Shown piece after piece: positions 1 through 64,000 of a stretch of 64,000 nt of DNA. Below the pieces are notes generated by a model. The model made no database searches, was not told the DNA's origin, and worked only from the letters and a program-made list of their open reading frames with translations. Source of the DNA: Streptomyces paludis (GTDB lineage Bacteria > Actinomycetota > Actinomycetes > Streptomycetales > Streptomycetaceae); assembly GCF_003344965.1 (NCBI RefSeq), contig NZ_CP031194.1, positions 5,518,001 through 5,582,000 of the forward strand, written 5' to 3'. Numbering within the stretch: position 1 is the stretch's first letter; every line of letters begins with the position of its first letter. The translations under genes were made by a program, and so were the position numbers.

Positions 1-1
1 C

Positions 2-874
2 CCCGCCACCAGCGCCAATCTCGGCCCGGGCTTCGACGCCCTGGGCCTGTCGCTGGGGCTCTACGACGATGTGGTCGTCCGCGTCGCCGATTCCGGACTG
101 CACGTCGACATCGCGGGTGAGGGCGCCGAGACGCTTCCCCGTGACGAGGACCATCTGCTCGTACGCTCCCTGCGCACCGCCTTCGACCTGCTCGGCGGAC
201 AGCCGCGCGGCCTGGAGGTCGTCTGCGCGAACCGCATTCCGCACGGCCGCGGACTCGGCTCCTCCTCCGCGGCGATCTGCGCCGGCATCGTCGCCGCGCG
301 GGCCGTCACGATAGGCGGGGACGCCCGGCTCGACGACGCGGCGCTGCTGGAGCTGGCGACCGAGATCGAGGGCCACCCCGACAATGTCGCCGCCTGTCTG
401 CTCGGCGGCTTCACGCTGGCCTGGATGGACGGCGGCGCGGCCCGCGCCATCAGGATGGATCCCGTCGATTCCATCGTTCCGGTGGTTTTCGTGCCCGGCA
501 AGGCCGTACTGACCGAGACCGCCCGCGGACTGCTGCCGCGCACCGTCCCCCATGTGGACGCCGCCGCCAACGCCGGCCGCGCGGCGCTGCTCGTCGAGGC
601 CATGACCAGACGCCCCGAACTGCTGCTGCCCGCCACCGAGGACCGGCTGCACCAGGACTACCGGACGCCGGCCATGCCGCGGAGCCTGGCGCTGGTCAAC
701 CGGCTGCGCGCGGACGGTGTCCCGGCCGTGGTCTCCGGCGCGGGCCCCACGGTCCTCGCGCTGGTCGAGGACGGCGCGGCCGACAAGGTCGTACGGCTGG
801 CGGGGGAGGGATGGGCCGCCCACCGGCTCTCCCTCGATGCCGCGGGAGCGAGTGTTCTGCCGCTCGGCTCGTAG
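2..874 (+). CDS. thrB: Homoserine kinase, 5' end missing
   Basis: Phosphorylates L-homoserine to O-phosphohomoserine in threonine biosynthesis; cytosolic. The reading frame is open from base 2 and begins inside the first GHMP-kinase motif (PATSANLGPGFD), so only a few N-terminal residues lie outside the window. The GHMP ATP-binding loop is seen as GRGLGSSSAA, and the C-terminal glycine-rich GHMP motif as VSGAGPTVLAL. The gene ends at a TAG and is followed by a 404-bp leader region before rho. In Streptomyces it normally follows hom and thrC, which would lie to the left. The identification is firm; only the start is unseen. Confidence 0.95.
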   Translation, partial: PATSANLGPGFDALGLSLGLYDDVVVRVADSGLHVDIAGEGAETLPRDEDHLLVRSLRTAFDLLGGQPRGLEVVCANRIPHGRGLGSSSAAICAGIVAARAVTIGGDARLDDAALLELATEIEGHPDNVAACLLGGFTLAWMDGGAARAIRMDPVDSIVPVVFVPGKAVLTETARGLLPRTVPHVDAAANAGRAALLVEAMTRRPELLLPATEDRLHQDYRTPAMPRSLALVNRLRADGVPAVVSGAGPTVLALVEDGAADKVVRLAGEGWAAHRLSLDAAGASVLPLGS

Positions 875-1278
875 AGCCGAGTGATTGCCGGTGAGTGAGA
901 GGGGGAATGTTTGTTGGAGCCGGTAGTGTTAACCTCAAGTCTGCAACCGACGTCTTTCAGGCGCGGTGCTTCGTGTCCCGATTCGGGACCACCCTTCTTC
1001 CGGGAGCCTCCCCAACTGCCTGAGCAGCCTGCCTGAGCAGTTTTGAGCACGCACCGGAACCGGCGCGACACCCTTCGTTCTCCCTATGGATGGGCCGGAG
1101 CAGGGGATCTAGGGCCGGACCCATGGCACGTACGCACGTTTTGCACGTTCGCAGGATTTCTCCGCCGTACCCGGCGGGACCACCGCCCCGGCCCGGTCCA
1201 CAAGATGGGACCGCAGCCGGACAGCACAACCGGTCGCCGAGCCAGAAGGCCGACGTCCGCTCCAGGGAAGGACCCTTC
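875..1278 (+). promoter_or_regulatory. thrB-rho intergenic region, probable rho promoter and leader
   Basis: This 404-bp stretch has no convincing gene. A -10-like TAGTGT followed by TTAACC lies near 925-934, with no good -35 at the expected distance, so any promoter here is a guess. A ribosome-binding site (GGAAGGA) at 1265-1271 precedes the GTG of rho. Long leaders upstream of rho are common because Rho can autoregulate, but no specific structure is claimed. Confidence 0.3.
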
Positions 1279-3372
1279 GTGAGCGACACCACCGATCTGA
1301 TGGGCGTGACTGCCGACAGCAGTGTCGACACCACCGCGCCCGCCGAAGGTGCTGCCACTGGCACCACCGCACGGCGCCGCCGCTCCGGCACCGGCCTCGA
1401 CGGCATGGTTCTGGCCGAGTTGCAGCAGGTCGCGTCGGGCCTCGGCATCAGGGGCACCGCGCGGATGCGCAAGAGCCAGCTGATCGAGGTCATCAAGGAA
1501 GCGCAGGCCGGCTCGCCGTCCGCCGCCCGGGCCGCCGACAGCAATGGCGCCGACGCCGAGACCAAGCCGAAGCGCCGCGCCACCTCCAAGGCCCGTACGG
1601 GCGACGCCGCTGCCGCCACCGAGCCGAAGGCCGACCAGGCCGAGCAGGCCACGGCGCAGCAGCAGATCGACATCCCGGGCCAGCCCGCCAGCGACGACCA
1701 GCCCGCGGGCGAGCGCCGTCGCCGCCGGGCCACCGCGCAGGCCGGCAGCCCCGAGACCAAGGCGGAGGCCAAGACCGAGGCGCCCGCCGAGGTCAGGACC
1801 GACGCGGGGCCCGACGCCAAGGCCGAGGCCGCCGTCTCCGTCTCCGGCGGCGCCGCAGCCCAGGGCGAGGCCGACGGCCGCCGCGGCGACCGCCAGGACC
1901 GCGCTCAGCGCGGCGAGCGCGGTGACCGCGAGCGCGGCGACCGCAGGGACCGCCAGCGCGACCGCCGCGGCAAGGGCGACGACCAGCAGGGCGGCCAGCA
2001 GCAGGGCTCCGCCGGCCGTCAGCAGCGCGACAACCGTGAGGGCCGGGGCGAGGGCCGCGGCGACAACCGCGGTGGCCAGAACGTCGGCCAGAGCGCCCCG
2101 AACAACGGCCCGCAGGACGACTTCGACGACGAGGCGGGCGGCCGGCGCGGCCGGCGCGGGCGCTACCGCGACCGCCGCGGCCGTCGTGGGCGCGACGAGT
2201 TCGGCCCCGGCGAGCCGCAGGTCGCGGACGACGATGTGCTGATCCCCGTCGCGGGCATCCTCGACATCCTCGACAACTACGCGTTCATCCGGACCTCCGG
2301 CTACCTGCCGGGCCCGAACGACGTGTACGTGTCGCTCGCCCAGGTCCGTAAGAACGGCCTGCGCAAGGGTGACCACGTCACCGGCGCCGTGCGCCAGCCC
2401 AAGGACGGCGAGCGCCGCGAGAAGTTCAACGCGCTGGTCCGGCTCGACTCCGCCAACGGCATGGCCGCCGACTCCGGCCGGGGCCGTCCCGAGTTCCAGA
2501 AGCTGACGCCGCTCTACCCGCAGGACAGGCTCCGCCTGGAGACCGACCCGGGCGTCACGACGACGCGCATCATCGACCTGGTCGCCCCCATCGGCAAGGG
2601 CCAGCGCGGTCTGATCGTGGCCCCGCCGAAGACCGGCAAGACCATGATCCTCCAGGCCATCGCCAACGCGATCACGGTCAACAGCCCCGAGTGCCATCTG
2701 ATGGTCGTCCTCGTCGACGAGCGCCCGGAAGAAGTCACCGACATGCAGCGGTCGGTCAAGGGCGAGGTCATCTCCTCGACCTTCGACCGGCCCGCCGAGG
2801 ACCACACCACCGTCGCCGAGCTGGCCATCGAGCGCGCCAAGCGCCTTGTGGAGCTGGGTCACGACGTGGTCGTCCTGCTGGACTCGATCACCCGTCTGGG
2901 CCGCGCGTACAACCTCGCGGCGCCCGCCTCGGGCCGCATCCTCTCCGGTGGTGTCGACTCGACCGCGCTCTACCCGCCGAAGCGCTTCTTCGGTGCCGCG
3001 CGCAACATCGAGGACGGCGGCTCGCTGACCATCCTGGCGACCGCGCTGGTCGAGACCGGATCCCGTATGGACGAGGTCATCTTCGAGGAGTTCAAGGGCA
3101 CCGGCAACATGGAGCTGCGGCTCGACCGGAAGCTCTCGGACAAGCGCATCTTCCCGGCGGTGGACGTGGACGCGTCCAGCACCCGCAAGGAAGAGATCCT
3201 CCTCGGCAGCGACGAGCTGGCCGTGGTCTGGAAGCTGCGCCGGGTGCTGCACGCGCTCGACCAGCAGCAGGCGATCGAGCTGCTCGTCGACAAGATGAAG
3301 AAGACGAAGTCGAACGCCGAGTTCCTGCTCCAGATCCAGAAGACGACCCCTGGTGGCAACGGAAACGACTGA
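1279..3372 (+). CDS. rho: Transcription termination factor Rho, actinobacterial long form
   Basis: Hexameric RNA helicase/ATPase that terminates transcription. I chose the GTG at 1279 (697 aa) because GGAAGGA sits 7 bases upstream and the protein then begins MSDTTDLMG; the frame stays open upstream to 1090. The Rho N-terminal helix bundle is around residues 42-75. A low-complexity basic/acidic insert of roughly 240 residues follows, rich in RGDR, RD and NQ. The RNA-binding fold is around 320-395, Walker A is APPKTGKTM (about 450), Walker B is [10 protein letters not shown] (about 528), and the R-loop segment is [11 protein letters not shown]. The insert makes it far longer than the roughly 420-aa enterobacterial protein, as is usual in Actinobacteria. 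Confidence 0.97.
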
Positions 3373-3397
3373 CCGCGGCCTCAGCAGCCGTACCGTA

Positions 3398-3440
3398 CGG
3401 AAAATCCGTCCCGCCGCTCCGGCGCGGGGCGGATTTTCCG
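3398..3440 (+). terminator. Hairpin terminator after rho
   Basis: A perfect 11-bp outer stem (CGGAAAATCCG paired with CGGATTTTCCG) encloses a second G+C-rich stem with a TCCG loop. It begins 25 bases after the rho stop. There is no long T-run, as is usual for streptomycete terminators. Confidence 0.75.
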
Positions 3441-3620
3441 CGTCCGGGGGCCGGCGCCGGGCCGGAGACCTTTCCCACATCCGGTGTCCTCCTGCGCGTG
3501 CTGGGGAACCCTTCCGGATGCTTCACTGTCTGTACAAGTGGCGACATAGTGCGCCTCGTCACCACCACGGCAGGAGGCAGCCGGGGACGCAGGACGACAA
3601 CAGACACAGAGGGACGGCTC

Positions 3621-4724
3621 ATGAGCGACCGCAACAGCGGCCGAATACGCGGCGGCGGCCACCGCCGCGAACAGACGTCCACGCGGCGCCGCGCGGCGAC
3701 CGCGGTGGCCTGGTCGGCCGCCGCACTGGTGCTCGTCGGCGGGTCCGGACTCGGATACGTCTATTTCAAGCTCGACGGCAACATCAAGGGCGTCGACATC
3801 AACGCCATGCTCGGCCGCGACCGCCCCGCCAACGTCGACAACGGCTCGGAGGACATCCTCGTCCTCGGCTCGGACTCCCGGGCCGGCGCGAACGCCTCGT
3901 ACGGCAGGAGCGACGGCGGCAACGGACGCTCGGACACGGCGATGGTCGTCCACGTCTACAAGGGCCACAAGACCGCCAGCATCGTCTCCATACCGCGCGA
4001 CACCCTGGTCGACCGCCCCGACTGCACCGACAGCAAGGGCAACACGATCCCCGGGCAGCAGCTGTCGATGTTCAACGCGGCGTACGAGGTCGGCGGCCCC
4101 GCCTGCGCGGTCAAGACCGTCGAGCAGATGTCCGGCATCCGCATGGACCACTACATCGAGGTCGATTTCACCGGCTTCAAGAAGCTCATCGACGAGCTGG
4201 GCGGCGTGAAGATCACCACCGCCCAGTCGATCGACGACCCCAAGAGCCATCTCAAGCTCGCCGCCGGCACCCACACCCTCAACGGTGAGCAGTCCCTCGC
4301 GCTGGTACGGACCCGGCACGGCGTCGGGGACGGCAGCGACCTCGGCCGTATCCAGCTCCAGCAGGCGTTCGTCAAGGCGCTCATCGAGCAGGTCAAGAGC
4401 ATCGGCGTCTTGAGCAGCCCCAAAAAGCTGTACGACCTCGCCGACACCGCCACCAAGGCCATCACCCCGGACTCCCAGCTCGCCTCGGTGAACGCGCTGA
4501 TCGGCTTCGCCGACGGCCTCCAGCACCTCGGCGCCAAGGACGTCCACATGATCACCCTGCCGGTACGGTACGACCCCGCCGACCCGAACCGCGTCCTCGC
4601 CCTCCCGGCCGCCTCCCAGCAGGTCTGGACGGCCCTCAAGCAGGACAAACCGATCCCCGCCTCCGTGACCAGGGACTCCGCCGGGGACAAGGGGCCGGCG
4701 CACGGCGTGGTCACCGGCGGCTGA
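3621..4724 (+). CDS. LytR-CpsA-Psr (LCP) family cell-wall glycopolymer ligase
   Basis: LCP proteins transfer undecaprenyl-linked glycopolymers (teichoic acid-like or arabinogalactan-like) onto peptidoglycan at the outer membrane face. The ATG at 3621 follows GAGGGACGG and gives 367 aa. A basic cytosolic N-terminus (residues 1-27) precedes one membrane helix (about 28-50). The LCP domain starts near 76 with DILVLGSDSR, continues with SIPRDTLVD near 122, and has the conserved Arg-rich segment RTRHGVGDGSDLGR near 228. It lies between the rho terminator and rpmE as its own unit, closed by a hairpin that overlaps its stop codon. The exact polymer handled cannot be told from sequence. Confidence 0.92.
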   Translation: MSDRNSGRIRGGGHRREQTSTRRRAATAVAWSAAALVLVGGSGLGYVYFKLDGNIKGVDINAMLGRDRPANVDNGSEDILVLGSDSRAGANASYGRSDGGNGRSDTAMVVHVYKGHKTASIVSIPRDTLVDRPDCTDSKGNTIPGQQLSMFNAAYEVGGPACAVKTVEQMSGIRMDHYIEVDFTGFKKLIDELGGVKITTAQSIDDPKSHLKLAAGTHTLNGEQSLALVRTRHGVGDGSDLGRIQLQQAFVKALIEQVKSIGVLSSPKKLYDLADTATKAITPDSQLASVNALIGFADGLQHLGAKDVHMITLPVRYDPADPNRVLALPAASQQVWTALKQDKPIPASVTRDSAGDKGPAHGVVTGG

Positions 4725-4742
4725 GCGGGCCGCTCAGCCGCC
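4716..4742 (+). terminator. Palindromic hairpin overlapping the LCP stop codon
   Basis: A 27-bp near-perfect palindrome (GGCGGCTGAGCGG, one base, CCGCTCAGCCGCC) contains the TGA stop of the LCP gene. It is best explained as a terminator whose left arm is coding. Confidence 0.65.
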
Positions 4743-4801
4743 GGGCCGGCCCACCCGGCCGCCGGACCGGCCCGCGGGAATACTTTCCGCCGCACCCCGG
4801 T

Positions 4802-4856
4802 TTGGGCAGATGCGGCCGGTCCTGGCAGACTGGTACGTCGGCCCCGGTTCACGTAC
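4802..4856 (+). promoter_or_regulatory. Putative rpmE promoter and leader hairpin
   Basis: TTGGGC at 4802-4807 and CAGACT at 4826-4831 form an 18-bp-spaced promoter-like pair. Just downstream, GTACGT (4833-4838) can pair with ACGTAC (4851-4856) around a CGGCCCCGG-containing loop, so the hairpin would sit at the 5' end of the transcript. Structured L31 leaders have been proposed for Actinobacteria and would fit this place, but covariation was not tested here. Confidence 0.4.
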
Positions 4857-4907
4857 GAGCAACTCCGCGCGTGCGACCCGGCGCCCTCCCGAAACTAGGA
4901 GAACCCC

Positions 4908-5132
4908 TTGAAGCGCGACATCCACCCCACGTACGTCGAGACCCAGGTCAGCTGCACCTGTGGCGCGTCGTTCGTCACCCGCAGCACCATCGAGAGCGGC
5001 TCCATCCGCGCCGACCTGTGCTCCGAGTGCCACCCGTTCTACACGGGCAAGCAGAAGATCCTCGACACCGGTGGCCGCGTGGCCCGCTTCGAGGCCCGCT
5101 TCGGCAAGGCCGCTGCCGCCGCCAAGAAGTAG
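4908..5132 (+). CDS. rpmE: 50S ribosomal protein L31, zinc-binding (C+) type
   Basis: A 74-aa bL31 protein of the large ribosomal subunit. It starts at TTG (4908) after an AGGAG. Four Zn ligands are visible: SCTCGAS near residue 16 and [11 protein letters not shown] near residue 38, so this is the cysteine-containing form. In Streptomyces a cysteine-free paralogue under Zur usually exists elsewhere and replaces this one under zinc starvation. Typical features include the opening MKRDIHPTY and a C-terminal basic/Ala tail. It stands between its own leader and a strong hairpin terminator. Confidence 0.96.
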
Positions 5133-5143
5133 CGAGCCTTCCG

Positions 5144-5188
5144 CGCCGGTTCCCGGCGCCCCGATCGACCGGGGCGTCGGGACCGGCG
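5144..5188 (+). terminator. Long hairpin between rpmE and prfA
   Basis: A stem of about 19 bp with one mismatch (CGCCGGTTCCCG...CGCCCCG pairing with CGGGGCG...CGGGACCGGCG, loop ATCGAC) begins 12 bases after the rpmE stop and is followed by CTTTGG. Confidence 0.75.
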
Positions 5189-5258
5189 CTTTGGCGTCCC
5201 GAAGCACCTTCGCAGCACTCTCGCAGCACTTCTTACGTACGAAACCAGGAGCCCCCGA

Positions 5259-6338
5259 ATGTTCGAGGCGGTCGAGGAACTGATCGGCGAGCACGCCGAT
5301 CTGGAGAAGAAGCTCGCCGACCCGTCGGTCCACGCGGACCAGGGCAACGCGCGCAAGCTCAACAAGCGTTACGCCGAGCTGACCCCGATCGTCGCCACGT
5401 ACCGCTCCTGGAAGCAGCTGGGCGAGGACATCGCCACCGCCCGCGAGTTCGCCGCCGACGACCCGGACTTCCTCGCCGAGGCCAAGGAGCTGGAGAAGCG
5501 GCGCGAAGAGGTCACCGAGAAGCTGCGCCTGCTGCTCGTCCCGCGCGACCCCAGCGACGACAAGGACGTGATCCTTGAGGTCAAGGCGGGCGCGGGCGGC
5601 GACGAGTCGGCGCTCTTCGCCGGCGACCTGCTGCGGATGTATCTGCGGTACGCCGAGCGCGTCGGCTGGAAGACTGAGATCATCGACGCCACCGAGTCCG
5701 AGCTGGGCGGCTACAAGGACGTCCAGGTCGCCGTGAAGACCAAGGGCGGCAACGGCGCCACCGAGCCCGGCCAGGGCGTCTGGGCGCGGCTGAAGTACGA
5801 GGGCGGCGTGCACCGCGTACAGCGCGTGCCCTCCACCGAGTCCCAGGGCCGGATCCACACCTCCGCCGCCGGTGTGCTCGTCACGCCCGAGGCCGAGGAG
5901 GTCGACGTCGAGATCCACGCCAACGATCTCCGTATCGACGTCTACCGCTCCTCGGGACCTGGCGGCCAGTCCGTCAACACCACCGACTCCGCCGTCCGCA
6001 TCACCCATCTGCCGACCGGTGTCGTCGCCTCCTGCCAGAACGAGAAGAGCCAGCTCCAGAACAAGGAGCAGGCCATGCGTATCCTGCGTTCGCGGCTGCT
6101 CGCCGCCGCGCAGGAGGAGGCGGAGAAGAACGCGGCGGACGCCCGGCGCAGCCAGGTCCGTACCGTCGACCGGTCCGAGAAGATCCGTACGTACAACTTC
6201 CCGGAAAACCGGATCTCCGACCACCGCGTCGGCTTCAAGGCGTACAACTTGGACCAGGTGCTCGACGGAGAGCTGGACGCCGTCATCCAGGCATGTGTGG
6301 ACGCCGACTCGGCGGCGAAGCTCGCCGCCGCCCAGTAA
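5259..6338 (+). CDS. prfA: Peptide chain release factor 1
   Basis: Recognises UAA and UAG stop codons and triggers peptidyl-tRNA hydrolysis. The protein is 359 aa, starting at ATG (5259). The stop-codon recognition tripeptide is the RF1 type (PxT, here PST in [10 protein letters not shown], near residue 190). The catalytic GGQ is in [17 protein letters not shown] near residue 232. No programmed frameshift is present, which also fits RF1 rather than RF2. The next gene, prmC, encodes the methyltransferase that modifies the GGQ glutamine, a conserved pairing. Confidence 0.97.
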
Positions 6339-6344
6339 CCACCA

Positions 6345-6372
6345 CCGGCAACCGACTCCCGGCAACCGACTC
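6345..6372 (+). repeat. 14-bp tandem duplication between prfA and prmC
   Basis: CCGGCAACCGACTC occurs twice back to back (6345-6358 and 6359-6372). No function is inferred; it is probably a slippage duplication. Confidence 0.7.
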
Positions 6373-6393
6373 TCGCACTCCGGAGGAACCAGC

Positions 6394-7278
6394 GTGCAGC
6401 CACATTCTGGGGGGACCAGCGACTCCCAGCGGCGCAGCCTGCTGCTCGCGGAGGTGGCCCAGGCCACCCAGCGGCTGGCCGACGCGGGCGTGCCCTCGCC
6501 GCGCTTCGACGCGGAGGAACTCGCCGCGTACGTGCACGGCGTCAAGCGGGGAGAGCTGCACCGCGTCAAGGACGCGGACTTCGACGCCCGGTACTGGGAA
6601 GCCATCGCCCGCCGCGAGGCCCGCGAGCCGCTCCAGCACATCACCGGCCGCGCCTTCTTCCGCTATCTGGAACTCCAGGTCGGGCCGGGGGTGTTCGTAC
6701 CGCGCCCGGAGACCGAATCGGTCGTCGGCTGGGCCATAGACGCCGTCCGCGCGATGGATGTCGTCGAGCCGATCGTCGTCGACCTGTGCTCCGGCTCCGG
6801 CGCGATCGCCCTCGCGATGGCCCAGGAGGTGCCGCGCTCGCGCGTGCACGCCGTGGAGCTGTCCGAGGACGCCCTCGCCTGGACCCGGAAGAACGCGGCG
6901 GGGTCGCGGGTCGCCGTACACCAGGGCGACGCGCTGAGCGCGCTGCCCGAGCTGGACGGCCAGGTCGACCTGGTCATCTCCAACCCGCCGTACATCCCGC
7001 TCACCGAGTGGGAGTACGTCGCCCCCGAGGCCCGCGACCACGACCCCGAGATGGCGCTCTTCTCCGGCGAGGACGGCCTCGACACCATCCGCGGGATCGA
7101 GCGCACCGCGCACCGGCTGCTGCGGCCCGGCGGGCTCGTCGTCATCGAGCACGCGGACACGCAGGGCGGCCAGGTGCCGTGGATCTTCAGCGAGGAGGCG
7201 GGCTGGGCCGACGCGGCCGACCACCCCGACCTGAACAAGCGCCCGCGCTTCGCGACCGCGCGCAAGGCTCTGCCGTGA
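6394..7278 (+). CDS. prmC: Release factor glutamine methyltransferase PrmC
   Basis: SAM-dependent N5-methylation of the GGQ glutamine in RF1 and RF2; cytosolic. The GTG at 6394 follows CGGAGGAACC and gives 294 aa. The N-terminal helical domain recognises the factor. The SAM-binding motif VVDLCSGSGAIALAMA is near residue 130 and the catalytic NPPY (ISNPPYIPLTEWE) near residue 196. The first 12 residues look unlike the family I know, which begins closer to LLLAEVAQATQRLAD, so the start may be poorly conserved; no ATG/GTG lies nearer that point. It lies 55 bases after prfA, probably on the same transcript. Confidence 0.94.
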   Translation: MQPHSGGTSDSQRRSLLLAEVAQATQRLADAGVPSPRFDAEELAAYVHGVKRGELHRVKDADFDARYWEAIARREAREPLQHITGRAFFRYLELQVGPGVFVPRPETESVVGWAIDAVRAMDVVEPIVVDLCSGSGAIALAMAQEVPRSRVHAVELSEDALAWTRKNAAGSRVAVHQGDALSALPELDGQVDLVISNPPYIPLTEWEYVAPEARDHDPEMALFSGEDGLDTIRGIERTAHRLLRPGGLVVIEHADTQGGQVPWIFSEEAGWADAADHPDLNKRPRFATARKALP

Positions 7279-7442
7279 GCAGGCCGGTCTTCCGTCTCTC
7301 CTGCTCTGCCTCCGGGCCCGGTCCAGCCGTGTCCCGGATCCCAGGTTTCTCGACGTTCCCCACTTTCTCCACTTTCTCAGCCCTCTCCACTCTCTCCGCT
7401 TCGAACACCCCGTCCGTGTATGTGCACGAGGAGGCCCGTTAA

Positions 7443-8090
7443 ATGGCTCGGCGATACGACTGCAACGACGCTACTGACCGCACCACGGGTCTGCGCGAGG
7501 CCGCGTCCGCCGTCCGCCGCGGCGAGCTGGTCGTGCTCCCCACGGATACGGTCTACGGCATCGGCGCCGACGCCTTCAGCTCGGACGCGGTCGCCGATCT
7601 GCTGACCGCGAAGGGGCGCGGACGCAGCATGCCCACCCCCGTGCTGATCGGCTCCCCGAACACGCTGCACGGCCTGGTCACGGACTTCTCCGAGCAGGCG
7701 TGGGAGCTGGTCGACGCGTTCTGGCCGGGCGCCCTGACCCTGGTCGCCAAGCACCAGCCGTCCCTCCAGTGGGACCTCGGGGACACCCGGGGCACCGTCG
7801 CCATCCGGATGCCGCTGCACCCCGTCGCGATCGAGCTGCTCACCGAGGTCGGCCCGATGGCCGTCTCCAGCGCCAATCTCACGGGACACCCCGCTCCCGA
7901 GGACTGCGACGCCGCCCAGGAGATGCTGGGGGACTCCGTCTCCGTCTACCTCGACGGCGGCCCCACGCCCGCCAACATCCCCTCCTCCATCGTCGATGTC
8001 ACCGGCCGGGTCCCGGTGCTGTTGCGGGCCGGCGCCCTCGATGCGGAGGAGCTGCGCAAGGTGGTACCCGACCTTGAGGTGGCCAATTGA
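7443..8090 (+). CDS. tsaC: L-threonylcarbamoyladenylate synthase (Sua5/YrdC/YwlC family)
   Basis: Makes threonylcarbamoyl-AMP from Thr, bicarbonate and ATP for the t6A37 modification of ANN-decoding tRNAs. The protein is 215 aa, a single YrdC domain without the C-terminal Sua5 domain. The substrate-site motif ELVVLPTDTVYGIGADA lies near residues 29-45, followed by KGRGRSMPTPVLI and the conserved SSANLTGHPAP near residue 140. The ATG at 7443 follows GAGGAGG. The stop overlaps the TTG start of the next gene (TTGA), so the two are translationally coupled. Confidence 0.92.
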   Translation: MARRYDCNDATDRTTGLREAASAVRRGELVVLPTDTVYGIGADAFSSDAVADLLTAKGRGRSMPTPVLIGSPNTLHGLVTDFSEQAWELVDAFWPGALTLVAKHQPSLQWDLGDTRGTVAIRMPLHPVAIELLTEVGPMAVSSANLTGHPAPEDCDAAQEMLGDSVSVYLDGGPTPANIPSSIVDVTGRVPVLLRAGALDAEELRKVVPDLEVAN

Positions 8091-8752
8091 CCGCCCCTGA
8101 GGGGCGTGGCATAGCGGAGACCGCACACACCGGCACTCCCTTCCGCATCCTCCACGTCAGTACCGGCAACGTCTGCCGCTCGCCCATCACCGAGCGGCTG
8201 AACCGGCACGCCCTCAGCGTCCGCCTGGGGGAGCGGCTCCCCGGCGGGCTGATCGTGGAGAGCGCGGGCACCTGGGGACACGAGGGCGCCCCCATGGAGG
8301 CCAACGCCGAGGCCGTCCTCGCCGACTTCGGCGCGGACGCCACCGGTTTCGTCGGCCGGGAGCTGCTCGACGAGCACGTCATACGCGCCGATCTCGTCCT
8401 CACCGCGACCCGCGACCACCGCGCCCAGGTGATCTCCATGGGCCACTCCGCGGGGCTGCGCACCTTCACGCTGAAGGAGTTCACCCGGCTGGTACGCGCC
8501 ATAGACCCGGCCACCCTGCCCGACCCACTGGACGAGGGCGTCGTAGAACGAGCCCGCGCCCTGGTACGAGCCGCCGCCGCGCTACGCGGCTGGCTACTGG
8601 CCCCCACAGCCGAGGCCGACGAGGTCTACGACCCGTACGGCGCGCCCATCACGTTCTTCCGCTCCATCGGCGAGGAAATCCACCAGGCCCTGGACCCAGT
8701 GGTAACGGCCCTGACGGGGGTCCCGGACGGCGGGGGAGACCGGGCGGCGTAG
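8087..8752 (+). CDS. Low-molecular-weight protein-tyrosine-phosphatase-like protein, catalytic Cys replaced by Ser
   Basis: The fold is that of low-molecular-weight tyrosine phosphatases (221 aa, TTG start at 8087 overlapping the previous stop). The P-loop should read C-x5-R-S/T; here residues 25-32 are STGNVCRS, so the nucleophilic position (residue 25) is Ser, encoded by AGT, while Cys30 and Arg31 are kept. The C-terminal DPYG near residue 183 matches the general-acid loop. With Ser as nucleophile, phosphatase turnover is not expected; a phospho-binding or other role is inferred. It sits between tsaC and, after a repeat-filled insertion, glyA and the WecA-type gene, a place typical for this protein in Streptomyces. 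Confidence 0.85.
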   Translation: MTAPEGRGIAETAHTGTPFRILHVSTGNVCRSPITERLNRHALSVRLGERLPGGLIVESAGTWGHEGAPMEANAEAVLADFGADATGFVGRELLDEHVIRADLVLTATRDHRAQVISMGHSAGLRTFTLKEFTRLVRAIDPATLPDPLDEGVVERARALVRAAAALRGWLLAPTAEADEVYDPYGAPITFFRSIGEEIHQALDPVVTALTGVPDGGGDRAA

Positions 8753-8813
8753 GGAGAGGGTCCGGTGGGGGCGGGCCGAGGCCCAAGGGCTGCCGGTCTT
8801 GCCGGTCTTGTCT

Positions 8814-9240
8814 TGGCGGCCGGGACTCATGCCCCGCTGGGCACCGTGGGGTTGTCGGGTGCGGGTCAGAGCGGAACTCTGTCGGGGGTGTGCCGGTGGC
8901 GGGGGTTGTTGGGCGTGGGGCCGCCCCTCCAGCCTTTGAGTGTCGCGCTTCCGGGCCGGGTGTAAAGGGCGCTCCTTCGTCGCGTCGGCTGCGCCGATTG
9001 CGCTGCGCTCCACCCTTGACACCCGTCCCTCCAGCGCAAGTGCGGCTTTCGGGAGGGGCGGCCGGGGGGAAGGGGGGCCCAGGAGGTGGCGCCGTACTGC
9101 CACTCGGTTCAGGGTCCGGCGGGCGGGTGGGCCCTGCGGGGCACGCGGCAGAGGAATGGGGTGACGCGGCCCCGGCTCAGCGGCGAACGGTCCGCTGTTG
9201 GTTGCGACTCAAGCCCCGCTGGTCACCGTTGCGTTGTGGT
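8814..9240 (+). repeat. Intergenic repeat copy A
   Basis: This ~425-bp gene-free block is the inverted counterpart of copy B at 9441-9859. Shared landmarks, read on the + strand, are TTTGAGTGTCGCGC, AAAGGGCGCTCCTTCG, TCGCGTCGGCTGCGCCGA, CCCTTGACACC, AAGTGCGG, GGCGGCCGGGGGGA, GTGGGCCCTGCGGGG and GGAATGGGG. Its two ends carry similar direct repeats (GCCCCGCTGGGCACCGT near 8831 and GCCCCGCTGGTCACCGT near 9214). ORFs in it have no recognisable protein content. Confidence 0.8.
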
Positions 9241-9440
9241 GCCCGGAAGGCGGACGGGTTCTGCTGCTCGGCCGGGTCTGCGGGCCGGACACCCTGCCCA
9301 TGTGTCCCATATGGTACGGTTTGGTGGTCTGTTGGAGGTCTCCTCGGGCGGCACATGTGTCCTCAGGTGCGTTAGCGGCCCTCCTGGACGCATGGACGGC
9401 CTTCAGAAGCCCACTTGGCGCCACCCGCGTCCCAGCAATC

Positions 9441-9859
9441 CCACAACCCACACCACGGTGACCAGCGGGGCTTGCGTCTCAGCACGCGGCGGACCGTCAG
9501 CCGCTGAGCCGGTGTCGGACCGCCCCATTCCTCCGCTGCGCAGCCCCGCAGGGCCCACCGGCCCGTCGGACCCTGAGCCGAGCGGCAGGACAGCGGACCC
9601 TTCGGGCCCCCTCCCCCCGGCCGCCCCCCCTCATCCGCACTTGCGACTCCGGGGGAGGTGTCAAGGGCGGAGCGCAGCGGAGTCGGCGCAGCCGACGCGA
9701 CGAAGGAGCGCCCTTTACTCCTCCACCGGAGGCGCGACACTGAAGGGAGGAGGGGCGGCCCAGCGCCCAGCACCTCGCCCCCGTACACCCCGGTCTACCT
9801 CTTGGCACTGACCCGCACCCCACAACCCCACCGCGCCCAGCGGGGCATGAGCCCCGCCC
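9441..9859 (-). repeat. Intergenic repeat copy B, inverted relative to A
   Basis: Reads as the reverse complement of copy A along its whole length, with small indels and substitutions. Copies A and B are separated by about 200 bp without recognisable content (9241-9440), so together they form a ~1-kb imperfect palindrome. The rest of the 8753-10161 gap shows no genes. Confidence 0.8.
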
Positions 9860-10024
9860 AACAGACGGCCGTCAGCCGCCGAGACGCCCCGGCAGCCCCA
9901 TTCCTCTGCCGCGCAGCCCCGCAGGGCCCACCCGGCCCACCGGCCCCTAAGCCGAGTGGCAGTGCAGCCAGACCTCTTGGGTTCCCTTTCCCCCCGGGGG
10001 CGCGACACTCAAAGGCTTGTCCCG
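9818..10024 (-). repeat. Intergenic repeat copy C, truncated, in tandem with B
   Basis: Same orientation as copy B and sharing its end sequence (CCCAGCGGGGCATGAGCCCC). It lacks an internal segment of roughly 115 bp: the conserved GTGTCGCGC arm is joined directly to the CCGGGGGGAA arm, without the AAAGGGCGCTCCTTCG to CCCTTGACACC core. This implies either loss of that core or its separate insertion in A and B. Confidence 0.7.
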
Positions 10025-10161
10025 TGGGGAGGCCGTTGCGGTTGTCGCAAACCGGGTGGCGGTGCCGTCGACATCGTCGCGTGAGCGCGGGGTGGAACTG
10101 AGGCGCTCCACCAGTGCATGCGGCGTGGGTATTCTTCCGCGCGGTGGGGTAGTGCCTCCGC

Positions 10162-10977
10162 ATGACTCGGGAAACCAGCTTCCACAGCCCTGATGGTCTG
10201 TTGCTTCGGGGGAGTGTTGGGTACCCGCCAGACACGGCGCAGGGTGTCGCGGTATTGGTTCATGGCGGCGGCGTGACGCGTGAGGAAGGTGGATTCTTCG
10301 GTCGCCTTGCCGACGGCTTGTCGAGCGTGGGGGTCGGTTCGTTGCGCTTTGACCTTCGGGGCCACGGAGAGAGCGAAGGGCGTCAGGAGGAGCTGACGAT
10401 CGCGGGAGTCCTCAACGACATTCAGGCCGCTACGGATCATGTCCGTCAGCTGTTCGACTGTGGTCCCGTGCACCTGATCGGAACAAGTTTCGGCGGTGGA
10501 ATCAGCGCCCTCTTCGCGGCACGCCACCCGCAGGAGGTAAAGAGCCTGACCCTTATGAACCCTCTTCTGAACTACAAGAAGCGGTTCATCGAGGACAAGC
10601 CGTACTGGAAGAATGTCACGATCGACGAATCCGCTGGGAGAGAGCTGACCTCTCGTGGATTCCTGGAGCACTCGCCTACGTTTCGGGTAGGGCGCGGCTT
10701 CCTCAACGAACTCTTCTACCTTCAGCCGCACAGGGCTCTTGGAGACATCGTTTCTCCGACCCTCTTCATCCACGGAACGTTGGACACTTTCATTCCGGTG
10801 GAGAGTTCACGATCCGCCGTCGGGGCTCTGAAGTCAGAAGTGAAGCTTCTGGAGATCGACGGGGCACAGCACGGGTTCGCGGTTCACGACGATCCGCAGT
10901 ATCGGCAGCCGCAGACGCAAGAGTGGCAAGCTCATGTGATCCAGTCGGTAGCCGACTGGATCATCTGTCACGCGTAG
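10162..10977 (+). CDS. Alpha/beta hydrolase
   Basis: A 271-aa serine hydrolase of the alpha/beta fold with no signal peptide. The oxyanion HGGG motif is VLVHGGGVTREEGGFF near residue 33. The nucleophile elbow is GTSFGGG with Ser109, the acid is Asp208 in GTLDTFIP and the base His237 in GAQHGF, a complete triad. The substrate is not known; the fold fits acyl/peptide esterases or small lipases. The start ATG at 10162 has no good ribosome-binding site. Codon use is less G+C-rich than the flanking housekeeping genes (many GTT, TTC/TTT, GAT codons), which fits an acquired region. It is convergent with the GNAT gene, 23 bp away. Confidence 0.85.
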   Translation: MTRETSFHSPDGLLLRGSVGYPPDTAQGVAVLVHGGGVTREEGGFFGRLADGLSSVGVGSLRFDLRGHGESEGRQEELTIAGVLNDIQAATDHVRQLFDCGPVHLIGTSFGGGISALFAARHPQEVKSLTLMNPLLNYKKRFIEDKPYWKNVTIDESAGRELTSRGFLEHSPTFRVGRGFLNELFYLQPHRALGDIVSPTLFIHGTLDTFIPVESSRSAVGALKSEVKLLEIDGAQHGFAVHDDPQYRQPQTQEWQAHVIQSVADWIICHA

Positions 10978-11000
10978 AACAATTCGTAGACGTACGTCGG

Positions 11001-11555
11001 CTACGGCCCAGTCAGGGGTCTGGTCATGGACGTGAAGACGGGCGAGTCGTGAAAGGGCTGTTGTTCGCCGATTTTTTGGTAACCCCATGCCTCGTAGACG
11101 GCCTGTACCGCGCCATGGCCCGCGGCCGGGTTCACGAGGAGTGTGACCCGTTCCTCTGGACGGCGAGCGAGCCACTCCTCGTGGAGTTGCCGGGCCACGC
11201 CTCGTCCGCGCCACTGTCTCCGGACGACGATTTCGTTGAGGGCGACGGTCCGCTCGCCATTTTCCCGGGTGTATCCGTCGGGCAGGGGCGTGGTCATCGC
11301 GCTCCACCAGAGGGTGTTGGCACCGAGAGGGGTGCCGAAACAGAAGCCCACGGTCTCACCGTCCTCCTGGCCGAGGGCAGCTGTCCAGCCCGGTCGTGAC
11401 GCATAGCTGGTCAGCCGTTCGTCGAATCGCTCGATGTCGTAGAAGGGGCCGGTGAGCCCGAAGTCCCGGTGCCGGACCTCGGCGTGAATATCGAGGATCG
11501 TCTGCCTGATCTCGGGTAGCTGTTCGGCGGTGCAGTGGCGGACATTGACAGTCAT
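11001..11555 (-). CDS. GNAT-family N-acetyltransferase
   Basis: A 184-aa acetyl-CoA-dependent acetyltransferase. The ATG at 11555 follows AAGGAG and overlaps the TGA of the upstream XRE gene (ATGA), so the pair is translationally coupled. The acetyl-CoA pyrophosphate loop is VVRRQWRGRGVARQLHEEW near residue 110, preceded by the usual beta-4 strand (TVALNEIVV) and followed by VNPAAGHGAVQAVYEAWGY. The acceptor is unknown; candidates are antibiotics, peptides or protein N-termini. Being made with a peptide-receptor-like regulator suggests a link to whatever that regulator senses, which is inference. Confidence 0.85.
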   Translation of the reverse strand: MTVNVRHCTAEQLPEIRQTILDIHAEVRHRDFGLTGPFYDIERFDERLTSYASRPGWTAALGQEDGETVGFCFGTPLGANTLWWSAMTTPLPDGYTRENGERTVALNEIVVRRQWRGRGVARQLHEEWLARRPEERVTLLVNPAAGHGAVQAVYEAWGYQKIGEQQPFHDSPVFTSMTRPLTGP

Positions 11556-12841
11556 GCGCGGTCTCCTTGTGTGCCGGCGTACCGCTCCGCCCATTGAGCG
11601 GCACCCCGTGCTCCGGGCGCGACAGCGGACAGCTCACGGCTGAACGTATCCATCAACAGGCCGGTACGCCCGGTCAGCGAAGCATTTCCAGCGGCCTTCA
11701 GCACAGATGCGGCCGTGTCGCAGGCGTGTTCCATGTCCCGCTGTCTGAGCTGGGCAAGCGCGAGATGGGCGGTGTAGTAGAGGCGATTGCGTGTGTACCC
11801 GGGACGGAGCGTGGCAAGAGTGCGGTGAAGGTATGCCTCGGATTGATCATGCCGTCCCAGGTGGGACATGGCGAGGGCGCCGAGTCCGAACAGTTCGGAC
11901 CGGTCGTAGAAACCGAGCCAGGCGGGAAGTGGCTCCGCGGCATCGGTCCGGGCGAAGGAGTCGACGGCCAGATCGAAGTTGGCCAGCGCGGAACGCTGTT
12001 GGCCGGAGATCGCCTGGTTCACGGCGAGCCGTACCGCCGCCAGTGAACGCATCGTGGGATTTCGACGGGATGCCTGGGAAGCCCGGCCGGCTTCAGCGGC
12101 GGCGAGGGCTTCGTTAGGTCGCCGCTGTTGTTGGGACAGGACCGCGGCGTGCCCCCATAGACGAAGCTGTATGTCGGAGCTGCCCGCGAGTCCGGCCAGG
12201 GTCATGGCCCGGTCGAGATGACGTTCCGCTCGATCCGGCTGATGTGCGTCGAGCGCGGCCCACAACGCGGTACCGGTGAACGCAGCGGCCAGATAATAGA
12301 GTCGGCGGCGTACGCGTTGAGGAGCATGTCCTGCTGCATGGAGTTCAATGGCGTGCTTCGCGAATTCGAGAGCTCGTGTTTCCGCTCGGACGGTTCCTCC
12401 GTGCTGGTTGTCCGCGGAGACAAGTTCGGTGAATGAGGATTCCAGACGATTGGCATCGGCCATTCCAACACGGCTCACCGCACGGCCGGGTTGTGCGGGT
12501 AGAGCGACCGAGGCGGCGAGCGCAACCGCGGTTCCGGTGAAGGTGCGACGCCGCACATCATCCTCCGATGACACTGATCCGAGTGGTGTGCTGGAACGCA
12601 TGGCCGAACTCACGAACCCTAACTCCTCGGCCGAACAGCCAAATTCTTCCTCAAGGGCACGGCGTTGTCGTGCGTGTGGAGCCCGGGTCCTTCCGGCCAC
12701 CCAATTCCTTACATGGCGGTCGGTCACCGTACCGACCTTTCCGGTGAAGGTCTCGATGCGCAGGTTGAGGGCCTCGGCGAGTTCCTGCTGTGTGAGTCCC
12801 GCCGCAGTCATCCGCGCGGTGAGAAGCGCGTTCCGGGTCAT
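11552..12841 (-). CDS. XRE-family regulator with TPR-like C-terminal domain
   Basis: A 429-aa protein. Residues 1-75 form a Cro/C1-type helix-turn-helix (GLTQQELAEALNLR and VTDRHVRNWVAGRTRAP). Around residues 98-116 is RRRTFTGTAVALAASVALP, a hydrophobic stretch after three Arg, a pattern often seen inside actinobacterial regulators of this type. The rest (about 130-429) is all-helical with TPR-like pairs (AERHLDRAMTLAGLAG, EALAAAEAGRASQASRR, QSEAYLHRTLATLRPG). The architecture resembles peptide-responsive RRNPP regulators and Streptomyces NsdA-like proteins. The start at 12841 is an ATG; the frame remains open far upstream but over unrelated sequence. It is divergent from the HATPase/peptide genes. 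Confidence 0.85.
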   Translation of the reverse strand: MTRNALLTARMTAAGLTQQELAEALNLRIETFTGKVGTVTDRHVRNWVAGRTRAPHARQRRALEEEFGCSAEELGFVSSAMRSSTPLGSVSSEDDVRRRTFTGTAVALAASVALPAQPGRAVSRVGMADANRLESSFTELVSADNQHGGTVRAETRALEFAKHAIELHAAGHAPQRVRRRLYYLAAAFTGTALWAALDAHQPDRAERHLDRAMTLAGLAGSSDIQLRLWGHAAVLSQQQRRPNEALAAAEAGRASQASRRNPTMRSLAAVRLAVNQAISGQQRSALANFDLAVDSFARTDAAEPLPAWLGFYDRSELFGLGALAMSHLGRHDQSEAYLHRTLATLRPGYTRNRLYYTAHLALAQLRQRDMEHACDTAASVLKAAGNASLTGRTGLLMDTFSRELSAVAPGARGAAQWAERYAGTQGDRA

Positions 12842-13028
12842 GCCGCAAAGGTAGCGATGCCGGACGGTAGCTGCCACGCGGCAGTGGGTAAAAGTTTCCG
12901 CTTGCTGGATGGGCTCGATGGCATCAAGTTGCCTGGGCCGATTGACGGCAAGTGGGTTGGCTGGTCGTGAACCTCTTGAGGGCTCGCACGCGCTGGAGCG
13001 TGTGTCCGGCCCTCGGACAAGGAGACCA

Positions 13029-13085
13029 GTGATCAATCGGGCGTATGTATGGGCCGACATGTGTTCAAGGAGTGCCATCCGGTGA
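13029..13085 (+). CDS. Possible 18-residue leader peptide
   Basis: A GTG at 13029 preceded by AAGGAG (about 13020-13025) opens an 18-codon frame reading MINRAYVWADMCSRSAIR. Its TGA overlaps the GTG start of the HATPase gene (GTGA, 13082-13085). It contains Trp, Tyr and a single Cys. The spacing of the AAGGAG to the GTG is short (4-5 bases), so initiation is uncertain. It could be a coupling leader or a short signal peptide; it could equally be chance. Confidence 0.3.
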   Translation: MINRAYVWADMCSRSAIR

Positions 13086-13519
13086 GCCCACGTCGAAAAA
13101 AGCTGGAAATCCTCTGCGGCCTGCCACCGGAGGGGCCGCCGCCGCGGCTCATGTTGGTGAGTGAGCCGCAGTCGGTGCACGCGGCGCGGAGGTGGGTGCG
13201 GGAGTTTGTTGAGAGCCGGTTGCCCGCGACGAGCGGCGCGCGGGCGGCCGATATCGAGTTGGTGGTCTCGGAGTTGGTCACCAATGGGATCCGGTACGGG
13301 AGCGAGCCCGGGGACAGTGTGCTCGTTGTCCTGGACGTCCGGCCCGCGCTGGTTCGGGTGGAGGTTCACGATCCTGTGCGGCGGCGGCCCCGGGGCCGGG
13401 CTGTTTCGCATCAACGGGCCCGTGGGCGGGGGCTGTTCATCGTCGCGGCGCTGGCGGAGCGGTGGGGCGTGGAAGACCGGCCGTTCGGCAAGAGCGTCTG
13501 GGCGGAGCTGGCCCGTTGA
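13082..13519 (+). CDS. HATPase-domain anti-sigma-factor-like protein
   Basis: A 145-aa histidine-kinase-like ATPase of the RsbW/SpoIIAB type, a large family in Streptomyces often placed beside XRE regulators. I chose the GTG at 13082 because AAGGAG lies 9 bases upstream; an ATG at 13049 is in frame but has no ribosome-binding site. The N box is ELVVSELVTNGIRYG near residue 60 and the G2 box is ARGRGLFIVAALAERWG near residue 118. The VEVHDPV segment supplies the usual Asp, but the following glycine-rich G1 loop is degenerate (RRRPRGRAV). Its target is unknown. Confidence 0.85.
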   Translation: MSPRRKKLEILCGLPPEGPPPRLMLVSEPQSVHAARRWVREFVESRLPATSGARAADIELVVSELVTNGIRYGSEPGDSVLVVLDVRPALVRVEVHDPVRRRPRGRAVSHQRARGRGLFIVAALAERWGVEDRPFGKSVWAELAR

Positions 13520-13606
13520 CCGACTGATCCGAACGCTGGCCACCGCCGCGCTCGTCGTCCTCGTCATCACGCTCGTCAGCGATCAGCTCGGCGCACGGGC
13601 GCCGCC

Positions 13607-13633
13607 CTGAACTCCCTGAACTCCCTGAACTCC
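13607..13633 (+). repeat. Three tandem copies of a 9-bp unit
   Basis: CTGAACTCC is repeated three times without interruption. It lies just before a strong hairpin. No function is inferred. Confidence 0.8.
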
Positions 13634-13678
13634 CGTTCCGGCCGGACTCCCGGCGAAGGATTCGCCGGCCGGAACGGG
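13632..13678 (+). terminator. Hairpin after the HATPase gene
   Basis: A perfect 14-bp stem (CCCGTTCCGGCCGG with CCGGCCGGAACGGG) contains an alternative inner stem (CGGCGAA-GGA-TTCGCCG). It is probably a terminator or processing structure separating the HATPase gene from the 39-aa peptide gene. Confidence 0.65.
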
Positions 13679-13755
13679 CCGGGGCCATCAAAGGGCCCCA
13701 CCGCACCACCCGGCCCCGGACGGACCGGAGGCCGGGCACGGCACAGGAGGTCACC

Positions 13756-13875
13756 ATGCGATACCGCATCGACCCGGTCAAGTACGGCGGCGACAACGAC
13801 GGCGACGGAGACGACGGCCAGGACTCCACCCCGCCCGGCGGCTGCGGAGACGGCCAGGGCTGCGGGCGCCAGTAG
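13756..13875 (+). CDS. 39-aa Gly/Asp-rich peptide with two C-terminal Cys
   Basis: The ATG at 13756 has an excellent ribosome-binding site (AGGAGG, 6 bases upstream). The peptide starts MRYRIDPVKYGG, continues with an acidic run DNDGDGDDGQD, and ends PPGGCGDGQGCGRQ. The acidic run resembles EF-hand/dockerin calcium loops by composition. The GG before the first Cys resembles a double-glycine processing site, which would release a 10-residue CGDGQGCGRQ product. No membrane segment or Sec signal is present. It lies between two hairpins, so it may be made from its own short, abundant transcript. I do not recognise the family; secreted signal, RiPP precursor and metal-binding protein are all open. 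Confidence 0.65.
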   Translation: MRYRIDPVKYGGDNDGDGDDGQDSTPPGGCGDGQGCGRQ

Positions 13876-13902
13876 GCATCCATCACCCCCCATTTATCAA
13901 GC

Positions 13903-13927
13903 GGCCTCGCCCCATCCGGGCGGGGCC
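13903..13927 (+). terminator. Hairpin downstream of the 39-aa peptide gene
   Basis: A 10-bp stem (GGCCTCGCCC with GGGCGGGGCC, one T-G wobble) with a CATCC loop begins 27 bases after the peptide stop. It could set the ratio between the peptide and the 135-aa protein downstream. Confidence 0.6.
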
Positions 13928-13957
13928 GCCCCACCCCCCACCCGCACAAGGACACAC

Positions 13958-14365
13958 GTGCCCACACCCCACCACCACGCCTACCTCTGGCTCGGCCACG
14001 GCGACCTCCTCGTCAAACCCGGCGACGCCCACCGCCGCCCCGGCCACCCCGAATTCCCCTCCACCCCCGTCATGCCCCTCGAAAGCGCCGACTGGCTCCT
14101 CAAGACCCCCGCACACGTACGGGGCACATTTGCCCCTCCCCGAGACGCCGCCCACTGGTACGTCGAACAGTTCACCCAGCACGCCTCCGCCGTCACCGGC
14201 AGCTACGCCCGCCCGGCCGACGCGGTCCACCTCATCCGCCGCCTCGAAAACCGACACGACATCGTCGGAGGCTGGTGGCTCACCGGCGGACGCTTCCTCT
14301 CCCTCAACCTCATCGCCTGCACACCCCACCCCCTACGACCACACCACACCTGCCCCACGCCCTGA
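13958..14365 (+). CDS. Conserved-looking hypothetical protein, 135 aa
   Basis: The GTG at 13958 follows AAGGA. The protein opens MPTPHHHAYLWLGHGDLL and has a central YVEQFTQHASAVTGSYARP and a C-terminal GGWWLTGGRFLSLNLIACTPHP. It has no signal peptide, membrane helix or catalytic motif that I recognise. Codon use is normal for Streptomyces and the aromatic/His content is structured, so it looks like a real protein. It follows the 39-aa peptide gene after one hairpin and precedes glyA by 70 bp. A role in handling or binding the peptide is possible but only inferred from position. Confidence 0.65.
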   Translation: MPTPHHHAYLWLGHGDLLVKPGDAHRRPGHPEFPSTPVMPLESADWLLKTPAHVRGTFAPPRDAAHWYVEQFTQHASAVTGSYARPADAVHLIRRLENRHDIVGGWWLTGGRFLSLNLIACTPHPLRPHHTCPTP

Positions 14366-14435
14366 CCGGCCCCCGCGCCGGACCCGGCTCGGACGCCTAC
14401 ATTGGAGGAGGGACGTCGCCTCCGAGGAGATCGTC

Positions 14436-15689
14436 ATGTCCGTAGCCACCGCCTATCCGTCCCAGCTCGATGCGCTGCGTCGGCAGGATCCGGAGATGGC
14501 TGAGGTGATCCTCGCGGAGCTGCGCCGGCAGGCGGACAGTCTTCAGCTCATCGCGGCGGAGAACTTCACCTCGCCCGCCGTTCTCGCCGCCCTCGGGTCG
14601 CCGCTCGCCAATAAGTACGCCGAGGGGTATCCCGGCGCCCGGCACCACGGTGGCTGTGAGCTGGTCGATACCGCCGAGCGGATCGCGATCGGCCGGGCCG
14701 AGGGGCTTTTTGGGGCTGAGCATGCCAACGTACAGCCGCACTCCGGGTCCTCCGCCGTCCTCGCGGCGTACGCGGCGCTGCTGCGGCCCGGGGACACGGT
14801 GCTGGCGATGGGGCTGCGGTACGGGGGGCATCTCACCCATGGCGCGCCTGTGAACTTCTCCGGGCGGTGGTTCGACTTCGTCGGGTACGGGGTGGATCCG
14901 GAGACCGGGCTGATCGATTACGGGCGCGTGGAGGAGCTGGCGGGTGTGTACCGGCCCAAGGCGATCGTCTGCGGGTCGATCTCGTATCCGCGCCATATCG
15001 ACTACGCCGCGTTCCGGGACATCGCCGACGACGTGGGTGCCTATCTGATCGCGGACGCGGCCCATCCGATCGGGCTGGTCGCCGGGGGAGCGGCGCCGAC
15101 GCCGGTGCCGTACGCCGATGTCGTTTGTGCGACGACGCACAAGGTGCTGCGGGGGCCGCGCGGCGGGATGATCCTGTGCGGGGAGCGGTACGCGGAGCGG
15201 ATCGACCGGGCGGTGTTCCCGTTCACGCAGGGCGGCGCCCAGATGCACACCATCGCCGCGAAGGGGGTCGCCTTCGGTGAGGCGGCGGCTCCGGGTTTCG
15301 CCGTCTACGCCCACCAGGTCGTCGCCAACGCCCGTGCGCTGGCAAGGACGTTGGCCGCGGAAGGCGTCCATGTCACCACCGAGGGCACGGACACGCATCT
15401 GATCACGGCCGACACCGCGCCGCTCGGTGTGGACGGCGCGACCGCCCGCGGCCGGCTGGCCGCCGCGGGCGTGGTGCTGGACACCTGCGTGCTGCCGTAC
15501 GGGGAGGAGCGGGGGATCAGGCTCGGTACCGCCGCCGTGACCACCCAGGGCATGCGGGAGGCGGAGATGGAGCGGATCGGGCACCTGGTGGCCTCGGTGG
15601 TACGGGAGGGCGCTGACGGGGCGCGTGGGGCTCGCGATGATGTGCGCGAGCTGGTGGGGCGGTTTCCGCCGTATGCGACGCTTTCCTGA
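14436..15689 (+). CDS. glyA: Serine hydroxymethyltransferase
   Basis: PLP enzyme interconverting serine and glycine with tetrahydrofolate. It is 417 aa from the ATG at 14436, with GAGGAG 8 bases upstream. The SHMT signature ADVVCATTHKVLRGPRGG contains the PLP lysine at 236. The substrate/folate segments LIAAENFTSP and YAEGYPGARHHGGCE are intact, as are PHSGSSAVLA and the C-terminal RLGTAAVTTQGM. It is likely one of two GlyA proteins in the genome. The upstream GGAGG (about 14404) and the CCTCC before the ribosome-binding site could pair and affect initiation, a weak suggestion only. Confidence 0.95.
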   Translation: MSVATAYPSQLDALRRQDPEMAEVILAELRRQADSLQLIAAENFTSPAVLAALGSPLANKYAEGYPGARHHGGCELVDTAERIAIGRAEGLFGAEHANVQPHSGSSAVLAAYAALLRPGDTVLAMGLRYGGHLTHGAPVNFSGRWFDFVGYGVDPETGLIDYGRVEELAGVYRPKAIVCGSISYPRHIDYAAFRDIADDVGAYLIADAAHPIGLVAGGAAPTPVPYADVVCATTHKVLRGPRGGMILCGERYAERIDRAVFPFTQGGAQMHTIAAKGVAFGEAAAPGFAVYAHQVVANARALARTLAAEGVHVTTEGTDTHLITADTAPLGVDGATARGRLAAAGVVLDTCVLPYGEERGIRLGTAAVTTQGMREAEMERIGHLVASVVREGADGARGARDDVRELVGRFPPYATLS

Positions 15690-15834
15690 GGGAAAGGCCG
15701 GTGGGCGGCGTGGAGCGCAACCATCCGGTCTACCCCGGTGTCCTTGCTCATATGCCGACTCCGTTTCCATCGGACGTCTCCGCGCGGGCTAGTGTGTGGG
15801 GCTGAGATGGCCAGCGATTCCTCTGGGGCAGCCC

Positions 15835-17193
15835 GTGCGTGATTACCTGCTGACGCTCTGCGTGACGGCCGCGGTGACCTATCTGCTCACCGGCCCGGTG
15901 CGGAAGTTCGCCATCGCGACCGGAGCGATGCCGGAGATCCGGGCCCGTGACGTCCACCGCGAACCGACGCCGAGGCTCGGCGGCATCGCCATGTTCTTCG
16001 GTCTGTGCGCCGGACTGCTCGTCGCGGACAACCTCCAGAACCTCAACGCGGTGTTCGAGCGATCGAACGAACCGCGCGCGCTGCTCTCCGGGGCGGCGCT
16101 GATCTGGCTGATCGGCGTCCTGGACGACAAGTTCGAACTGGACGCGCTGATCAAGCTCGGCGCACAGATGATCGCCGCGGGTGTGATGGTGATGCAGGGT
16201 CTGACGATCCTGTGGATCCCGGTGCCGGGGGCCGGCATGGTCTCGCTGACGTCCTGGCAGGGCACCCTGCTCACGGTGGCACTGGTCGTGATCACGATCA
16301 ACGCGGTGAACTTCGTGGACGGTCTGGACGGGCTGGCGGCCGGCATGGTCTGCATCGCCTCCGCCGCGTTCTTCCTTTACGCGTACCGGATCTGGTACGG
16401 GTACGGGATCGAGGCCGCCGCCCCCGCCACGCTCTTCGCCGCCATCCTGATCGGTATGTGTGTCGGCTTCCTGCCGCACAACATGCACCCGGCGCGGATC
16501 TTCATGGGCGACTCGGGATCGATGCTGATCGGGCTCGTCCTTGCGGCGGGCGCGATCTCGGTGACCGGACAGGTCGACATGGACGCCCTGAAGATCTTCG
16601 AGGGCTCCGCCCGCCAGGCCACACACGCGGCGCTGCCGGTCTTCATCCCGCTGCTGCTGCCGCTGACGATCATCGCGATCCCGTTCGCGGACCTGGTGCT
16701 GGCCGTCGTACGCCGTACCTGGAACGGGAAGTCGCCGTTCGCCGCCGACCGGGGGCATCTGCACCACCGGCTGCTGGACATCGGGCACTCGCACAGCCGC
16801 TCGGTGCTGATCATGTACTTCTGGTCGGCGCTGATCGCGTTCGGTGTGGTCGCGTACTCGGTGCACTCGGCGTCGATGTGGATCCTGCTGCTGGTCGTCG
16901 GGCTGAGCGCGGTGGGGCTGGTGCTGCTCCTGCTGCCGCGCTTCACGCCGCGGGCGCCGCTGTGGGCACAGGCGTTCGTACCCCCGCGCTACCGGCGCCG
17001 CAGTTGGCGGCAGAAGGAGCGCACGGGGGCGGGCGGGACGGACACCGCTCGGGACGCCACCGGGCCGGAGGGCGGGGCGGATGCCGCCGGGGCGCCGGAA
17101 CCCGAGCCCGTACCGGCCGGCGTCAACGGGGCGACCGCGCTGAGCGCCCATTCGCATTCCCAAGATCGTCCCAAGGCCGGCTCGCGGCGCTGA
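15835..17193 (+). CDS. WecA/MraY-family undecaprenyl-phosphate sugar-1-phosphate transferase
   Basis: A polytopic membrane enzyme that loads a HexNAc-1-phosphate (probably GlcNAc-1-P) onto the polyprenyl phosphate carrier for wall polymers. It is 452 aa from the GTG at 15835; an in-frame GTG at 15796 would add 13 residues and neither has a clear ribosome-binding site. Family motifs are present: the D-D pair in VLDDKFELDALIKLGAQ, NFVDGLDGLAAG near residue 161, GDSGSMLIG near 225 and the His-rich HLHHRLLDIGHSH near 306. About 11 hydrophobic segments precede a soluble Glu/Pro/Ala-rich tail (about 390-452). It lies directly upstream of the atp operon, as in other Streptomyces. Confidence 0.9.
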   Translation: MRDYLLTLCVTAAVTYLLTGPVRKFAIATGAMPEIRARDVHREPTPRLGGIAMFFGLCAGLLVADNLQNLNAVFERSNEPRALLSGAALIWLIGVLDDKFELDALIKLGAQMIAAGVMVMQGLTILWIPVPGAGMVSLTSWQGTLLTVALVVITINAVNFVDGLDGLAAGMVCIASAAFFLYAYRIWYGYGIEAAAPATLFAAILIGMCVGFLPHNMHPARIFMGDSGSMLIGLVLAAGAISVTGQVDMDALKIFEGSARQATHAALPVFIPLLLPLTIIAIPFADLVLAVVRRTWNGKSPFAADRGHLHHRLLDIGHSHSRSVLIMYFWSALIAFGVVAYSVHSASMWILLLVVGLSAVGLVLLLLPRFTPRAPLWAQAFVPPRYRRRSWRQKERTGAGGTDTARDATGPEGGADAAGAPEPEPVPAGVNGATALSAHSHSQDRPKAGSRR

Positions 17194-17465
17194 GCGAGCG
17201 GCTATTCTTCTCTTCGGCGCCCATTAACAGACAAGGTGCCCCGCCGTCCCGCACACACGCGCGCGTTAACTCTCACGTGTGACGGGTGGCACACGTCATG
17301 GTAAAGAACTCATCAAATAGTTTGTGATACTGTTCACGAGACCCGGCAACACAGCCGAAGGGCCGCAGCGCGACGGTTCGTTGGTACGGGAAACCTTCTC
17401 CCGGACCGGGCCTACGCTCGTCCATGACGACACCGTCCCCGATCCAGTTCAGCGGAGCTGCCGCC
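17194..17465 (+). promoter_or_regulatory. Region upstream of the atp operon
   Basis: The 272-bp gap holds an inverted repeat (ACGTGTG at 17275-17281 with CACACGT at 17290-17296). A TGTGATACTGT box near 17321-17331 could serve as an extended -10, but no good -35 is seen. It is the obvious place for the operon promoter; exact elements are uncertain. Confidence 0.35.
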
Positions 17466-17903
17466 ATGCCGTCCAATGACGCCCGGACCCTCCTTCACAC
17501 CGCCGTGCCCACCGCCGCCGTCGGTGCTGTCGCCGCGGTGGTGAGTGCTGTGGCCGCGGCTGGCAAGGGGGCCCTGGGGGCCGTCGTCGGCACCGTCGTA
17601 GTGATCGTGTTCATGGGGGTCGGCCTCGTGGTGCTCGAACGGGTGGCCAAGTCAATGCCACACATGTTCCAGTCCATGGGGCTGTTGGTCTACATGACAC
17701 AGCTTCTGGTGCTTTTCGTCTTCATGGCGGCCATCAAGAACACCACCCTGTTCAACCCCAAGGCTTTCGCGTTCACGCTGGTCGCGACGGCCCTGGTGTG
17801 GATCGCGGCCCAGGCCCGCGCGAACGTGACATCCAAGACCCTGTATGTCGAGCCCGATTCCTCGGCCGCCGACCCTGCCGAGAAGACAGGCTCCGCGACG
17901 TGA
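17466..17903 (+). CDS. atpI: AtpI-like membrane protein of the ATP synthase operon
   Basis: A 145-aa protein with about four hydrophobic segments (near residues 10-30, 33-52, 62-85 and 95-115), matching the first product of streptomycete atp operons. AtpI proteins help assemble the c-ring and may aid Mg2+ supply. I chose the ATG at 17466 because GGAG lies 8 bases upstream; an in-frame ATG at 17424 has none. The motif NTTLFNPKAFAFTLVATALVW is typical. It is followed by a 225-bp gap before atpB, so it may be expressed differently from the rest. Confidence 0.85.
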   Translation: MPSNDARTLLHTAVPTAAVGAVAAVVSAVAAAGKGALGAVVGTVVVIVFMGVGLVVLERVAKSMPHMFQSMGLLVYMTQLLVLFVFMAAIKNTTLFNPKAFAFTLVATALVWIAAQARANVTSKTLYVEPDSSAADPAEKTGSAT

Positions 17904-18128
17904 GTGGTAGGGCCGGGATAAGGGCTTGTTCGGGATCCTGCTATCGTCCGGTGCCAACTGCGGCATTGCGGACGCGGGCATCCGAGCTGACGCCTGTTCT
18001 CACGCGAGGCTCCACGCCCGACCGCCGTCCCCACATCCGTTTCACCAGTCCAGTGCCGAATCGCGGCTGCGCGTCGCGCCGACACCATGAGGTTGCCGTA
18101 CCTATGCGCCACGCTGAAGGAGCCCCCG

Positions 18129-19258
<1,130 letters not shown>

Positions 19259-19293
19259 CGGTCCCGACAGCCGTTTTCGACGAAAGGTCCACC

Positions 19294-19839
19294 ATGATGT
19301 ACCTGGCATCCTCGGAGCCGCAGAACCCGCTGCTCCCGGTCTGGCCCGAGGTCGTCATCGGTCTGATCTGTTTCGGCATTATCTACTTCGTCTTCGCCAA
19401 GAAGCTCCTCCCGGCCATCAACAAGGCCCTGGAAGAGCGTCACGAGGCGATCGAAGGCGGTATCGAGAAGGCCGAAGCGGCTCAGATCGAGGCGCAGAGC
19501 GTCCTTGAGCAGTACAAGGCCCAGCTCGCCGAGGCCCGGCACGAGGCCGCCCGTCTCCGCCAGGAGGCGACCGAGCAGGGCACCGCGATCATCCAGGAGA
19601 TGAAGGCGGAAGGCCAGCGGCAGCGCGAAGAGATCATCGCCGCCGGTCACGCTCAGATCGAGGCCGACCGCAAGGCCGCGGCCGGCGCGCTCCGTCAGGA
19701 CGTGGGCAAGCTCGCCACCGACCTGGCAGGCAAGCTGGTCGGCGAGTCCCTTGAGGACAGCGCCCGGCAGAGCCGCACCATCGACCGCTTCCTCGACGAG
19801 CTTGAGGACGGTGCCGCGAAGGCCGAGGCCGCCCGGTGA
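19294..19839 (+). CDS. atpF: ATP synthase subunit b
   Basis: The peripheral stalk subunit, 181 aa. One N-terminal membrane helix (VVIGLICFGIIYFVFAKKLL, near residues 18-37) is followed by a long charged helix (about 40-160) that dimerises and contacts delta. Two consecutive ATG codons (19294 and 19297) can start it, with GAAAGG upstream. The stop overlaps the start of atpH (GTGA). Confidence 0.96.
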   Translation: MMYLASSEPQNPLLPVWPEVVIGLICFGIIYFVFAKKLLPAINKALEERHEAIEGGIEKAEAAQIEAQSVLEQYKAQLAEARHEAARLRQEATEQGTAIIQEMKAEGQRQREEIIAAGHAQIEADRKAAAGALRQDVGKLATDLAGKLVGESLEDSARQSRTIDRFLDELEDGAAKAEAAR

Positions 19840-20657
19840 TGACGCAGGGAGCGAGCCGTACGGCGCTGTCCGCCGCGCGCGAGCGCCTCGATACGCTCAC
19901 CGACTCCACCGCGGTCGACGTGGCGGAGCTGTCGGAGGAGCTGAGCGCGGTCACCGCGCTGCTCGACCGCGAGGTCTCGCTGCGCCGGGTCCTGACCGAC
20001 CCGGCGCGTTCCGGCGAGGCCAAGGCCGAGCTGGCCGGTCAGCTGCTGGGCGGACAGGTGGGCGGGACGACCGCCGATCTCTTCGCCGGCATGGTCCGCA
20101 GCCGCTGGTCTGGTCCGCGCGATCTGGTCGACGCGGTGGAGGAGCTTGCCTCCACCGCCGAGCTGACCGCCGCGCAGCGGGCCGGCGGGCTGGACGACGT
20201 GGAGGACGAGCTGTTCCGGTTCGGCCGGATCGTCGAGTCCGACCAGTCGCTGCGCGCCGCGCTGACCGACCGGTCGGCGACCGTCGCCGCCAAGACCACG
20301 CTGCTGCACAGCCTGCTGGGCGGCCGGGCCAACCCGGTCACCGAGCGCCTGGTGGTACGTCTGGTGACCCGGCCCCGGGGACGTAGCCTGGAAGCGGGTC
20401 TCCAGACCCTCTCCCGGCTCGCCGCGGCCCGCCGGGAACGCCTGGTCGCCGTCGTCACCTCGGCGGTGCCGCTCACGGACGGACAGAAGCAGCGTCTCGG
20501 CGCCGCCCTGGCCAAGCTGTACGGCCACCCGATGCATCTGAACCTGGACGTGGACCCCGCGGTCCTCGGCGGAGTGACGGTGCGGGTCGGCGACGAGGTC
20601 ATCAACGGAACGGTCGCGGACCGGCTCGAAGAGGCCGAGCGGCGGCTCGCCGGCTGA
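19836..20657 (+). CDS. atpH: ATP synthase subunit delta
   Basis: A 273-aa OSCP/delta subunit linking the b stalk to the top of F1; the long actinobacterial form (E. coli about 177 aa). The start is GTG at 19836, or the adjacent ATG at 19839, overlapping the atpF stop. The C-terminal part carries the conserved VDPAVLGGVTVRVGDEVIN signature. The N-terminal extension is Ala/Leu/Arg-rich helical sequence. Confidence 0.94.
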   Translation: MMTQGASRTALSAARERLDTLTDSTAVDVAELSEELSAVTALLDREVSLRRVLTDPARSGEAKAELAGQLLGGQVGGTTADLFAGMVRSRWSGPRDLVDAVEELASTAELTAAQRAGGLDDVEDELFRFGRIVESDQSLRAALTDRSATVAAKTTLLHSLLGGRANPVTERLVVRLVTRPRGRSLEAGLQTLSRLAAARRERLVAVVTSAVPLTDGQKQRLGAALAKLYGHPMHLNLDVDPAVLGGVTVRVGDEVINGTVADRLEEAERRLAG

Positions 20658-20746
20658 TCACCGGCACGGCTTGATCACCGGCACACAAACGAAGACAGGC
20701 AAGACCAGCGGCCCGGTTGGGCCGTGCAGAGACTGCAGAAGATTTC

Positions 20747-20763
20747 CTGGGGGTCGCCCCCAG
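20747..20763 (+). other. Small hairpin in the atpH-atpA spacer
   Basis: CTGGGGG-TCG-CCCCCAG forms a perfect 7-bp stem in a 165-bp spacer. It is probably an mRNA stability or attenuation element; it is too short to be called a terminator. Confidence 0.45.
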
Positions 20764-20822
20764 AGCGGAAACGCAGACCCCCAAAGAAACTTCGGGCCCA
20801 ACAAGGAGAGCAGGGAACCCAG

Positions 20823-22418
20823 ATGGCGGAGCTCACGATCCGGCCGGAGGAGATCCGGGATGCGCTGGAGAACTTTGTCCAGTCGTACAAGCCGGACGCG
20901 GCCTCGCGCGAGGAGGTCGGTACGGTCAGCGTGGCCGGAGACGGTATCGCCAAGATCGAGGGCCTGCCCTCGGCCATGGCGAACGAGCTGCTGAAGTTCG
21001 AGGACGGCACCCTTGGTCTCGCCCTCAACCTCGAAGAGCGCGAGATCGGTTCGATCGTCCTCGGCGAGTTCAGTGGTATCGAGGAGGGACAGTCGGTCAC
21101 CCGTACCGGCGAGGTTCTCTCCGTGGCGGTCGGCGAGGGCTACCTGGGTCGTGTCGTCGACCCGCTCGGCAACCCGATCGACGGTCTCGGCGAGATCGCG
21201 ACCGAGGACCGCCGCGCCCTTGAGCTGCAGGCCCCCGGCGTCATGGTCCGCAAGTCGGTCCACGAGCCGATGCAGACCGGCTACAAGGCCGTCGACGCGA
21301 TGGTGCCGATCGGCCGCGGTCAGCGTCAGCTGATCATCGGTGACCGGCAGACCGGCAAGACCGCGCTGGCCGTCGACACGATCATCAACCAGCGCGACAA
21401 CTGGCGCTCGGGCGACGTGAACAAGCAGGTCCGCTGCATCTACGTCGCCATCGGCCAGAAGGGCTCCACCATCGCGTCCGTACGCGGTGCGCTGGAGGAG
21501 GCCGGCGCGCTGGAGTACACGACGATCGTCGCCGCCCCCGCGTCCGACCCGGCCGGCTTCAAGTACCTGGCGCCGTACACCGGTTCGGCCATCGGCCAGC
21601 ACTGGATGTACCAGGGCAAGCATGTCCTGATCATCTTCGACGACCTCTCGAAGCAGGCCGACGCCTACCGCGCCGTGTCCCTGCTGCTGCGCCGTCCGCC
21701 GGGCCGTGAGGCGTACCCGGGCGACGTCTTCTACCTGCACTCGCGTCTGCTGGAGCGCTGCGCCAAGCTCTCCGACGAGCTGGGTGCCGGCTCGATGACG
21801 GGTCTGCCGATCGTCGAGACGAAGGCCAACGACGTGTCGGCGTTCATCCCGACCAACGTCATCTCCATCACCGACGGCCAGTGCTTCCTGGAGTCCGACC
21901 TGTTCAACGCCGGCCAGCGGCCCGCGCTGAACGTCGGTATCTCGGTCTCCCGAGTCGGCGGCTCCGCCCAGCACAAGGCGATGCGCCAGGTCTCCGGCCG
22001 ACTGCGCGTGGACCTCGCCCAGTACCGCGAGCTGGAGGCGTTCGCGTCCTTCGGTTCCGACCTGGACGCCACCTCCAAGGCTTCCCTGGAGCGCGGCAAG
22101 CGCATCGTCGAGCTGCTGAAGCAGCCGCAGTACGCCCCGTACCCGGTGGAGGAGCAGGTCGTCTCCGTCTGGGCCGGCACCACCGGCAAGATGGACGACG
22201 TACCGGTCGAGGACATCCGCCGCTTCGAGAGCGAGCTGCTGGAGCACCTGCGCCGCGAGCGCAAGGAGCTGCTGACCAGCATCGCCGAGGGCGCCAAGAT
22301 GTCCGACGACACGCTCCAGTCGATCGCGGACGCCGTCGCCGGCTTCAAGCGGCAGTTCGAGACCTCGGACGGCAAGCTCCTCGGAGACGACGCGCCGGCC
22401 GTTAACGTCTCCAAGTGA
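20823..22418 (+). CDS. atpA: ATP synthase F1 subunit alpha
   Basis: The non-catalytic nucleotide-binding F1 subunit, 531 aa. The Walker A is [13 protein letters not shown] near residue 172, followed by [29 protein letters not shown] (Walker B) and the arginine finger segment [15 protein letters not shown] chose the ATG at 20823 ([18 protein letters not shown]) because that is the normal N-terminus; the frame is open further upstream. Confidence 0.97.
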
Positions 22419-22438
22419 CGACGGAAGGGACCTGACTC

Positions 22439-23371
22439 ATGGGAGCCCAGCTCCGGGTCTACAAGCGTCGCATCAAATCCGTCACCGCGACCAAGAAGAT
22501 CACCAAGGCGATGGAGATGATCGCCGCCTCGCGCATCGTCAAGGCGCAGCGCCAGGTGGCGGCGTCCGAGCCGTACGCGACCGAGCTCACCCACGCGGTG
22601 ACCTCGGTGGCGGTCGGTTCCACCACCAAGCACGCCCTGACCACCGAGGTCGAGAACCCGACCCGGGCCGCGGTCCTGCTCATCACGAGCGACCGCGGTC
22701 TGGCCGGGGGCTACTCCTCGAACGCGATCAAGGCGGCCGAGCACCTCACCAGTCAGCTCAGCCGTGAGCGCAAGGACGTCGTGACCTACATCGTGGGTCG
22801 CAAGGGCCTGGCCTACTACGGCTTCCGTGACCGCCCGGTCACGGACTCCTGGACGGGCTTCACGGACAGCCCGACCTACGCCGACGCGAAGGTGGTGGCC
22901 GCCCCGCTCATCGAGGCGATCACCAAGGACACGGCGGAGGGCGGGGTGGACGAGGTCCACATCGTCTTCACCGAGTTCGTGTCGATGATGACGCAGACGC
23001 CGGTCGAGCGGCGGCTGCTGCCGCTGACGCTCGCGCCGAGCAGCGCGGAGGAGTCGGCCGAGGTCTTCAAGCGCGGTGGCGAGATCCGCCCGCTGTTCGA
23101 CTTCGAGCCATCGGCGGAGGACGTCCTCGACGCCCTGCTGCCGCGCTACATCGAGAGCCGTATCTACAACGCGCTGCTCCAGGCCGCCGCTTCCAAGCAC
23201 GCTGCCACCCGCCGCGCGATGAAGTCGGCGACCGACAACGCCGGGGAACTCATCAAGAGCCTCTCCCGGCTTGCCAACGCGGCCCGCCAGGCCGAAATCA
23301 CCCAGGAAATCAGCGAGATCGTCGGTGGCGCGAGCGCTCTGGCCGACGCGACCGCGGGGAGTGACAGGTAA
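22439..23371 (+). CDS. atpG: ATP synthase F1 subunit gamma
   Basis: The central rotor shaft, 310 aa. The N-terminal helix [20 protein letters not shown] and the C-terminal helix carrying [12 protein letters not shown] are the classic coiled-coil ends that enter the alpha/beta hexamer. [13 protein letters not shown] is the conserved Rossmann-domain strand. Its TAA is directly followed by the ATG of atpD. Confidence 0.97.
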
Positions 23372-24820
<1,449 letters not shown>

Positions 24821-24827
24821 GTGCCGT

Positions 24828-24863
24828 CCGGAGGGGGGCGGGCGCTCTCCCGCCCCCCTCCGG
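24828..24863 (+). terminator. Perfect 15-bp hairpin between atpD and atpC
   Basis: CCGGAGGGGGGCGGG and CCCGCCCCCCTCCGG pair perfectly with a 6-base loop (CGCTCT). There is no T-run. It lies inside the operon, so it is likely a partial terminator or a 3'-end stabiliser for the long upstream mRNA, with read-through feeding atpC. Confidence 0.8.
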
Positions 24864-24942
24864 CGCACGCACCACCGACCACCCCATAGAATTGAAGCCA
24901 ACACCCGGCGATACGGCCGGGTGGTGACCCGAGGAGCCCCTC

Positions 24943-25317
24943 ATGGCCGCTGAGCTGCATGTCGAGCTGGTCGCCGCGGACCGCAGCGTCTGGTCCGGCG
25001 AGGCCACCCTGGTCGTCGCGCGCATCACGTCCGGCGACATCGGCGTCATGCCCGGTCACCAGCCGCTGCTCGGTGTGCTGGAGTCGGGCCCGGTGACCAT
25101 CCGTACGAGTGACGGGGGGACGGTCGTCGCCGCTGTGCACGGCGGTTTCCTCTCGTTCGCCGACAACAAGCTCTCGCTGCTGGCGGAGTTCGCCGAGCTG
25201 GCGGACGAGATCGACCCCCAGCGTGCGGAGCGGGCGCTGGAGCGCGCGAAGTCGGGTCAGGACGCCGCCGCCGAGCGTCGTGCTGACGTCCGTCTGCGCG
25301 CGGTGGCGGCCCGATAG
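24943..25317 (+). CDS. atpC: ATP synthase F1 subunit epsilon
   Basis: The regulatory rotor subunit, 124 aa. The N-terminal beta sandwich carries VARITSGDIGVMPGHQPLLGVLESG; the C-terminal helical hairpin (about 85-124) is the ATPase-inhibitory part. The ATG follows CGAGGAG. It is separated from atpD by a strong hairpin and followed by a second one, so it may be present at a lower level than beta unless read-through is efficient. Confidence 0.95.
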   Translation: MAAELHVELVAADRSVWSGEATLVVARITSGDIGVMPGHQPLLGVLESGPVTIRTSDGGTVVAAVHGGFLSFADNKLSLLAEFAELADEIDPQRAERALERAKSGQDAAAERRADVRLRAVAAR

Positions 25318-25338
25318 GGGCGGTCACCACGGATTTAC

Positions 25339-25388
25339 CCTCAGCCGCGGCTCGCTCCGGACCCCTCCGGACCGGGTCGCGGCTGAGG
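25339..25388 (+). terminator. Terminator of the atp operon
   Basis: An 11-bp stem (CCTCAGCCGCG with CGCGGCTGAGG) encloses a second small stem (TCCGGACCCCTCCGGA). It starts 21 bases after the atpC stop. Confidence 0.7.
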
Positions 25389-25444
25389 CGATGCGGGTGC
25401 GGTTCTGTGGTTCCGGTACTGGATGAGCGAGGAGGTCGGTGTTG

Positions 25445-25891
25445 ATGATCCTCGCTCTGCTTGTCTGCGGACTGGTCGTCGTCCTGGTTGCGTTGGGGCT
25501 CTTCGTCTTCGGACTGCGCCGGCGGCTGATCCAGCGCTCCGGCGGTACGTTCGACTGCAGTCTGCGGTGGGACGTCTCCGAGGAGCCCGATCTGTCGGGC
25601 AAGGGCTGGGTGTACGGGGTCGCCCGTTACAACAGCGACCGGATCAACTGGTTCCGGGTCTTCTCCTACGCCCCGCGCCCGCGCCGTACGCTGGAGCGCT
25701 CCGCGATCGAGGTGCTGGCCAGGCGGGCCCCCGAGGGCGAGGAGGAGCTGGCGCTGCTCTCCGACGCCGTCATCCTCGGCTGCGTACACCGGGGGGTACG
25801 GCTGGAGCTGGCGATGAGCGACGACGCGCTCACCGGCTTCCTGGCCTGGCTGGAGGCGGCGCCGCCCGGACAGCGGGTCAACGTCGCGTGA
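25445..25891 (+). CDS. DUF2550-family membrane protein
   Basis: A 148-aa protein that follows atpC in Actinobacteria. An N-terminal membrane helix (about residues 2-22) is followed by RRRLIQRSGGTFDCSLRW and a small beta-rich cytosolic domain ending FLAWLEAAPPGQRVNVA. I chose the ATG at 25445 because GGAGGT lies 8 bases upstream; GTG 25439 and TTG 25442 are in the same frame. Its conserved position next to the ATP synthase is known, but its function is not. Confidence 0.8.
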   Translation: MILALLVCGLVVVLVALGLFVFGLRRRLIQRSGGTFDCSLRWDVSEEPDLSGKGWVYGVARYNSDRINWFRVFSYAPRPRRTLERSAIEVLARRAPEGEEELALLSDAVILGCVHRGVRLELAMSDDALTGFLAWLEAAPPGQRVNVA

Positions 25892-25938
25892 CGCGGACGC
25901 TGACGCGGCTGATGTGATGTGCCTGATGTGACATGACT

Positions 25939-25970
25939 GAGGGGGCGGTGCCCATGGGCGCCGCCCCCTC
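25939..25970. terminator. Bidirectional hairpin between convergent genes
   Basis: GAGGGGGCGG and CCGCCCCCTC pair around an inner GCCCATGGGC palindrome, with one T-G wobble. It lies between the stops of the DUF2550 gene and the chitinase gene and can serve both. Confidence 0.75.
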
Positions 25971-25988
25971 GCTCGTACGTCAGGACGG

Positions 25989-27662
25989 TCAGCCGAGGCC
26001 GCTGCTGAGCGCCGTCACCAGCTCGCCATTGGCGGTGTCACCGGTGAAGTCCCAGAAGAACGCCCCGCCCAGACTCTGCTGCTTCGCCCACGCCATCTTC
26101 GACGTGATCGTGGCCGGGGTGTCGTAACTCCACCAGTTCGAGCCGCACTTGGCGTACGAGGTGCCCGCGATCGTGCCGGTCGGCGGGCAGGTGTTCTTCA
26201 GCACCTTGTAGTCCTCGATGCCCGCCTCGTACGTGCCCGGAGCCGCGCCGGTGGCGGTGCCGCCGGGCGTCGCCTGGGTCACTCCCGTCCAGCCGCGCCC
26301 GTAGAAGCCGATCCCGAGGAGCAGCTTCGCGGCCGGCACGCCCTGCGCCTTGAACCGGGCGATCGCGTCGGCGGAGGTGAAGCCCGCCTGGGGGATGCCG
26401 GAGTACGAGGTGAGCGGTGAGTGCGGGGCGGTCGGGCCCTGGGCGCTGAAGGCGCCGAAGAAGTCGTACGTCATGACGCTGAGCCAGTTGAGAGACGGCA
26501 TGGCGCCCGCGTAGTCGACCTTGTCGATCTTGCCGCCGGGCGAGGCGTCGGCCGTGACCGCCGCGGTGACCAGGCTGTTCGTGCCGAACTTGGCGCGCAT
26601 GGCCTGGGCCATGGTCTTGAAGACGGCGGGTCCGCTGGAGTCGCAGGAGAGCCCGCAGCCGTTCGGGTACTCCCAGTCCAGGTCGATGCCGTCGAAGACA
26701 TCGGCCCACCGGGGGTCCTTCACCAGGTCGTAACAGGACTGGGCGAAGGCGGTCGGGTTCCGCATGGCCTCGGTGAAGCCGCCGGACCAGGTCCAGCCGC
26801 CGAACGACCAGAGGATCTTGAGGTGCGGGTACTTCGCCTTGAGCTTGCGCAGCTGGTTGAAGTTGCCGCTCAGCGGCTGGTCCCAGGTGTCGGCGACGCC
26901 GTCCACGGACTGGTCGGCGGTGTATGCCTTCTCGATCGCCGCGTAGCTGTCGCCCATGACGCACTTGCCGCCGACGACATTGCCGAACGAGTAGTTGATG
27001 TGGGTGATCTTGGCGGCCGAGCCGGACGTCACCAGATTCTTGACGTGGTAGTTACGGCCGTAGATGCCCCACTCGGTGAAGTAGCCGAGCTTGACCTTGC
27101 CGGATGTCCCGGGTGTACCGGGGTCCGGGGTGCCCGGGTCAGGGGTGCCGGGGTCGGGTGTGCCCGGGTCCGGGGTGCCCGTACCGTCGCAGGCGGCGCC
27201 GTTGAGCTTGCAGCCGGCGGGGGAGCCGGTGCCGCTTCCGTTGAAGCCGAAGCTGATGGAGGCGCCGGGGGCGAGGGTGCCGTTCCAGGACTTGTTCCTG
27301 GCGGTCCAGTGGGTGGCGGCGCCGGTGATGTCGGCGTCCCAGCCGGAGGTGACGGCGGTGCCGGAGGGGAAGTCCCACTCCACGGTCCAGGAGGAGAGGC
27401 TGGTGGAGCCGGAGTTGGTGACCGTCCACTTGCCCTCGAAGCCCGAGCCCCAGTCGGAGACCTTGGTGTAGGTGACGGTCGGTCCGGCGGCGACGGCGGA
27501 GGCGGCTTGGGTGGTTGCTTGGGCGGAGGTGGTTCGGGCGGCGGCGGCTTGGGTGGGGGTGGCGAGACCGACGAGGGCGCCGAGCGGCAGCAGCAGCGCG
27601 GTCAGTCCCGCGACCGTTCTGTGCCGCAGGCGGCGTATGTGGGGGGTCGGCTGGGTGTTCAC
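25989..27662 (-). CDS. Secreted chitinase: CBM2 - linker - GH18
   Basis: An extracellular endo/exochitinase, 557 aa, GTG start at 27662. The signal peptide (basic RRLRHR, then a hydrophobic core, cleavage near residue 40 after TQA) is followed by a family 2 carbohydrate-binding module (about 60-165; TVTYTKVSDWGSGFEGKWTV to TGSPAGCKLNGAACDG). A linker of four DPGTP repeats (about 168-190) and a GH18 barrel (about 195-555) follow. The catalytic motif DGIDLDWEYP is intact, with the proton-donor Glu near 328. Its promoter carries the 12-bp direct repeats of chitin-induced Streptomyces genes, so chitin induction and glucose repression are expected. A separate two-component pair lies upstream. Confidence 0.95.
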   Translation of the reverse strand: MNTQPTPHIRRLRHRTVAGLTALLLPLGALVGLATPTQAAAARTTSAQATTQAASAVAAGPTVTYTKVSDWGSGFEGKWTVTNSGSTSLSSWTVEWDFPSGTAVTSGWDADITGAATHWTARNKSWNGTLAPGASISFGFNGSGTGSPAGCKLNGAACDGTGTPDPGTPDPGTPDPGTPDPGTPGTSGKVKLGYFTEWGIYGRNYHVKNLVTSGSAAKITHINYSFGNVVGGKCVMGDSYAAIEKAYTADQSVDGVADTWDQPLSGNFNQLRKLKAKYPHLKILWSFGGWTWSGGFTEAMRNPTAFAQSCYDLVKDPRWADVFDGIDLDWEYPNGCGLSCDSSGPAVFKTMAQAMRAKFGTNSLVTAAVTADASPGGKIDKVDYAGAMPSLNWLSVMTYDFFGAFSAQGPTAPHSPLTSYSGIPQAGFTSADAIARFKAQGVPAAKLLLGIGFYGRGWTGVTQATPGGTATGAAPGTYEAGIEDYKVLKNTCPPTGTIAGTSYAKCGSNWWSYDTPATITSKMAWAKQQSLGGAFFWDFTGDTANGELVTALSSGLG

Positions 27663-27709
27663 GTGTGCTCCTCTGATGAGTTGGGTGGGCTCATCGTGCG
27701 GTGGCTCCT

Positions 27710-27726
27710 ACCGCACACTGTGCGGT
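27710..27726 (-). promoter_or_regulatory. 17-bp palindrome at the chitinase transcript start
   Basis: ACCGCACA-C-TGTGCGGT is a perfect inverted repeat around one base. It lies immediately downstream of the predicted -10, so it spans or follows the expected transcription start. It could be a regulator site or a 5' stabilising hairpin. Confidence 0.5.
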
Positions 27727-27727
27727 G

Positions 27728-27769
27728 AGAGTAGAAAGGTCTGGACCACCCGTCAATAGGTCCAGACCA
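27728..27769 (-). promoter_or_regulatory. Chitinase promoter with two 12-bp direct repeats
   Basis: Read on the minus strand, TTGACG (27751-27756) and TACTCT (27728-27733) are 17 bp apart. Direct repeats TGGTCTGGACCT (27758-27769) and TGGTCCAGACCT (27737-27748) lie just upstream of the -35 and inside the spacer. This is the layout known for Streptomyces chitinase promoters, where the repeats mediate chitin induction and glucose repression. Confidence 0.85.
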
Positions 27770-27785
27770 ACGGGCCGCAGGGCGC

Positions 27786-28439
27786 TCAGACGCCCCACTC
27801 CCGCGCGAGGACCGCCGCCTGCACCCGGTTGTGCAGCCCCAACTTCCCCAGCAGCCTGCTCACATGGGTCTTCACCGTCGCCTCCGCCATATCGAGACGG
27901 ACCGCGATCAGCGCGTTCGGCAGCCCCTCACCGAGGCAGGACAGCACCTCGCGCTCCCGCCGGGTCAGCGTGGCCAGCGCCGGGGGACCGGCCGTCCCGG
28001 CCGCCGCGCCCATGGGCGGCCGTGCGGCGAACTCCGCGATCAGCCGGCGGGTCACGGCCGGGGCGATCATCCCCTCGCCGCGCGCCACCGTCCGTACGGC
28101 CGCGAGCAGTTCACCGGCCTCCGCGTTCTTGAGCAGAAACCCGGCCGCGCCCGCGCGCAGCGCCCCGAAGACATACTCGTCCAGATCGAACGTCGTCAGC
28201 ACCAGCACATCCGCCAGCCCCTCGGCGACCACCTGCCGGGTCGCCGACACCCCGTCAAGCCGGGGCATCTGCACATCCATCAGCACCACATCGGGGCGGA
28301 GTTCGCGGGCCAGCGCCACCGCCGCCAGCCCGTCCGCCGCCTCCCCGGCGACCTCGATGTCCGGGGCGCTGCGCAGGATCAGCACCAGCCCCGCCCGTAC
28401 CGCCGACTGGTCCTCCGCGACCAGCACCCGGATCGTCAT
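27786..28439 (-). CDS. NarL/LuxR-type response regulator
   Basis: A 217-aa regulator with a receiver domain (phospho-acceptor Asp55 in VVLMDVQMP, Thr in VLVLTTF, Lys in GFLLKNAE) and a C-terminal LuxR helix-turn-helix (LTRREREVLSCLGEGLPN, ATVKTHVSRLLGKLGLHNR). Its start overlaps the stop of the histidine kinase upstream by 4 bp, so the two are coupled. Targets are unknown. Although it abuts the chitinase promoter, the chitinase is separately promoted. Confidence 0.93.
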   Translation of the reverse strand: MTIRVLVAEDQSAVRAGLVLILRSAPDIEVAGEAADGLAAVALARELRPDVVLMDVQMPRLDGVSATRQVVAEGLADVLVLTTFDLDEYVFGALRAGAAGFLLKNAEAGELLAAVRTVARGEGMIAPAVTRRLIAEFAARPPMGAAAGTAGPPALATLTRREREVLSCLGEGLPNALIAVRLDMAEATVKTHVSRLLGKLGLHNRVQAAVLAREWGV

Positions 28440-29725
28440 GCCGCACGGCCTCCTTCCGCTACGGGCAGCTCCGCCCGTACCACCCAGCTCCGGCCCGCCG
28501 CGTCGGGCCCGGCCTCGAACACCCCGTCCAGCAGCGCCACCCGCTCGCGCATCCCGATCAGCCCGGCGGCCGAGCCGGGGGCGCGCGGGCCGGGGCGCTC
28601 CTCGTACGGGCTGCTGATCCGTACCGTCAGCGCGCCTCCCTCGATGGCCAGTTGGACGGTGACGGTACCGGGGGCGGCGTGCTTGAGCGCGTTGGTCAGG
28701 GACTCCTGGACGATGCGGTACGCGGCCAGCTCCACCGGCGCGGGGAGTACGGCGCCGGGCGGGCGCCCGTCGTCCAGCGCGAAGCCGAGCCCGCTGGACG
28801 CGCCGTTCGTACGGGCCTGCTCCAGCAGGGTGTCCAGCGCGCTCAGGGCCGGGGCGGCGGCCGGGACCCGCGCCTCGCCGCTGTCACCGCCGCCTTCGCC
28901 GTCGCGGCTGCGCAGGATGCCGATCAGCCGGCGCATCTCCGCCAGCCCGTCGACGCTGTTCTCCCGGATGACGGCGAGGGCCTCCCGGCTGGTGCGCTCG
29001 TCGTCCAGCGAGAGCGCGGCGGTGGAGTGGATCGCGATCGCCGAGAGGTGGCCCGCGACCAGGTCGTGCAGCTCGCGGGCCATCCGCGCGCGCTCGGCGG
29101 TGACCGCCTGCGTACGGTCCATCTCCGCGAGCAGCGCGATCTGCGCGGCCCGCAGCCGGGCGGCCTCGGCGGCGTCGCGGTGGTTGCGTACCAGCGCCCC
29201 GGTGGAGGCCGGGGTGAAGGCGACCAGGCCGACGGCCAGGCTGACCAGCAGCACATCGGCCCGCTGGAACCAGGCGGTGAGCCCGATCGCCGCCGCCACC
29301 GTGAGCGCCCCCGTGACCCGGGGGATACGGCGGGCGGCGGACGGGGGACCGTACAGCACCGCCGCGTAGACCAGGTCCGTGTACATCAGGACGGTCGCGA
29401 CGCTGCCCGTCGTGAACTGGTCGCAGACCAGCGCGGCCGTGCCGATCGCCAGAGCGGTCCGGGGCGCGGTCCTGCGCAGCAGTTCGAGACCGGCCATGAC
29501 GGTCAGCGGCAGCAGCACCCAAGGCCCCGGCAGCAGCCGTACGCCCTGGAAGCTCAGCCCGAGGGCCCACAGGGCGAGCCCGCCGACCAGCCCGGCGGCG
29601 GCGATCAGCACATCGTCGCGGTGCGGCCGGAGGGAGCTGGACCGGAGGGCGGACCGGAGCGAGGGCCGGAGGGCGGCGGTGGACACCGCACCATCCAACA
29701 CCGGGGGCCGGTCCCCGGTCCTCAT
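28436..29725 (-). CDS. Sensor histidine kinase, HisKA_3 type
   Basis: Membrane kinase paired with the LuxR regulator downstream. About five or six hydrophobic segments occupy roughly residues 35-165. The HisKA_3 phospho-acceptor is in MARELHDLVAGHLSAIAIHS, the N box is ESLTNALKHAAPG and the G box is GSAAGLIGMRERV. I give the ATG at 29725 (429 aa). An ATG at 29749 and further upstream codons are in frame, none with a good ribosome-binding site, so the start is uncertain. A perfect 24-bp inverted repeat lies across the 29749 codon. Confidence 0.88.
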   Translation of the reverse strand: MRTGDRPPVLDGAVSTAALRPSLRSALRSSSLRPHRDDVLIAAAGLVGGLALWALGLSFQGVRLLPGPWVLLPLTVMAGLELLRRTAPRTALAIGTAALVCDQFTTGSVATVLMYTDLVYAAVLYGPPSAARRIPRVTGALTVAAAIGLTAWFQRADVLLVSLAVGLVAFTPASTGALVRNHRDAAEAARLRAAQIALLAEMDRTQAVTAERARMARELHDLVAGHLSAIAIHSTAALSLDDERTSREALAVIRENSVDGLAEMRRLIGILRSRDGEGGGDSGEARVPAAAPALSALDTLLEQARTNGASSGLGFALDDGRPPGAVLPAPVELAAYRIVQESLTNALKHAAPGTVTVQLAIEGGALTVRISSPYEERPGPRAPGSAAGLIGMRERVALLDGVFEAGPDAAGRSWVVRAELPVAEGGRAA

Positions 29726-29740
29726 CGCCGTGGAGGAGCC

Positions 29741-29764
29741 GGACTGCATCGAAGGATGCAGTCC
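29741..29764. promoter_or_regulatory. Perfect inverted repeat between divergent genes
   Basis: GGACTGCATC-GAAG-GATGCAGTCC, a 10-bp perfect stem with a 4-base loop, lies between the histidine kinase (minus) and a membrane protein (plus). It is a candidate operator for a divergent promoter or an mRNA hairpin. Confidence 0.6.
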
Positions 29765-29842
29765 CGTCTCGTCACCGCCGACGACGCGGCGCGGGCCCGG
29801 GGCCGGGAGGCTGGAGAGCGGAGAGAGGGAGGGAGTGCCGGA

Positions 29843-30427
29843 GTGATCGTCATACTGATCATCATCTGCGAGATCGGTTTCTGGGTGCTGCTGGCCGCCG
29901 GTCTGGCGCTGCGCTATCTGGCGCGGCTGCCGCGTCTGGGCGGGGCGGTCCTGCTGCTGGAACCGCTGCTGGAGGCCGTCCTGCTGACCGTCACGGTCAT
30001 CGACCTCAGGAACGGCGCGGAGCCGGACTGGAAGCACGGTCTTGCCGCGCTCTACATCGGCTTCACCGTCGGCTACGGCCACTACACGATCAAGCGGATA
30101 GACGGCTGGGTCGCCCACCGCTTCGCGGGCGGCCCGCCCCCGGTCCGGCCGCCGCGCTACGGCATGGCGCGGGCCCGTTACGAGGGCGGGCTGTGGCTGC
30201 GTACCGCCATCGCCGCCACCGTCACGCTGGTCCTGCTCCAGCTGGCCATCGCGTACGTGGGGGACGCGAGCCGGACCGGGCCGCTGACGGAGTGGCAGGC
30301 GCTGGCGGTACGGGCGGCCGGGATCCACGGGGTGATCGCGCTGACGTATCTGCTGTGGCCCAGGAAGCCGCCGAAGGACCTGGCGGGGGAGGAGGAGCCG
30401 GTCCCGGTGACGGTGACGAGGCGCTGA
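29843..30427 (+). CDS. Hypothetical membrane protein, 194 aa
   Basis: The GTG at 29843 follows GGGAGGG. The protein starts with a hydrophobic helix (VIVILIIICEIGFWVLLAAG), has further helices near residues 33-52 and 70-85, a Pro-rich loop (GGPPPVRPPRYG), and helices near 118-140 and 155-175, ending in a basic tail PRKPPKD. I do not recognise the family. It is divergent from the histidine kinase across the 24-bp palindrome and convergent with the MFS gene, 4 bp away, and could be linked to the two-component pair. Confidence 0.75.
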   Translation: MIVILIIICEIGFWVLLAAGLALRYLARLPRLGGAVLLLEPLLEAVLLTVTVIDLRNGAEPDWKHGLAALYIGFTVGYGHYTIKRIDGWVAHRFAGGPPPVRPPRYGMARARYEGGLWLRTAIAATVTLVLLQLAIAYVGDASRTGPLTEWQALAVRAAGIHGVIALTYLLWPRKPPKDLAGEEEPVPVTVTRR

Positions 30428-30431
30428 GCGC

Positions 30432-31649
30432 TCAGCCGTTGGCGGCTTCGGTGGCCGGCCGGGCCGCCGCTCGGGACAGCGTGCCCGCGACGACCGCGGC
30501 CACCGCGACGGCGAGCATCGCGTTGCGCAGCCCCACATGCTCGCCGAGGAGGCCCAGCGCGGGCGGCCCCGCCAGGAACGCGAGATAGCCGGTGGTGGCC
30601 ACGGCGCTGACCCGGGCGGCGGCCCCGTGCGGGGTGTCCCCGGCCGCCGAGAGGGTGACGGGGAAGCCGAGCGAGGCGCCGAGCCCCCACAGCACGACGG
30701 CGACGGCGGCCGGCGCCGGGTGCGGCGAGAGCACCACGACCAGGATCCCCCCGGCGGCGAACACCGCGCTCGTACGGACCACGGTGGTGCGGCCGAAGCG
30801 GGCGAGGACGTACTCGCCGCAGAACCGGCCGACCGTCATGGCCACCGCGAAGAGCGTGTAGACCAGCGAGCCCGCGGCCGAGCCCAGCCCGTAACCGTCC
30901 ACCATGATCAGCGGCAGCCAGTCGTTGGCCGCGCCCTCGACCAGCGCCATGCCCAGCACGATGATCCCCAGCATCCGCACCCGCGGCTCGCGCCAGACCG
31001 CCAGCCGCTCGGCCGGGGTCAGCCGCGGCGCGTCGGTGGAGCCGGCGGTCTCCCGGCCGGTGTGCGCGGGCATCTGGAGCACCGCCCAGAGCGCGACCGG
31101 CGCGCAGAGCGCCGCCACCGCCCACAGATGCCATACGACGGGGAAGTCGACGGCCGCCAGCAGGATGCCGAGGGCCGCGCCCACGACCGTACCCGCGCTG
31201 AAACAGCCGTGCAGGGCGGGCAGTACGGGGCGGTCCAGGGCCTGTTCCACCGCCGCGCCCTCGACGTTGACGGCGATCTCCATCAGCCCGCTGCCGGAGC
31301 CGAACAGCATCAGGGCGCAGAAGACCCCGGCCGCGCTGCCGGCCGCCGCGCCGGCGCCCAGGACCACCATGCCGAGGACGACCAGGGAGACCCCCGCCGC
31401 GGCCACGGGCCGGCCGCCGCGGCGGGCGACGAGATAGCCGGAGGCGAGCACACCGGCCATCGCGCCCACGGACAGCCCGAAGATGACGATGCCCATGCCC
31501 GCGGTCGACGCGCCGATCTCGTCGCGGATGGCGGGCGTACGGGTCACCCAGGACGACATGGACACCCCGACGACGCCGAACAGGGCGAACAGCCCGCCGC
31601 GCCAGCGCCGTACGCGCCGGGCGCCGGCGATCTCCTCGATGGTCGTCAT
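30432..31649 (-). CDS. MFS transporter
   Basis: A 405-aa, 12-helix major facilitator. The ATG at 31649 follows AGGAGA. The loop 2-3 signature appears as GYLVARRGGRPV, and the start of the second half has GRFCGEYVLARFGRTTVV. The protein resembles the FucP/YbjJ-like group with the opening SSWVTRTPAIRDEIGAS. Substrate is unknown; its divergent LacI-family regulator suggests a sugar or sugar-like compound. Both genes flank a perfect 28-bp palindrome. Confidence 0.88.
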   Translation of the reverse strand: MTTIEEIAGARRVRRWRGGLFALFGVVGVSMSSWVTRTPAIRDEIGASTAGMGIVIFGLSVGAMAGVLASGYLVARRGGRPVAAAGVSLVVLGMVVLGAGAAAGSAAGVFCALMLFGSGSGLMEIAVNVEGAAVEQALDRPVLPALHGCFSAGTVVGAALGILLAAVDFPVVWHLWAVAALCAPVALWAVLQMPAHTGRETAGSTDAPRLTPAERLAVWREPRVRMLGIIVLGMALVEGAANDWLPLIMVDGYGLGSAAGSLVYTLFAVAMTVGRFCGEYVLARFGRTTVVRTSAVFAAGGILVVVLSPHPAPAAVAVVLWGLGASLGFPVTLSAAGDTPHGAAARVSAVATTGYLAFLAGPPALGLLGEHVGLRNAMLAVAVAAVVAGTLSRAAARPATEAANG

Positions 31650-31690
31650 TGCGGCTGCCTCTCCTGTGATGTACCCCGCGTGTGATGTAC

Positions 31691-31718
31691 GACGATGCTG
31701 TATCGATACAGCATCGTC
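31691..31718. promoter_or_regulatory. Perfect 28-bp palindromic operator
   Basis: GACGATGCTGTATC followed directly by its reverse complement GATACAGCATCGTC. The centre TGTATCGATACA is typical of LacI-family sites. An additional ACAGC-ACG-CTGT site follows near 31722-31734. It lies between the MFS and LacI genes and probably controls both. Confidence 0.85.
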
Positions 31719-31801
31719 GCTACAGCACGCTGTCATAAGGTCGGGGAGCGCGGCAAGACATATAGGGACGGCATATATACGGGCACATCCGGGAGGAACA
31801 G

Positions 31802-32974
31802 ATGGCGACCCTGAAGGACGTGGCCCGGGTGGCCGGAGTCTCGGTGATGAGCGTCTCCAACGTCCTGAACGGCACCGGACGGTTCTCCCCCGAGATGCGC
31901 GAGCGTGTCCACCGGGCCGCCGAGCGCGTCGGCTACGCGGGCCCCGACCCGGCCGCCGCCTCACTGCGCCGCAAACGCACCGGCACCCTCGGCGTCGTCC
32001 TGCCGCTCCCGCTGGAGATGGCCTTCGCGGACCCGGCCGCCACGGCCTTCCTCCAGGGCGTCTCCCGCGAGTTCCACCGGCGCGAGACGGGGCTGACCCT
32101 GCTCGCGCTGCCGCACGCCGCCGGTCCCCTCGAACGGCACGCCGCCGCCCCCGCCGAGCGGGTGGCCCGCGCACCACTGGCCGCGCTGGAGCGGGCGGTG
32201 ATCGACGCGGCGCTCCTCTACAGCGTCGAGGAGGACCACCCGGGGCTCGACATCCTGGCCCGGCGCGCGCTGCCCGTCCTGGCCGTCGACTCGCCGGGCC
32301 CGGACAACGGACTCGCCCACTTCGGCGCCGCCTGGGGCGGCTTCGTCACCGTGGACGACCACGGCGGGGCGCTCGCCGCCGCCCGCCATCTCACCGCCCT
32401 CGGCCACCGGCGCGCCGTCATCCTCGTCGACCGGCTCACCGCGCAGCCCCGGCTGGGACCCGTCGGCTGGCCCGAGGCGCTCGCCACCACCAGCGCCGTC
32501 GTACGCCGCCGGCTGACCGGCTACCGCGACGCCTGGACGGAGGCCGGACTGCCGCTCGGCGATCTCGGCGTCGTCGAATGCGGCTCCGTCGACGCCGACG
32601 CCGGCCATACGGCCTGCCACCAGGTGCTCAGCGGTCCCGGGCCGCGCCCCACCGCCCTGCTCGCCGTGGCCGACACGCTCGCCATCGGCGCGTCCCGCGC
32701 GGCCCGCGCGTACGGCCTCACGCTCCCCGGCCAGCTCTCCGTCGTGGGGTACGACGACATCCCGGCGGCGGCCACCGAGCCGCTCCCGCTGACCACCGTT
32801 CACCAGCCCACCGTCGAGAAGGGCGAGACGGCGGCCCGCCTCCTGCTCGACCGCACCCACCCCGCTCCCGCCGGGCCCGGCGCGGCCGCCACCGCCACCG
32901 ACGAGCCGTGCCGCCGCGAACTGCCCACCCGGCTCGTCGTCCGCGCCAGCGCCGCCCGCCCGGCGGCCGGGTGA
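31802..32974 (+). CDS. LacI-family transcriptional regulator
   Basis: A 390-aa regulator. The N-terminal helix-turn-helix and hinge are classic (TLKDVARVAGVSVMSVSNVLNG, then EMRERVHRAAERVGY), with a periplasmic-binding-protein-like sensor domain (about 65-345) ending GYDDIPAAATEPLPLTTVHQP. The start ATG follows GGGAGGAACAG. A disordered Ala/Pro-rich tail closes the protein. It most likely represses itself and the divergent MFS gene through the 28-bp palindrome, released by an unknown ligand. Confidence 0.94.
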   Translation: MATLKDVARVAGVSVMSVSNVLNGTGRFSPEMRERVHRAAERVGYAGPDPAAASLRRKRTGTLGVVLPLPLEMAFADPAATAFLQGVSREFHRRETGLTLLALPHAAGPLERHAAAPAERVARAPLAALERAVIDAALLYSVEEDHPGLDILARRALPVLAVDSPGPDNGLAHFGAAWGGFVTVDDHGGALAAARHLTALGHRRAVILVDRLTAQPRLGPVGWPEALATTSAVVRRRLTGYRDAWTEAGLPLGDLGVVECGSVDADAGHTACHQVLSGPGPRPTALLAVADTLAIGASRAARAYGLTLPGQLSVVGYDDIPAAATEPLPLTTVHQPTVEKGETAARLLLDRTHPAPAGPGAAATATDEPCRRELPTRLVVRASAARPAAG

Positions 32975-32981
32975 CAAGAGG

Positions 32982-33554
32982 TCAGCGCTCCCCGCCCGGC
33001 ACCCACAGCACGTCCCCGACCTCCTTGTTCGCCACCCGGGCCAGAATGAACAGCAGGTCCGAGAGCCGGTTCAGATACGTCGCCGTCAGGGCGTTCATGG
33101 ACTCCCCGTGCACATCGAACGCCGCCCACGTCGAGCGCTCCGCGCGCCGTACCACCGTGCACGCCTGGTGCAGCAGGGCCGCGCCGGGCGTACCACCCGG
33201 GAGGATGAAGCTGCGGAGCTTGTCCAGCGACTCCAGGAAGTGGTCGCAGTCCGCCTCCAGCTTGTCGATGTACGACTGCTCGACGCGCAACGGCGGGTAC
33301 TTGGGATCCGCCACGACCGGGTTGGACAGGTCCGCGCCCACGTCGAAGAGGTCGTTCTGCACCCGGACCAGGACCTTGACGACCTCCGGCGCCAGCTGCC
33401 CGAGCGCGATCGCTGTACCGATGACGGCGTTGGCCTCGTTGGCGTCGGCGTACGCGGAGATCCGGAGGTCGGTCTTGGCGGTACGGCTCATGTCGCCGAG
33501 CGCCGTGGTGCCCTTGTCGCCGGTGCGGGTGTAGATACGCGTCAGATTGACCAT
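32982..33554 (-). CDS. Corrinoid adenosyltransferase, PduO/MMAB type
   Basis: Transfers the adenosyl group from ATP to cob(I)alamin to make coenzyme B12. The protein is 190 aa from the ATG at 33554. The N-terminal ATP loop is RIYTRTGDKGTTALGDMSR, the active-site helix has FILPGGTPGAALLHQACTVVRRAER (Arg and Asp/Glu ligands), and the C-terminus has YLNRLSDLLFILAR. It supplies adenosylcobalamin for methylmalonyl-CoA mutase-type enzymes, whose partners MeaB and epimerase lie later in this window. Confidence 0.94.
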   Translation of the reverse strand: MVNLTRIYTRTGDKGTTALGDMSRTAKTDLRISAYADANEANAVIGTAIALGQLAPEVVKVLVRVQNDLFDVGADLSNPVVADPKYPPLRVEQSYIDKLEADCDHFLESLDKLRSFILPGGTPGAALLHQACTVVRRAERSTWAAFDVHGESMNALTATYLNRLSDLLFILARVANKEVGDVLWVPGGER

Positions 33555-33790
33555 GCGGCCAGCCTAATGAGCCGCCCCGCCCCCGGCGGCACGCCCGGCG
33601 GTCCGTACTCAAGTACGCGCCGCGCGGCGCCTGATGGACCCGGCCGGTGTGATGTCCGTCATGTGAGACGTGACGCGCATCTCTTCGCCGTTACACGGCC
33701 GTCCGTGACCGCTAACCTCCGGCAGAGCGGGAAGCGTAAAAGTGACGTCAAGGCTGAACAGAAGCCATTCGAGAATCGTGGGGTAACACC

Positions 33791-34639
33791 GTGGCCAGGA
33801 AGCTCGCCGTAGTCGGAGCCGGACTCATGGGTTCCGGAATCGCGCAGGTCGCGGCCCAGGCGGGCTGGGATGTCGTCCTGCGCGATGTCACCGACGCGGC
33901 GCTGGCCAGGGGAGTGGACGGCATCCGGGCCTCGTACGGCAGGTTCGTCGCCAAGGGGAAGCTGGAGGAGGCCGACGCCGACACGGCCCTCTCCCGGATC
34001 ACCACGACCACCGACCTCGACGCCGTCGCCGACGCGGACGTCGTGGTCGAAGCGGTCTTCGAGAAGCTCGACGTCAAGCACGAGATCTTCCGCGCGCTCG
34101 ACAAGCTCGTCCGGGACGACGCCGTGCTCGCCTCCAACACCTCCGCCATCCCGATCACCAAGATCGCGGCGGTGACCGGCCGCCCGGAGCGCGTCGTCGG
34201 TACGCACTTCTTCTCGCCCGTGCCGATGATGCGGCTCTGTGAGCTGGTGCGCGGCTACAAGACCAGCGACGAAACGCTCGCCACCGCGCGGGAGTTCGCC
34301 GAGTCCATCGGCAAGACCTGCATCGTCGTCAACCGCGATGTCGCGGGCTTCGTCACCACCCGGCTGATCTCCGCGCTCGTGGTCGAGGCCGCCAAGCTCT
34401 ACGAGTCGGGCGTGGCGTCCGCCGAGGACATCGACATCGCCTGCAAGCTGGGCTTCGGCCACGCCATGGGCCCGCTCGCCACCGCCGACCTGACCGGGGT
34501 CGACATCCTGCTCCACGCGAGCGACAACATCTACACCGAGTCCCAGGACGAGAAGTTCGCCCCGCCTGAGCTGATGCGCCGGATGGTGGACGCGGGTGAC
34601 ATCGGGCGCAAGAGCGGGCAGGGCTTCTACACGCACTGA
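33791..34639 (+). CDS. 3-hydroxybutyryl-CoA dehydrogenase
   Basis: NAD(P)-dependent oxidation/reduction of 3-hydroxyacyl-CoA, 282 aa, GTG start at 33791. The Rossmann motif is VVGAGLMGSGIAQVAA (residues 7-22). The catalytic His is in VVGTHFFSPVPMMRL near 139, with the Glu partner; NTSAIPITKIA supplies the substrate Ser/Asn. The C-terminal domain has VNRDVAGFVTTRLI and ends DIGRKSGQGFYTH. In Streptomyces this enzyme feeds butyrate/crotonyl-CoA metabolism, including the ethylmalonyl-CoA route. It stands alone, probably with its own promoter. Confidence 0.93.
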   Translation: MARKLAVVGAGLMGSGIAQVAAQAGWDVVLRDVTDAALARGVDGIRASYGRFVAKGKLEEADADTALSRITTTTDLDAVADADVVVEAVFEKLDVKHEIFRALDKLVRDDAVLASNTSAIPITKIAAVTGRPERVVGTHFFSPVPMMRLCELVRGYKTSDETLATAREFAESIGKTCIVVNRDVAGFVTTRLISALVVEAAKLYESGVASAEDIDIACKLGFGHAMGPLATADLTGVDILLHASDNIYTESQDEKFAPPELMRRMVDAGDIGRKSGQGFYTH

Positions 34640-34818
34640 ACCGGCCGCCCATGAGCCGGATCGGCCGAATCCCATCACCCCGCAGGGTGAATTCGGTATC
34701 GGTTCGCTCACGAACGGCAACTTCTCCGGCCGTCCGGCCGTCAGTTGTTGAAGGTACGGAAAAACACCGGATACAGATTCAGGCACCGAGCACGGAAAAG
34801 CACTCTCGGGGAGCGCAT

Positions 34819-35142
34819 ATGCACATCAGGGGCGACCACGCCGAGCTGGTCGTCGGGGGCCGCCTCGACGTCCGCAGCGCGGCGGACGCCCGTACGGTCC
34901 TGCACGCGGCCGTCGACGAGGGAGCCGGCGATCTGGTGCTCGACCTCACCGAACTGGACTCCTGGGACGCCACCGGACTCGGCGTCATCATGGGAGCCCA
35001 CCGACGGGCGGGGCGGTGCGGCCGCAGGCTTGTGCTGAGGGGTGTCCCCCCGCAGATGCAGCGTCTGCTGGTGGCCACCCGGCTCCATCGCATTCTCGCC
35101 ATCGAGGGCGGCATCGCCGCTGAATCGCTTCCTCGGGTCTGA
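34819..35142 (+). CDS. STAS-domain anti-anti-sigma-like protein
   Basis: A 107-aa single STAS domain. I chose the ATG at 34819 after CGGGGAG; the frame is open upstream but without a better start. In SpoIIAA/RsbV proteins the phosphorylated Ser follows Asp in D-S-[ST]-G-L-G; here the loop reads SWDATGLGVIMG, so the phospho-site is Ala51 with Thr52 next to it. It may therefore be regulated differently (Thr52) or be constitutively free to bind a partner. No sigma factor or HATPase kinase gene is adjacent. A hairpin terminator follows. Confidence 0.88.
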   Translation: MHIRGDHAELVVGGRLDVRSAADARTVLHAAVDEGAGDLVLDLTELDSWDATGLGVIMGAHRRAGRCGRRLVLRGVPPQMQRLLVATRLHRILAIEGGIAAESLPRV

Positions 35143-35157
35143 CCTGGAGCGACAGAA

Positions 35158-35184
35158 CGGCCCGGTCCTTGCGGGACCGAGCCG
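35158..35184 (+). terminator. Terminator after the STAS gene
   Basis: CGGCCCGGTCC and GGACCGAGCCG form an 11-bp stem with one mismatch and a TTGCG loop, starting 15 bases after the stop. Confidence 0.7.
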
Positions 35185-35380
35185 GGCACACCGCACAATC
35201 CTCATAAGACCGTGATGTCTTGGACTGCTGACCACCCCGGCTGTTCGTGGATACTGACCCGAGGTCTAGGGTTCGCCCGTCTGCGAATTGACCGACCCGT
35301 AGAGCAGGCACCGGACCAGAAGCGACAGATGGGCGTGTGAGGCCGGGGGCACCGCACGCCACGATCTGGGGGGCTTTCCC

Positions 35381-38026
35381 ATGGACCCGATACACCGGGG
35401 ACCGGACGAGTACGAGCGCGACGACGTGCGGGGCACGGCGGCCGACGACGCGGGCCGCCCCGGTCCCTCCGACAGCTCGGACCGCGCCGACCACCCCGTA
35501 TCCGGCGGTGAACACGGCTCGGCCGTGGCGCACATCAAGGGCGGCGGCGTCACCCCGCCGCCCGTCCGCACCGTTCAGCTCATCTCCGGCGACCTCCTGC
35601 TGACCGTCAACCCCGTTGACGGCAGCGAGATCGAGCGCTGCCCGCCCGGCAGCCGGCCCGACGCGCCCGAACGCCGCACCGCCGAGGAGCGCGCCGACCT
35701 CCAGCGCGCGGGCCGCCCGCCCGTACCGCCGGGGCCCGCCGCGCAGCCGCTGCCGCTGCTGGAGCGGCGGGAGGAGCGCGAGCGGCTCGCGGAGCTGCTG
35801 GGCCGCGGCCGGTCCGTCCGGCTGACCGGCCAGGCCGGCTCCGGCCGGACCGCGCTGCTCGAAGCCGTCGCCACCGACTGCGCGGACCTCGCGCCCGACG
35901 GAGTCGTACGCCTCTCCGGCCACCGCCGCACCACCACCGAGCTGCTGTACGAGCTGTACGCCGCCGTCCACAAGGCACCGCGCTACCGGCCCGACCGTAC
36001 GGAACTGCACGAAGCCGTCCGCGGCATCGGCGCCGTCGTCGTCCTGGACGACCTCGAACTCGGCGGCGAGGCGCTGGACGAACTCCTCGCGGCCACCCCC
36101 GAATGCGCCTACCTCCTCGCCGCCACCCCGGAGACCGAGCAGCCCTCCGCGGGCGCCCGCCTCGACGAGGTCCCGCTCGGCGGACTCGGCCGCGGCTCCT
36201 CGCTCGAACTCCTCGAACGCATCGTGGACCGCGCCCTCACCGACGAGGAGGCGAACTGGGCGGGCGACCTCTGGTTCGAGTCCGAGGGCCTGCCGCTTCG
36301 CTTCGTCCAGGCGGGCTCGCTGCTGCGCCAGCGCGATCTGCTGCGCGGCGGCGCCGATCTCTCCGACGAGTTCGAGCCCTTCGCACGCGTGTCCGGCGAC
36401 GCGCTGCCGGTCGTGGCCGGCGCCGGTGACGCCGCCGACGGGTACGACACCCCGCTGCCCACCCTCGGCGAGGGCGCCGCGCCCGCCGCGCTCCTCGCCT
36501 CCCGGCTCAGCGACGCCGCCCGCGCCACCCTCCGCTTCGCCGTCGCCCTCGGCGGCGAGGTCCCGCACCAGGCGCATCTGCCGGCCCTCGTCGGTGACAC
36601 CCACGCCGACGCGGCCCTCGGCGAGCTGATGAGCTGCGGACTGCTCACCCCCGTCGGCCCGCGCTACCGGCTCGCCCCCGGCGTCGCCGCGCAGCTCACG
36701 GCCCGCGGGTACGCGGACGACGCCGCCGGTCACGCCCACACGGCCGCCCAGCACTACGCCTGGTGGGCGGGGCACCCCTCGGTCACCCCCGAGCGCGCCG
36801 TCGCCGAGGCCGACGCGATCCTCGCGGCGATGGGCCCGCTGGTCGCGGGCGAGCCGATGGCCTCCCCGGGCACCTCCGACCGGGAGGCCGGCCACCCGAG
36901 CGCCGCCGTTCTGCTCGCCCGCAGCGCCGCGCCCGCGTTCCTCGCCGGGCTGCACTGGGGCGCGCTGGAACGGGTCCTGCGGACCGGCTCCGAGGCCGCG
37001 CGGCTCGCCGGCGAGGTCGCCGAAGAAGCCTACTTCCACCACGAGTTGGGCGTCCTCGCGCTCTGCGTGGGCAATCTGCCGCTCGCCCGCGCGGAGCTGG
37101 AGGCGTCCATCGCCCTGCGCGGCGCCGTCGCCGACAAGGTCGGTACGGTCGCGGGCCGCCGGGCGCTCGCCCTGGTCACCGACCGCGAGGGCGGTCCCCG
37201 GGGGCTCTCGTCGTCGCTCGTACGGCACGAGGCACCGGCCCGCTCGGCGGCGCCCGTACCCCTGGCCCTGCCGCCGTCCCCGGCGGACGCCACTCCCACG
37301 GAGGTACACGCGCCGATGCGGGCGCTGCCGGCGGGGCCCGGCGGTTACACGGGGCCCGGCGCGCTCGGCGGCGGCCCGGGTGGTTCCGGCGGTCCGGGCG
37401 GTCCCGGCTCCGGCGAGAACGCGACGCTGGTGTCCCGGCAGGGCGCCGCGCCGTCCGGCCGCCGCCCGGCCTTCGGCGGCGCCCGGCGCAACCTGGTCGC
37501 GGCGGGCGCGGGCGCGGTGCTCGCGGCCGTACTCGGCACGGTCGTCACGATCGGCGCGACCTCGGGCAACGAGAAGGCCCCGGTGGACAAGCTCCGTACG
37601 GAACAGTCCGCCGACCCGGACAGCAGCGACGACCCCGGCACCGACGACCAGCCCGTCGGCAGCACGAACGACGACCCCGGCACTCCGCTCATCGAGCCGA
37701 ATACCCCGGATGCCCCGACACGGACGACCAGCGACGGTCCGTCCGAGTCGGCGACCCCCACGGACAGCCCGTCCGACGACGGCACGGACCCGTCGGACGA
37801 CGGCACGGACCCGTCCCAGCCCCCGGAGCCCACCCCCACGCCCACCCCCACACACTCGTCCACGTCACCGCCCACCCCCACGTCGGAACCCCCCGCGTCC
37901 CCTCCGACCTCGGAGGAACCCACCACCAACCCCACCGACACGGACACGGAACCCCCTCCGACAACCCCGGAGAACACCCTGAGCGCCCCCATGACCTCAG
38001 AACCGACCCCGGACGACGTGGTGTAG
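35381..38026 (+). CDS. Membrane-anchored P-loop (STAND-like) ATPase with Pro/Thr-rich exterior tail
   Basis: An 881-aa protein, ATG at 35381 after GGGGGG. Residues 1-110 are disordered. The P-loop GQAGSGRTALLEA (about 150), Walker B AVVVLDDLE (about 220) and a downstream winged-helix/TPR-like helical region (about 360-620, including ELGVLALCVGNLPLARAELE) match STAND-type NTPases. A Gly-rich stretch leads to one membrane helix near 703-727 (LVAAGAGAVLAAVLGTVVTIG). The last 150 residues are Pro/Thr/Ser/Asp-rich with tandem SDDGTDP, likely spanning the cell wall. The combination of an inside ATPase sensor and an exterior stalk suggests signal transmission across the membrane, but the partner is unknown. 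Confidence 0.82.
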   Translation: MDPIHRGPDEYERDDVRGTAADDAGRPGPSDSSDRADHPVSGGEHGSAVAHIKGGGVTPPPVRTVQLISGDLLLTVNPVDGSEIERCPPGSRPDAPERRTAEERADLQRAGRPPVPPGPAAQPLPLLERREERERLAELLGRGRSVRLTGQAGSGRTALLEAVATDCADLAPDGVVRLSGHRRTTTELLYELYAAVHKAPRYRPDRTELHEAVRGIGAVVVLDDLELGGEALDELLAATPECAYLLAATPETEQPSAGARLDEVPLGGLGRGSSLELLERIVDRALTDEEANWAGDLWFESEGLPLRFVQAGSLLRQRDLLRGGADLSDEFEPFARVSGDALPVVAGAGDAADGYDTPLPTLGEGAAPAALLASRLSDAARATLRFAVALGGEVPHQAHLPALVGDTHADAALGELMSCGLLTPVGPRYRLAPGVAAQLTARGYADDAAGHAHTAAQHYAWWAGHPSVTPERAVAEADAILAAMGPLVAGEPMASPGTSDREAGHPSAAVLLARSAAPAFLAGLHWGALERVLRTGSEAARLAGEVAEEAYFHHELGVLALCVGNLPLARAELEASIALRGAVADKVGTVAGRRALALVTDREGGPRGLSSSLVRHEAPARSAAPVPLALPPSPADATPTEVHAPMRALPAGPGGYTGPGALGGGPGGSGGPGGPGSGENATLVSRQGAAPSGRRPAFGGARRNLVAAGAGAVLAAVLGTVVTIGATSGNEKAPVDKLRTEQSADPDSSDDPGTDDQPVGSTNDDPGTPLIEPNTPDAPTRTTSDGPSESATPTDSPSDDGTDPSDDGTDPSQPPEPTPTPTPTHSSTSPPTPTSEPPASPPTSEEPTTNPTDTDTEPPPTTPENTLSAPMTSEPTPDDVV

Positions 38027-38075
38027 GGGCCGGGGGGCGTGGTGCGGCTGGTTGCCTCGGTGCCGGGGGCCGGGG

Positions 38076-38200
38076 CACTCCGGAGGCGCATCCCCGGATG
38101 CATGATTTACGCCGCGTGCGGCTCCGTCGGCCGACTGCGGACCGTACAGCGGCACAAATCACGCTCTACATCCGGGGACGTCACCTCCTGCGACCCCGGC
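38076..38200 (+). repeat. Inverted repeat, left arm
   Basis: Landmarks on the + strand: CACTCCGG, GATTTACGCCGCGTGCGG, CAGCGGCACAAATC, then TACATCCGGGGACG and CACCTCCTGCG. Each appears, in the same order, in the reverse complement of 38280-38400. Within the arm, GATTTACGCCGC and GCGGCACAAATC are themselves near-complementary, so the arm can also fold alone. Confidence 0.75.
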
Positions 38201-38279
38201 CCCCTCCGTCGGTGGACGGCCGGGCCACGAACCCTCCGGGCCCCGGGCCCGGTGGGTCTGTGCGGGCGGGGAAGGGGGC

Positions 38280-38400
38280 ACCGCAGGGGGTGCGTGTCCG
38301 GACGTAAAGCGCGATTTGTGCCGCTGAGCGAAACCCGCGGGTCTCTACCGGCCCGCACGCGGCGTAAATCGTGCAGTCCGGGCGCGTGCCACCGGAGGGG
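38280..38400 (-). repeat. Inverted repeat, right arm
   Basis: The reverse complement reads GATTTACGCCGCGTGCGG, CAGCGGCACAAATC and TTTACGTCCGGACACG, matching the left arm with substitutions in the variable middle. The two copies look like members of one short repeat family. Confidence 0.75.
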
Positions 38401-38479
38401 GCCCCGGCGACAACCCGCACGTGTGCACCGGGCTCAGCCCAAGACGGACCACGGCCCCTCGCCGGGAGGCGCACCCGCC

Positions 38480-39151
38480 CTAAAACAAGCGCAGCTTGTC
38501 GTCCTCGATGCCCCTCAGCCCGTTGTAGTCCAGCACCACGCACCCAATACCCCGGTCCGTAGCCAGCACCCGCGCCTGCGGCTTGATCTCCTGCGCCGCG
38601 AAGACCCCCCGGACCGGCGCCAAGTGCGGGTCGCGGTTGAGGAGTTCGAGGTAGCGGGTGAGCTGCTCGACGCCGTCGATCTCGCCGCGGCGCTTGATCT
38701 CGACCGCCACGGTCGCCCCGTCCGCGTCGCGGCAGAGGATGTCGACGGGGCCGATCGCCGTGGGGTACTCGCGGCGGATCAGGGTGTAGCCCTCGCCGAG
38801 TGTCTCGATGCGGTCGGCGAGCAGCTCCTGGAGGTGCGCTTCCACGCCGTCCTTGATGAGGCCGGGGTCGACGCCCAGTTCATGGGAGGAGTCGTGGAGG
38901 ACTTCCTCCATGGTGATGATCAATTTCTCGCCCGCTTTGTTGACGACGGTCCATACACCGGCGTCGTCGTCCACACCTTCCTTGAGCGTGCAGGGTGGCG
39001 ACATCCAGTTGAGCGGTTTGTATGCCCGGTCGTCGGCGTGGATGGACACACTGCCGTCGGCTTTGACCAGGATGAGACGGGGCGAAGAGGGCAGGTGGGC
39101 GGTGAGCCGGCCCGCGTAGTCGACGGAGCAGCGGGCGATGACGAGACGCAT
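38480..39151 (-). CDS. nucS: Mismatch-specific endonuclease NucS/EndoMS
   Basis: The actinobacterial/archaeal non-canonical mismatch repair nuclease that cuts both strands at G-T, T-T and G-G mismatches; Streptomyces lack MutS/MutL. It is 223 aa from the ATG at 39151 ([16 protein letters not shown]). The N-terminal binding domain has [14 protein letters not shown]. The C-terminal PD-(D/E)xK nuclease shows [10 protein letters not shown] and [24 protein letters not shown]. The C-terminal end DDKLRLF is typical of the beta-clamp-interacting tail. Confidence 0.95.
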
Positions 39152-39363
39152 GGTCGGCAACGCTATCCGACCGCCCGGGCCCCGCGCGATTCGCCCCGGA
39201 AGCCCCGTTCGTTATTGGCCGGTTGTGGTCCCATTCTCCTGGTGCGGGCCGGGCGGCGCGCCTAACGTGGAAGCAGGAGGTCGCCGGTCGTGCACGCTGC
39301 GTCGTCGTCGCCTCCTTCCCTGCCCGTAAGGCCCCGCATCCCGGGGTCGCGAGAGGAGAACCC

Positions 39364-39756
39364 ATGTCGCTCGACGTCTCACCGGCGCTGTTGGAACAGG
39401 CCGAGCGAGGCGAGGTCGACGAAGCGGAATTCGTCGACTGCGTCCGGACCTCCCTGCCCTACGCATGGGAGATGATCAGTTCTCTGGTGGCACAGCAGAA
39501 GGTGGACGGCACCCCGTTCGCCGACAACCAGACGCCCCCGCCGGACGAGCAGGCTCGCGGTCAGCTGCTGCGCGCGCTCGCCAGTGATGCCATTCGTGGC
39601 GCCCTTCAGCGACATTTCGGAGTGCGGCTCGCATTCCAGAACTGCCACCGTGTCGCGGTGTTTCCGTTGGACCCCGCGGTGGACGAGCGGCTGGCCCGCT
39701 TCACCTCGGTGAGGGCCCAGCTGCTCAATCAGTCTCCCGAACTCCGGGATTGCTGA
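39364..39756 (+). CDS. Conserved streptomycete protein of unknown function (SCO5389-like)
   Basis: A 130-aa cytosolic protein, ATG at 39364 after GAGAGGAG. It begins MSLDVSPALLEQAERGEVDE and has a central PYAWEMISSLVAQ, a conserved DNQTPPPDEQARGQLLRALASDAIRGAL and the end RAQLLNQSPELRDC. It is mostly helical and has no signal or membrane segment. I know it as a conserved neighbour of nucS in Streptomyces; no function is assigned. Confidence 0.8.
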   Translation: MSLDVSPALLEQAERGEVDEAEFVDCVRTSLPYAWEMISSLVAQQKVDGTPFADNQTPPPDEQARGQLLRALASDAIRGALQRHFGVRLAFQNCHRVAVFPLDPAVDERLARFTSVRAQLLNQSPELRDC

Positions 39757-39764
39757 CGCCTCTT

Positions 39765-39810
39765 GCTGCCGCTCCGCGCTGTGGAGGTGTCATGGCGCCG
39801 GAGCGGCAGC
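39765..39810. terminator. Hairpin between convergent genes
   Basis: GCTGCCGCTCCG (39765-39776) and CGGAGCGGCAGC (39799-39810) form a perfect 12-bp stem with a 22-base loop, between the stops of the SCO5389-like gene and the LLM oxidoreductase gene. Confidence 0.65.
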
Positions 39811-39823
39811 CGTCGGAAACGGA

Positions 39824-40855
39824 TCAGACGAGGAGCGGCAGGACGTCGGTGCCCAGGCGCCGTACGTTCTCCTCGGTCGACGAGAGATCGCCCGACCCCT
39901 CCACGAGCAGGGCGAACCGGGTGATGCCCGTACGTTCGGCGGTGGCCGCGAGGCGGTCCGCGGCGAGCCGGGCCGGGCCCACCGGGTGCAGGCCGCAGAG
40001 GAGTTCGGTGTAGCCGACGGGGTCCCGCATGGGCCGCTGCCGGCCGTCGACCGTCACATGCGCGCCCAGGCCCTGCCGCAGCCAGCCCGGCATCGCCTTG
40101 ACCAGGGTCTCGACGGCCTCGGCCCGGTGGTCGGCGATCTGCGCCACCCCGGCGGAGACATGCGCGGCGTGCGCGATCTCCGCGGCCGGGCGGCCCGCCT
40201 CGCGTGCGTGGGCGCGCCACAGGGCGACCATCTCCGCCTTCTCGTCGTCGCCGCAGTGCATGCCCAGCAGCATCGGCAGTCCGCTCTCCGCGGCGAGCTT
40301 CACACTGCGCGGTGACGTACAGGCCATGATCGTCTCGGGGCCGCCGGCGCCCGTGCCGAGCAGTTCGTCCGGGCTCGGTACGACCGGGACCTCGCGGAAG
40401 ACGAAACGGTCCCCGTCGGCCGAGACGCGCGGCTCGCGGAGCCAGCGCAGGAGCAGGCCGAGGGATTCCGGAAAGTCCCGCTCGTAGGCCCTCAGGCCCG
40501 TCCCGAACACCTCCAGGTCGACCCAGGGTCCGCCGCGGCCCACGCCGAGCGTGAACCGGCCGCCGGACAGGAGGTGCAGCAGCGCCGCCTGTTCGCCGAG
40601 CGCCACCGGATGTACGTTCGGCAACACGCTGACCGCCGTACCCACCCGGATGTGGCGGGTCCGGCCGAGCAGCACGCCGGCCAGGGTGACGGCCGACGGG
40701 CAGACGCCGTACGGCACGAAATGGTGCTCGGCGAGCCAGACGGCGTCGAGCCCGGATTCCTCGGCCAGTTCGGTGGTGCGCACCGCCCGGTGCAGCGCTT
40801 CCCCCGGTCCCTGGCCCGGGAACTGGGCGGCCAGTACAAAAGCTCCAACACGCAT
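39824..40855 (-). CDS. LLM-class flavin-dependent oxidoreductase (luciferase-like)
   Basis: An FMN/F420-dependent monooxygenase or reductase of the bacterial luciferase family, 343 aa from the ATG at 40855 after GAGGAGG. The N-terminal strands (MRVGAFVLAAQFPGQG, LDAVWLAEHHFVPYG) and FTLGVGRGGPWVDLEVFG are family hallmarks of the group 2 luciferases. The substrate is not predictable. It is divergent from a short zinc-ribbon-like gene. Confidence 0.88.
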   Translation of the reverse strand: MRVGAFVLAAQFPGQGPGEALHRAVRTTELAEESGLDAVWLAEHHFVPYGVCPSAVTLAGVLLGRTRHIRVGTAVSVLPNVHPVALGEQAALLHLLSGGRFTLGVGRGGPWVDLEVFGTGLRAYERDFPESLGLLLRWLREPRVSADGDRFVFREVPVVPSPDELLGTGAGGPETIMACTSPRSVKLAAESGLPMLLGMHCGDDEKAEMVALWRAHAREAGRPAAEIAHAAHVSAGVAQIADHRAEAVETLVKAMPGWLRQGLGAHVTVDGRQRPMRDPVGYTELLCGLHPVGPARLAADRLAATAERTGITRFALLVEGSGDLSSTEENVRRLGTDVLPLLV

Positions 40856-41066
40856 CGCCTTCTGCCTCCTCGCGGCCGACGCGACTCCCCCTACCGGCAA
40901 CAACGCCTGACACGTGCCAAAGGCACGGCCCGGCGGAAAAATCTTGCGATTGTCCGCTAAGTACGGTCCTCGGAAGGGGTGGGCCGGTGCCGCGCGGGAC
41001 GTGTACCCCGTGGCCCGGGCCGTAGGCTGGGGGAGATTCCGTGCCGTCGGCCCCGTGAGGTGTCCT

Positions 41067-41396
41067 GTGTCCCCGCGTCGTAACCGCCCCCGAGGCGGCG
41101 AGAATCCGACCGAGCGTGCCGGTGAGGCGGGGGAGCGGTACGGCGGGTTCCAGCGGTCCGAAACATGGCAGGGCGAGAATTGGTCAGTCCGCCACGTGGC
41201 CGGGGCAAGTGCCGCGGGCAAGCGGTACCGCTGCCCGGGGTGCGATCAGGAGATCCCCTCGGCGCAGCCGCATGTGGTGGCGTGGCCCGAGTACGGGGGC
41301 GTGGACGACCGGCGCCACTGGCACCAGGCGTGCTGGAACGCGAAGGACCGCCGCACCTCGCGGGTGCAGCGGTCCCGTAACGCGCCGAAGTACTGA
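41067..41396 (+). CDS. Small zinc-ribbon-like protein, 109 aa
   Basis: I chose the GTG at 41067 after GTGAGGTG; the frame runs to 40914 but over unlikely sequence. The basic N-terminus (SPRRNRPRGG) precedes a metal-binding-like knuckle CPGCDQEI and a second cluster HWHQACW, giving C-x2-C...H-x-H-x3-C spacing like HNH or TRASH-type zinc modules. The basic end RTSRVQRSRNAPKY suggests nucleic-acid binding. It is often labelled ATP/GTP-binding in older annotations, for which I see no motif. Confidence 0.7.
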   Translation: MSPRRNRPRGGENPTERAGEAGERYGGFQRSETWQGENWSVRHVAGASAAGKRYRCPGCDQEIPSAQPHVVAWPEYGGVDDRRHWHQACWNAKDRRTSRVQRSRNAPKY

Positions 41397-41420
41397 GGCC
41401 GGACCCGGCCCCGGGCAGTC

Positions 41421-42311
41421 CTACACGTCGCGCCGGTGGAGCGAGGCGTACGCGCCCGCCATCGCGACCACCGTCACGCCCAGCAGGATCCACAGCGGCT
41501 GCCAGGCGCTCGGTGACGAGGTGCCGGACACGGCGTCGGTCATGCCGTAGAACACGGCCATCTGGATCGGGATGTTGTATTCGAGCAGGAACTCGCGGAT
41601 GCTCGTCAGCGACTCCGAGAACATGAAGATCGCCAGGATCAGCGGCAGCAGCACGACCCCGAGCATCGTGGTGACCGCGCCCGCCGAGTGCCGCACCATC
41701 GCGCCGACGGCCAGCGAGAGCAGCCCCAGCGTCGCCAGATAGAAGCTCGCGCCGGCGGTCGCCCGGAACCACTCCCCGTAGGTGGGCGTACGGCCGTCCA
41801 GGATGGCGACCTGGAGCGCGCCCACGACCAGGGTGGTCACCGTCGACACGGAGAAGACCAGCCCGAAGAAGACCATCGACTTCGCCGCGAGCACTCGGCC
41901 CCGGCTCGGGCACGCGGTCAGGGTCGAGCGGATCATGCCCGTGCCGAACTCGGAGGTCATGGTCAGGGCCCCGAGCGTGATCACACACATCGAGCCGAGC
42001 AGCATCCCGTAGAAGCCGAGCATCAGCATGTTCTCGCCGCTGGCGTCGGTCTCGGGGTCGTACGACGACGCGAGGGCGACCAGCCAGGCGGCCAGCAGCC
42101 CGATGCCGACCATGAGCGCGACCATGACGCCGAGCGTCCACATCGTGGAGCGTACGGAACGGATCTTGGTCCACTCGGAGGTCAGGGCGTCGCCGAGATG
42201 CGCCCGCCGCGCCGGGATCGGCGACACGTATCCGTAGCCGCCCCCCGGGGCCTGCGGCGGCTGCGGGGGCTGGGGGTGCTGCGCGGGGATCTGCTGGTAC
42301 GGGGTCGTCAT
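41421..42311 (-). CDS. ABC transporter permease (ABC-2 type), second pair
   Basis: A 296-aa protein with a Pro/Gln-rich cytosolic N-terminus (about 1-35) and six hydrophobic segments. The ABC-2 hallmark TSEWTKIRSVRSTMWTL lies near residue 44, and TSEFGTGMIRSTLTACPSRGRVLAAK follows helix 2. It overlaps the ATPase gene upstream by 4 bp. The substrate is unknown; family members export peptides, lantibiotics or drugs, or confer immunity. Confidence 0.88.
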   Translation of the reverse strand: MTTPYQQIPAQHPQPPQPPQAPGGGYGYVSPIPARRAHLGDALTSEWTKIRSVRSTMWTLGVMVALMVGIGLLAAWLVALASSYDPETDASGENMLMLGFYGMLLGSMCVITLGALTMTSEFGTGMIRSTLTACPSRGRVLAAKSMVFFGLVFSVSTVTTLVVGALQVAILDGRTPTYGEWFRATAGASFYLATLGLLSLAVGAMVRHSAGAVTTMLGVVLLPLILAIFMFSESLTSIREFLLEYNIPIQMAVFYGMTDAVSGTSSPSAWQPLWILLGVTVVAMAGAYASLHRRDV

Positions 42312-43489
42312 CGGGCGTCCTCGTCGGTGTCGCTCTTCGTCGGTACGGCGGAGGCGGGTGCGGGGGCCGGCGCGGCGGCGGGCGCGGGCACGGGTGCTGC
42401 GGCAGCGGCAGGCGCGGGGCCGGGCGCGGGCGCGGTGGCGTACGGGTTCTGTCCGGGCGGCGGCGGGGCGTACCAGCCCTGCGTCGGCACCTCGGGGACG
42501 ACAGGCGTCACGTACCCCTGCGGTCCGGGCCCGTAACCCTGCTGCGGGGGCTGAAATCCGGACAGTTCATCGGCGGTGGAACGGTAGTCCACAACGCTCT
42601 GCGTCATCCGCATGTATGCCTCCTCCAGGGACGCCTGGTGCGGGGACAGCTCCCAGAGCCGTACGTCCGCGGCGTGCGCCAGATCGCTGATCCGCGACAG
42701 CGGCAGCCCCGTGACCCGCAGCGCGCCGTCCGTCTCCGGCAGCACCTGGCCACCGGCCTCGACCAGCGCCGATGTCAGCTTCTCGCGCTGCTCCGGCTCG
42801 GTCCCCGGCGTACGGACCCGGGCGAAGTCCGCCGAGTTCGCGGAGATGAAGTCCTTGACGCTCATGTCGGCCAGCAGCTGGCCGCGGCCGATCACGATCA
42901 GATGGTCGGCGGTCAGCGCCATCTCGCTCATCAGATGGGAGGAGACGAAGACCGTCCGGCCCTCGCTCGCCAGCTGCCGCATCAGATTGCGCACCCAGAG
43001 GATGCCCTCGGGGTCGAGACCGTTGACGGGCTCGTCGAAGAGCAGCACCTGCGGGTCGCCGAGCAGCGCCGCCGCGATGCCCAGCCGCTGGCCCATGCCC
43101 AGCGAGAAGCCGCTGGAGCGCTTCTTGGCGACGTCCTGGAGGCCGACGACCCCGAGCACCTCGTCGACCCGGGTGGCCGGGATACCGGAGAGCTGGGCCA
43201 GCGACAGCAGGTGGTTGCGCGCGCTGCGACCGCCGTGCACGGCCTTCGCGTCGAGCAGCGCGCCGACCTGGCGCGGCGCGTTGGGCAGCTGTCGGAAGGG
43301 GTGCCCGCCGACGTGCACATGCCCCTCGGTGGGCCGGTCCAGCCCGACGATCATGCGCATCGTGGTCGACTTGCCGGAGCCGTTGGGGCCCAGGAACCCG
43401 GTGACATGTCCGGGTCGTACCTGGAAGGAAAGGTTGTGCACGGCCGTCTTGGCGCCATAGCGCTTCGTCAGGCCGATCGCCTCGATCAT
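42308..43489 (-). CDS. ABC transporter ATP-binding protein, second pair
   Basis: A 393-aa ATPase of the multidrug/lantibiotic type. The ATG at 43489 opens MIEAIGLTKRYG. Walker A is FLGPNGSGKSTTMRM (about 36), the signature is SLGMGQRLGIAAALLGDP, Walker B is VLLFDEPVNGLDPEG and the H-loop is FVSSHLMSEM. The C-terminal 90 residues are a Pro/Ala/Tyr-rich disordered tail absent from its tandem paralogue. It is coupled to its permease by a 4-bp overlap. Confidence 0.92.
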   Translation of the reverse strand: MIEAIGLTKRYGAKTAVHNLSFQVRPGHVTGFLGPNGSGKSTTMRMIVGLDRPTEGHVHVGGHPFRQLPNAPRQVGALLDAKAVHGGRSARNHLLSLAQLSGIPATRVDEVLGVVGLQDVAKKRSSGFSLGMGQRLGIAAALLGDPQVLLFDEPVNGLDPEGILWVRNLMRQLASEGRTVFVSSHLMSEMALTADHLIVIGRGQLLADMSVKDFISANSADFARVRTPGTEPEQREKLTSALVEAGGQVLPETDGALRVTGLPLSRISDLAHAADVRLWELSPHQASLEEAYMRMTQSVVDYRSTADELSGFQPPQQGYGPGPQGYVTPVVPEVPTQGWYAPPPPGQNPYATAPAPGPAPAAAAAPVPAPAAAPAPAPASAVPTKSDTDEDAR

Positions 43490-43603
43490 TCTCCAGCCCC
43501 ATCGACAGATCAGTCGTCGGGGCAGTGGCCGCCGCGGCCGAAAGCCCCCGTAAGAGTAAGGAGGATATCCGGGCGTTGACGGTTCCGGCGAAGGGTTACG
43601 GGC

Positions 43604-43649
43604 GGGCGTGCCCCGGGGCGTACGCCGGTACGCGCCCCCGGGCACGCCC
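43604..43649 (-). terminator. Terminator between the two ABC modules
   Basis: GGGCGTGCCC...GGGGCGTAC pairs with GTACGCGCCCC...GGGCACGCCC around a GCCG loop, a stem of about 20 bp, 14 bases after the first permease's stop. It separates the two tandem modules transcriptionally. Confidence 0.75.
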
Positions 43650-43662
43650 CGGCGGGGTGGCC

Positions 43663-44448
43663 TCAGGCGTCCCGGTGACGCAGCACCGCGTAGCCGCCGA
43701 GCAGCGCCGCCGCGACCCAGAGCACCATGATGCCCAGGCCCTGCCAGGGCCCGTACGGGGCCGGGGTGGAGTTCAGGGCGTCCGGGACCACCTGCATGAT
43801 CTGCCGGCCGGCCTGGTCGGGGAAGTAGCGGGCCACCGTCCTGGTGCCGGGGACGGCCGCCAGGATCTGCGAGACGAGGAAGAAGAACGGCATCAGGATG
43901 CCCAGCGACAGCATCGAGCTGCGCAGCATCGCCGCCACCCCCATCGAGAAGAGCGCGATCAGCGCCATGTAGAGACCGCTGCCGATCACCGCGCGCAGCA
44001 CATCGGGCTCACCGATGCCCGTACGGTGGCTCCCCAGCAGCGCCTGGCCGAGGAAGAACGCCAGGAAGCCGGTCACCAGCCCGGTCACCAGCGCCAGCAC
44101 CCCGGCCACCAGGACCTTGCCGAAGAGGAAGACGCCGCGTCGCGGTACGGCGGCCAGCGAGGTGCGGATCATGCCCGAGCTGTACTCGGAGCCGACCACC
44201 AGCACCCCGAAGACCACCATCGCCAGCTGGCCGAGGACCATCCCGGAGAAGCTGGTGTACGTGGGGTCGAAGGTCGCCCGTTCCGCCGGGCCCAGATCGC
44301 CGAACTGCGCGTTCACCACGGCGGAGAGGGCCGCGCCGAGGGCCACGGTCACCACGAGGGCGCTGATCAGTGTCCAGGTGGTGGAGGAGACCGTACGGAT
44401 CTTGGTCCACTCGGAGCGGAGGACCGCGGGTACCGGTGACGCTGCCAT
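43663..44448 (-). CDS. ABC transporter permease (ABC-2 type), first pair
   Basis: A 261-aa, six-helix permease. LRSEWTKIRTVSSTTWTL near residue 10 and GSEYSSGMIRTSLAAVPRRGVFLFGK match the same landmarks in the second permease, so the two modules are paralogous. It follows its ATPase with a 2-bp gap. The N-terminus lacks the Pro/Gln-rich extension of the other copy. Confidence 0.88.
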   Translation of the reverse strand: MAASPVPAVLRSEWTKIRTVSSTTWTLISALVVTVALGAALSAVVNAQFGDLGPAERATFDPTYTSFSGMVLGQLAMVVFGVLVVGSEYSSGMIRTSLAAVPRRGVFLFGKVLVAGVLALVTGLVTGFLAFFLGQALLGSHRTGIGEPDVLRAVIGSGLYMALIALFSMGVAAMLRSSMLSLGILMPFFFLVSQILAAVPGTRTVARYFPDQAGRQIMQVVPDALNSTPAPYGPWQGLGIMVLWVAAALLGGYAVLRHRDA

Positions 44449-44450
44449 GG

Positions 44451-45458
44451 TCAGGCTCCCTTGCCCTGGTCGCCCCGGCTGCCCTGGGTGTCCTGGCCGC
44501 CCTGCGGTCCCGGGCGGTTCGTGCCCCAGGCCGGTGACGACTCCCAGCCGGGCGCCGCCTGTGCGTGGTACTCGACCGTCTCCGCCGTCATCTGCATGAA
44601 CGCCTCTTCGAGCGAGGCGCGCTGGGCGCTCAGCTCGTGCAGCACGATGCCGTGCCGGGCCGCCAGCTCGCCCAGTTCGGCGGTCTCCGCCCCGTCGATC
44701 TCCAGCGTGCCGTCCGTCCCCTCGACCGAGGTGTGGCCCGCTTCGGACAGCGCGTCCTTGAGCCGCTCGCGATCCGGCGAGCGGAGCCGGGTGAAACTGC
44801 GGGAATTCTCGTGGATGAAGTCGGCCATCGAGGTGTTCGCCAGCAGCCGGCCGCGCCCGATCACGATCAAGTGATCGGCGGTCAGGGCCATTTCACTCAT
44901 CAGATGAGAGGAGACGAAGATCGTCCGGCCTTCCCGGGCCAGCGATTTCATCAGATTGCGGATCCAGTGGATTCCCTCGGGATCCAGTCCGTTCACCGGC
45001 TCGTCGAACATCAGGATCGGTGGATCACCGAGCAGCGCCGTCGCGATACCGAGCCGCTGTCCCATCCCCATCGAGAAGCCCTTCGGCTTCCGCTTCGCCA
45101 CCGAGGAGAGCCCGACCACATCGAGCACCTCGGAGATCCGGCTCGCCGGAATGCGGTTGCTCTGCGCCAGACAGAGGAGATTGTTGTAGGCGCTGCGTCC
45201 GCCGTGCATGGCCTTGGCCTCCAGCAGCGCGCCCATGTGTGTGAGCGGCTCCGGCAGCTCGCGGTAGTGCTTGCCGTCGATCCTGACCGTACCGCTGGTC
45301 GGATTGTCCAGATCGAGCATCATCCGCATCGTGGTCGACTTGCCCGCGCCGTTGGGTCCCAGAAAGCCCGTCACCACTCCCGGTCTCACCTGAAAGGTGA
45401 GGTGGTCGACGGCGATCTTCTGGCCGAAGCGTTTGGTGAGCCCCTCAACCTCGATCAT
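44451..45458 (-). CDS. ABC transporter ATP-binding protein, first pair
   Basis: A 335-aa ATPase. The ATG at 45458 opens MIEVEGLTKRFG; the frame continues upstream through a terminator hairpin, so longer starts are rejected. Walker A FLGPNGAGKSTTMRM, signature SMGMGQRLGIATALLGDP, Walker B LMFDEPVNGLDPEG and H-loop FVSSHLMSEM are all nearly identical to the second copy, pointing to tandem duplication. The C-terminus is a Gly/Gln-rich tail. Confidence 0.92.
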   Translation of the reverse strand: MIEVEGLTKRFGQKIAVDHLTFQVRPGVVTGFLGPNGAGKSTTMRMMLDLDNPTSGTVRIDGKHYRELPEPLTHMGALLEAKAMHGGRSAYNNLLCLAQSNRIPASRISEVLDVVGLSSVAKRKPKGFSMGMGQRLGIATALLGDPPILMFDEPVNGLDPEGIHWIRNLMKSLAREGRTIFVSSHLMSEMALTADHLIVIGRGRLLANTSMADFIHENSRSFTRLRSPDRERLKDALSEAGHTSVEGTDGTLEIDGAETAELGELAARHGIVLHELSAQRASLEEAFMQMTAETVEYHAQAAPGWESSPAWGTNRPGPQGGQDTQGSRGDQGKGA

Positions 45459-45480
45459 GCGGCCCAACCTAAAGGCGCGC

Positions 45481-45515
45481 AAAGCCCCCCGCCACTGGAG
45501 TGGCGAGGGGCTTTT
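45481..45515. terminator. Strong hairpin downstream of filP
   Basis: AAAGCCCCCCGCCAC and GTGGCGAGGGGCTTT form a 15-bp stem with one mismatch and a TGGA loop; the flanks give short T-runs on both strands. It separates filP from the ABC genes. Confidence 0.85.
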
Positions 45516-45613
45516 GTGATCGTTACCCAATCGTACGATCCGATGCCGGACCGTAGTGTTCCGGGTGGTCCGGACCGCGGGCGCCGGTAACGAGCGGAGC
45601 CTTCGGTTCAGCT

Positions 45614-46552
45614 TCAGCGGGACTGCTGAGCCGGGACACCGCGGGAGATCGGCTCGTCGTCGACCGGGCTGCCGGCGGCGGCCACGGCGGCCCCCGTCAG
45701 CGTCGCCAGCATCTCGCGGACGTTGGTGAGCTGCGCGTTGATCGAGTCGCGGCGGTTCGTGAGCGCCGCCAGCTCGCGCTCCGATTCGCTGCGGATACGG
45801 TCGGCCTTGGCGTTCGCGTCGGCCACGATGTCCTCGGACTGACGCTGGGCCGTCTCGACGGTCTGCCGGGCCCGGCGCTCCGCGTCCGTACGCAGCTTCT
45901 CCGCCTCCAGGCGGAGCTGCTCGGCGCGGTGCTCGATCTCGGCGAGACGCTTCTCGGCCTTGGCCTGACGCGACGCCAGGTCCCGCTCCGACTGCTCGCG
46001 ACGCTTGGCGAGGTTCGTCTCGAAGTCCGCGGCGGCCTGGGCGGCCTTGGCACGGGTCTCCTCGAAGAGCGCGTCCGCCTCCTCGCGCTTCGACTGCGCG
46101 TCCTTCTGCGCCTCCGAGCGGAGCGTAGCGGCGTCGCCCTTCGCCTTGTCGACGATACGGACGCCCTCGTCCTCGGCCTTCGCCTTGCGGTCGGTGGCGA
46201 ACGCCTCGGCGTCGTTGCGCACCTGCTGAGCCGCCGACTCGGCCAGCTCACGGTGCTGTTCGGCGGCGCGACGGGCCTCCTCGCGCAGGTCCTTCGCCTC
46301 CTCCTCGGCGAGGCGGAGGATCTTCTCGACGCGGGCGCCGAGCCCGGCGTACGACGGCTCCGCGTCGCTGACCTGGGCCTGAGCGTTCTGCGTTTCGAGG
46401 TGGAGTTCCTCGATGCGCTTTTCGAGAGCGGTGATGCGGGCCAGTGCGCTGTCACGGTCGGCGACGAGTTTGGTAATGCGGTCGTCCACCTGACCGCGGT
46501 CGTAACCACGCCGCACGAGCTCGAAGCCGAATGGGGAGGAAGTGTCGCTCAT
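45614..46552 (-). CDS. filP: FilP coiled-coil polarity/cytoskeletal protein
   Basis: Forms an intermediate-filament-like network at growing hyphal tips and interacts with DivIVA and Scy. It is 312 aa. The N-terminus (SPFGFELVRRGYDRGQVDDRI, about 8-28) matches the DivIVA-type opening of this family. Almost the entire remainder (about 30-290) is a charged Ala/Glu/Arg coiled coil. The tail is short and disordered. It lies 114 bp after scy, as in other Streptomyces, and is closed by a strong hairpin. Confidence 0.95.
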   Translation of the reverse strand: MSDTSSPFGFELVRRGYDRGQVDDRITKLVADRDSALARITALEKRIEELHLETQNAQAQVSDAEPSYAGLGARVEKILRLAEEEAKDLREEARRAAEQHRELAESAAQQVRNDAEAFATDRKAKAEDEGVRIVDKAKGDAATLRSEAQKDAQSKREEADALFEETRAKAAQAAADFETNLAKRREQSERDLASRQAKAEKRLAEIEHRAEQLRLEAEKLRTDAERRARQTVETAQRQSEDIVADANAKADRIRSESERELAALTNRRDSINAQLTNVREMLATLTGAAVAAAGSPVDDEPISRGVPAQQSR

Positions 46553-46666
46553 GGGGTTCCTGTCGAATGAGACCGGTGAGGTGATAGGGGGAATCCTAGG
46601 GGCCTAAGCGGCGTGTCATCGAGCGGATGTCGGTTTGATCTGGAGAATGTCCAGCCTTTTGAGTGG

Positions 46667-49600
46667 CTAACTCTCGGAAGACTTGCCACTCGAACGGGTG
46701 ATTCCAGCCGTGACGCCCGCCTTGACGGGGTTGTCCTTCCCCGCTGCTGACGGCGATTCGAACGACTCCAACGCCTCCAGTACGTCCTGGACACGGGAAA
46801 TCTCGGCCTGGATGTCCTCCCGTCTGCGCACCAGGATGTCGAGTTCGCGCTTGCCCTCCTCGACCATCCGTTTCGCCTCAAGATCGGCATCGGCGCGCAA
46901 CTTCTCGCCCTGCCGCGTGAGATCGGCCTTCTTCAGCTCGGCTTCCTTGAGCAGCCCCTCCGCCTTGCGCACCGCGGCGATACGGACCTTGCTCGCCTCC
47001 GAATTGGCGTCGGCGATCAGCTCCTTGGACTTCGTCTCGGCGTCCGACCGCTGCTCCATGGCCGCCTTGAGCAGATTGTCGACACGGTCGCCCGTCGTCC
47101 TGATCTGCTCGGCCGTCTCGCGCCGGGCCCGCTCGTGCAGCTGCTCGATCTCGTTCTCGGTGCGGACCCGCAGTTCCTCGGTCCGCTCCCGTATGGCCGT
47201 CGCGTCGCGGCGGGCCCCCAGCAGCAGCTCGTCCGCGTCCGTACGGGCCTTCTCCACCAGGGAGTTGCCCTCCACCGTCGCGTCCCCGGTGATCCGGCCG
47301 GCCTCCTTGCGGGCCGCCGCCACCATCCGGTCGGACTGCGTCTCGGCCTCGGTGGCGACGTTGATCGCCTCCTCCTGGGCCTTGTTGATGAGCTGGTCGG
47401 CCTGCTCGGCCGCGTCGGAACGGCGCTTGGCCGCGTCCTTGCGCGCCTCGTCGAGCAGCCAGTCCGTCTCCTCCTGGGCCTCGTTGCGCTGCCGCTCGGC
47501 CGCCGCCTCCGTCTCCGCCTTGAACCGCGCGGCCTCCGTCCGCAGCCGCTCCGCGGCCTGCTGCGCGGCGCCCACCGTCTCGGCGGCCTCCGCCCGCATC
47601 CGCTCGGACTCGCCCGCGGCCTCCGAGATGAGCCGGTCGGCCTGCGCCGCCGCCTCGCCCCGGATCCGGTTCGCGTCCGTACGGGCCTCCGCACGGGCCC
47701 GGGACGCGTCCTGCTCGGCCGAGGCCAGCGAGTCCGACGCCTCCGTCCGTACCCGCTGCGCGTACTCCGCGGTGTCGGAGCGCAGCCGCTCCGCCTCCTG
47801 GATCGCGTCGTTGACGGTCCGTTCGGCCAGCGCCTGCGCCGCGTCCGACTCCTCCTGGGCACGTACCAGCAGCCGGTTCGCGTCCTCGGCGGCCCGCTCC
47901 CGCTCGGCGAACGCGTCCGCCCGTACCCGGTCGGACTCCTCCTGCGCCTCGCCCCGCACCCGGTCCGCCGACATCTCGGCGGCGGCCCGCTGCGCGCTGA
48001 TCTCCTGCTCGGCCTGGTCGTGCAGCCCGGCGACCGAATCCCGTACCTGAAGGGCGGTCTGCTCGGCCGCCGCCACCAGCTCGGTCGCCCGGTAGTCCGC
48101 CTCGGAGACCAGACGCTGCGCCTCGGTCCCCGCGTCCTCGACCCGTTTACGGGCCGACGCCAGCAGCTCCTCGCTCTGCTCGCGGGCGCGCTCGCGCTCC
48201 TGGTCGGCCTCCGCACGGGCGCCGGTCAGCGTCTCCTCCGCCTCGCGGCGGCGGCGTACGGCCTCCTCCTGCGCGGCGGCCAGCGCCTCCGCGGCCTCCG
48301 TACCGACCCGCTCGGCGGCGGACGCCGCCTCGGACCGGGTGCGGTCGGCGCTCTCCTGCGCCTCCGTCTTGAGCCGCTCCGCCTCGGCCGCGGCCTCCGA
48401 CCGCATCCGGACCGCGGCGTTCTCCGCCTCCGCGCGCGACTGCGACGCGTCGGCCGCGGCCTCGTCACGCAGCCGCTGCGCCTCCTCCTCGGCCGCAGCC
48501 TGGAGCGCGCGGGCCCGCTCGGTGGCTTCCGTACGTACCCGCTCGGCCTCCTCGGCGGCCTCCCGGCGCAGCCGCTCGCTCTCCGTACGGGCCTCGCCGA
48601 GCGCCTCCTCGGCGGCGGTCAGCCGCTGCTCCGCCTCCGTGTGCAGCCGCGTCAGCTCGTCGGCCGCCTCGGCCTTGCGGGCCTCGATCCCGCGCTCGGT
48701 CTCCTCGCGCATCTCGACGGCGGCCTGCTCGGACGCCTCCCGCATCGTCTGGGCCAGATCCTCGCCCTCGACCCGCAGCGTCTCGGCCTCGCCGCGGGCA
48801 CGCTCCAGCGCCTCCTCGGCCTGCCGGCGCAGCGTCGTCGCGCGCTCGATGGCCTCCGTGCGCACCCGCTCGCTCTCGGCCGCCGCGCCCGAGCGCAGCT
48901 CGTCGGCGTCCGCCCGGGCCTTGCCGAGCAGCTCCTCGGCGGAGCTGGCCGACTCCTCGATCTTCTGGACGGCCTCGCGCCGGGCCTCGCCGCGGATCCG
49001 CTCGCCCTCGGCGACCGCCTCGGAGCGCAGCTGCTCGGCCTCGCCCCGCAGCCTGCGGGCCTCCTCCTGAAGCTCGACGGTCTTGGCGCGGTACTCCTTC
49101 GTGTCGTCCTTCGCCGCGCCCTTGAGCTGGTCGGCCTGCTCGGCGGCCTCGCCGCGCAGCCGGTCCGCCTCGGCCTCGGCCTCGCGGCGGATCCGCTCGG
49201 CCTCCTCGCTCGCGGACCTGGTGGTGGCCTGGGCGTCGTCGGACGCCTTGGTCAGCACCTCCTCGGCGGTACGGGCGGCCTTCGCCAGCTGGGCGGCGGT
49301 GTCCTCCGCCGCGACCGTACGGGCCTTCTCCGCGGCCTCCGCGACCAGCTTCTCGCCCTCGGCGCGGGCATCGGCGAGCACCTGCTCGGCCTCGGACCGG
49401 GTGGCCTCGGCCTCCTTCGTCGCCTCGCCGACCATCCGGGCGATCTCGGACTTGGCCGTACGGGTGCGCTGGTCGTTCTGCGACTCGACGCCGGAGAGCC
49501 GCTTGGCCGCGGTCTCCTTCGCCTCCCCGACGACCTTCTCGGCCTCGGCGCGCGCCTCGCGCAGCCGCTCCGACGCCTGCTGCATCCGCTGCTCGGCGGC

Positions 49601-50383
49601 GCGGCTCAGCTCGGCGGCCTGCTGACGCGCCTGGTCGGACTCCGCGGCCGTCGACGAACGCAGCTGCTCGGCATGGCCGGCGGCCTCCTGCGCCTGCACC
49701 TGCGCCGCGTTCAGCAGCCGCTCAGCGTCCCGGCGGGCCCGCAGCAGCATCGCTTCTGCTTCGCCGCGCGAAGCCTCGGCCTCCGAGCCGAGCCGCCTGC
49801 GCGCCTCCTCGGCGATCCGGGCGGCCTCCGCGCGGGCGGCCGACAGCGCCTGCTCGGCCTCGGCGCGCGACTCGTCGAGCAGCCGCCGCGCCTGGGACTC
49901 CGTACGGGCCCGGAGCTGCTCCGCCCACGCCACGTTCTCGTTGACATGCGACTCGACGGTCTGCCGACGCTCCGCCAGCTCCTGGTCGAGCCGCTGGCGC
50001 CGCTGGACGGCCTCCCCGTGCAGCTCGGCCTGGAGCCGCGCCTGATGCTCCGCGTGCTCCTGGAGGATCCGCTGCGTCTGCGCGCGCGCCTCCCGCAGCT
50101 CGCGCTCGGCGTCGGCGCGCATCTGCTCGGCCTGCATCTGGGCGTTGCGCAACTGCTGTTCGGCCTGATAGCCGAGGTCGCCGCTGTCGTAGGACGGGCG
50201 GGTCGCCAGACTGCGGCGCGCCTCGTGGAGCTTGGCGCGCAATACCTCGACCTGGTAACCGAGGTCCTCGGCGTGCTGGACGGCCTTCTCCCGCGCGGTC
50301 TTCAGCCGGTCCATCTCGGCTTCGAACCGCGAAAGGTGGTCGTCGTCAGCTCGGTGGCTCTCCTGGCGTTCGTAGCCCCGCAC
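46667..50383 (-). CDS. scy: Scy, long coiled-coil polarity organiser
   Basis: Streptomyces cytoskeletal element that assembles the tip-organising centre with DivIVA and FilP. I chose the GTG at 50383 (MRGYERQESHRADDDHLSRF), giving 1238 aa; a TTG at 50413 would add 10 residues and is less likely. After a short N-terminal region the protein is a continuous Glu/Ala/Arg coiled coil to near residue 1200. The coil has non-heptad periodicity with repeated blocks such as EAERLRxEAxE, consistent with the hendecad/51-residue repeats reported for Scy. The internal repetitiveness makes length differences between species easy to explain. Confidence 0.95.
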   Translation of the reverse strand: MRGYERQESHRADDDHLSRFEAEMDRLKTAREKAVQHAEDLGYQVEVLRAKLHEARRSLATRPSYDSGDLGYQAEQQLRNAQMQAEQMRADAERELREARAQTQRILQEHAEHQARLQAELHGEAVQRRQRLDQELAERRQTVESHVNENVAWAEQLRARTESQARRLLDESRAEAEQALSAARAEAARIAEEARRRLGSEAEASRGEAEAMLLRARRDAERLLNAAQVQAQEAAGHAEQLRSSTAAESDQARQQAAELSRAAEQRMQQASERLREARAEAEKVVGEAKETAAKRLSGVESQNDQRTRTAKSEIARMVGEATKEAEATRSEAEQVLADARAEGEKLVAEAAEKARTVAAEDTAAQLAKAARTAEEVLTKASDDAQATTRSASEEAERIRREAEAEADRLRGEAAEQADQLKGAAKDDTKEYRAKTVELQEEARRLRGEAEQLRSEAVAEGERIRGEARREAVQKIEESASSAEELLGKARADADELRSGAAAESERVRTEAIERATTLRRQAEEALERARGEAETLRVEGEDLAQTMREASEQAAVEMREETERGIEARKAEAADELTRLHTEAEQRLTAAEEALGEARTESERLRREAAEEAERVRTEATERARALQAAAEEEAQRLRDEAAADASQSRAEAENAAVRMRSEAAAEAERLKTEAQESADRTRSEAASAAERVGTEAAEALAAAQEEAVRRRREAEETLTGARAEADQERERAREQSEELLASARKRVEDAGTEAQRLVSEADYRATELVAAAEQTALQVRDSVAGLHDQAEQEISAQRAAAEMSADRVRGEAQEESDRVRADAFAERERAAEDANRLLVRAQEESDAAQALAERTVNDAIQEAERLRSDTAEYAQRVRTEASDSLASAEQDASRARAEARTDANRIRGEAAAQADRLISEAAGESERMRAEAAETVGAAQQAAERLRTEAARFKAETEAAAERQRNEAQEETDWLLDEARKDAAKRRSDAAEQADQLINKAQEEAINVATEAETQSDRMVAAARKEAGRITGDATVEGNSLVEKARTDADELLLGARRDATAIRERTEELRVRTENEIEQLHERARRETAEQIRTTGDRVDNLLKAAMEQRSDAETKSKELIADANSEASKVRIAAVRKAEGLLKEAELKKADLTRQGEKLRADADLEAKRMVEEGKRELDILVRRREDIQAEISRVQDVLEALESFESPSAAGKDNPVKAGVTAGITRSSGKSSES

Positions 50384-50542
50384 TGCGCGGTCCCATCCGT
50401 CCCATGGTCGCAACTGCCCAATTGGGCACCGCTCTCGGCGAACGGCCCCCCGGGGAATGGTGACAGATCAATGACAGGGGCGCGGCCCCGGCCCGGCCCC
50501 GGCCCGGAGCCGCCCACTCTACCGGGCCGGGAATCCTTAAGC

Positions 50543-50971
50543 TCAGTGCTCTGGGCGGGAGGTGACGAGTTCTGTCAGTACGCCGTGGCAGTCCTTGGGG
50601 TGCAGGAAGGTGATGCGGGAGCCCATCGACCCGGTCCGCGGCTGGTCGTACAGTACCCGCACGCCCTTCTCGCGCACCGCCTGGGCGTCCCCGTCCACGT
50701 CCGCCGTCCCGAACGCGATGTGATGAACTCCCTCGCCGTTCTTCGCCAGCCACTTCCCGACGGCCGAATCCTCCCGTACGGATTCGAGGAGCTGGAGGTA
50801 CGAAGCCCCGCCGTCCGACGTCTCGTTGATCTTCAGCATGGCCTCGCGCACCCCCTGTTCCTCGTTGACCTCGGTGTGGAAGACCTCGAAGCCGTAGGTG
50901 GCCCGGTAGAACTCGACGGTCGCGTCGAGGTCGAAGCAGGCGATTCCGATGTGGTCGATTCGCGTCAGCAT
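50543..50971 (-). CDS. mce: Methylmalonyl-CoA epimerase
   Basis: Interconverts (2R)- and (2S)-methylmalonyl-CoA; a 142-aa VOC-fold metalloenzyme. Metal ligands are visible as His7 (RIDHIGIA), a His in GEGVHHIAFG near 82-83 and a Glu near the end (HGVLTELV). It links propionyl-CoA carboxylation or the ethylmalonyl-CoA pathway to the B12-dependent mutase. It is divergent from a thiolase gene across an intergenic palindrome. Confidence 0.94.
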   Translation of the reverse strand: MLTRIDHIGIACFDLDATVEFYRATYGFEVFHTEVNEEQGVREAMLKINETSDGGASYLQLLESVREDSAVGKWLAKNGEGVHHIAFGTADVDGDAQAVREKGVRVLYDQPRTGSMGSRITFLHPKDCHGVLTELVTSRPEH

Positions 50972-51067
50972 GGGAACAGTGCAGCGGCACGGGGTTGATT
51001 ACGCAACGTGCGCGCCGTCACACGCACCGCCGGGTGACCCGGGACCGTACCGCTCAGTACATTTGAA

Positions 51068-51083
51068 GTGAACCATCGTTCAC
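51068..51083. promoter_or_regulatory. Palindrome between mce and the thiolase gene
   Basis: GTGAAC-CATC-GTTCAC, a perfect 6-4-6 inverted repeat located 36 bases before the thiolase ATG. The TGAAC-N4-GTTCA form resembles TetR-family operators. No TetR gene lies nearby. Confidence 0.55.
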
Positions 51084-51118
51084 ACCCTGTCCCACGCCGT
51101 AGTAAGGGGTCGCGTCTC

Positions 51119-52330
51119 ATGACAGCTTCGAACACCACCACCTCCGTGATCGTCGCGGGCGCCCGTACCCCGATGGGGCGGCTGCTCGGCTCGCTGAAGT
51201 CCTTCTCCGGCGCCGAGCTGGGCGGCTTCGCCATCAAGGCCGCGCTGGAGCGGGCCGGGATCGGCGGCGACCAGGTGCAGTACGTGATCATGGGCCAGGT
51301 GCTCCAGGCCGGTACGGGCCAGATCCCGGCCCGCCAGGCCGCCGTCCTGGCCGGCATCCCGATGAGCGTGCCCGCGCTCACGGTCAACAAGGTCTGTCTC
51401 TCCGGGCTCGACGCGATCGCGCTGGCCGACCAGCTGATCCGCGCGGGCGAGTTCGACGTGATCGTGGCGGGCGGCCAGGAGTCGATGACGAACGCCCCGC
51501 ATCTGCTGCCCAAGTCCCGCGAGGGGTACAAGTACGGCGCGATCGAGATGCTCGACTCGATGGCGCACGACGGGCTGACCGACTCCTTCGAGGGCATCGC
51601 GATGGGCGCCTCCACGGAGAAGCACAACACGCGCCTGGGCATCGCGCGCGGCCCGCAGGACGAGTTCGGCGCGCTCTCCCACCAGCGGGCGGCGGCGGCC
51701 CGCAAGAACGGCGTCTTCGACGCGGAGATCGTCCCCGTGGAGGTCCCGCAGCGCAAGGGCGACCCGGTCGTCTTCGCCCAGGACGAGGGCATCCGCCCCG
51801 AGACGACCGCCGAGTCGCTGGCGGGGCTGCGGCCCGCGTTCGCCAAGGACGGCACGATCACGGCCGGCACGTCCTCGCCGATCTCCGACGGCGCGGCGGC
51901 GGTCGTGGTGATGAGCCGGGCCAGGGCGGAGGAGCTGGGGCTCGACTGGATCGCCGAGATCGGCGCGCACGGCAATGTGGCGGGCCCGGACAACTCGCTC
52001 CACTCCCAGCCGTCGAACGCGATCCGCAACGCGCTGGCCAAGGCGGGCCTGGGCGTCGAGGACCTCGATCTGATCGAGATCAACGAGGCGTTCGCGGCGG
52101 TCGCCCTCCAGTCGATGGAGGACCTGGGGGTGTCCCCGGAACGGGTGAACGTGAACGGCGGCGCCATCGCCCTGGGCCACCCGATCGGCATGTCCGGCGC
52201 CCGGGTCGTCCTGCATTTGGCGCTGGAGCTGGGCCGGCGCGGCGGCGGGACCGGGGCGGCGGCGCTGTGCGGGGGCGGCGGCCAGGGCGACGCGCTGATC
52301 ATCCGGGTGCCGGCCCGCGCGGCCGAGTAG
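51119..52330 (+). CDS. Acetyl-CoA C-acetyltransferase (thiolase)
   Basis: Condenses two acetyl-CoA to acetoacetyl-CoA or cleaves it; 403 aa. I chose the ATG at 51119 ([18 protein letters not shown]) because the frame upstream covers the operator-like palindrome. The nucleophile is Cys93 in NKVCLSG. The catalytic His is in [14 protein letters not shown] and the second Cys in [10 protein letters not shown], with NEAFAAVAL also present. It pairs with the 3-hydroxybutyryl-CoA dehydrogenase encoded 16 kb upstream in C4 metabolism and precedes meaB on the same strand. Confidence 0.95.
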
Positions 52331-52437
52331 GACTCGTACGTACGCGGCCGAGGTGGCCCGTACGACGTGGCCCCGTACGACGTACGCGGCCCCACGCGGT
52401 CCGCGCGGCCGTCACCGACGAGGAGAGGAACGCAGCT

Positions 52438-53400
52438 GTGACGCAGGACGTCCCCGAGCTGGTGGCCCGGGCGCGGGAGGGCCGGCCGCGGGCCGTGGCC
52501 CGGCTGATCTCGCTGGTCGAGGGGGCGTCCCCGCAGCTCCGTGAGGTGATGGCGGCGCTGGCGCCCCTCGCGGGCAACGCGTATGTCGTCGGGCTCACCG
52601 GACCGCCGGGGGTCGGCAAGTCGACCTCGACGTCCGCGCTGGTCTCCGCGTACCGCCGGGCGGGCCGGCGGGTGGCGGTGCTGGCCGTCGACCCGTCGTC
52701 GCCGTTCTCCGGCGGCGCGCTGCTGGGGGACCGGGTCCGGATGTCCGAGCACGCCTCCGACCCCGGCGTCTACATCCGCTCGATGGCCACCCGCGGCCAT
52801 CTCGGCGGTCTGGCGTGGGCGGCGCCGCAGGCGATCCGGGTGCTGGACGCGGCAGGCTGCGACGTGATCCTGGTGGAGACCGTGGGGGTCGGCCAGTCGG
52901 AGGTCGAGATCGCCTCCCAGGCGGACACGTCCGTGGTCCTGCTCGCGCCGGGGATGGGCGACGGCATCCAGGCGGCCAAGGCGGGGATCCTGGAGATCGG
53001 TGATGTGTACGTGGTCAACAAGGCGGACCGGGACGGCGCGGACGCCACGGCCCGCGAGCTGAACCACATGCTCGGCCTCGGGGAGGCGCGCGGCCCCGGC
53101 GACTGGCGCCCGCCCATCGTGCGGACGGTGGCGGCCCGGGGCGAGGGGATCGACGAGGTGGTCGAGGCGCTGGAGAAGCACCGTGCCTGGATGGAGGAGC
53201 ACGGCGTCCTCGCGGAACGCCGCGCCCGCCGCGCGGCCCACGAGGTCGAGACCATCGCCGTCACCACGCTGCGCGAACGCATCGGTGACCTCCACGGCGA
53301 CCGCAGGCTGGGCGCCCTGGCGGAACGTATCGTGGCGGGCGCCCTGGACCCGTACACGGCGGCGGACGAACTGGTGGCGGGCCTCACGGACGGGCACTGA
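52438..53400 (+). CDS. meaB: MeaB/ArgK-family GTPase, methylmalonyl-CoA mutase chaperone
   Basis: G3E GTPase that gates cofactor loading and protects the B12-dependent acyl-CoA mutase. It is 320 aa from the GTG at 52438 after GAGGAGAGG. Walker A is LTGPPGVGKSTST (about 54-66), the G3E/switch region is DPSSPFSGGALLGDR, switch III-like ETVGVGQSE follows, and the guanine specificity motif is NKAD. The older LAO/AO transport ATPase name is misleading. The mutase itself is not in the window. Confidence 0.93.
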   Translation: MTQDVPELVARAREGRPRAVARLISLVEGASPQLREVMAALAPLAGNAYVVGLTGPPGVGKSTSTSALVSAYRRAGRRVAVLAVDPSSPFSGGALLGDRVRMSEHASDPGVYIRSMATRGHLGGLAWAAPQAIRVLDAAGCDVILVETVGVGQSEVEIASQADTSVVLLAPGMGDGIQAAKAGILEIGDVYVVNKADRDGADATARELNHMLGLGEARGPGDWRPPIVRTVAARGEGIDEVVEALEKHRAWMEEHGVLAERRARRAAHEVETIAVTTLRERIGDLHGDRRLGALAERIVAGALDPYTAADELVAGLTDGH

Positions 53401-53475
53401 CCGCCCTTCCGCCGTCCCTGCCGCCGTATCGTCCGCCGTTCCGGCCGCTGTCTCCGCCGCTGCCCTGCCGCGGTC

Positions 53476-54114
53476 TCAGTCGTCGTACCGGTCGTCGTCG
53501 TCGCGGTCCGGCGTGACCGCGGCGGTCCGCGCGTCGACGTGCAGCTCGTGCGCGCGGCCGTCCTCGCCGCGCACCTCGACCTCCCAGCGGGCGCCCGGGC
53601 CGCCGTCGTCGTCGATCTCGGCGGACTCCACGGCGCCCGGTACGGAGGCGAGGGCGGCGGCCACCGCCTGCCGGACGTCCACCGAGGCGGCGCGCAGCGC
53701 GGCACGGTCCTCGGCGTCGTCGTCCCGGTCGTCGTCCCTGCCGTCGTCGCCGTCCGCGCGGTCCACCCGTACCGCGCCGGTGGCCGTGTCCACCGTCAGC
53801 TCATGCCGGACCTCGTCCGTGCTGAGCAGGTCGATCTCCCAGCGGCCGGCGCGGTCGTCGTCCCGCTCGACGGCGGCCACGGCCGCACCGGGATACGCCT
53901 TGAGGGCCGCGGCCACCGCCTCGCTCGCGGTGAGTTCCGTACGGTCTCCGGGCGTCGGTGCGGCGGTCGGTGTCGCCGCCGATACCGCTGTCGATGTGCC
54001 CGTCGCTGTAACCGGTGCCGCTTCAGGGCTGTTCGGGGCGGCGAGTGCCGCGTAGGCGCCGCCGCCGATCAGCGCCGTGGCGGTGAGCGCGGAGAAGGCG
54101 AGCTTCAGCTTCAT
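53476..54114 (-). CDS. Secreted/exported protein with two PepSY domains
   Basis: A 212-aa protein with a signal peptide (KLKLAFSALTATALIGGGAYAALA, residues 2-25). Two PepSY units follow (about 58-108 with ASEAVAAALKAYPGAAVAAVE...GRWEIDLL; about 145-200 with DVRQAVAAALASVPGAVESAE...ARWEVEV). They are joined by an Asp/Arg-rich linker (DGDDGRDDDRDDDAEDR). PepSY domains are thought to inhibit or tune exported peptidases. It is divergent from an OmpR/HK pair and likely controlled by it; the HK sensor loop has a similar Asp-rich run. Confidence 0.88.
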   Translation of the reverse strand: MKLKLAFSALTATALIGGGAYAALAAPNSPEAAPVTATGTSTAVSAATPTAAPTPGDRTELTASEAVAAALKAYPGAAVAAVERDDDRAGRWEIDLLSTDEVRHELTVDTATGAVRVDRADGDDGRDDDRDDDAEDRAALRAASVDVRQAVAAALASVPGAVESAEIDDDGGPGARWEVEVRGEDGRAHELHVDARTAAVTPDRDDDDRYDD

Positions 54115-54174
54115 GAGAGTCTCCCGAGTGGCCGGTGCGGATCCGTGTCGATCCGGTTCCCACTGTGTCCGGCG

Positions 54175-54219
54175 GAAGCTGAAGGCAGCCTGAACCACCC
54201 TGAAGGGATCTTCAGCTTC
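54175..54219. promoter_or_regulatory. CTGAA direct repeats within a 9-bp inverted repeat
   Basis: GAAGCTGAA (54175-54183) and TTCAGCTTC (54211-54219) are perfect arms. CTGAA recurs at 54179, 54190 and 54200 with 10-11-bp spacing, with TTCAG at 54211 as its inverse. This is the typical spacing of OmpR-family binding boxes and lies between the PepSY gene and the response regulator gene. Confidence 0.7.
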
Positions 54220-54238
54220 GGTTTGGCAGGGTGGGGCC

Positions 54239-54901
54239 ATGCGCTTGCTGATCGTGGAGGACGAAAGGCGGCTCGCGGTCTCGCTCGCCGCGGGACTGCG
54301 GGCCGAGGGCTTCGCCGTCGATGTCGTGCACGACGGCCTCGAAGGGCTGCACCGCGCGAGCGAGGGCGTTCATGACCTGGTCGTGCTCGACATCATGCTG
54401 CCGGGCATGAACGGCTACCGGGTCTGCGCGGCCCTGCGCGCCGCCGGGAACGACGTACCGATCCTGATGCTCACCGCGAAGGACGGCGAGTACGACGAGG
54501 CGGAGGGGCTCGACACGGGCGCGGACGACTATCTGACCAAGCCGTTCTCGTACGTCGTGCTGGTCGCCCGGGTCAAGGCGCTGCTGCGCAGGCGCGGTTC
54601 GGCCGGTGCCTCGCCGGTGCTGCGGATCGGGGCGCTGAGCGTCGACACGGCGGCCCGCCGGGTCTTCCGGGACGAGACCGAAGTGGCCCTGACGGCGAAG
54701 GAGTTCGCCGTTCTGGAGCAACTGGCGGTGCGGGCGGGCGAGGTGATCGGCAAGCAGTGGATCCTGGAGCATGTCTGGGACTTCGCCTATGACGGCGACC
54801 CGAACATCATCGAGGTTTACATCAGCGCGCTGCGGCGCAAACTCGGCGCCGCCGCGATCCAGACGGTGCGCGGCGCCGGATACCGGCTGGTCGCGTCGTG
54901 A
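54239..54901 (+). CDS. OmpR-family response regulator
   Basis: A 220-aa regulator. The receiver acidic pair is VEDE (7-10), the phospho-acceptor is Asp51 in VVLDIMLPG, with LTAKDG and TKPFSY completing the site. The C-terminal winged helix (about 125-220) has LTAKEFAVLEQLAVRAGEVI and VYISALRRKLG...VRGAGYRLV. It overlaps the sensor kinase start by 4 bp (GTGA). It probably acts on the CTGAA repeats just upstream, controlling itself and the divergent PepSY gene. Confidence 0.94.
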   Translation: MRLLIVEDERRLAVSLAAGLRAEGFAVDVVHDGLEGLHRASEGVHDLVVLDIMLPGMNGYRVCAALRAAGNDVPILMLTAKDGEYDEAEGLDTGADDYLTKPFSYVVLVARVKALLRRRGSAGASPVLRIGALSVDTAARRVFRDETEVALTAKEFAVLEQLAVRAGEVIGKQWILEHVWDFAYDGDPNIIEVYISALRRKLGAAAIQTVRGAGYRLVAS

Positions 54902-56403
54902 GACGCCGCCGGTTCGGCTCCGTACGGGCCAGGGCGTCCCTCGGCGCGACGGCCGTGGTGGCGGTCGCGCTGCTGGCGGCGGGTGTCGCGGTGCTGCTCT
55001 CGCTGCGGTCGAACCTTACGGAGCAGGCCGGCCGGCAGGCCGACCGGGCGGCGCGCGAGGTGGCGCTGGACATCGCCTCCCGGGTCCCGGACCGGATCGC
55101 GTACGCGCAGCTCGACCTGCCCGACGAGGAGGACCATCCCGTGCAGGTGACCGACGGGGCGGGCCGGCTGCTGGTGGCGAGCGAGGGGCTGGAACGGATC
55201 AGCGGTACGGGAGTCCGCGAGGTACGGGCGACGACCGGGGCAGCCGCCCCCGCGGATGCCGCCGCCTCCGATGACGACGACGCGGACGACGACTCCGATG
55301 ACGACGCCTCCGATGACGACGACGGGCCCGCCGTCGGCGAGATCGGCGACACCACCTCCTACACCTCGGGCCGCGCCACGGTGGACGGGGACACCGCCGA
55401 CTACCGCTTCGCGGCGGTCGAGGTGACCGACCGCGCCGGGCGTACGGTCCTGGTCCACGCGGGCGCCTCGCTCGCGGACCGGCAGAGCGCGGTGGCCGGC
55501 ACCACCGCCGCCATGCTGGCCGGTCTGCCCGTGCTGCTGCTGGTCGTCGGCGGAGTGACCTGGCTGGTGACCCGCCGGGCGCTGAGACCCGTGGAGGGCA
55601 TCCGGCGGGAGCTGGCGGCCATCACGGCCTCCCAGGATCTCTCCCGGCGGGTGCCAGAGCCCGCCACGCGCGACGAGGTGGCCCGGCTGGCCCGTACGAC
55701 CAACGAGACGCTCACCGCGCTGGAGAGGTCCGTGGAGCGGCAGCGGTGCTTTGTCGCGGACGCCTCGCACGAGCTGCGCAGCCCCATCGCCTCGCTCCGT
55801 ACGCAGTTGGAGGTGGGCGAGGCCCATCCGGCGCTGCTGGATGTTCCCGGCGCGGTCGCGGACACCGTACGGCTTCAGCGCCTCGCGGCCGATCTGCTGC
55901 TGCTGGCCCGGCTCGACGCGGGGGAACGGCCGGCCGGTGCCGCCCCGTTCGATCTGGGCGCGCTGGTGCGCGACGAGATCGCGCAGCGGACCCAGGACCG
56001 ATTTCCGGTCGTTCTCGATGTCCGGCCGGGGACGGAAGTGGCCGGATCCCGTGGGCAGTTGGCCCGGGTGCTCGGTAATCTGCTGGACAACGCGCAGCGC
56101 CACGCCGCAGGTTCGGTCGCCGTGTCCGTACGGCGGTCGGGCTCCTCGGTCGTCCTCACGGTCACCGACGACGGCCCGGGGGTGCCGGAAGCGGAGCGTG
56201 AGCGGATCTTCGAACGGTTTGTCCGGCTCGACGACGCCCGCAGCCGCGACGACGGCGGCGCCGGACTGGGTCTGGCCATCGCCCGGGACGTGGCCGCGCG
56301 GCACGGCGGTACGCTCACGGCCGGCCGCGCGGAGGGCGGCGGCGCCCTGTTCGAGCTGCGCCTGCCCCCGTCCGGCGGCGGTCCGGCGCCCGACGGGCCC
56401 TGA
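54898..56403 (+). CDS. Sensor histidine kinase with acidic exterior loop
   Basis: A 501-aa HisKA kinase. Two membrane helices (about 14-36 and 200-222) flank a ~165-residue extracellular domain with a striking run of Asp/Ser (about 121-142; DDDDADDD, DDDASDDDD). A HAMP domain (about 223-275) follows. The phospho-acceptor is DASHELRSPIASLR near 290, the N box LLDNAQRHA, and the G boxes DDGPGVPEAER and GGAGLGLAIA. The acidic run suggests sensing of divalent or other cations, or of a cationic peptide, which is inference. Confidence 0.93.
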   Translation: MRRRRFGSVRARASLGATAVVAVALLAAGVAVLLSLRSNLTEQAGRQADRAAREVALDIASRVPDRIAYAQLDLPDEEDHPVQVTDGAGRLLVASEGLERISGTGVREVRATTGAAAPADAAASDDDDADDDSDDDASDDDDGPAVGEIGDTTSYTSGRATVDGDTADYRFAAVEVTDRAGRTVLVHAGASLADRQSAVAGTTAAMLAGLPVLLLVVGGVTWLVTRRALRPVEGIRRELAAITASQDLSRRVPEPATRDEVARLARTTNETLTALERSVERQRCFVADASHELRSPIASLRTQLEVGEAHPALLDVPGAVADTVRLQRLAADLLLLARLDAGERPAGAAPFDLGALVRDEIAQRTQDRFPVVLDVRPGTEVAGSRGQLARVLGNLLDNAQRHAAGSVAVSVRRSGSSVVLTVTDDGPGVPEAERERIFERFVRLDDARSRDDGGAGLGLAIARDVAARHGGTLTAGRAEGGGALFELRLPPSGGGPAPDGP

Positions 56404-56445
56404 GGGCCCGCCAGGGCGGTCGCGAGGGCCATGGCCCCCTCGGGG

Positions 56446-56922
56446 TCAGGGCCTGCCGCGGTGGCCGTGGAGGTGCTCCGCGACCGGCGTCAGGGACGCC
56501 CGCAGCTCGGCGAGGGCCTCGGGGGAGAGCAGGTCGATGAAGTGCTTCCGGACGGACTCGACATGGTGCGGGGCGACTTCCTGCATGGTCGCCATGCCGG
56601 TGTCCGTCAGGACCGCGAAGAGTCCGCGCCGGTCCGATTCGCAGTGCTCCCTGCGGACCAGTCCGGCCGCCTCCATCCGGGTGATCTGGTGGGAGAGGCG
56701 GCTCTTGGACTGGAGGGTGGTGGCGGCGAGGTCGCTCATCCGCATCCGGCGGCCCTCGGACTCGGAGAGATTCACCAGGATCTCGTAGTCGTTCATGGTC
56801 AGGCCGAACGGCTGAAGGTCCTTCTCCAGCTGGTGTGTCAGCAGCTTGTTGACATCCAGATGGGTGCGCCACGCGCACTGCTCGGCGTCGCTCAGCCAGC
56901 GGGTGGCCGTCTCGGTCTCCAT
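56446..56922 (-). CDS. MarR-family transcriptional regulator
   Basis: A 158-aa winged-helix regulator. The dimer helices are at both ends. The DNA-binding domain shows LTMNDYEILVNLSESEGRRMRMSDLA, SKSRLSHQITRMEAAGLVRR and the wing CESDRRGLFAVLTDTG. No Cys-based sensing pattern is obvious. An imperfect palindrome overlaps its promoter region, so autoregulation is likely. The target genes are not evident; the AIM24 operon lies upstream on the same strand. Confidence 0.92.
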   Translation of the reverse strand: METETATRWLSDAEQCAWRTHLDVNKLLTHQLEKDLQPFGLTMNDYEILVNLSESEGRRMRMSDLAATTLQSKSRLSHQITRMEAAGLVRREHCESDRRGLFAVLTDTGMATMQEVAPHHVESVRKHFIDLLSPEALAELRASLTPVAEHLHGHRGRP

Positions 56923-56928
56923 GTATCT

Positions 56929-56950
56929 ATTCTACCTAAGAAGTTGAAAT
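56929..56950 (-). promoter_or_regulatory. Candidate MarR autoregulatory site
   Basis: ATTCTACCT and AAGTTGAAT-like arms form an imperfect inverted repeat centred on AAGA, a few bases upstream of the MarR start. A+T content is well above that of the surroundings. Confidence 0.4.
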
Positions 56951-57070
56951 CTGGACGAAATTCCTCCGGGTGAGGAGTGTGACGCCGCGCACGGAGCGTT
57001 TGGCGGGGTCTTTTCACGGAGGCCCGCGGAAGGGTTCACGCGTTCGACGTCACACTCCGCAGACTACCGC

Positions 57071-57811
57071 TCACTGAGCGAAGCGGCGCAGGTGGTCGGC
57101 GCCGGGCACCCCGGCACCCGCCTCGGGCGGTGGTGTACCCGTCGGCTGTTCCGCCATCAGCTTCTCCGACGACTGGAGCAGCACCGTCCCCGCGCCGACG
57201 AACTCGAACTGGTGCTCCTCGCCCGAGGTGCCCCCGAACCCCGTCAGGGAGCGGAAGCCGCCGAGCACGCCGGACATATAGCCATGATCGTAGTGGTGAC
57301 AGGGCGACGGGCAGTCCGCCCAGCCCACCAGCGCCTGCGGATCCACCCGCACCGGTGGCTCCATGAACACCACCGGCCCGTTCGACGCCGCGACGAACTT
57401 CCCCGTGCCGATCAGCGTCAGAAACCCGGGCACGATCGACTGCTTGAGCGCCAGTGACGGCTGGAACGCCAGCAGATTCCCCGACCGGATCGTCAGATTC
57501 CCGTCCTCCAGATCGAAGGAGTTGACGTCGAACGCCCGGTCCGCCAGCAGCATCTTGCCGCTGCCCGCCGCCACCACCCAGTCGGCCACATGCAGCGGTG
57601 AGTGGAAGCTGCTGCGGATCAGCCCCTCGAACCGGCCGTGGCCGATCCCGTCGAACTCGATCTGCCCGTAATAGGCGATCATCTTGCCCTTCTGGAGGAA
57701 CCACTGACTCCCCGCCAGCTCCACACAGAAGGTGTACGCGTTGACGTTGTCGTCGCTCGGCAGTGTCGCCGGGTCGAATACCACCGGCGCGCTCGATACC
57801 CCACCGCTCAC
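57071..57811 (-). CDS. AIM24-family protein, third gene of a three-gene operon
   Basis: A 246-aa beta-rich protein of the AIM24/TRAP-like family. The start GTG at 57811 overlaps the stop of the middle copy. Typical segments are GKMIAYYGQIEFDG, GSGKMLLADRAFDVN, LTIRSGNLLAFQPSL and EHQFEFVGAGTVLLQSSE. It carries a distinctive Cys/His insertion WADCPSPCHHYDHGY near 165-180, absent from the other two, which could bind metal. Function in bacteria is not established; a mitochondrial relative affects membrane organisation. Confidence 0.85.
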   Translation of the reverse strand: MSGGVSSAPVVFDPATLPSDDNVNAYTFCVELAGSQWFLQKGKMIAYYGQIEFDGIGHGRFEGLIRSSFHSPLHVADWVVAAGSGKMLLADRAFDVNSFDLEDGNLTIRSGNLLAFQPSLALKQSIVPGFLTLIGTGKFVAASNGPVVFMEPPVRVDPQALVGWADCPSPCHHYDHGYMSGVLGGFRSLTGFGGTSGEEHQFEFVGAGTVLLQSSEKLMAEQPTGTPPPEAGAGVPGADHLRRFAQ

Positions 57812-58458
57812 AGCTTGTCCTCCGATGCCTGGACGTAGACCGCGCCGGTGCCGCTCAGCTCCAGCTGGAACGCCTCGCCCGAACCGCGCCCCACCATCTC
57901 GCGCCAGCCGACCGCCGCCGAGAGCCTGTTCCGTACGTCGCCGTGGTGGGCCACGTACGCCTGCGGGTCGACCCGGATGTCCGCGCCCGGGGTGATGGGC
58001 AGCTCGATCACCCCGCCGTGCGCCATCACCGCGACCGCGCCATGGCCCTTGAGCGTGGTGGTGAACAGCCCCTGGCCGGTGACCTGGCCGCGCACCATGC
58101 CCATGACGCCGCCCTGTGAACCCATGAACATCGTGCCCTGCTGGAGCGTCCCGTCGAAGGCGAGCAGCCGGTCCGCCTCCACGTACAGGGTGTCGCCGGC
58201 GAGATTGATGACCTGGATGTGGTGGCCGCCATGGCCGAACATCACCGTGCCGTTCCCCTCCACCGTCATCAGCGGGGTGGCCTCGTTGGCCACCCGGCGG
58301 CCGATCATCGACATCACACCGCCCTGGCCGCCCTGGATGTTGGGCGTGAAACTGACCTCGCCCCGGTACGCCAGCATCGCGCCCCGCTGGCTGTACATGG
58401 TCTGTCCGGGCGCCACCGTCGCCTCGACCATCTTCGCGTTGATCTCCCGGAACGGCAC
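57808..58458 (-). CDS. AIM24-family protein, second gene
   Basis: A 216-aa protein. GTG start at 58458, overlapping the upstream gene's stop by one base. Segments GAMLAYRGEVSF, GDTLYVEADRLLAFDGTLQQ, GLFTTTLKGHGAVAVMAHGG and DPQAYVAHHGDV match the family. Gly/Met-rich loops (GGQGGVMSMIG, GSQGGVMGMVRG) are notable. It is part of a tightly packed operon of three paralogues. Confidence 0.87.
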   Translation of the reverse strand: MPFREINAKMVEATVAPGQTMYSQRGAMLAYRGEVSFTPNIQGGQGGVMSMIGRRVANEATPLMTVEGNGTVMFGHGGHHIQVINLAGDTLYVEADRLLAFDGTLQQGTMFMGSQGGVMGMVRGQVTGQGLFTTTLKGHGAVAVMAHGGVIELPITPGADIRVDPQAYVAHHGDVRNRLSAAVGWREMVGRGSGEAFQLELSGTGAVYVQASEDKL

Positions 58459-59096
58459 TAGAGATCGCCCCCGATCGTGTTCCGCTCGCTCGGCTGTACG
58501 TAGACGAGCCCCTCGCCCTCGAAGCGGATCTGGAAGGACTCGCCCGACCCCTCGCCCAGGAACGTCCGGAAGTTCACCCCGGACTGGAGCTTCTGCTGAA
58601 GCTTCCCCTGATGCGCGATGTAGGCGCCCGGGTCGACATACAGCGGGTACTGGGAGGTCACCCGCAGCAGCACCGCCTCGCCGTCCGACATGATCGCCGC
58701 CTGGCCCGTGCCCTCGACGGTGGTCGTGAACAGGCCGTTCCCCGAAGCGCCGCCGCGCAGCCCGGTGAACGTCGTGCCGGTGCGCAGCCCCGCGTCCGTG
58801 CAGAGCAGATTGCTCGACTCGACATGGAGCTTGTCGCCGTGCAGCGAGACGAGGTTGATATCGCTCGCGCGATCGGCGAAATAGCAGGTGCCCTGGCCCT
58901 TCACCTCCATCACGGTCATCTGTTCGCCGGTGAGCCGGCGCGTCACCATCCCCCGCAGCCCCTCACCGCCGCCCGTCAGTTTCTTGAACGTCATCCGGCC
59001 GTCGTACGCGACCATCGAGCCGTTCTTCGCCTTGACAGCGTCGCCGGTCAACTCGACGGCGAGCACCTTGCTGCCTTGCAGTCGGAACTGAGCCAC
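58458..59096 (-). CDS. AIM24-family protein, first gene
   Basis: A 212-aa protein; I chose the GTG at 59096 (MAQFRLQGSKVLAVELTGD), the usual N-terminus, over longer in-frame starts to 59264. Segments NGSMVAYDGRMTFKK, GDKLHVESSNLLCTDAGLRTG, GNGLFTTTVEGTGQAAIMSDG and VDPGAYIAHQG define the family. GEGSGESFQIRFEGEGLVYVQPSE is the conserved end. It leads the operon. Confidence 0.87.
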   Translation of the reverse strand: MAQFRLQGSKVLAVELTGDAVKAKNGSMVAYDGRMTFKKLTGGGEGLRGMVTRRLTGEQMTVMEVKGQGTCYFADRASDINLVSLHGDKLHVESSNLLCTDAGLRTGTTFTGLRGGASGNGLFTTTVEGTGQAAIMSDGEAVLLRVTSQYPLYVDPGAYIAHQGKLQQKLQSGVNFRTFLGEGSGESFQIRFEGEGLVYVQPSERNTIGGDL

Positions 59097-59352
59097 GGAC
59101 CGAAGGTATCCCGGCCCCGCCCGCCACCGACAGGGCTTCTGCCCCTGATCGTCCCCTGATCGTCCCCCGAGCCGTCCCCGAGCCGTCCCTGAGCCGGCCC
59201 CCGAGCCTGCCCGAGCCGTCCCGGACACACCCCTGGCCGAAACGGGCCGAAGTGGGGCTGCCACAATGTCCTAGCGCTTGTGCGCGCTTTCACAAGATCG
59301 GGTTGGCGCCGCACGAGATCACGTAGCCCCCGATGACGAAGGTGCCTGCCTC

Positions 59353-59697
59353 GTGGACATCAGCAACGCCGCCCCGCTCCACCGCCTCCGCCTGGTCTCC
59401 GTGCCGGAGGCCGTATCGTTCCTCCTCCTCATGGTCTGCTCGGTGCTCAAGCGGACGACGGACTTCAACGCGGTACCGGTGATGGGAGCCATCCACGGCG
59501 TCCTCTTCATCCTGTACGTGATCTTCTGGGCCCTCGCCTGGATCCGCGTCCGCTGGTCCTTCGGGACGGCCGCCCTCTACTTCGTGCTCTCCGTACTGCC
59601 CGCCGGCGGCTTCTTCGCGGACCGCAGGATCAAGCGCGAGCTGGACGACGCCGCCATCGCCTCCCGCGCCCGCCGCGAAGGTACCGTGAACGCATGA
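59353..59697 (+). CDS. DUF3817-family membrane protein
   Basis: A 114-aa protein with three membrane helices (about 18-38, 47-67, 72-90). The GTG at 59353 gives [23 protein letters not shown]; the frame is open to 59278. [18 protein letters not shown] and [11 protein letters not shown] are typical of the family, which is conserved in Actinobacteria. Function unknown. Its stop overlaps the next start (ATGA). Confidence 0.85.
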
Positions 59698-60011
59698 TCG
59701 TCGCCTTCTCCGTCTCTCCGCTCGGTGTCGGGGAGGACGTCGGCGAGTACGTCGCCGACGCCGTCCGGGTCGTCCGCGAGTCCGGCCTCCCCAACCGTAC
59801 GGACGCGATGTTCACCTCCGTCGAGGGCGAGTGGGACGAGGTGATGGACGTCGTCAAGCGCGCCGTCGCCGCCGTCGAGGCCCGCGCCGGCCGGGTCTCG
59901 CTCGTCCTCAAGGCCGACATCAGGCCCGGGGTCACGGACGGTCTCACCTCGAAGGTCGAGACCGTGGAGCGCCACCTCGCCCAGCAGCCGCCCGCGGCCC
60001 CGGCCCCGTGA
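59694..60011 (+). CDS. Thiamine-binding-type protein (MTH1187/YkoF-like, DUF77)
   Basis: A 105-aa ferredoxin-like fold protein. The opening [27 protein letters not shown] and the conserved [19 protein letters not shown] and [12 protein letters not shown] are diagnostic. Family members bind thiamine or related ligands as oligomers. It is coupled to the DUF3817 gene by a 4-bp overlap, as in many Actinobacteria. Confidence 0.85.
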
Positions 60012-60140
60012 CCCGGCCCGTAACCCCCGGACGCAGTAACCCGCGAGCGTAAAACCGCCCGCACGGACGCCTCCAGTCGACACGCCGGTCAATGTCCCTT
60101 TCTGTGGGGATATCGACCTCGCGAATCAGCTGGAGGCACC

Positions 60141-62036
60141 GTGCGGCCCGAGGGTGACGACACCGACCTCGACCCCGACCACGACGACGTACTCGGCTAC
60201 GACTACGACGTCCACAGCTGTCTGGCCGGCCCCCTCATGGAGCCGGACCGGACCGCCCCCTACCGCGTGGGCTACCGGAGTCTGCTCGCGCGCGAGCCCC
60301 GCCGAATACGCGCCGTCCTGCTGATGGCCCTGGCGCCGCTCCTCTCCGGCGCCCTGCTGGTCTACCTGGTCTGGCCCAGCCACCGGACCGAGCGCGAGGG
60401 CGGCGACCGCTGGCTGATCGTCTTCGACCACGTGATGCTCGGCTCGATCGGGTGCATCGCCCTGTTCATGCTGGTCAACGTCGCCTCGGTGGCACACGCC
60501 ACCATGGTCGCCCGGGACCCGATACCCGTCCCCGCCGAGCTGGGCACCCGGGTCGCCTTCCTCACCACGTACGTCCCCGGCACCGAGCCGCTCGCCATGG
60601 TGCGGGGCACGCTCGAAGGGGCGGTACGGCTGCGGCACAGCGGCCCCCTCGACATCTGGCTGCTCGACGAGGGCGACGACCCCGCCGCCCGGGCGCTCTG
60701 CGCGGAGCTGGGCGTACGGCACTTCACCCGTAGGGGAGTCCCCGAGTGGAACCGCCGCAGAGGCGTCCACAAGGCGCGCACCAAACACGGCAACTACAAC
60801 GCCTGGCTCGCGATGCACGGCGACGACTACGACTTCTTCGCCTCCGTCGACACCGACCACATCCCGCTCCCCAACTTCCTGGAGCGGATGATGGGTTACT
60901 TCCGCGACCCGGACATCGCCTTCGTCGTCGGCCCCCAGGTGTACGGCAACTACACCTCGCCCGTCACCAAGGCCGCCGAGTCCCAGCAGTTCCTCTTCCA
61001 CGCGCTGATCCAGCGGGCCGGCAACCGCTACCACGCCCCGATGTTCGTCGGCACGAACAACGTCGTCCGGATCAAGGCGCTCCAGCAGATCGGCGGGCTG
61101 TACGACTCGATCACCGAGGACATGGCCACCGGCTTCGAGATCCACCGCACCCGCAACCCGCTCACCGGCCGCTTCTGGCGCTCCGTCTACACCCCCGACG
61201 TGCTGGCGGTCGGTGAGGGGCCCGCGTCCTGGACCGACTTCTTCACCCAGCAGCTGCGCTGGTCCCGGGGCACCTACGAGACGCTCATCAAGCAGTACTG
61301 GAAGGCGCCCTTCCGGGTGCCGCCGGGCCGGCTGCTCAGCTACACGCTGATGCTCGTCTACTACCCGATGACCGCCGTCAACTGGTTCCTCGGCGTCCTC
61401 AGCTGCGTTCTCTTCCTCTGGCTCGGCGCCTCCGGCACCCAGGTCTCGTCCTCGGTTCTGCTGATGCTCTACAGCGACGCCGCCGCCCTCCAGATCGGCC
61501 TCTACCTCTGGAACCGGCGCCACAACGTCTCGCCCCACGAACCCCAGGGCTCCGGCGGGCTCGCCGGTATGGCGATGTCGGCGCTCTCCGCGCCCATCTA
61601 CCTCAAGTCGCTCTGCGCGGCGCTGCTGCGCACCCAGGGCCGCTTCGTGGTCACCCCCAAGGGCGGCCGGACCAGCGCCGACCGGACGGCGACCTTCCGG
61701 ATCCATCTCTTCTGGGCCGCCGTGCTCGCCGGCTCGCTCGTCGCGTCCGTCTTCCTCGGCCACACCCACGCGGCCATGCGCACCTGGGCCGGGCTCGCGC
61801 TCGTGATCGCGCTCGCCCCGGTCGCCGTCTGGCTCCTGACGCTGCGCGCCGAGCGCATCGCCGCCCGTACGGCCGCCGCGCCCCCACGCGCCCCGGCGCC
61901 CGCGCCCGCTCAGAGCGCGCCCGCTCAGAGCGCGCCCGCTCAGAGCGCGCCCGCCGCTCAGAGCGCGCCCGCCCCCACCCGCGCGTCCGCGCCGGCCGCG
62001 GTCCCGGTGACCGTATCGACGTCAGGAGGGAACTGA
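60141..62036 (+). CDS. cslA: CslA-like family 2 glycosyltransferase
   Basis: A membrane beta-glycan synthase, 631 aa, GTG at 60141 after GGAGG. Two N-terminal helices (about 55-80 and 100-120) precede the GT-A domain. The domain shows LLDEGDD, FFASVDTDHIPLPNF, TNNVVRIKALQQIGGLYDSITEDMATGF and the processivity motif QQLRW. About five or six C-terminal helices follow. A disordered tail has tandem PAQSA repeats (about 588-612) encoded by a 15-bp repeat at 61905-61970. In Streptomyces, CslA makes a tip-associated beta-glycan needed for hyphal growth together with GlxA, whose homologue follows 3 bp later. It may be a paralogue of the known locus. Confidence 0.85.
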   Translation: MRPEGDDTDLDPDHDDVLGYDYDVHSCLAGPLMEPDRTAPYRVGYRSLLAREPRRIRAVLLMALAPLLSGALLVYLVWPSHRTEREGGDRWLIVFDHVMLGSIGCIALFMLVNVASVAHATMVARDPIPVPAELGTRVAFLTTYVPGTEPLAMVRGTLEGAVRLRHSGPLDIWLLDEGDDPAARALCAELGVRHFTRRGVPEWNRRRGVHKARTKHGNYNAWLAMHGDDYDFFASVDTDHIPLPNFLERMMGYFRDPDIAFVVGPQVYGNYTSPVTKAAESQQFLFHALIQRAGNRYHAPMFVGTNNVVRIKALQQIGGLYDSITEDMATGFEIHRTRNPLTGRFWRSVYTPDVLAVGEGPASWTDFFTQQLRWSRGTYETLIKQYWKAPFRVPPGRLLSYTLMLVYYPMTAVNWFLGVLSCVLFLWLGASGTQVSSSVLLMLYSDAAALQIGLYLWNRRHNVSPHEPQGSGGLAGMAMSALSAPIYLKSLCAALLRTQGRFVVTPKGGRTSADRTATFRIHLFWAAVLAGSLVASVFLGHTHAAMRTWAGLALVIALAPVAVWLLTLRAERIAARTAAAPPRAPAPAPAQSAPAQSAPAQSAPAAQSAPAPTRASAPAAVPVTVSTSGGN

Positions 62037-62039
62037 CCC

Positions 62040-64000
62040 ATGCAGCAGCGGAACGCGCGGCGGAACAAGCCGCGGTACCGGCCGTCGGGGAAGCTGCGGA
62101 AGACGCTGCTGGGCGGTGGCGCCCTCGTGGTGCTCCTCGGCCTCAACGCCCCCGCCGCCTACTCCTTCGCCGCCGAGAAGTACCACGCGTACAAGATCGC
62201 CCAGCCCGGCTACAAGCAGCGCTACGGCTCCTGGTCGATGCTCGACGTCCCCAAGAAGTTCCGTACGAACGCGATCCACGCGGCCCTGCTGCACAGCGGC
62301 AAGGTGCTGATCGTCGCGGGCTCCGGCAACAACCAGCGGAAGTTCGACGAGGGCTCCTTCGACACCATCCTCTGGAACCCGGCCGACAACTCCTTCAAGC
62401 GGATCCCCACCCCCGAGGACTTCTTCTGCGCCGGCCACTCCCAGCTCCCCGACGGACGGCTGCTGGTGGCGGGCGGCACCGCGCGCTACGAGGTCCTCGA
62501 CGGCGAGGTCAGCCGGGCCGGCGGCGGTATGCGCGTCAAGAACGAGAGCCCGGACCGGGCCCACACGTTCAAGAAGGGCACCCGCTTCCGCTCCCCGTCG
62601 GGCATCGAGTACGTCTCCACCACCGACGTCACCGTCCCCAAGGCCAAGAAGGAGTTCCAGGTCGGCTACGGCAAGAGCGGCCGGATGCTGCCCTGGCGGA
62701 CCAAGATCACGGCCGGCGAGGCCCGGGTCTTCGTGGAAGCCGTCGACAAGGGCCCCCAGGCGCTCACCACCCAGGCCGCCCAGTACGAGATCCTCGGCCT
62801 CAAGGGCAAGGACGCCGACAACCTCTACGGCCTCGCGCAGAAACTCACCACCGAGAAGCAGGACTTCCAGGGCATCAAGTCGGCCTACGAGTTCGACCCC
62901 AGGGCCGAGAAGTACGTCCCCGTCGACCCGATGCGCGAAGCCCGCTGGTACCCCACCCTCGTCACCCTGGACGACGGCAAGGTCCTCGCCGTCTCCGGCC
63001 TGGACGATGTCGGCGCCGTGGTCACCGGCGACAACGAGCTGTACGACCCGGCGACCAAGAAGTGGTCCCCGGGCCCCGCCCGCTACTTCCCCACCTACCC
63101 CGCGCTCTTCCTCACCAAGGGCGGCAAACTCTTCTACTCCGGCTCCAACGCCGGTTACGGGCCCGCCGACAAGGGCCGGCAGCCGGGGCTCTGGGACCTG
63201 AAGCGGAACACCTTCACCAAGGTCGACGGGCTCACCGACGCCGACCAGACCGAGACCTCCGCCTCCCTGATGCTGCCCCCGGTCCAGGACCAGCGGGTGA
63301 TGCTGCTGGGCGGCGGCGGGGTCGGCGAGTCGCCCCGGTCCACCGCCCGTACGGCCATCGTCGACCTCAACCGCGACAGCCCCGCCTTCACGGCCGGCCC
63401 GAAGCTGCCGCAGGGCACCCGCTACCTCAGCAGCGTGCTCCTCCCCGACGACACGGTCTTCACCACCGGCGGCTCCTCCGGCTACCGGGGCCGCAGCGCC
63501 AGCGACATCCTCAAGGCGCAGTTCTACGACCCCAAGGCCAACGTCTTCCGGCCGGCCGCCGACCCCACCGTCGGCCGCAACTACCACTCCGAGGCGCTGC
63601 TGCTCCCGGACGGCCGGGTCGTCACCTTCGGCTCCGACCCGCTCTTCAACGACGCCGACAACACCAAACTCGGCACCTTCGAACAGCGGGTGGAGATCTA
63701 CACCCCGCCCTATCTCCAGGGCGACAAGGGCAAGAAGGAGAACCGCCCGTCCCTCGGCTCCGGTCCCGACCGGCTCGACGCCAAGGGCCGCGCCACCTTC
63801 CGCACCCCCCACCCGGAGCGCATCGCGAAGGCCCGTCTGATGCGCCCCAGCGCCGTCACCCACACGACGGACGTGGAACAGCGCTCCGTTGACCTCAAGA
63901 TCGGCAAGGCCAAGGGCGCGGTGACCATCGAGGCGCCCAATGACCGGGCGATGGTGCCCCCGGGCTGGTACATGCTCTTCGCCACGGACACGGCGGGCGT
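62040..64000 (+). CDS. glxA: GlxA-like mononuclear copper radical oxidase, 3' end beyond window
   Basis: ATG at 62040 after AGGAGG; 653 codons are visible and the frame is open at the window edge. A basic N-terminus and one membrane helix (about 22-44) anchor it to the membrane. Kelch-type repeats of the galactose/glyoxal oxidase fold follow. Likely radical-site residues: Cys130 in PEDFFCAGHSQL, Trp/Tyr in EARWYPTLVTLDDGK, and the Tyr-His pair in GRNYHSEALLLPDG. The C-terminal DUF1929 domain begins near RVEIYTPPYL. The order after the glycosyltransferase is that of cslA-glxA, required for tip glycan deposition. Only about 20 residues should be missing. Confidence 0.88.
   Translation, partial: MQQRNARRNKPRYRPSGKLRKTLLGGGALVVLLGLNAPAAYSFAAEKYHAYKIAQPGYKQRYGSWSMLDVPKKFRTNAIHAALLHSGKVLIVAGSGNNQRKFDEGSFDTILWNPADNSFKRIPTPEDFFCAGHSQLPDGRLLVAGGTARYEVLDGEVSRAGGGMRVKNESPDRAHTFKKGTRFRSPSGIEYVSTTDVTVPKAKKEFQVGYGKSGRMLPWRTKITAGEARVFVEAVDKGPQALTTQAAQYEILGLKGKDADNLYGLAQKLTTEKQDFQGIKSAYEFDPRAEKYVPVDPMREARWYPTLVTLDDGKVLAVSGLDDVGAVVTGDNELYDPATKKWSPGPARYFPTYPALFLTKGGKLFYSGSNAGYGPADKGRQPGLWDLKRNTFTKVDGLTDADQTETSASLMLPPVQDQRVMLLGGGGVGESPRSTARTAIVDLNRDSPAFTAGPKLPQGTRYLSSVLLPDDTVFTTGGSSGYRGRSASDILKAQFYDPKANVFRPAADPTVGRNYHSEALLLPDGRVVTFGSDPLFNDADNTKLGTFEQRVEIYTPPYLQGDKGKKENRPSLGSGPDRLDAKGRATFRTPHPERIAKARLMRPSAVTHTTDVEQRSVDLKIGKAKGAVTIEAPNDRAMVPPGWYMLFATDTAG

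Follow-up and report, generated by a model that had tools for sequence, protein, structure and literature searches.

The stretch between the PTP and glyA genes of Streptomyces paludis raises the question of whether the very small genes found there supply a peptide signal to the regulator that they face or form a unit of their own. The window, meaning the whole stretch of DNA analysed, is 64,000 nucleotides long. The sequence-only reading took the cluster to interrupt the usual tsaC/PTP-glyA neighbourhood, and this was borne out: the PTP-to-glyA gap is 5.7 kb here, compared to about 90–500 bases in 11 of 12 same-genus relatives; in the 12th (G010), the sole glyA match was a distant paralogue located elsewhere. 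The features of the locus are as follows.

10162..10977, + strand: alpha/beta hydrolase (PF12146/PF00561), within the same insertion; GC3 0.71
11001..11555, − strand: GNAT acetyltransferase (PF00583/PF13508/PF13673 above cut-off), with a 4-base overlap at the XRE stop
11552..12841, − strand: NsdA-family TPR-like XRE regulator (NCBIfam NF053720, 243.6 bits; cut-off 75), with one TTA codon
13029..13085, + strand: 18-codon ORF, an open frame only; its end overlaps the HATPase start (GTGA)
13082..13519, + strand: HATPase_c_2 protein of AbaA/anti-sigma type (PF13581, 53.7 bits; cut-off 27.4)
13515..13610, + strand: hydrophobic open stretch of about 30 aa, LIRTLATAALVVLVITLVSDQLG, without ATG/GTG/TTG near its start; weak, two loci
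13756..13875, + strand: 39-aa acidic peptide (pI 4.1) with C-terminal loop GGCGDGQGCGRQ, AGGAGGT ribosome-binding site and CGxxxGCxR tail
13958..14365, + strand: 135-aa partner protein (15.1 kDa, pI 8.8) of an unrecognised family, conserved across 144 collected relatives

Most of the parts named by the sequence-only reading were found at the locus: an XRE regulator of a TPR-like family (by its NF053720 match) coupled to an acetyltransferase by the 4-base overlap, an anti-sigma-like HATPase (by its PF13581 match), and the 39-aa gene with its ribosome-binding site and the 135-aa gene, which are both conserved among relatives. The 18-codon ORF, also named there, was rejected as a gene for want of support, no clear counterpart being seen by eye in S. 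corynorhini (L095), the one comparable locus. That reading had missed two things, namely the unit formed by the peptide and 135-aa genes, and the difference in composition between the two halves of the locus, with GC3 values of 0.66–0.78 in the 10162–12841 part versus 0.83–0.93 in the 13082–14365 part. The alpha/beta hydrolase is at most a possible member of the peptide/135-aa unit. A promoter and terminator scan of 12700–14500, of a kind of little use for Streptomyces, found none.

The profile matches indicate that the window XRE is a member of the NsdA family (NF053720) and not the equivalog NsdA, whose model it matched only below cut-off (27 vs 830 bits). Pfam gave only HTH_3, below cut-off (19 vs 23 bits), and no TPR model. 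There was also no Pfam match to DUF5753 in this protein, the nearest DUF5753 places being about 50 and 80 kb away.

The 39-aa peptide gene is a real gene under selection at the amino acid level. The evidence comes from 144 collected partner genes, drawn from part of the genus-genome matches and from two further sets of results, representing 143 loci (the damaged L206 gene was counted twice, both times as DUF397). A peptide ending in CGxxxGCxR lay directly upstream on the sense strand, within 330 bases, of 51 of these genes, a count that is one too low because L133, among 7 truncated or contig-edge genes left without an upstream class, was misclassed by a wrong anchor yet carries the peptide. 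In control positions, such peptides numbered 0/144 (antisense upstream), 0/141 (downstream sense) and 1/141 (downstream antisense), and a loose form of the tail pattern occurred only 2 further times, by chance, in the six frames of the window. Within the loop, the search pattern prescribes the residues C, G, G and C; it left free the spacing from CG to GC, which is exactly three residues in 51/51 peptides, and the Arg that follows in 51/51. Columns free of the pattern varied 0.09/0.12/0.50 at codon positions 1/2/3 (43 distinct DNA tails), and the whole-peptide pN/pS was 0.23 (103 equal-length pairs sharing 60% identity or more), so that codon changes were mostly silent. Across the family, the peptides are about 30–46 aa long, and the 39-aa peptide has a basic N-terminal start, an Asp/Gly-rich middle and the Cys loop at the C terminus. 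It had no match in Pfam, DUF397 included. Most peptides were located via the partner gene; in a search with the peptide only, 8 of 9 matched places adjoined a partner match, the exception being G121:C141 (E 0.0078).

The 135-aa partner likewise had no match in Pfam or NCBIfam. Its AlphaFold model is confident (pLDDT 92.8) and gave no convincing structural match in the PDB. In the conservation table and partner tree, which hold 132 of the 144 partners, four residues are near-invariant: H5 (130/132), H7 (131/132), C121 (128/132) and C132 (130/132). The partner was matched in 66 of 199 genus genomes (best 8 candidates per genome scored) and in at least 3 of 346 phylum genomes, all of the same genus (profile A1), the phylum spread being underestimated because the best 12 candidates per genome were scored. 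Relatives outside the Streptomyces sample were seen in Wenjunlia (L123) and in one Nonomuraea record (36% identity), and a DUF397-linked partner relative used as the query retrieved 822 proteins at E ≤ 1e-10. The sequence-only reading had expected its small ORFs to be conserved, and for the 39-aa and 135-aa genes this is clearly the case. Together they make up a conserved two-gene unit in Streptomyces, which we regard as the real find of the locus.

The nature of this unit is best approached from what else occupies the slot of the peptide. Upstream of 64 of the 144 partner genes the slot holds a DUF397 (BldB-type) protein, and a DUF397 profile from which these 64 proteins were left out matches 57 of them (E ≤ 0.01). 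One genome carries sister partner genes of the two kinds, L213 with the peptide and L214 with DUF397. On the partner tree the upstream labels are clustered, the peptide requiring 4 changes versus 39.7 with shuffled labels (0/500 as low). Neither small gene was upstream of 22/144 partner genes; among those 22, three have a Cys-less peptide of the same leader, one has a similar short acidic peptide, and five have a 113–127-aa protein, the one scanned being DUF427. The peptide is not a simple DUF397 replacement, because 15 of the 36 named peptide loci still have a DUF397 gene no more than 6 kb away.

In most genomes, each of the paralogous pairs stays with its own type; G008 is an exception, and near ties or the opposite direction were obtained for G120 and for one pair of G058. 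The distances of peptides and partners are correlated (Mantel r 0.72, n = 49), as they would be for any two adjacent genes that are co-travelling. When the peptide and partner were modelled as a linked chain, the pLDDT of the peptide was only 53–66; therefore, no docking is predicted.

The regulators near the pair in other loci were compared within a range of 6 kb. An XRE profile match of Scr1/WhiJ type was found in 32 of the 36 named peptide loci (31 without the 61-aa HTH protein of L105), and a DUF6879-like gene in 30; a HATPase match was present in only 8. From the 54 DUF5753 places in the 8.45 Mb of the S. paludis genome, about 8% of places would be expected to lie within 6 kb of one. Other regulators were of the NsdA family (L087, L095), an HTH_3 protein (L105, L119) or a sub-threshold HTH protein (L096). 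Whatever regulator family adjoins, the constant neighbour of the peptide is the 135-aa partner. The S. paludis genome itself has two further partner relatives (L135, L136), both in DUF5753-XRE/DUF397 loci.

Our preferred explanation, which we put at just short of an even chance, is that the peptide and the 135-aa protein form an intracellular small-protein/partner unit of Streptomyces XRE regulatory loci, a variant of the WhiJ-BldB-AbaA type. The 39-aa peptide stands here where related partners have a DUF397 (BldB-type) protein, and the adjacent NsdA-family XRE, with its coupled GNAT, would control a divergent HATPase-peptide-135 promoter. The Cys-Gly loop of the peptide may bind the partner and set its activity, at a putative site formed by H5, H7, C121 and C132 that is proposed from conservation alone and is perhaps a metal or thiol site. 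The output could be control of development or of antibiotics, in line with the WhiJ/BldB/AbaA loci.

According to the available part of PMC10294661, paralogues of BldB (DUF397), WhiJ (XRE) and AbaA (HATPase) sit together, development in S. venezuelae is affected by WhiJ9, BldB, AbaA6 and IosA, and the biochemical function of BldB is called unknown. The window resembles these loci in that the genes of an XRE, a HATPase_c protein and a very small protein adjoin one another; it differs in that the small protein is the CGDGQGCG peptide, the XRE is NsdA-type and a 135-aa partner is added. That the regulator is not of the WhiJ/DUF5753 type and that the cluster has no DUF397 gene both count against a WhiJ-type module. 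The Scr1-Scr2 (XRE-DUF397) system of S. coelicolor (PMC10364602, available part) is comparable through the Scr1-type matches near 32/36 peptide loci; in contrast, the window cluster has no Scr1-type gene and the peptide no DUF397 match. IosA, a sporulation inhibitor encoded beside whiJ9/bldB9, is like the partner about 15 kDa in size with WhiJ/BldB genes adjacent, and its modelled structure is, per its authors, unlike any solved one (PMC10294661, available part). The two, compared by description and not by sequence, differ in pI (10.3 vs 8.8) and in that IosA is transcribed divergently from whiJ9 as a leaderless message, whereas the window partner lies behind a small gene.

A bolder form of this explanation, which we hold to be speculative and quite unlikely, is that CGxxxGCxR peptides and H-x-H/C/C partners are a new encoded peptide system in which the partner binds or modifies the Cys-Gly loop of free peptides and DUF397 regulators. 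If so, a single partner family would accept peptide and DUF397 interchangeably as ligands, and a new peptide chemistry or metal site would be linked to Streptomyces development. A partner with either DUF397 or a tiny, defined peptide in one slot offers a directly testable candidate for a minimal ligand and its binding partner. The S. paludis genome alone has 54 DUF5753 places. No mention of three tail strings was found in a literature search that left most subscription papers and all preprints outside, and the titles and abstract openings of the matches listed for DUF397, DUF5753, DUF6879, XRE and peptides contained no such pair.

It is somewhat unlikely, and compatible with the other readings, that the pair and the XRE/GNAT genes are chance neighbours that reached the PTP-glyA site separately and have no effect on one another. 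The GC3 difference between the two halves fits this, as does the S. corynorhini locus, where the NsdA-type regulator and the GNAT lying between tsaC-PTP and the pair are different, much diverged ones. Nevertheless, a divergent NsdA-family TPR regulator recurs next to the pair at four further loci; peptide and partner are both present in L086, L087 and L095, and the pair has decayed in L099.

The main rival, which we consider unlikely, is a new RiPP-like pair: the peptide would be a precursor whose acidic leader precedes a short C-terminal Cys core, on which the 135-aa protein would act as a small maturase or carrier. The layout of the peptide is precursor-like, the partner belongs to no recognised family, and the peptides of L160, L165 and L170 largely share the leader MRLQHxVVRxDPEDGDTMPDxDAP with other family peptides, end differently, in GDSDDGRQYAR, and go with their own partner branch. 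Similar regulators also flank known RiPP loci: HATPase (pfam13581), DUF5753 HTH and TPR proteins occur near graspetide loci (PMC8939145; PMC13097080, available parts), and in L141 an NsdA-type XRE/GNAT/HATPase set adjoins an FxLD lanthipeptide gene (TIGR04363, 37.3 bits; cut-off 30). However, there was no RiPP maturation enzyme or transporter among the window cluster proteins scanned (Pfam, NCBIfam), nor any by eye among the recurrent neighbour families listed for the loci of the first 20 relatives; Ser/Thr suited to lanthionine is absent from the core in nearly all peptides, and the sister branch of the partner accompanies DUF397 proteins.

A toxin-antitoxin-like unit, made up of peptide/135-aa, XRE/GNAT or both side by side, is improbable. 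DUF397-XRE and GNAT-XRE pairs were proposed earlier as type II systems (PMC2701414, available part), and the 4-base GNAT overlap of the window recurs in 8/8 XRE homologues compared (the seven best outside the S. paludis genome and L086). On the other hand, the XRE/DUF397 pairs of S. coelicolor are reported to regulate antibiotic production (PMC10364602, available part), and searches for the 135-aa protein gave no phage record and a single, chromosome-sized record from the plasmid collection.

RRNPP-type signalling, in which the 39-aa peptide would leave the cell, undergo processing and be sensed by the TPR regulator, is very improbable and was rejected as the main reading: an HTH-TPR protein does lie near a small gene, facing the pair in the window, L086, L087 and L095, but the peptide has no hydrophobic or signal-like stretch by eye, one C-terminal tail is common to peptides beside quite different regulators, the peptide is paired with the 135-aa protein, and XRE homologues, whose constant companion is the overlapping GNAT, occur in 96 of 199 genus genomes with peptide or partner nearby only in S. 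paludis (1/96; best 8 candidates per genome). The co-occurrence of receptor and small ORFs expected in the sequence-only reading thus failed to appear; what stands of its proposed link is a conserved peptide opposite a TPR regulator, recurring in four other loci, and what lacks support is the receptor and secreted signal.

The window HATPase shares 71% identity across 68 aa with the S. corynorhini copy, the gene of which is cut there by an N run. A 33-aa ORF similar to the hydrophobic stretch follows the HATPase in L099.

The window is taken from an 8.45 Mb contig (G000:C1) of the S. paludis genome, and the genes compared here are located in it as follows.

11001-11555, minus strand: GNAT acetyltransferase, downstream of the XRE gene with a 4-base overlap
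11552-12841, minus strand: XRE regulator
13082-13519, plus strand: HATPase_c_2 protein, divergent from the XRE gene
13756-13875, plus strand: 39-aa Cys-loop peptide, divergent from the XRE gene
13958-14365, plus strand: 135-aa partner protein, followed by glyA

A search with the 39-aa peptide gave matches at nine places in 7 of the 199 genus genomes. A partner match was found beside eight of these places, in six genomes (G000, G008, G058, G064, G105 and G191), and none was found beside the peptide place of the seventh genome, G121. The partner itself was matched in 66 of the 199 genomes. In all, 144 partner genes at 143 loci were collected, drawn from the genus searches, fetched stretches and 49 loci of the named genome collection, and 51 of the 144 have, no more than 330 bases upstream, a peptide with the motif CGx(1-3)GC near its end. 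As controls, the same motif test gave 0/144 on the upstream antisense strand, 0/141 downstream in sense and 1/141 downstream in antisense; two further matches, attributable to chance, occurred in the rest of the window. The 39-aa and 135-aa genes, both of which the sequence-only reading had picked out, are thus conserved. Streptomyces pathocidini has three peptide/partner pairs at separate places in one genome (L089, L096 and L097), and a partner relative of 36% identity is present, with no gene annotated there, at 1538732-1539091 of the plasmid collection record NZ_LT559118.1 from Nonomuraea gerenzanensis.

The loop is three residues long in all 51 peptides, which follow the pattern C-G-[DGSER]-[GA]-[DQS]-G-C-[GQ]-R. 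At the motif-free tail columns of 43 distinct DNA tails, variation was 0.09 at the first codon position, 0.12 at the second and 0.50 at the third, and pN/pS over whole peptides was 0.23 (103 pairs). The peptide and partner distances were correlated (r 0.72, n = 49); this correlation is evidence of joint travel and does not imply binding.

In 64 of the 144 cases the slot immediately before the partner gene holds a DUF397-type (BldB-type) protein, which has a CGG...C stretch in 60 of them. This class was assigned with a profile seeded in part with such slot proteins; a profile made from other DUF397 proteins alone recovered 57 of the 64 at E ≤ 0.01. When seven of these proteins were scanned against Pfam, five were above the DUF397 cut-off and those of L135 and L030 were below it, and the single one scanned against NCBIfam had no match. 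The peptide and DUF397 labels were clustered on a tree of 132 partners, and sister genes with the peptide (L213) and DUF397 (L214) were found within one genome. Neither protein is upstream of 22 of the 144 partner genes. Among these 22, a Cys-less peptide in the same layout, ending GDSDDGRQYAR, precedes other partner branches (L160, L165 and L170), a similar short Cys-less peptide ending GDSDDGRPY precedes the partner of L209, and a 113-127-aa protein, the single one scanned being DUF427, is upstream in L028, L154, L161, L163 and L164. A DUF397 gene is still present within 6 kb in 15 of the 36 peptide loci from the named collection, which counts against a clean replacement of DUF397 by the peptide.

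Within the same 6 kb, 32 of these 36 loci have a match to the Scr1-type XRE profile, and the other four have another HTH or NsdA-type protein, that of L096 being below the cut-off. Two Scr1-type proteins checked against Pfam (L135 and L062) both carry DUF5753. DUF6879-like genes were found in 30 and HATPase matches in 8 of the 36 loci. The S. paludis genome has 54 DUF5753 places, and two partner relatives (L135 and L136) are located there in DUF5753 loci with DUF397. As judged from these gene arrangements, the constant unit is the small Cys-Gly-loop protein and its partner, with an XRE-kind regulator nearby.

The XRE regulator of the window matches NF053720, an NsdA-family TPR-like regulator, with 243.6 bits, and the GNAT gene lies behind the XRE homologue with the identical 4-base overlap in all eight loci compared (L086 and L139-L145, the latter being the seven best homologues outside the S. 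paludis genome); the TPR-like nature of the regulator and its coupling to an acetyltransferase, both proposed earlier, were borne out. A divergent HATPase is near the homologue in four of the eight (L139, L141, L142 and L143). In L141, an FxLD lanthipeptide gene (5639-5818) and a gene for a 997-aa protein adjoin the NsdA-type XRE/GNAT/HATPase set, and from this arrangement such regulators may serve peptide clusters. The XRE gene of the window contains one TTA codon; in Streptomyces, a TTA codon makes a gene dependent on the bldA tRNA.

The co-occurrence of this XRE with the small genes, which a receptor role would lead one to expect, did not hold across the genus: with up to eight candidates scored per genome, homologues at E ≤ 1e-20 were found in 96 of the 199 genomes, and one was near a peptide or partner in S. 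paludis only. A divergent NsdA-family regulator nevertheless recurs in four loci related to that of the window, L086, L087, L095 and the decayed L099 (276, 189, 100 and 96 bits, respectively). The partners of the window, L086 and L087 form a single branch of the partner tree, from which the truncated partners of L095 and L099 are absent. Control of the pair by the NsdA-type XRE is suggested by this repeated divergent layout alone. The decayed copy in L099 (6800-7340) retains the HATPase and a small membrane ORF, the peptide is missing and the partner start is lost.

Among published models, WhiJ-BldB-AbaA fits loci of this kind best (PMC10294661), and for this reason we favor, by analogy and at slightly less than even confidence, a regulatory module that works inside the cell, where the peptide would act on the partner as DUF397 may in the sister branch. 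The persistence of DUF397 in the 15 peptide loci slightly lowers that confidence. The main rival, that the two genes are a RiPP-like pair, draws on the similar regulators that flank graspetide and lanthipeptide loci, and we consider it unlikely.

The interruption of the tsaC/PTP-glyA neighborhood, noticed from the sequence alone, was confirmed: PTP and glyA are about 90-500 bases apart, by match positions, in 11 of 12 same-genus relatives, and so the region between them in the window looks like an insertion. In S. corynorhini (L095), tsaC and PTP are 98% and 96% identical to those of the window. The peptide gene lies, together with the beginning of the 135-aa gene, 5.4 kb past PTP on a contig that stops short of glyA; this pair is probably at the same site. 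The 1.4 kb from PTP to the alpha/beta hydrolase (8750-10160), where the gene caller predicted no gene, is dense in long inverted and direct repeats, with arms of up to 124 nt that are 81% complementary. GC3 is lower in the XRE/GNAT half of the cluster than in the other half, which suggests different histories for the two halves.
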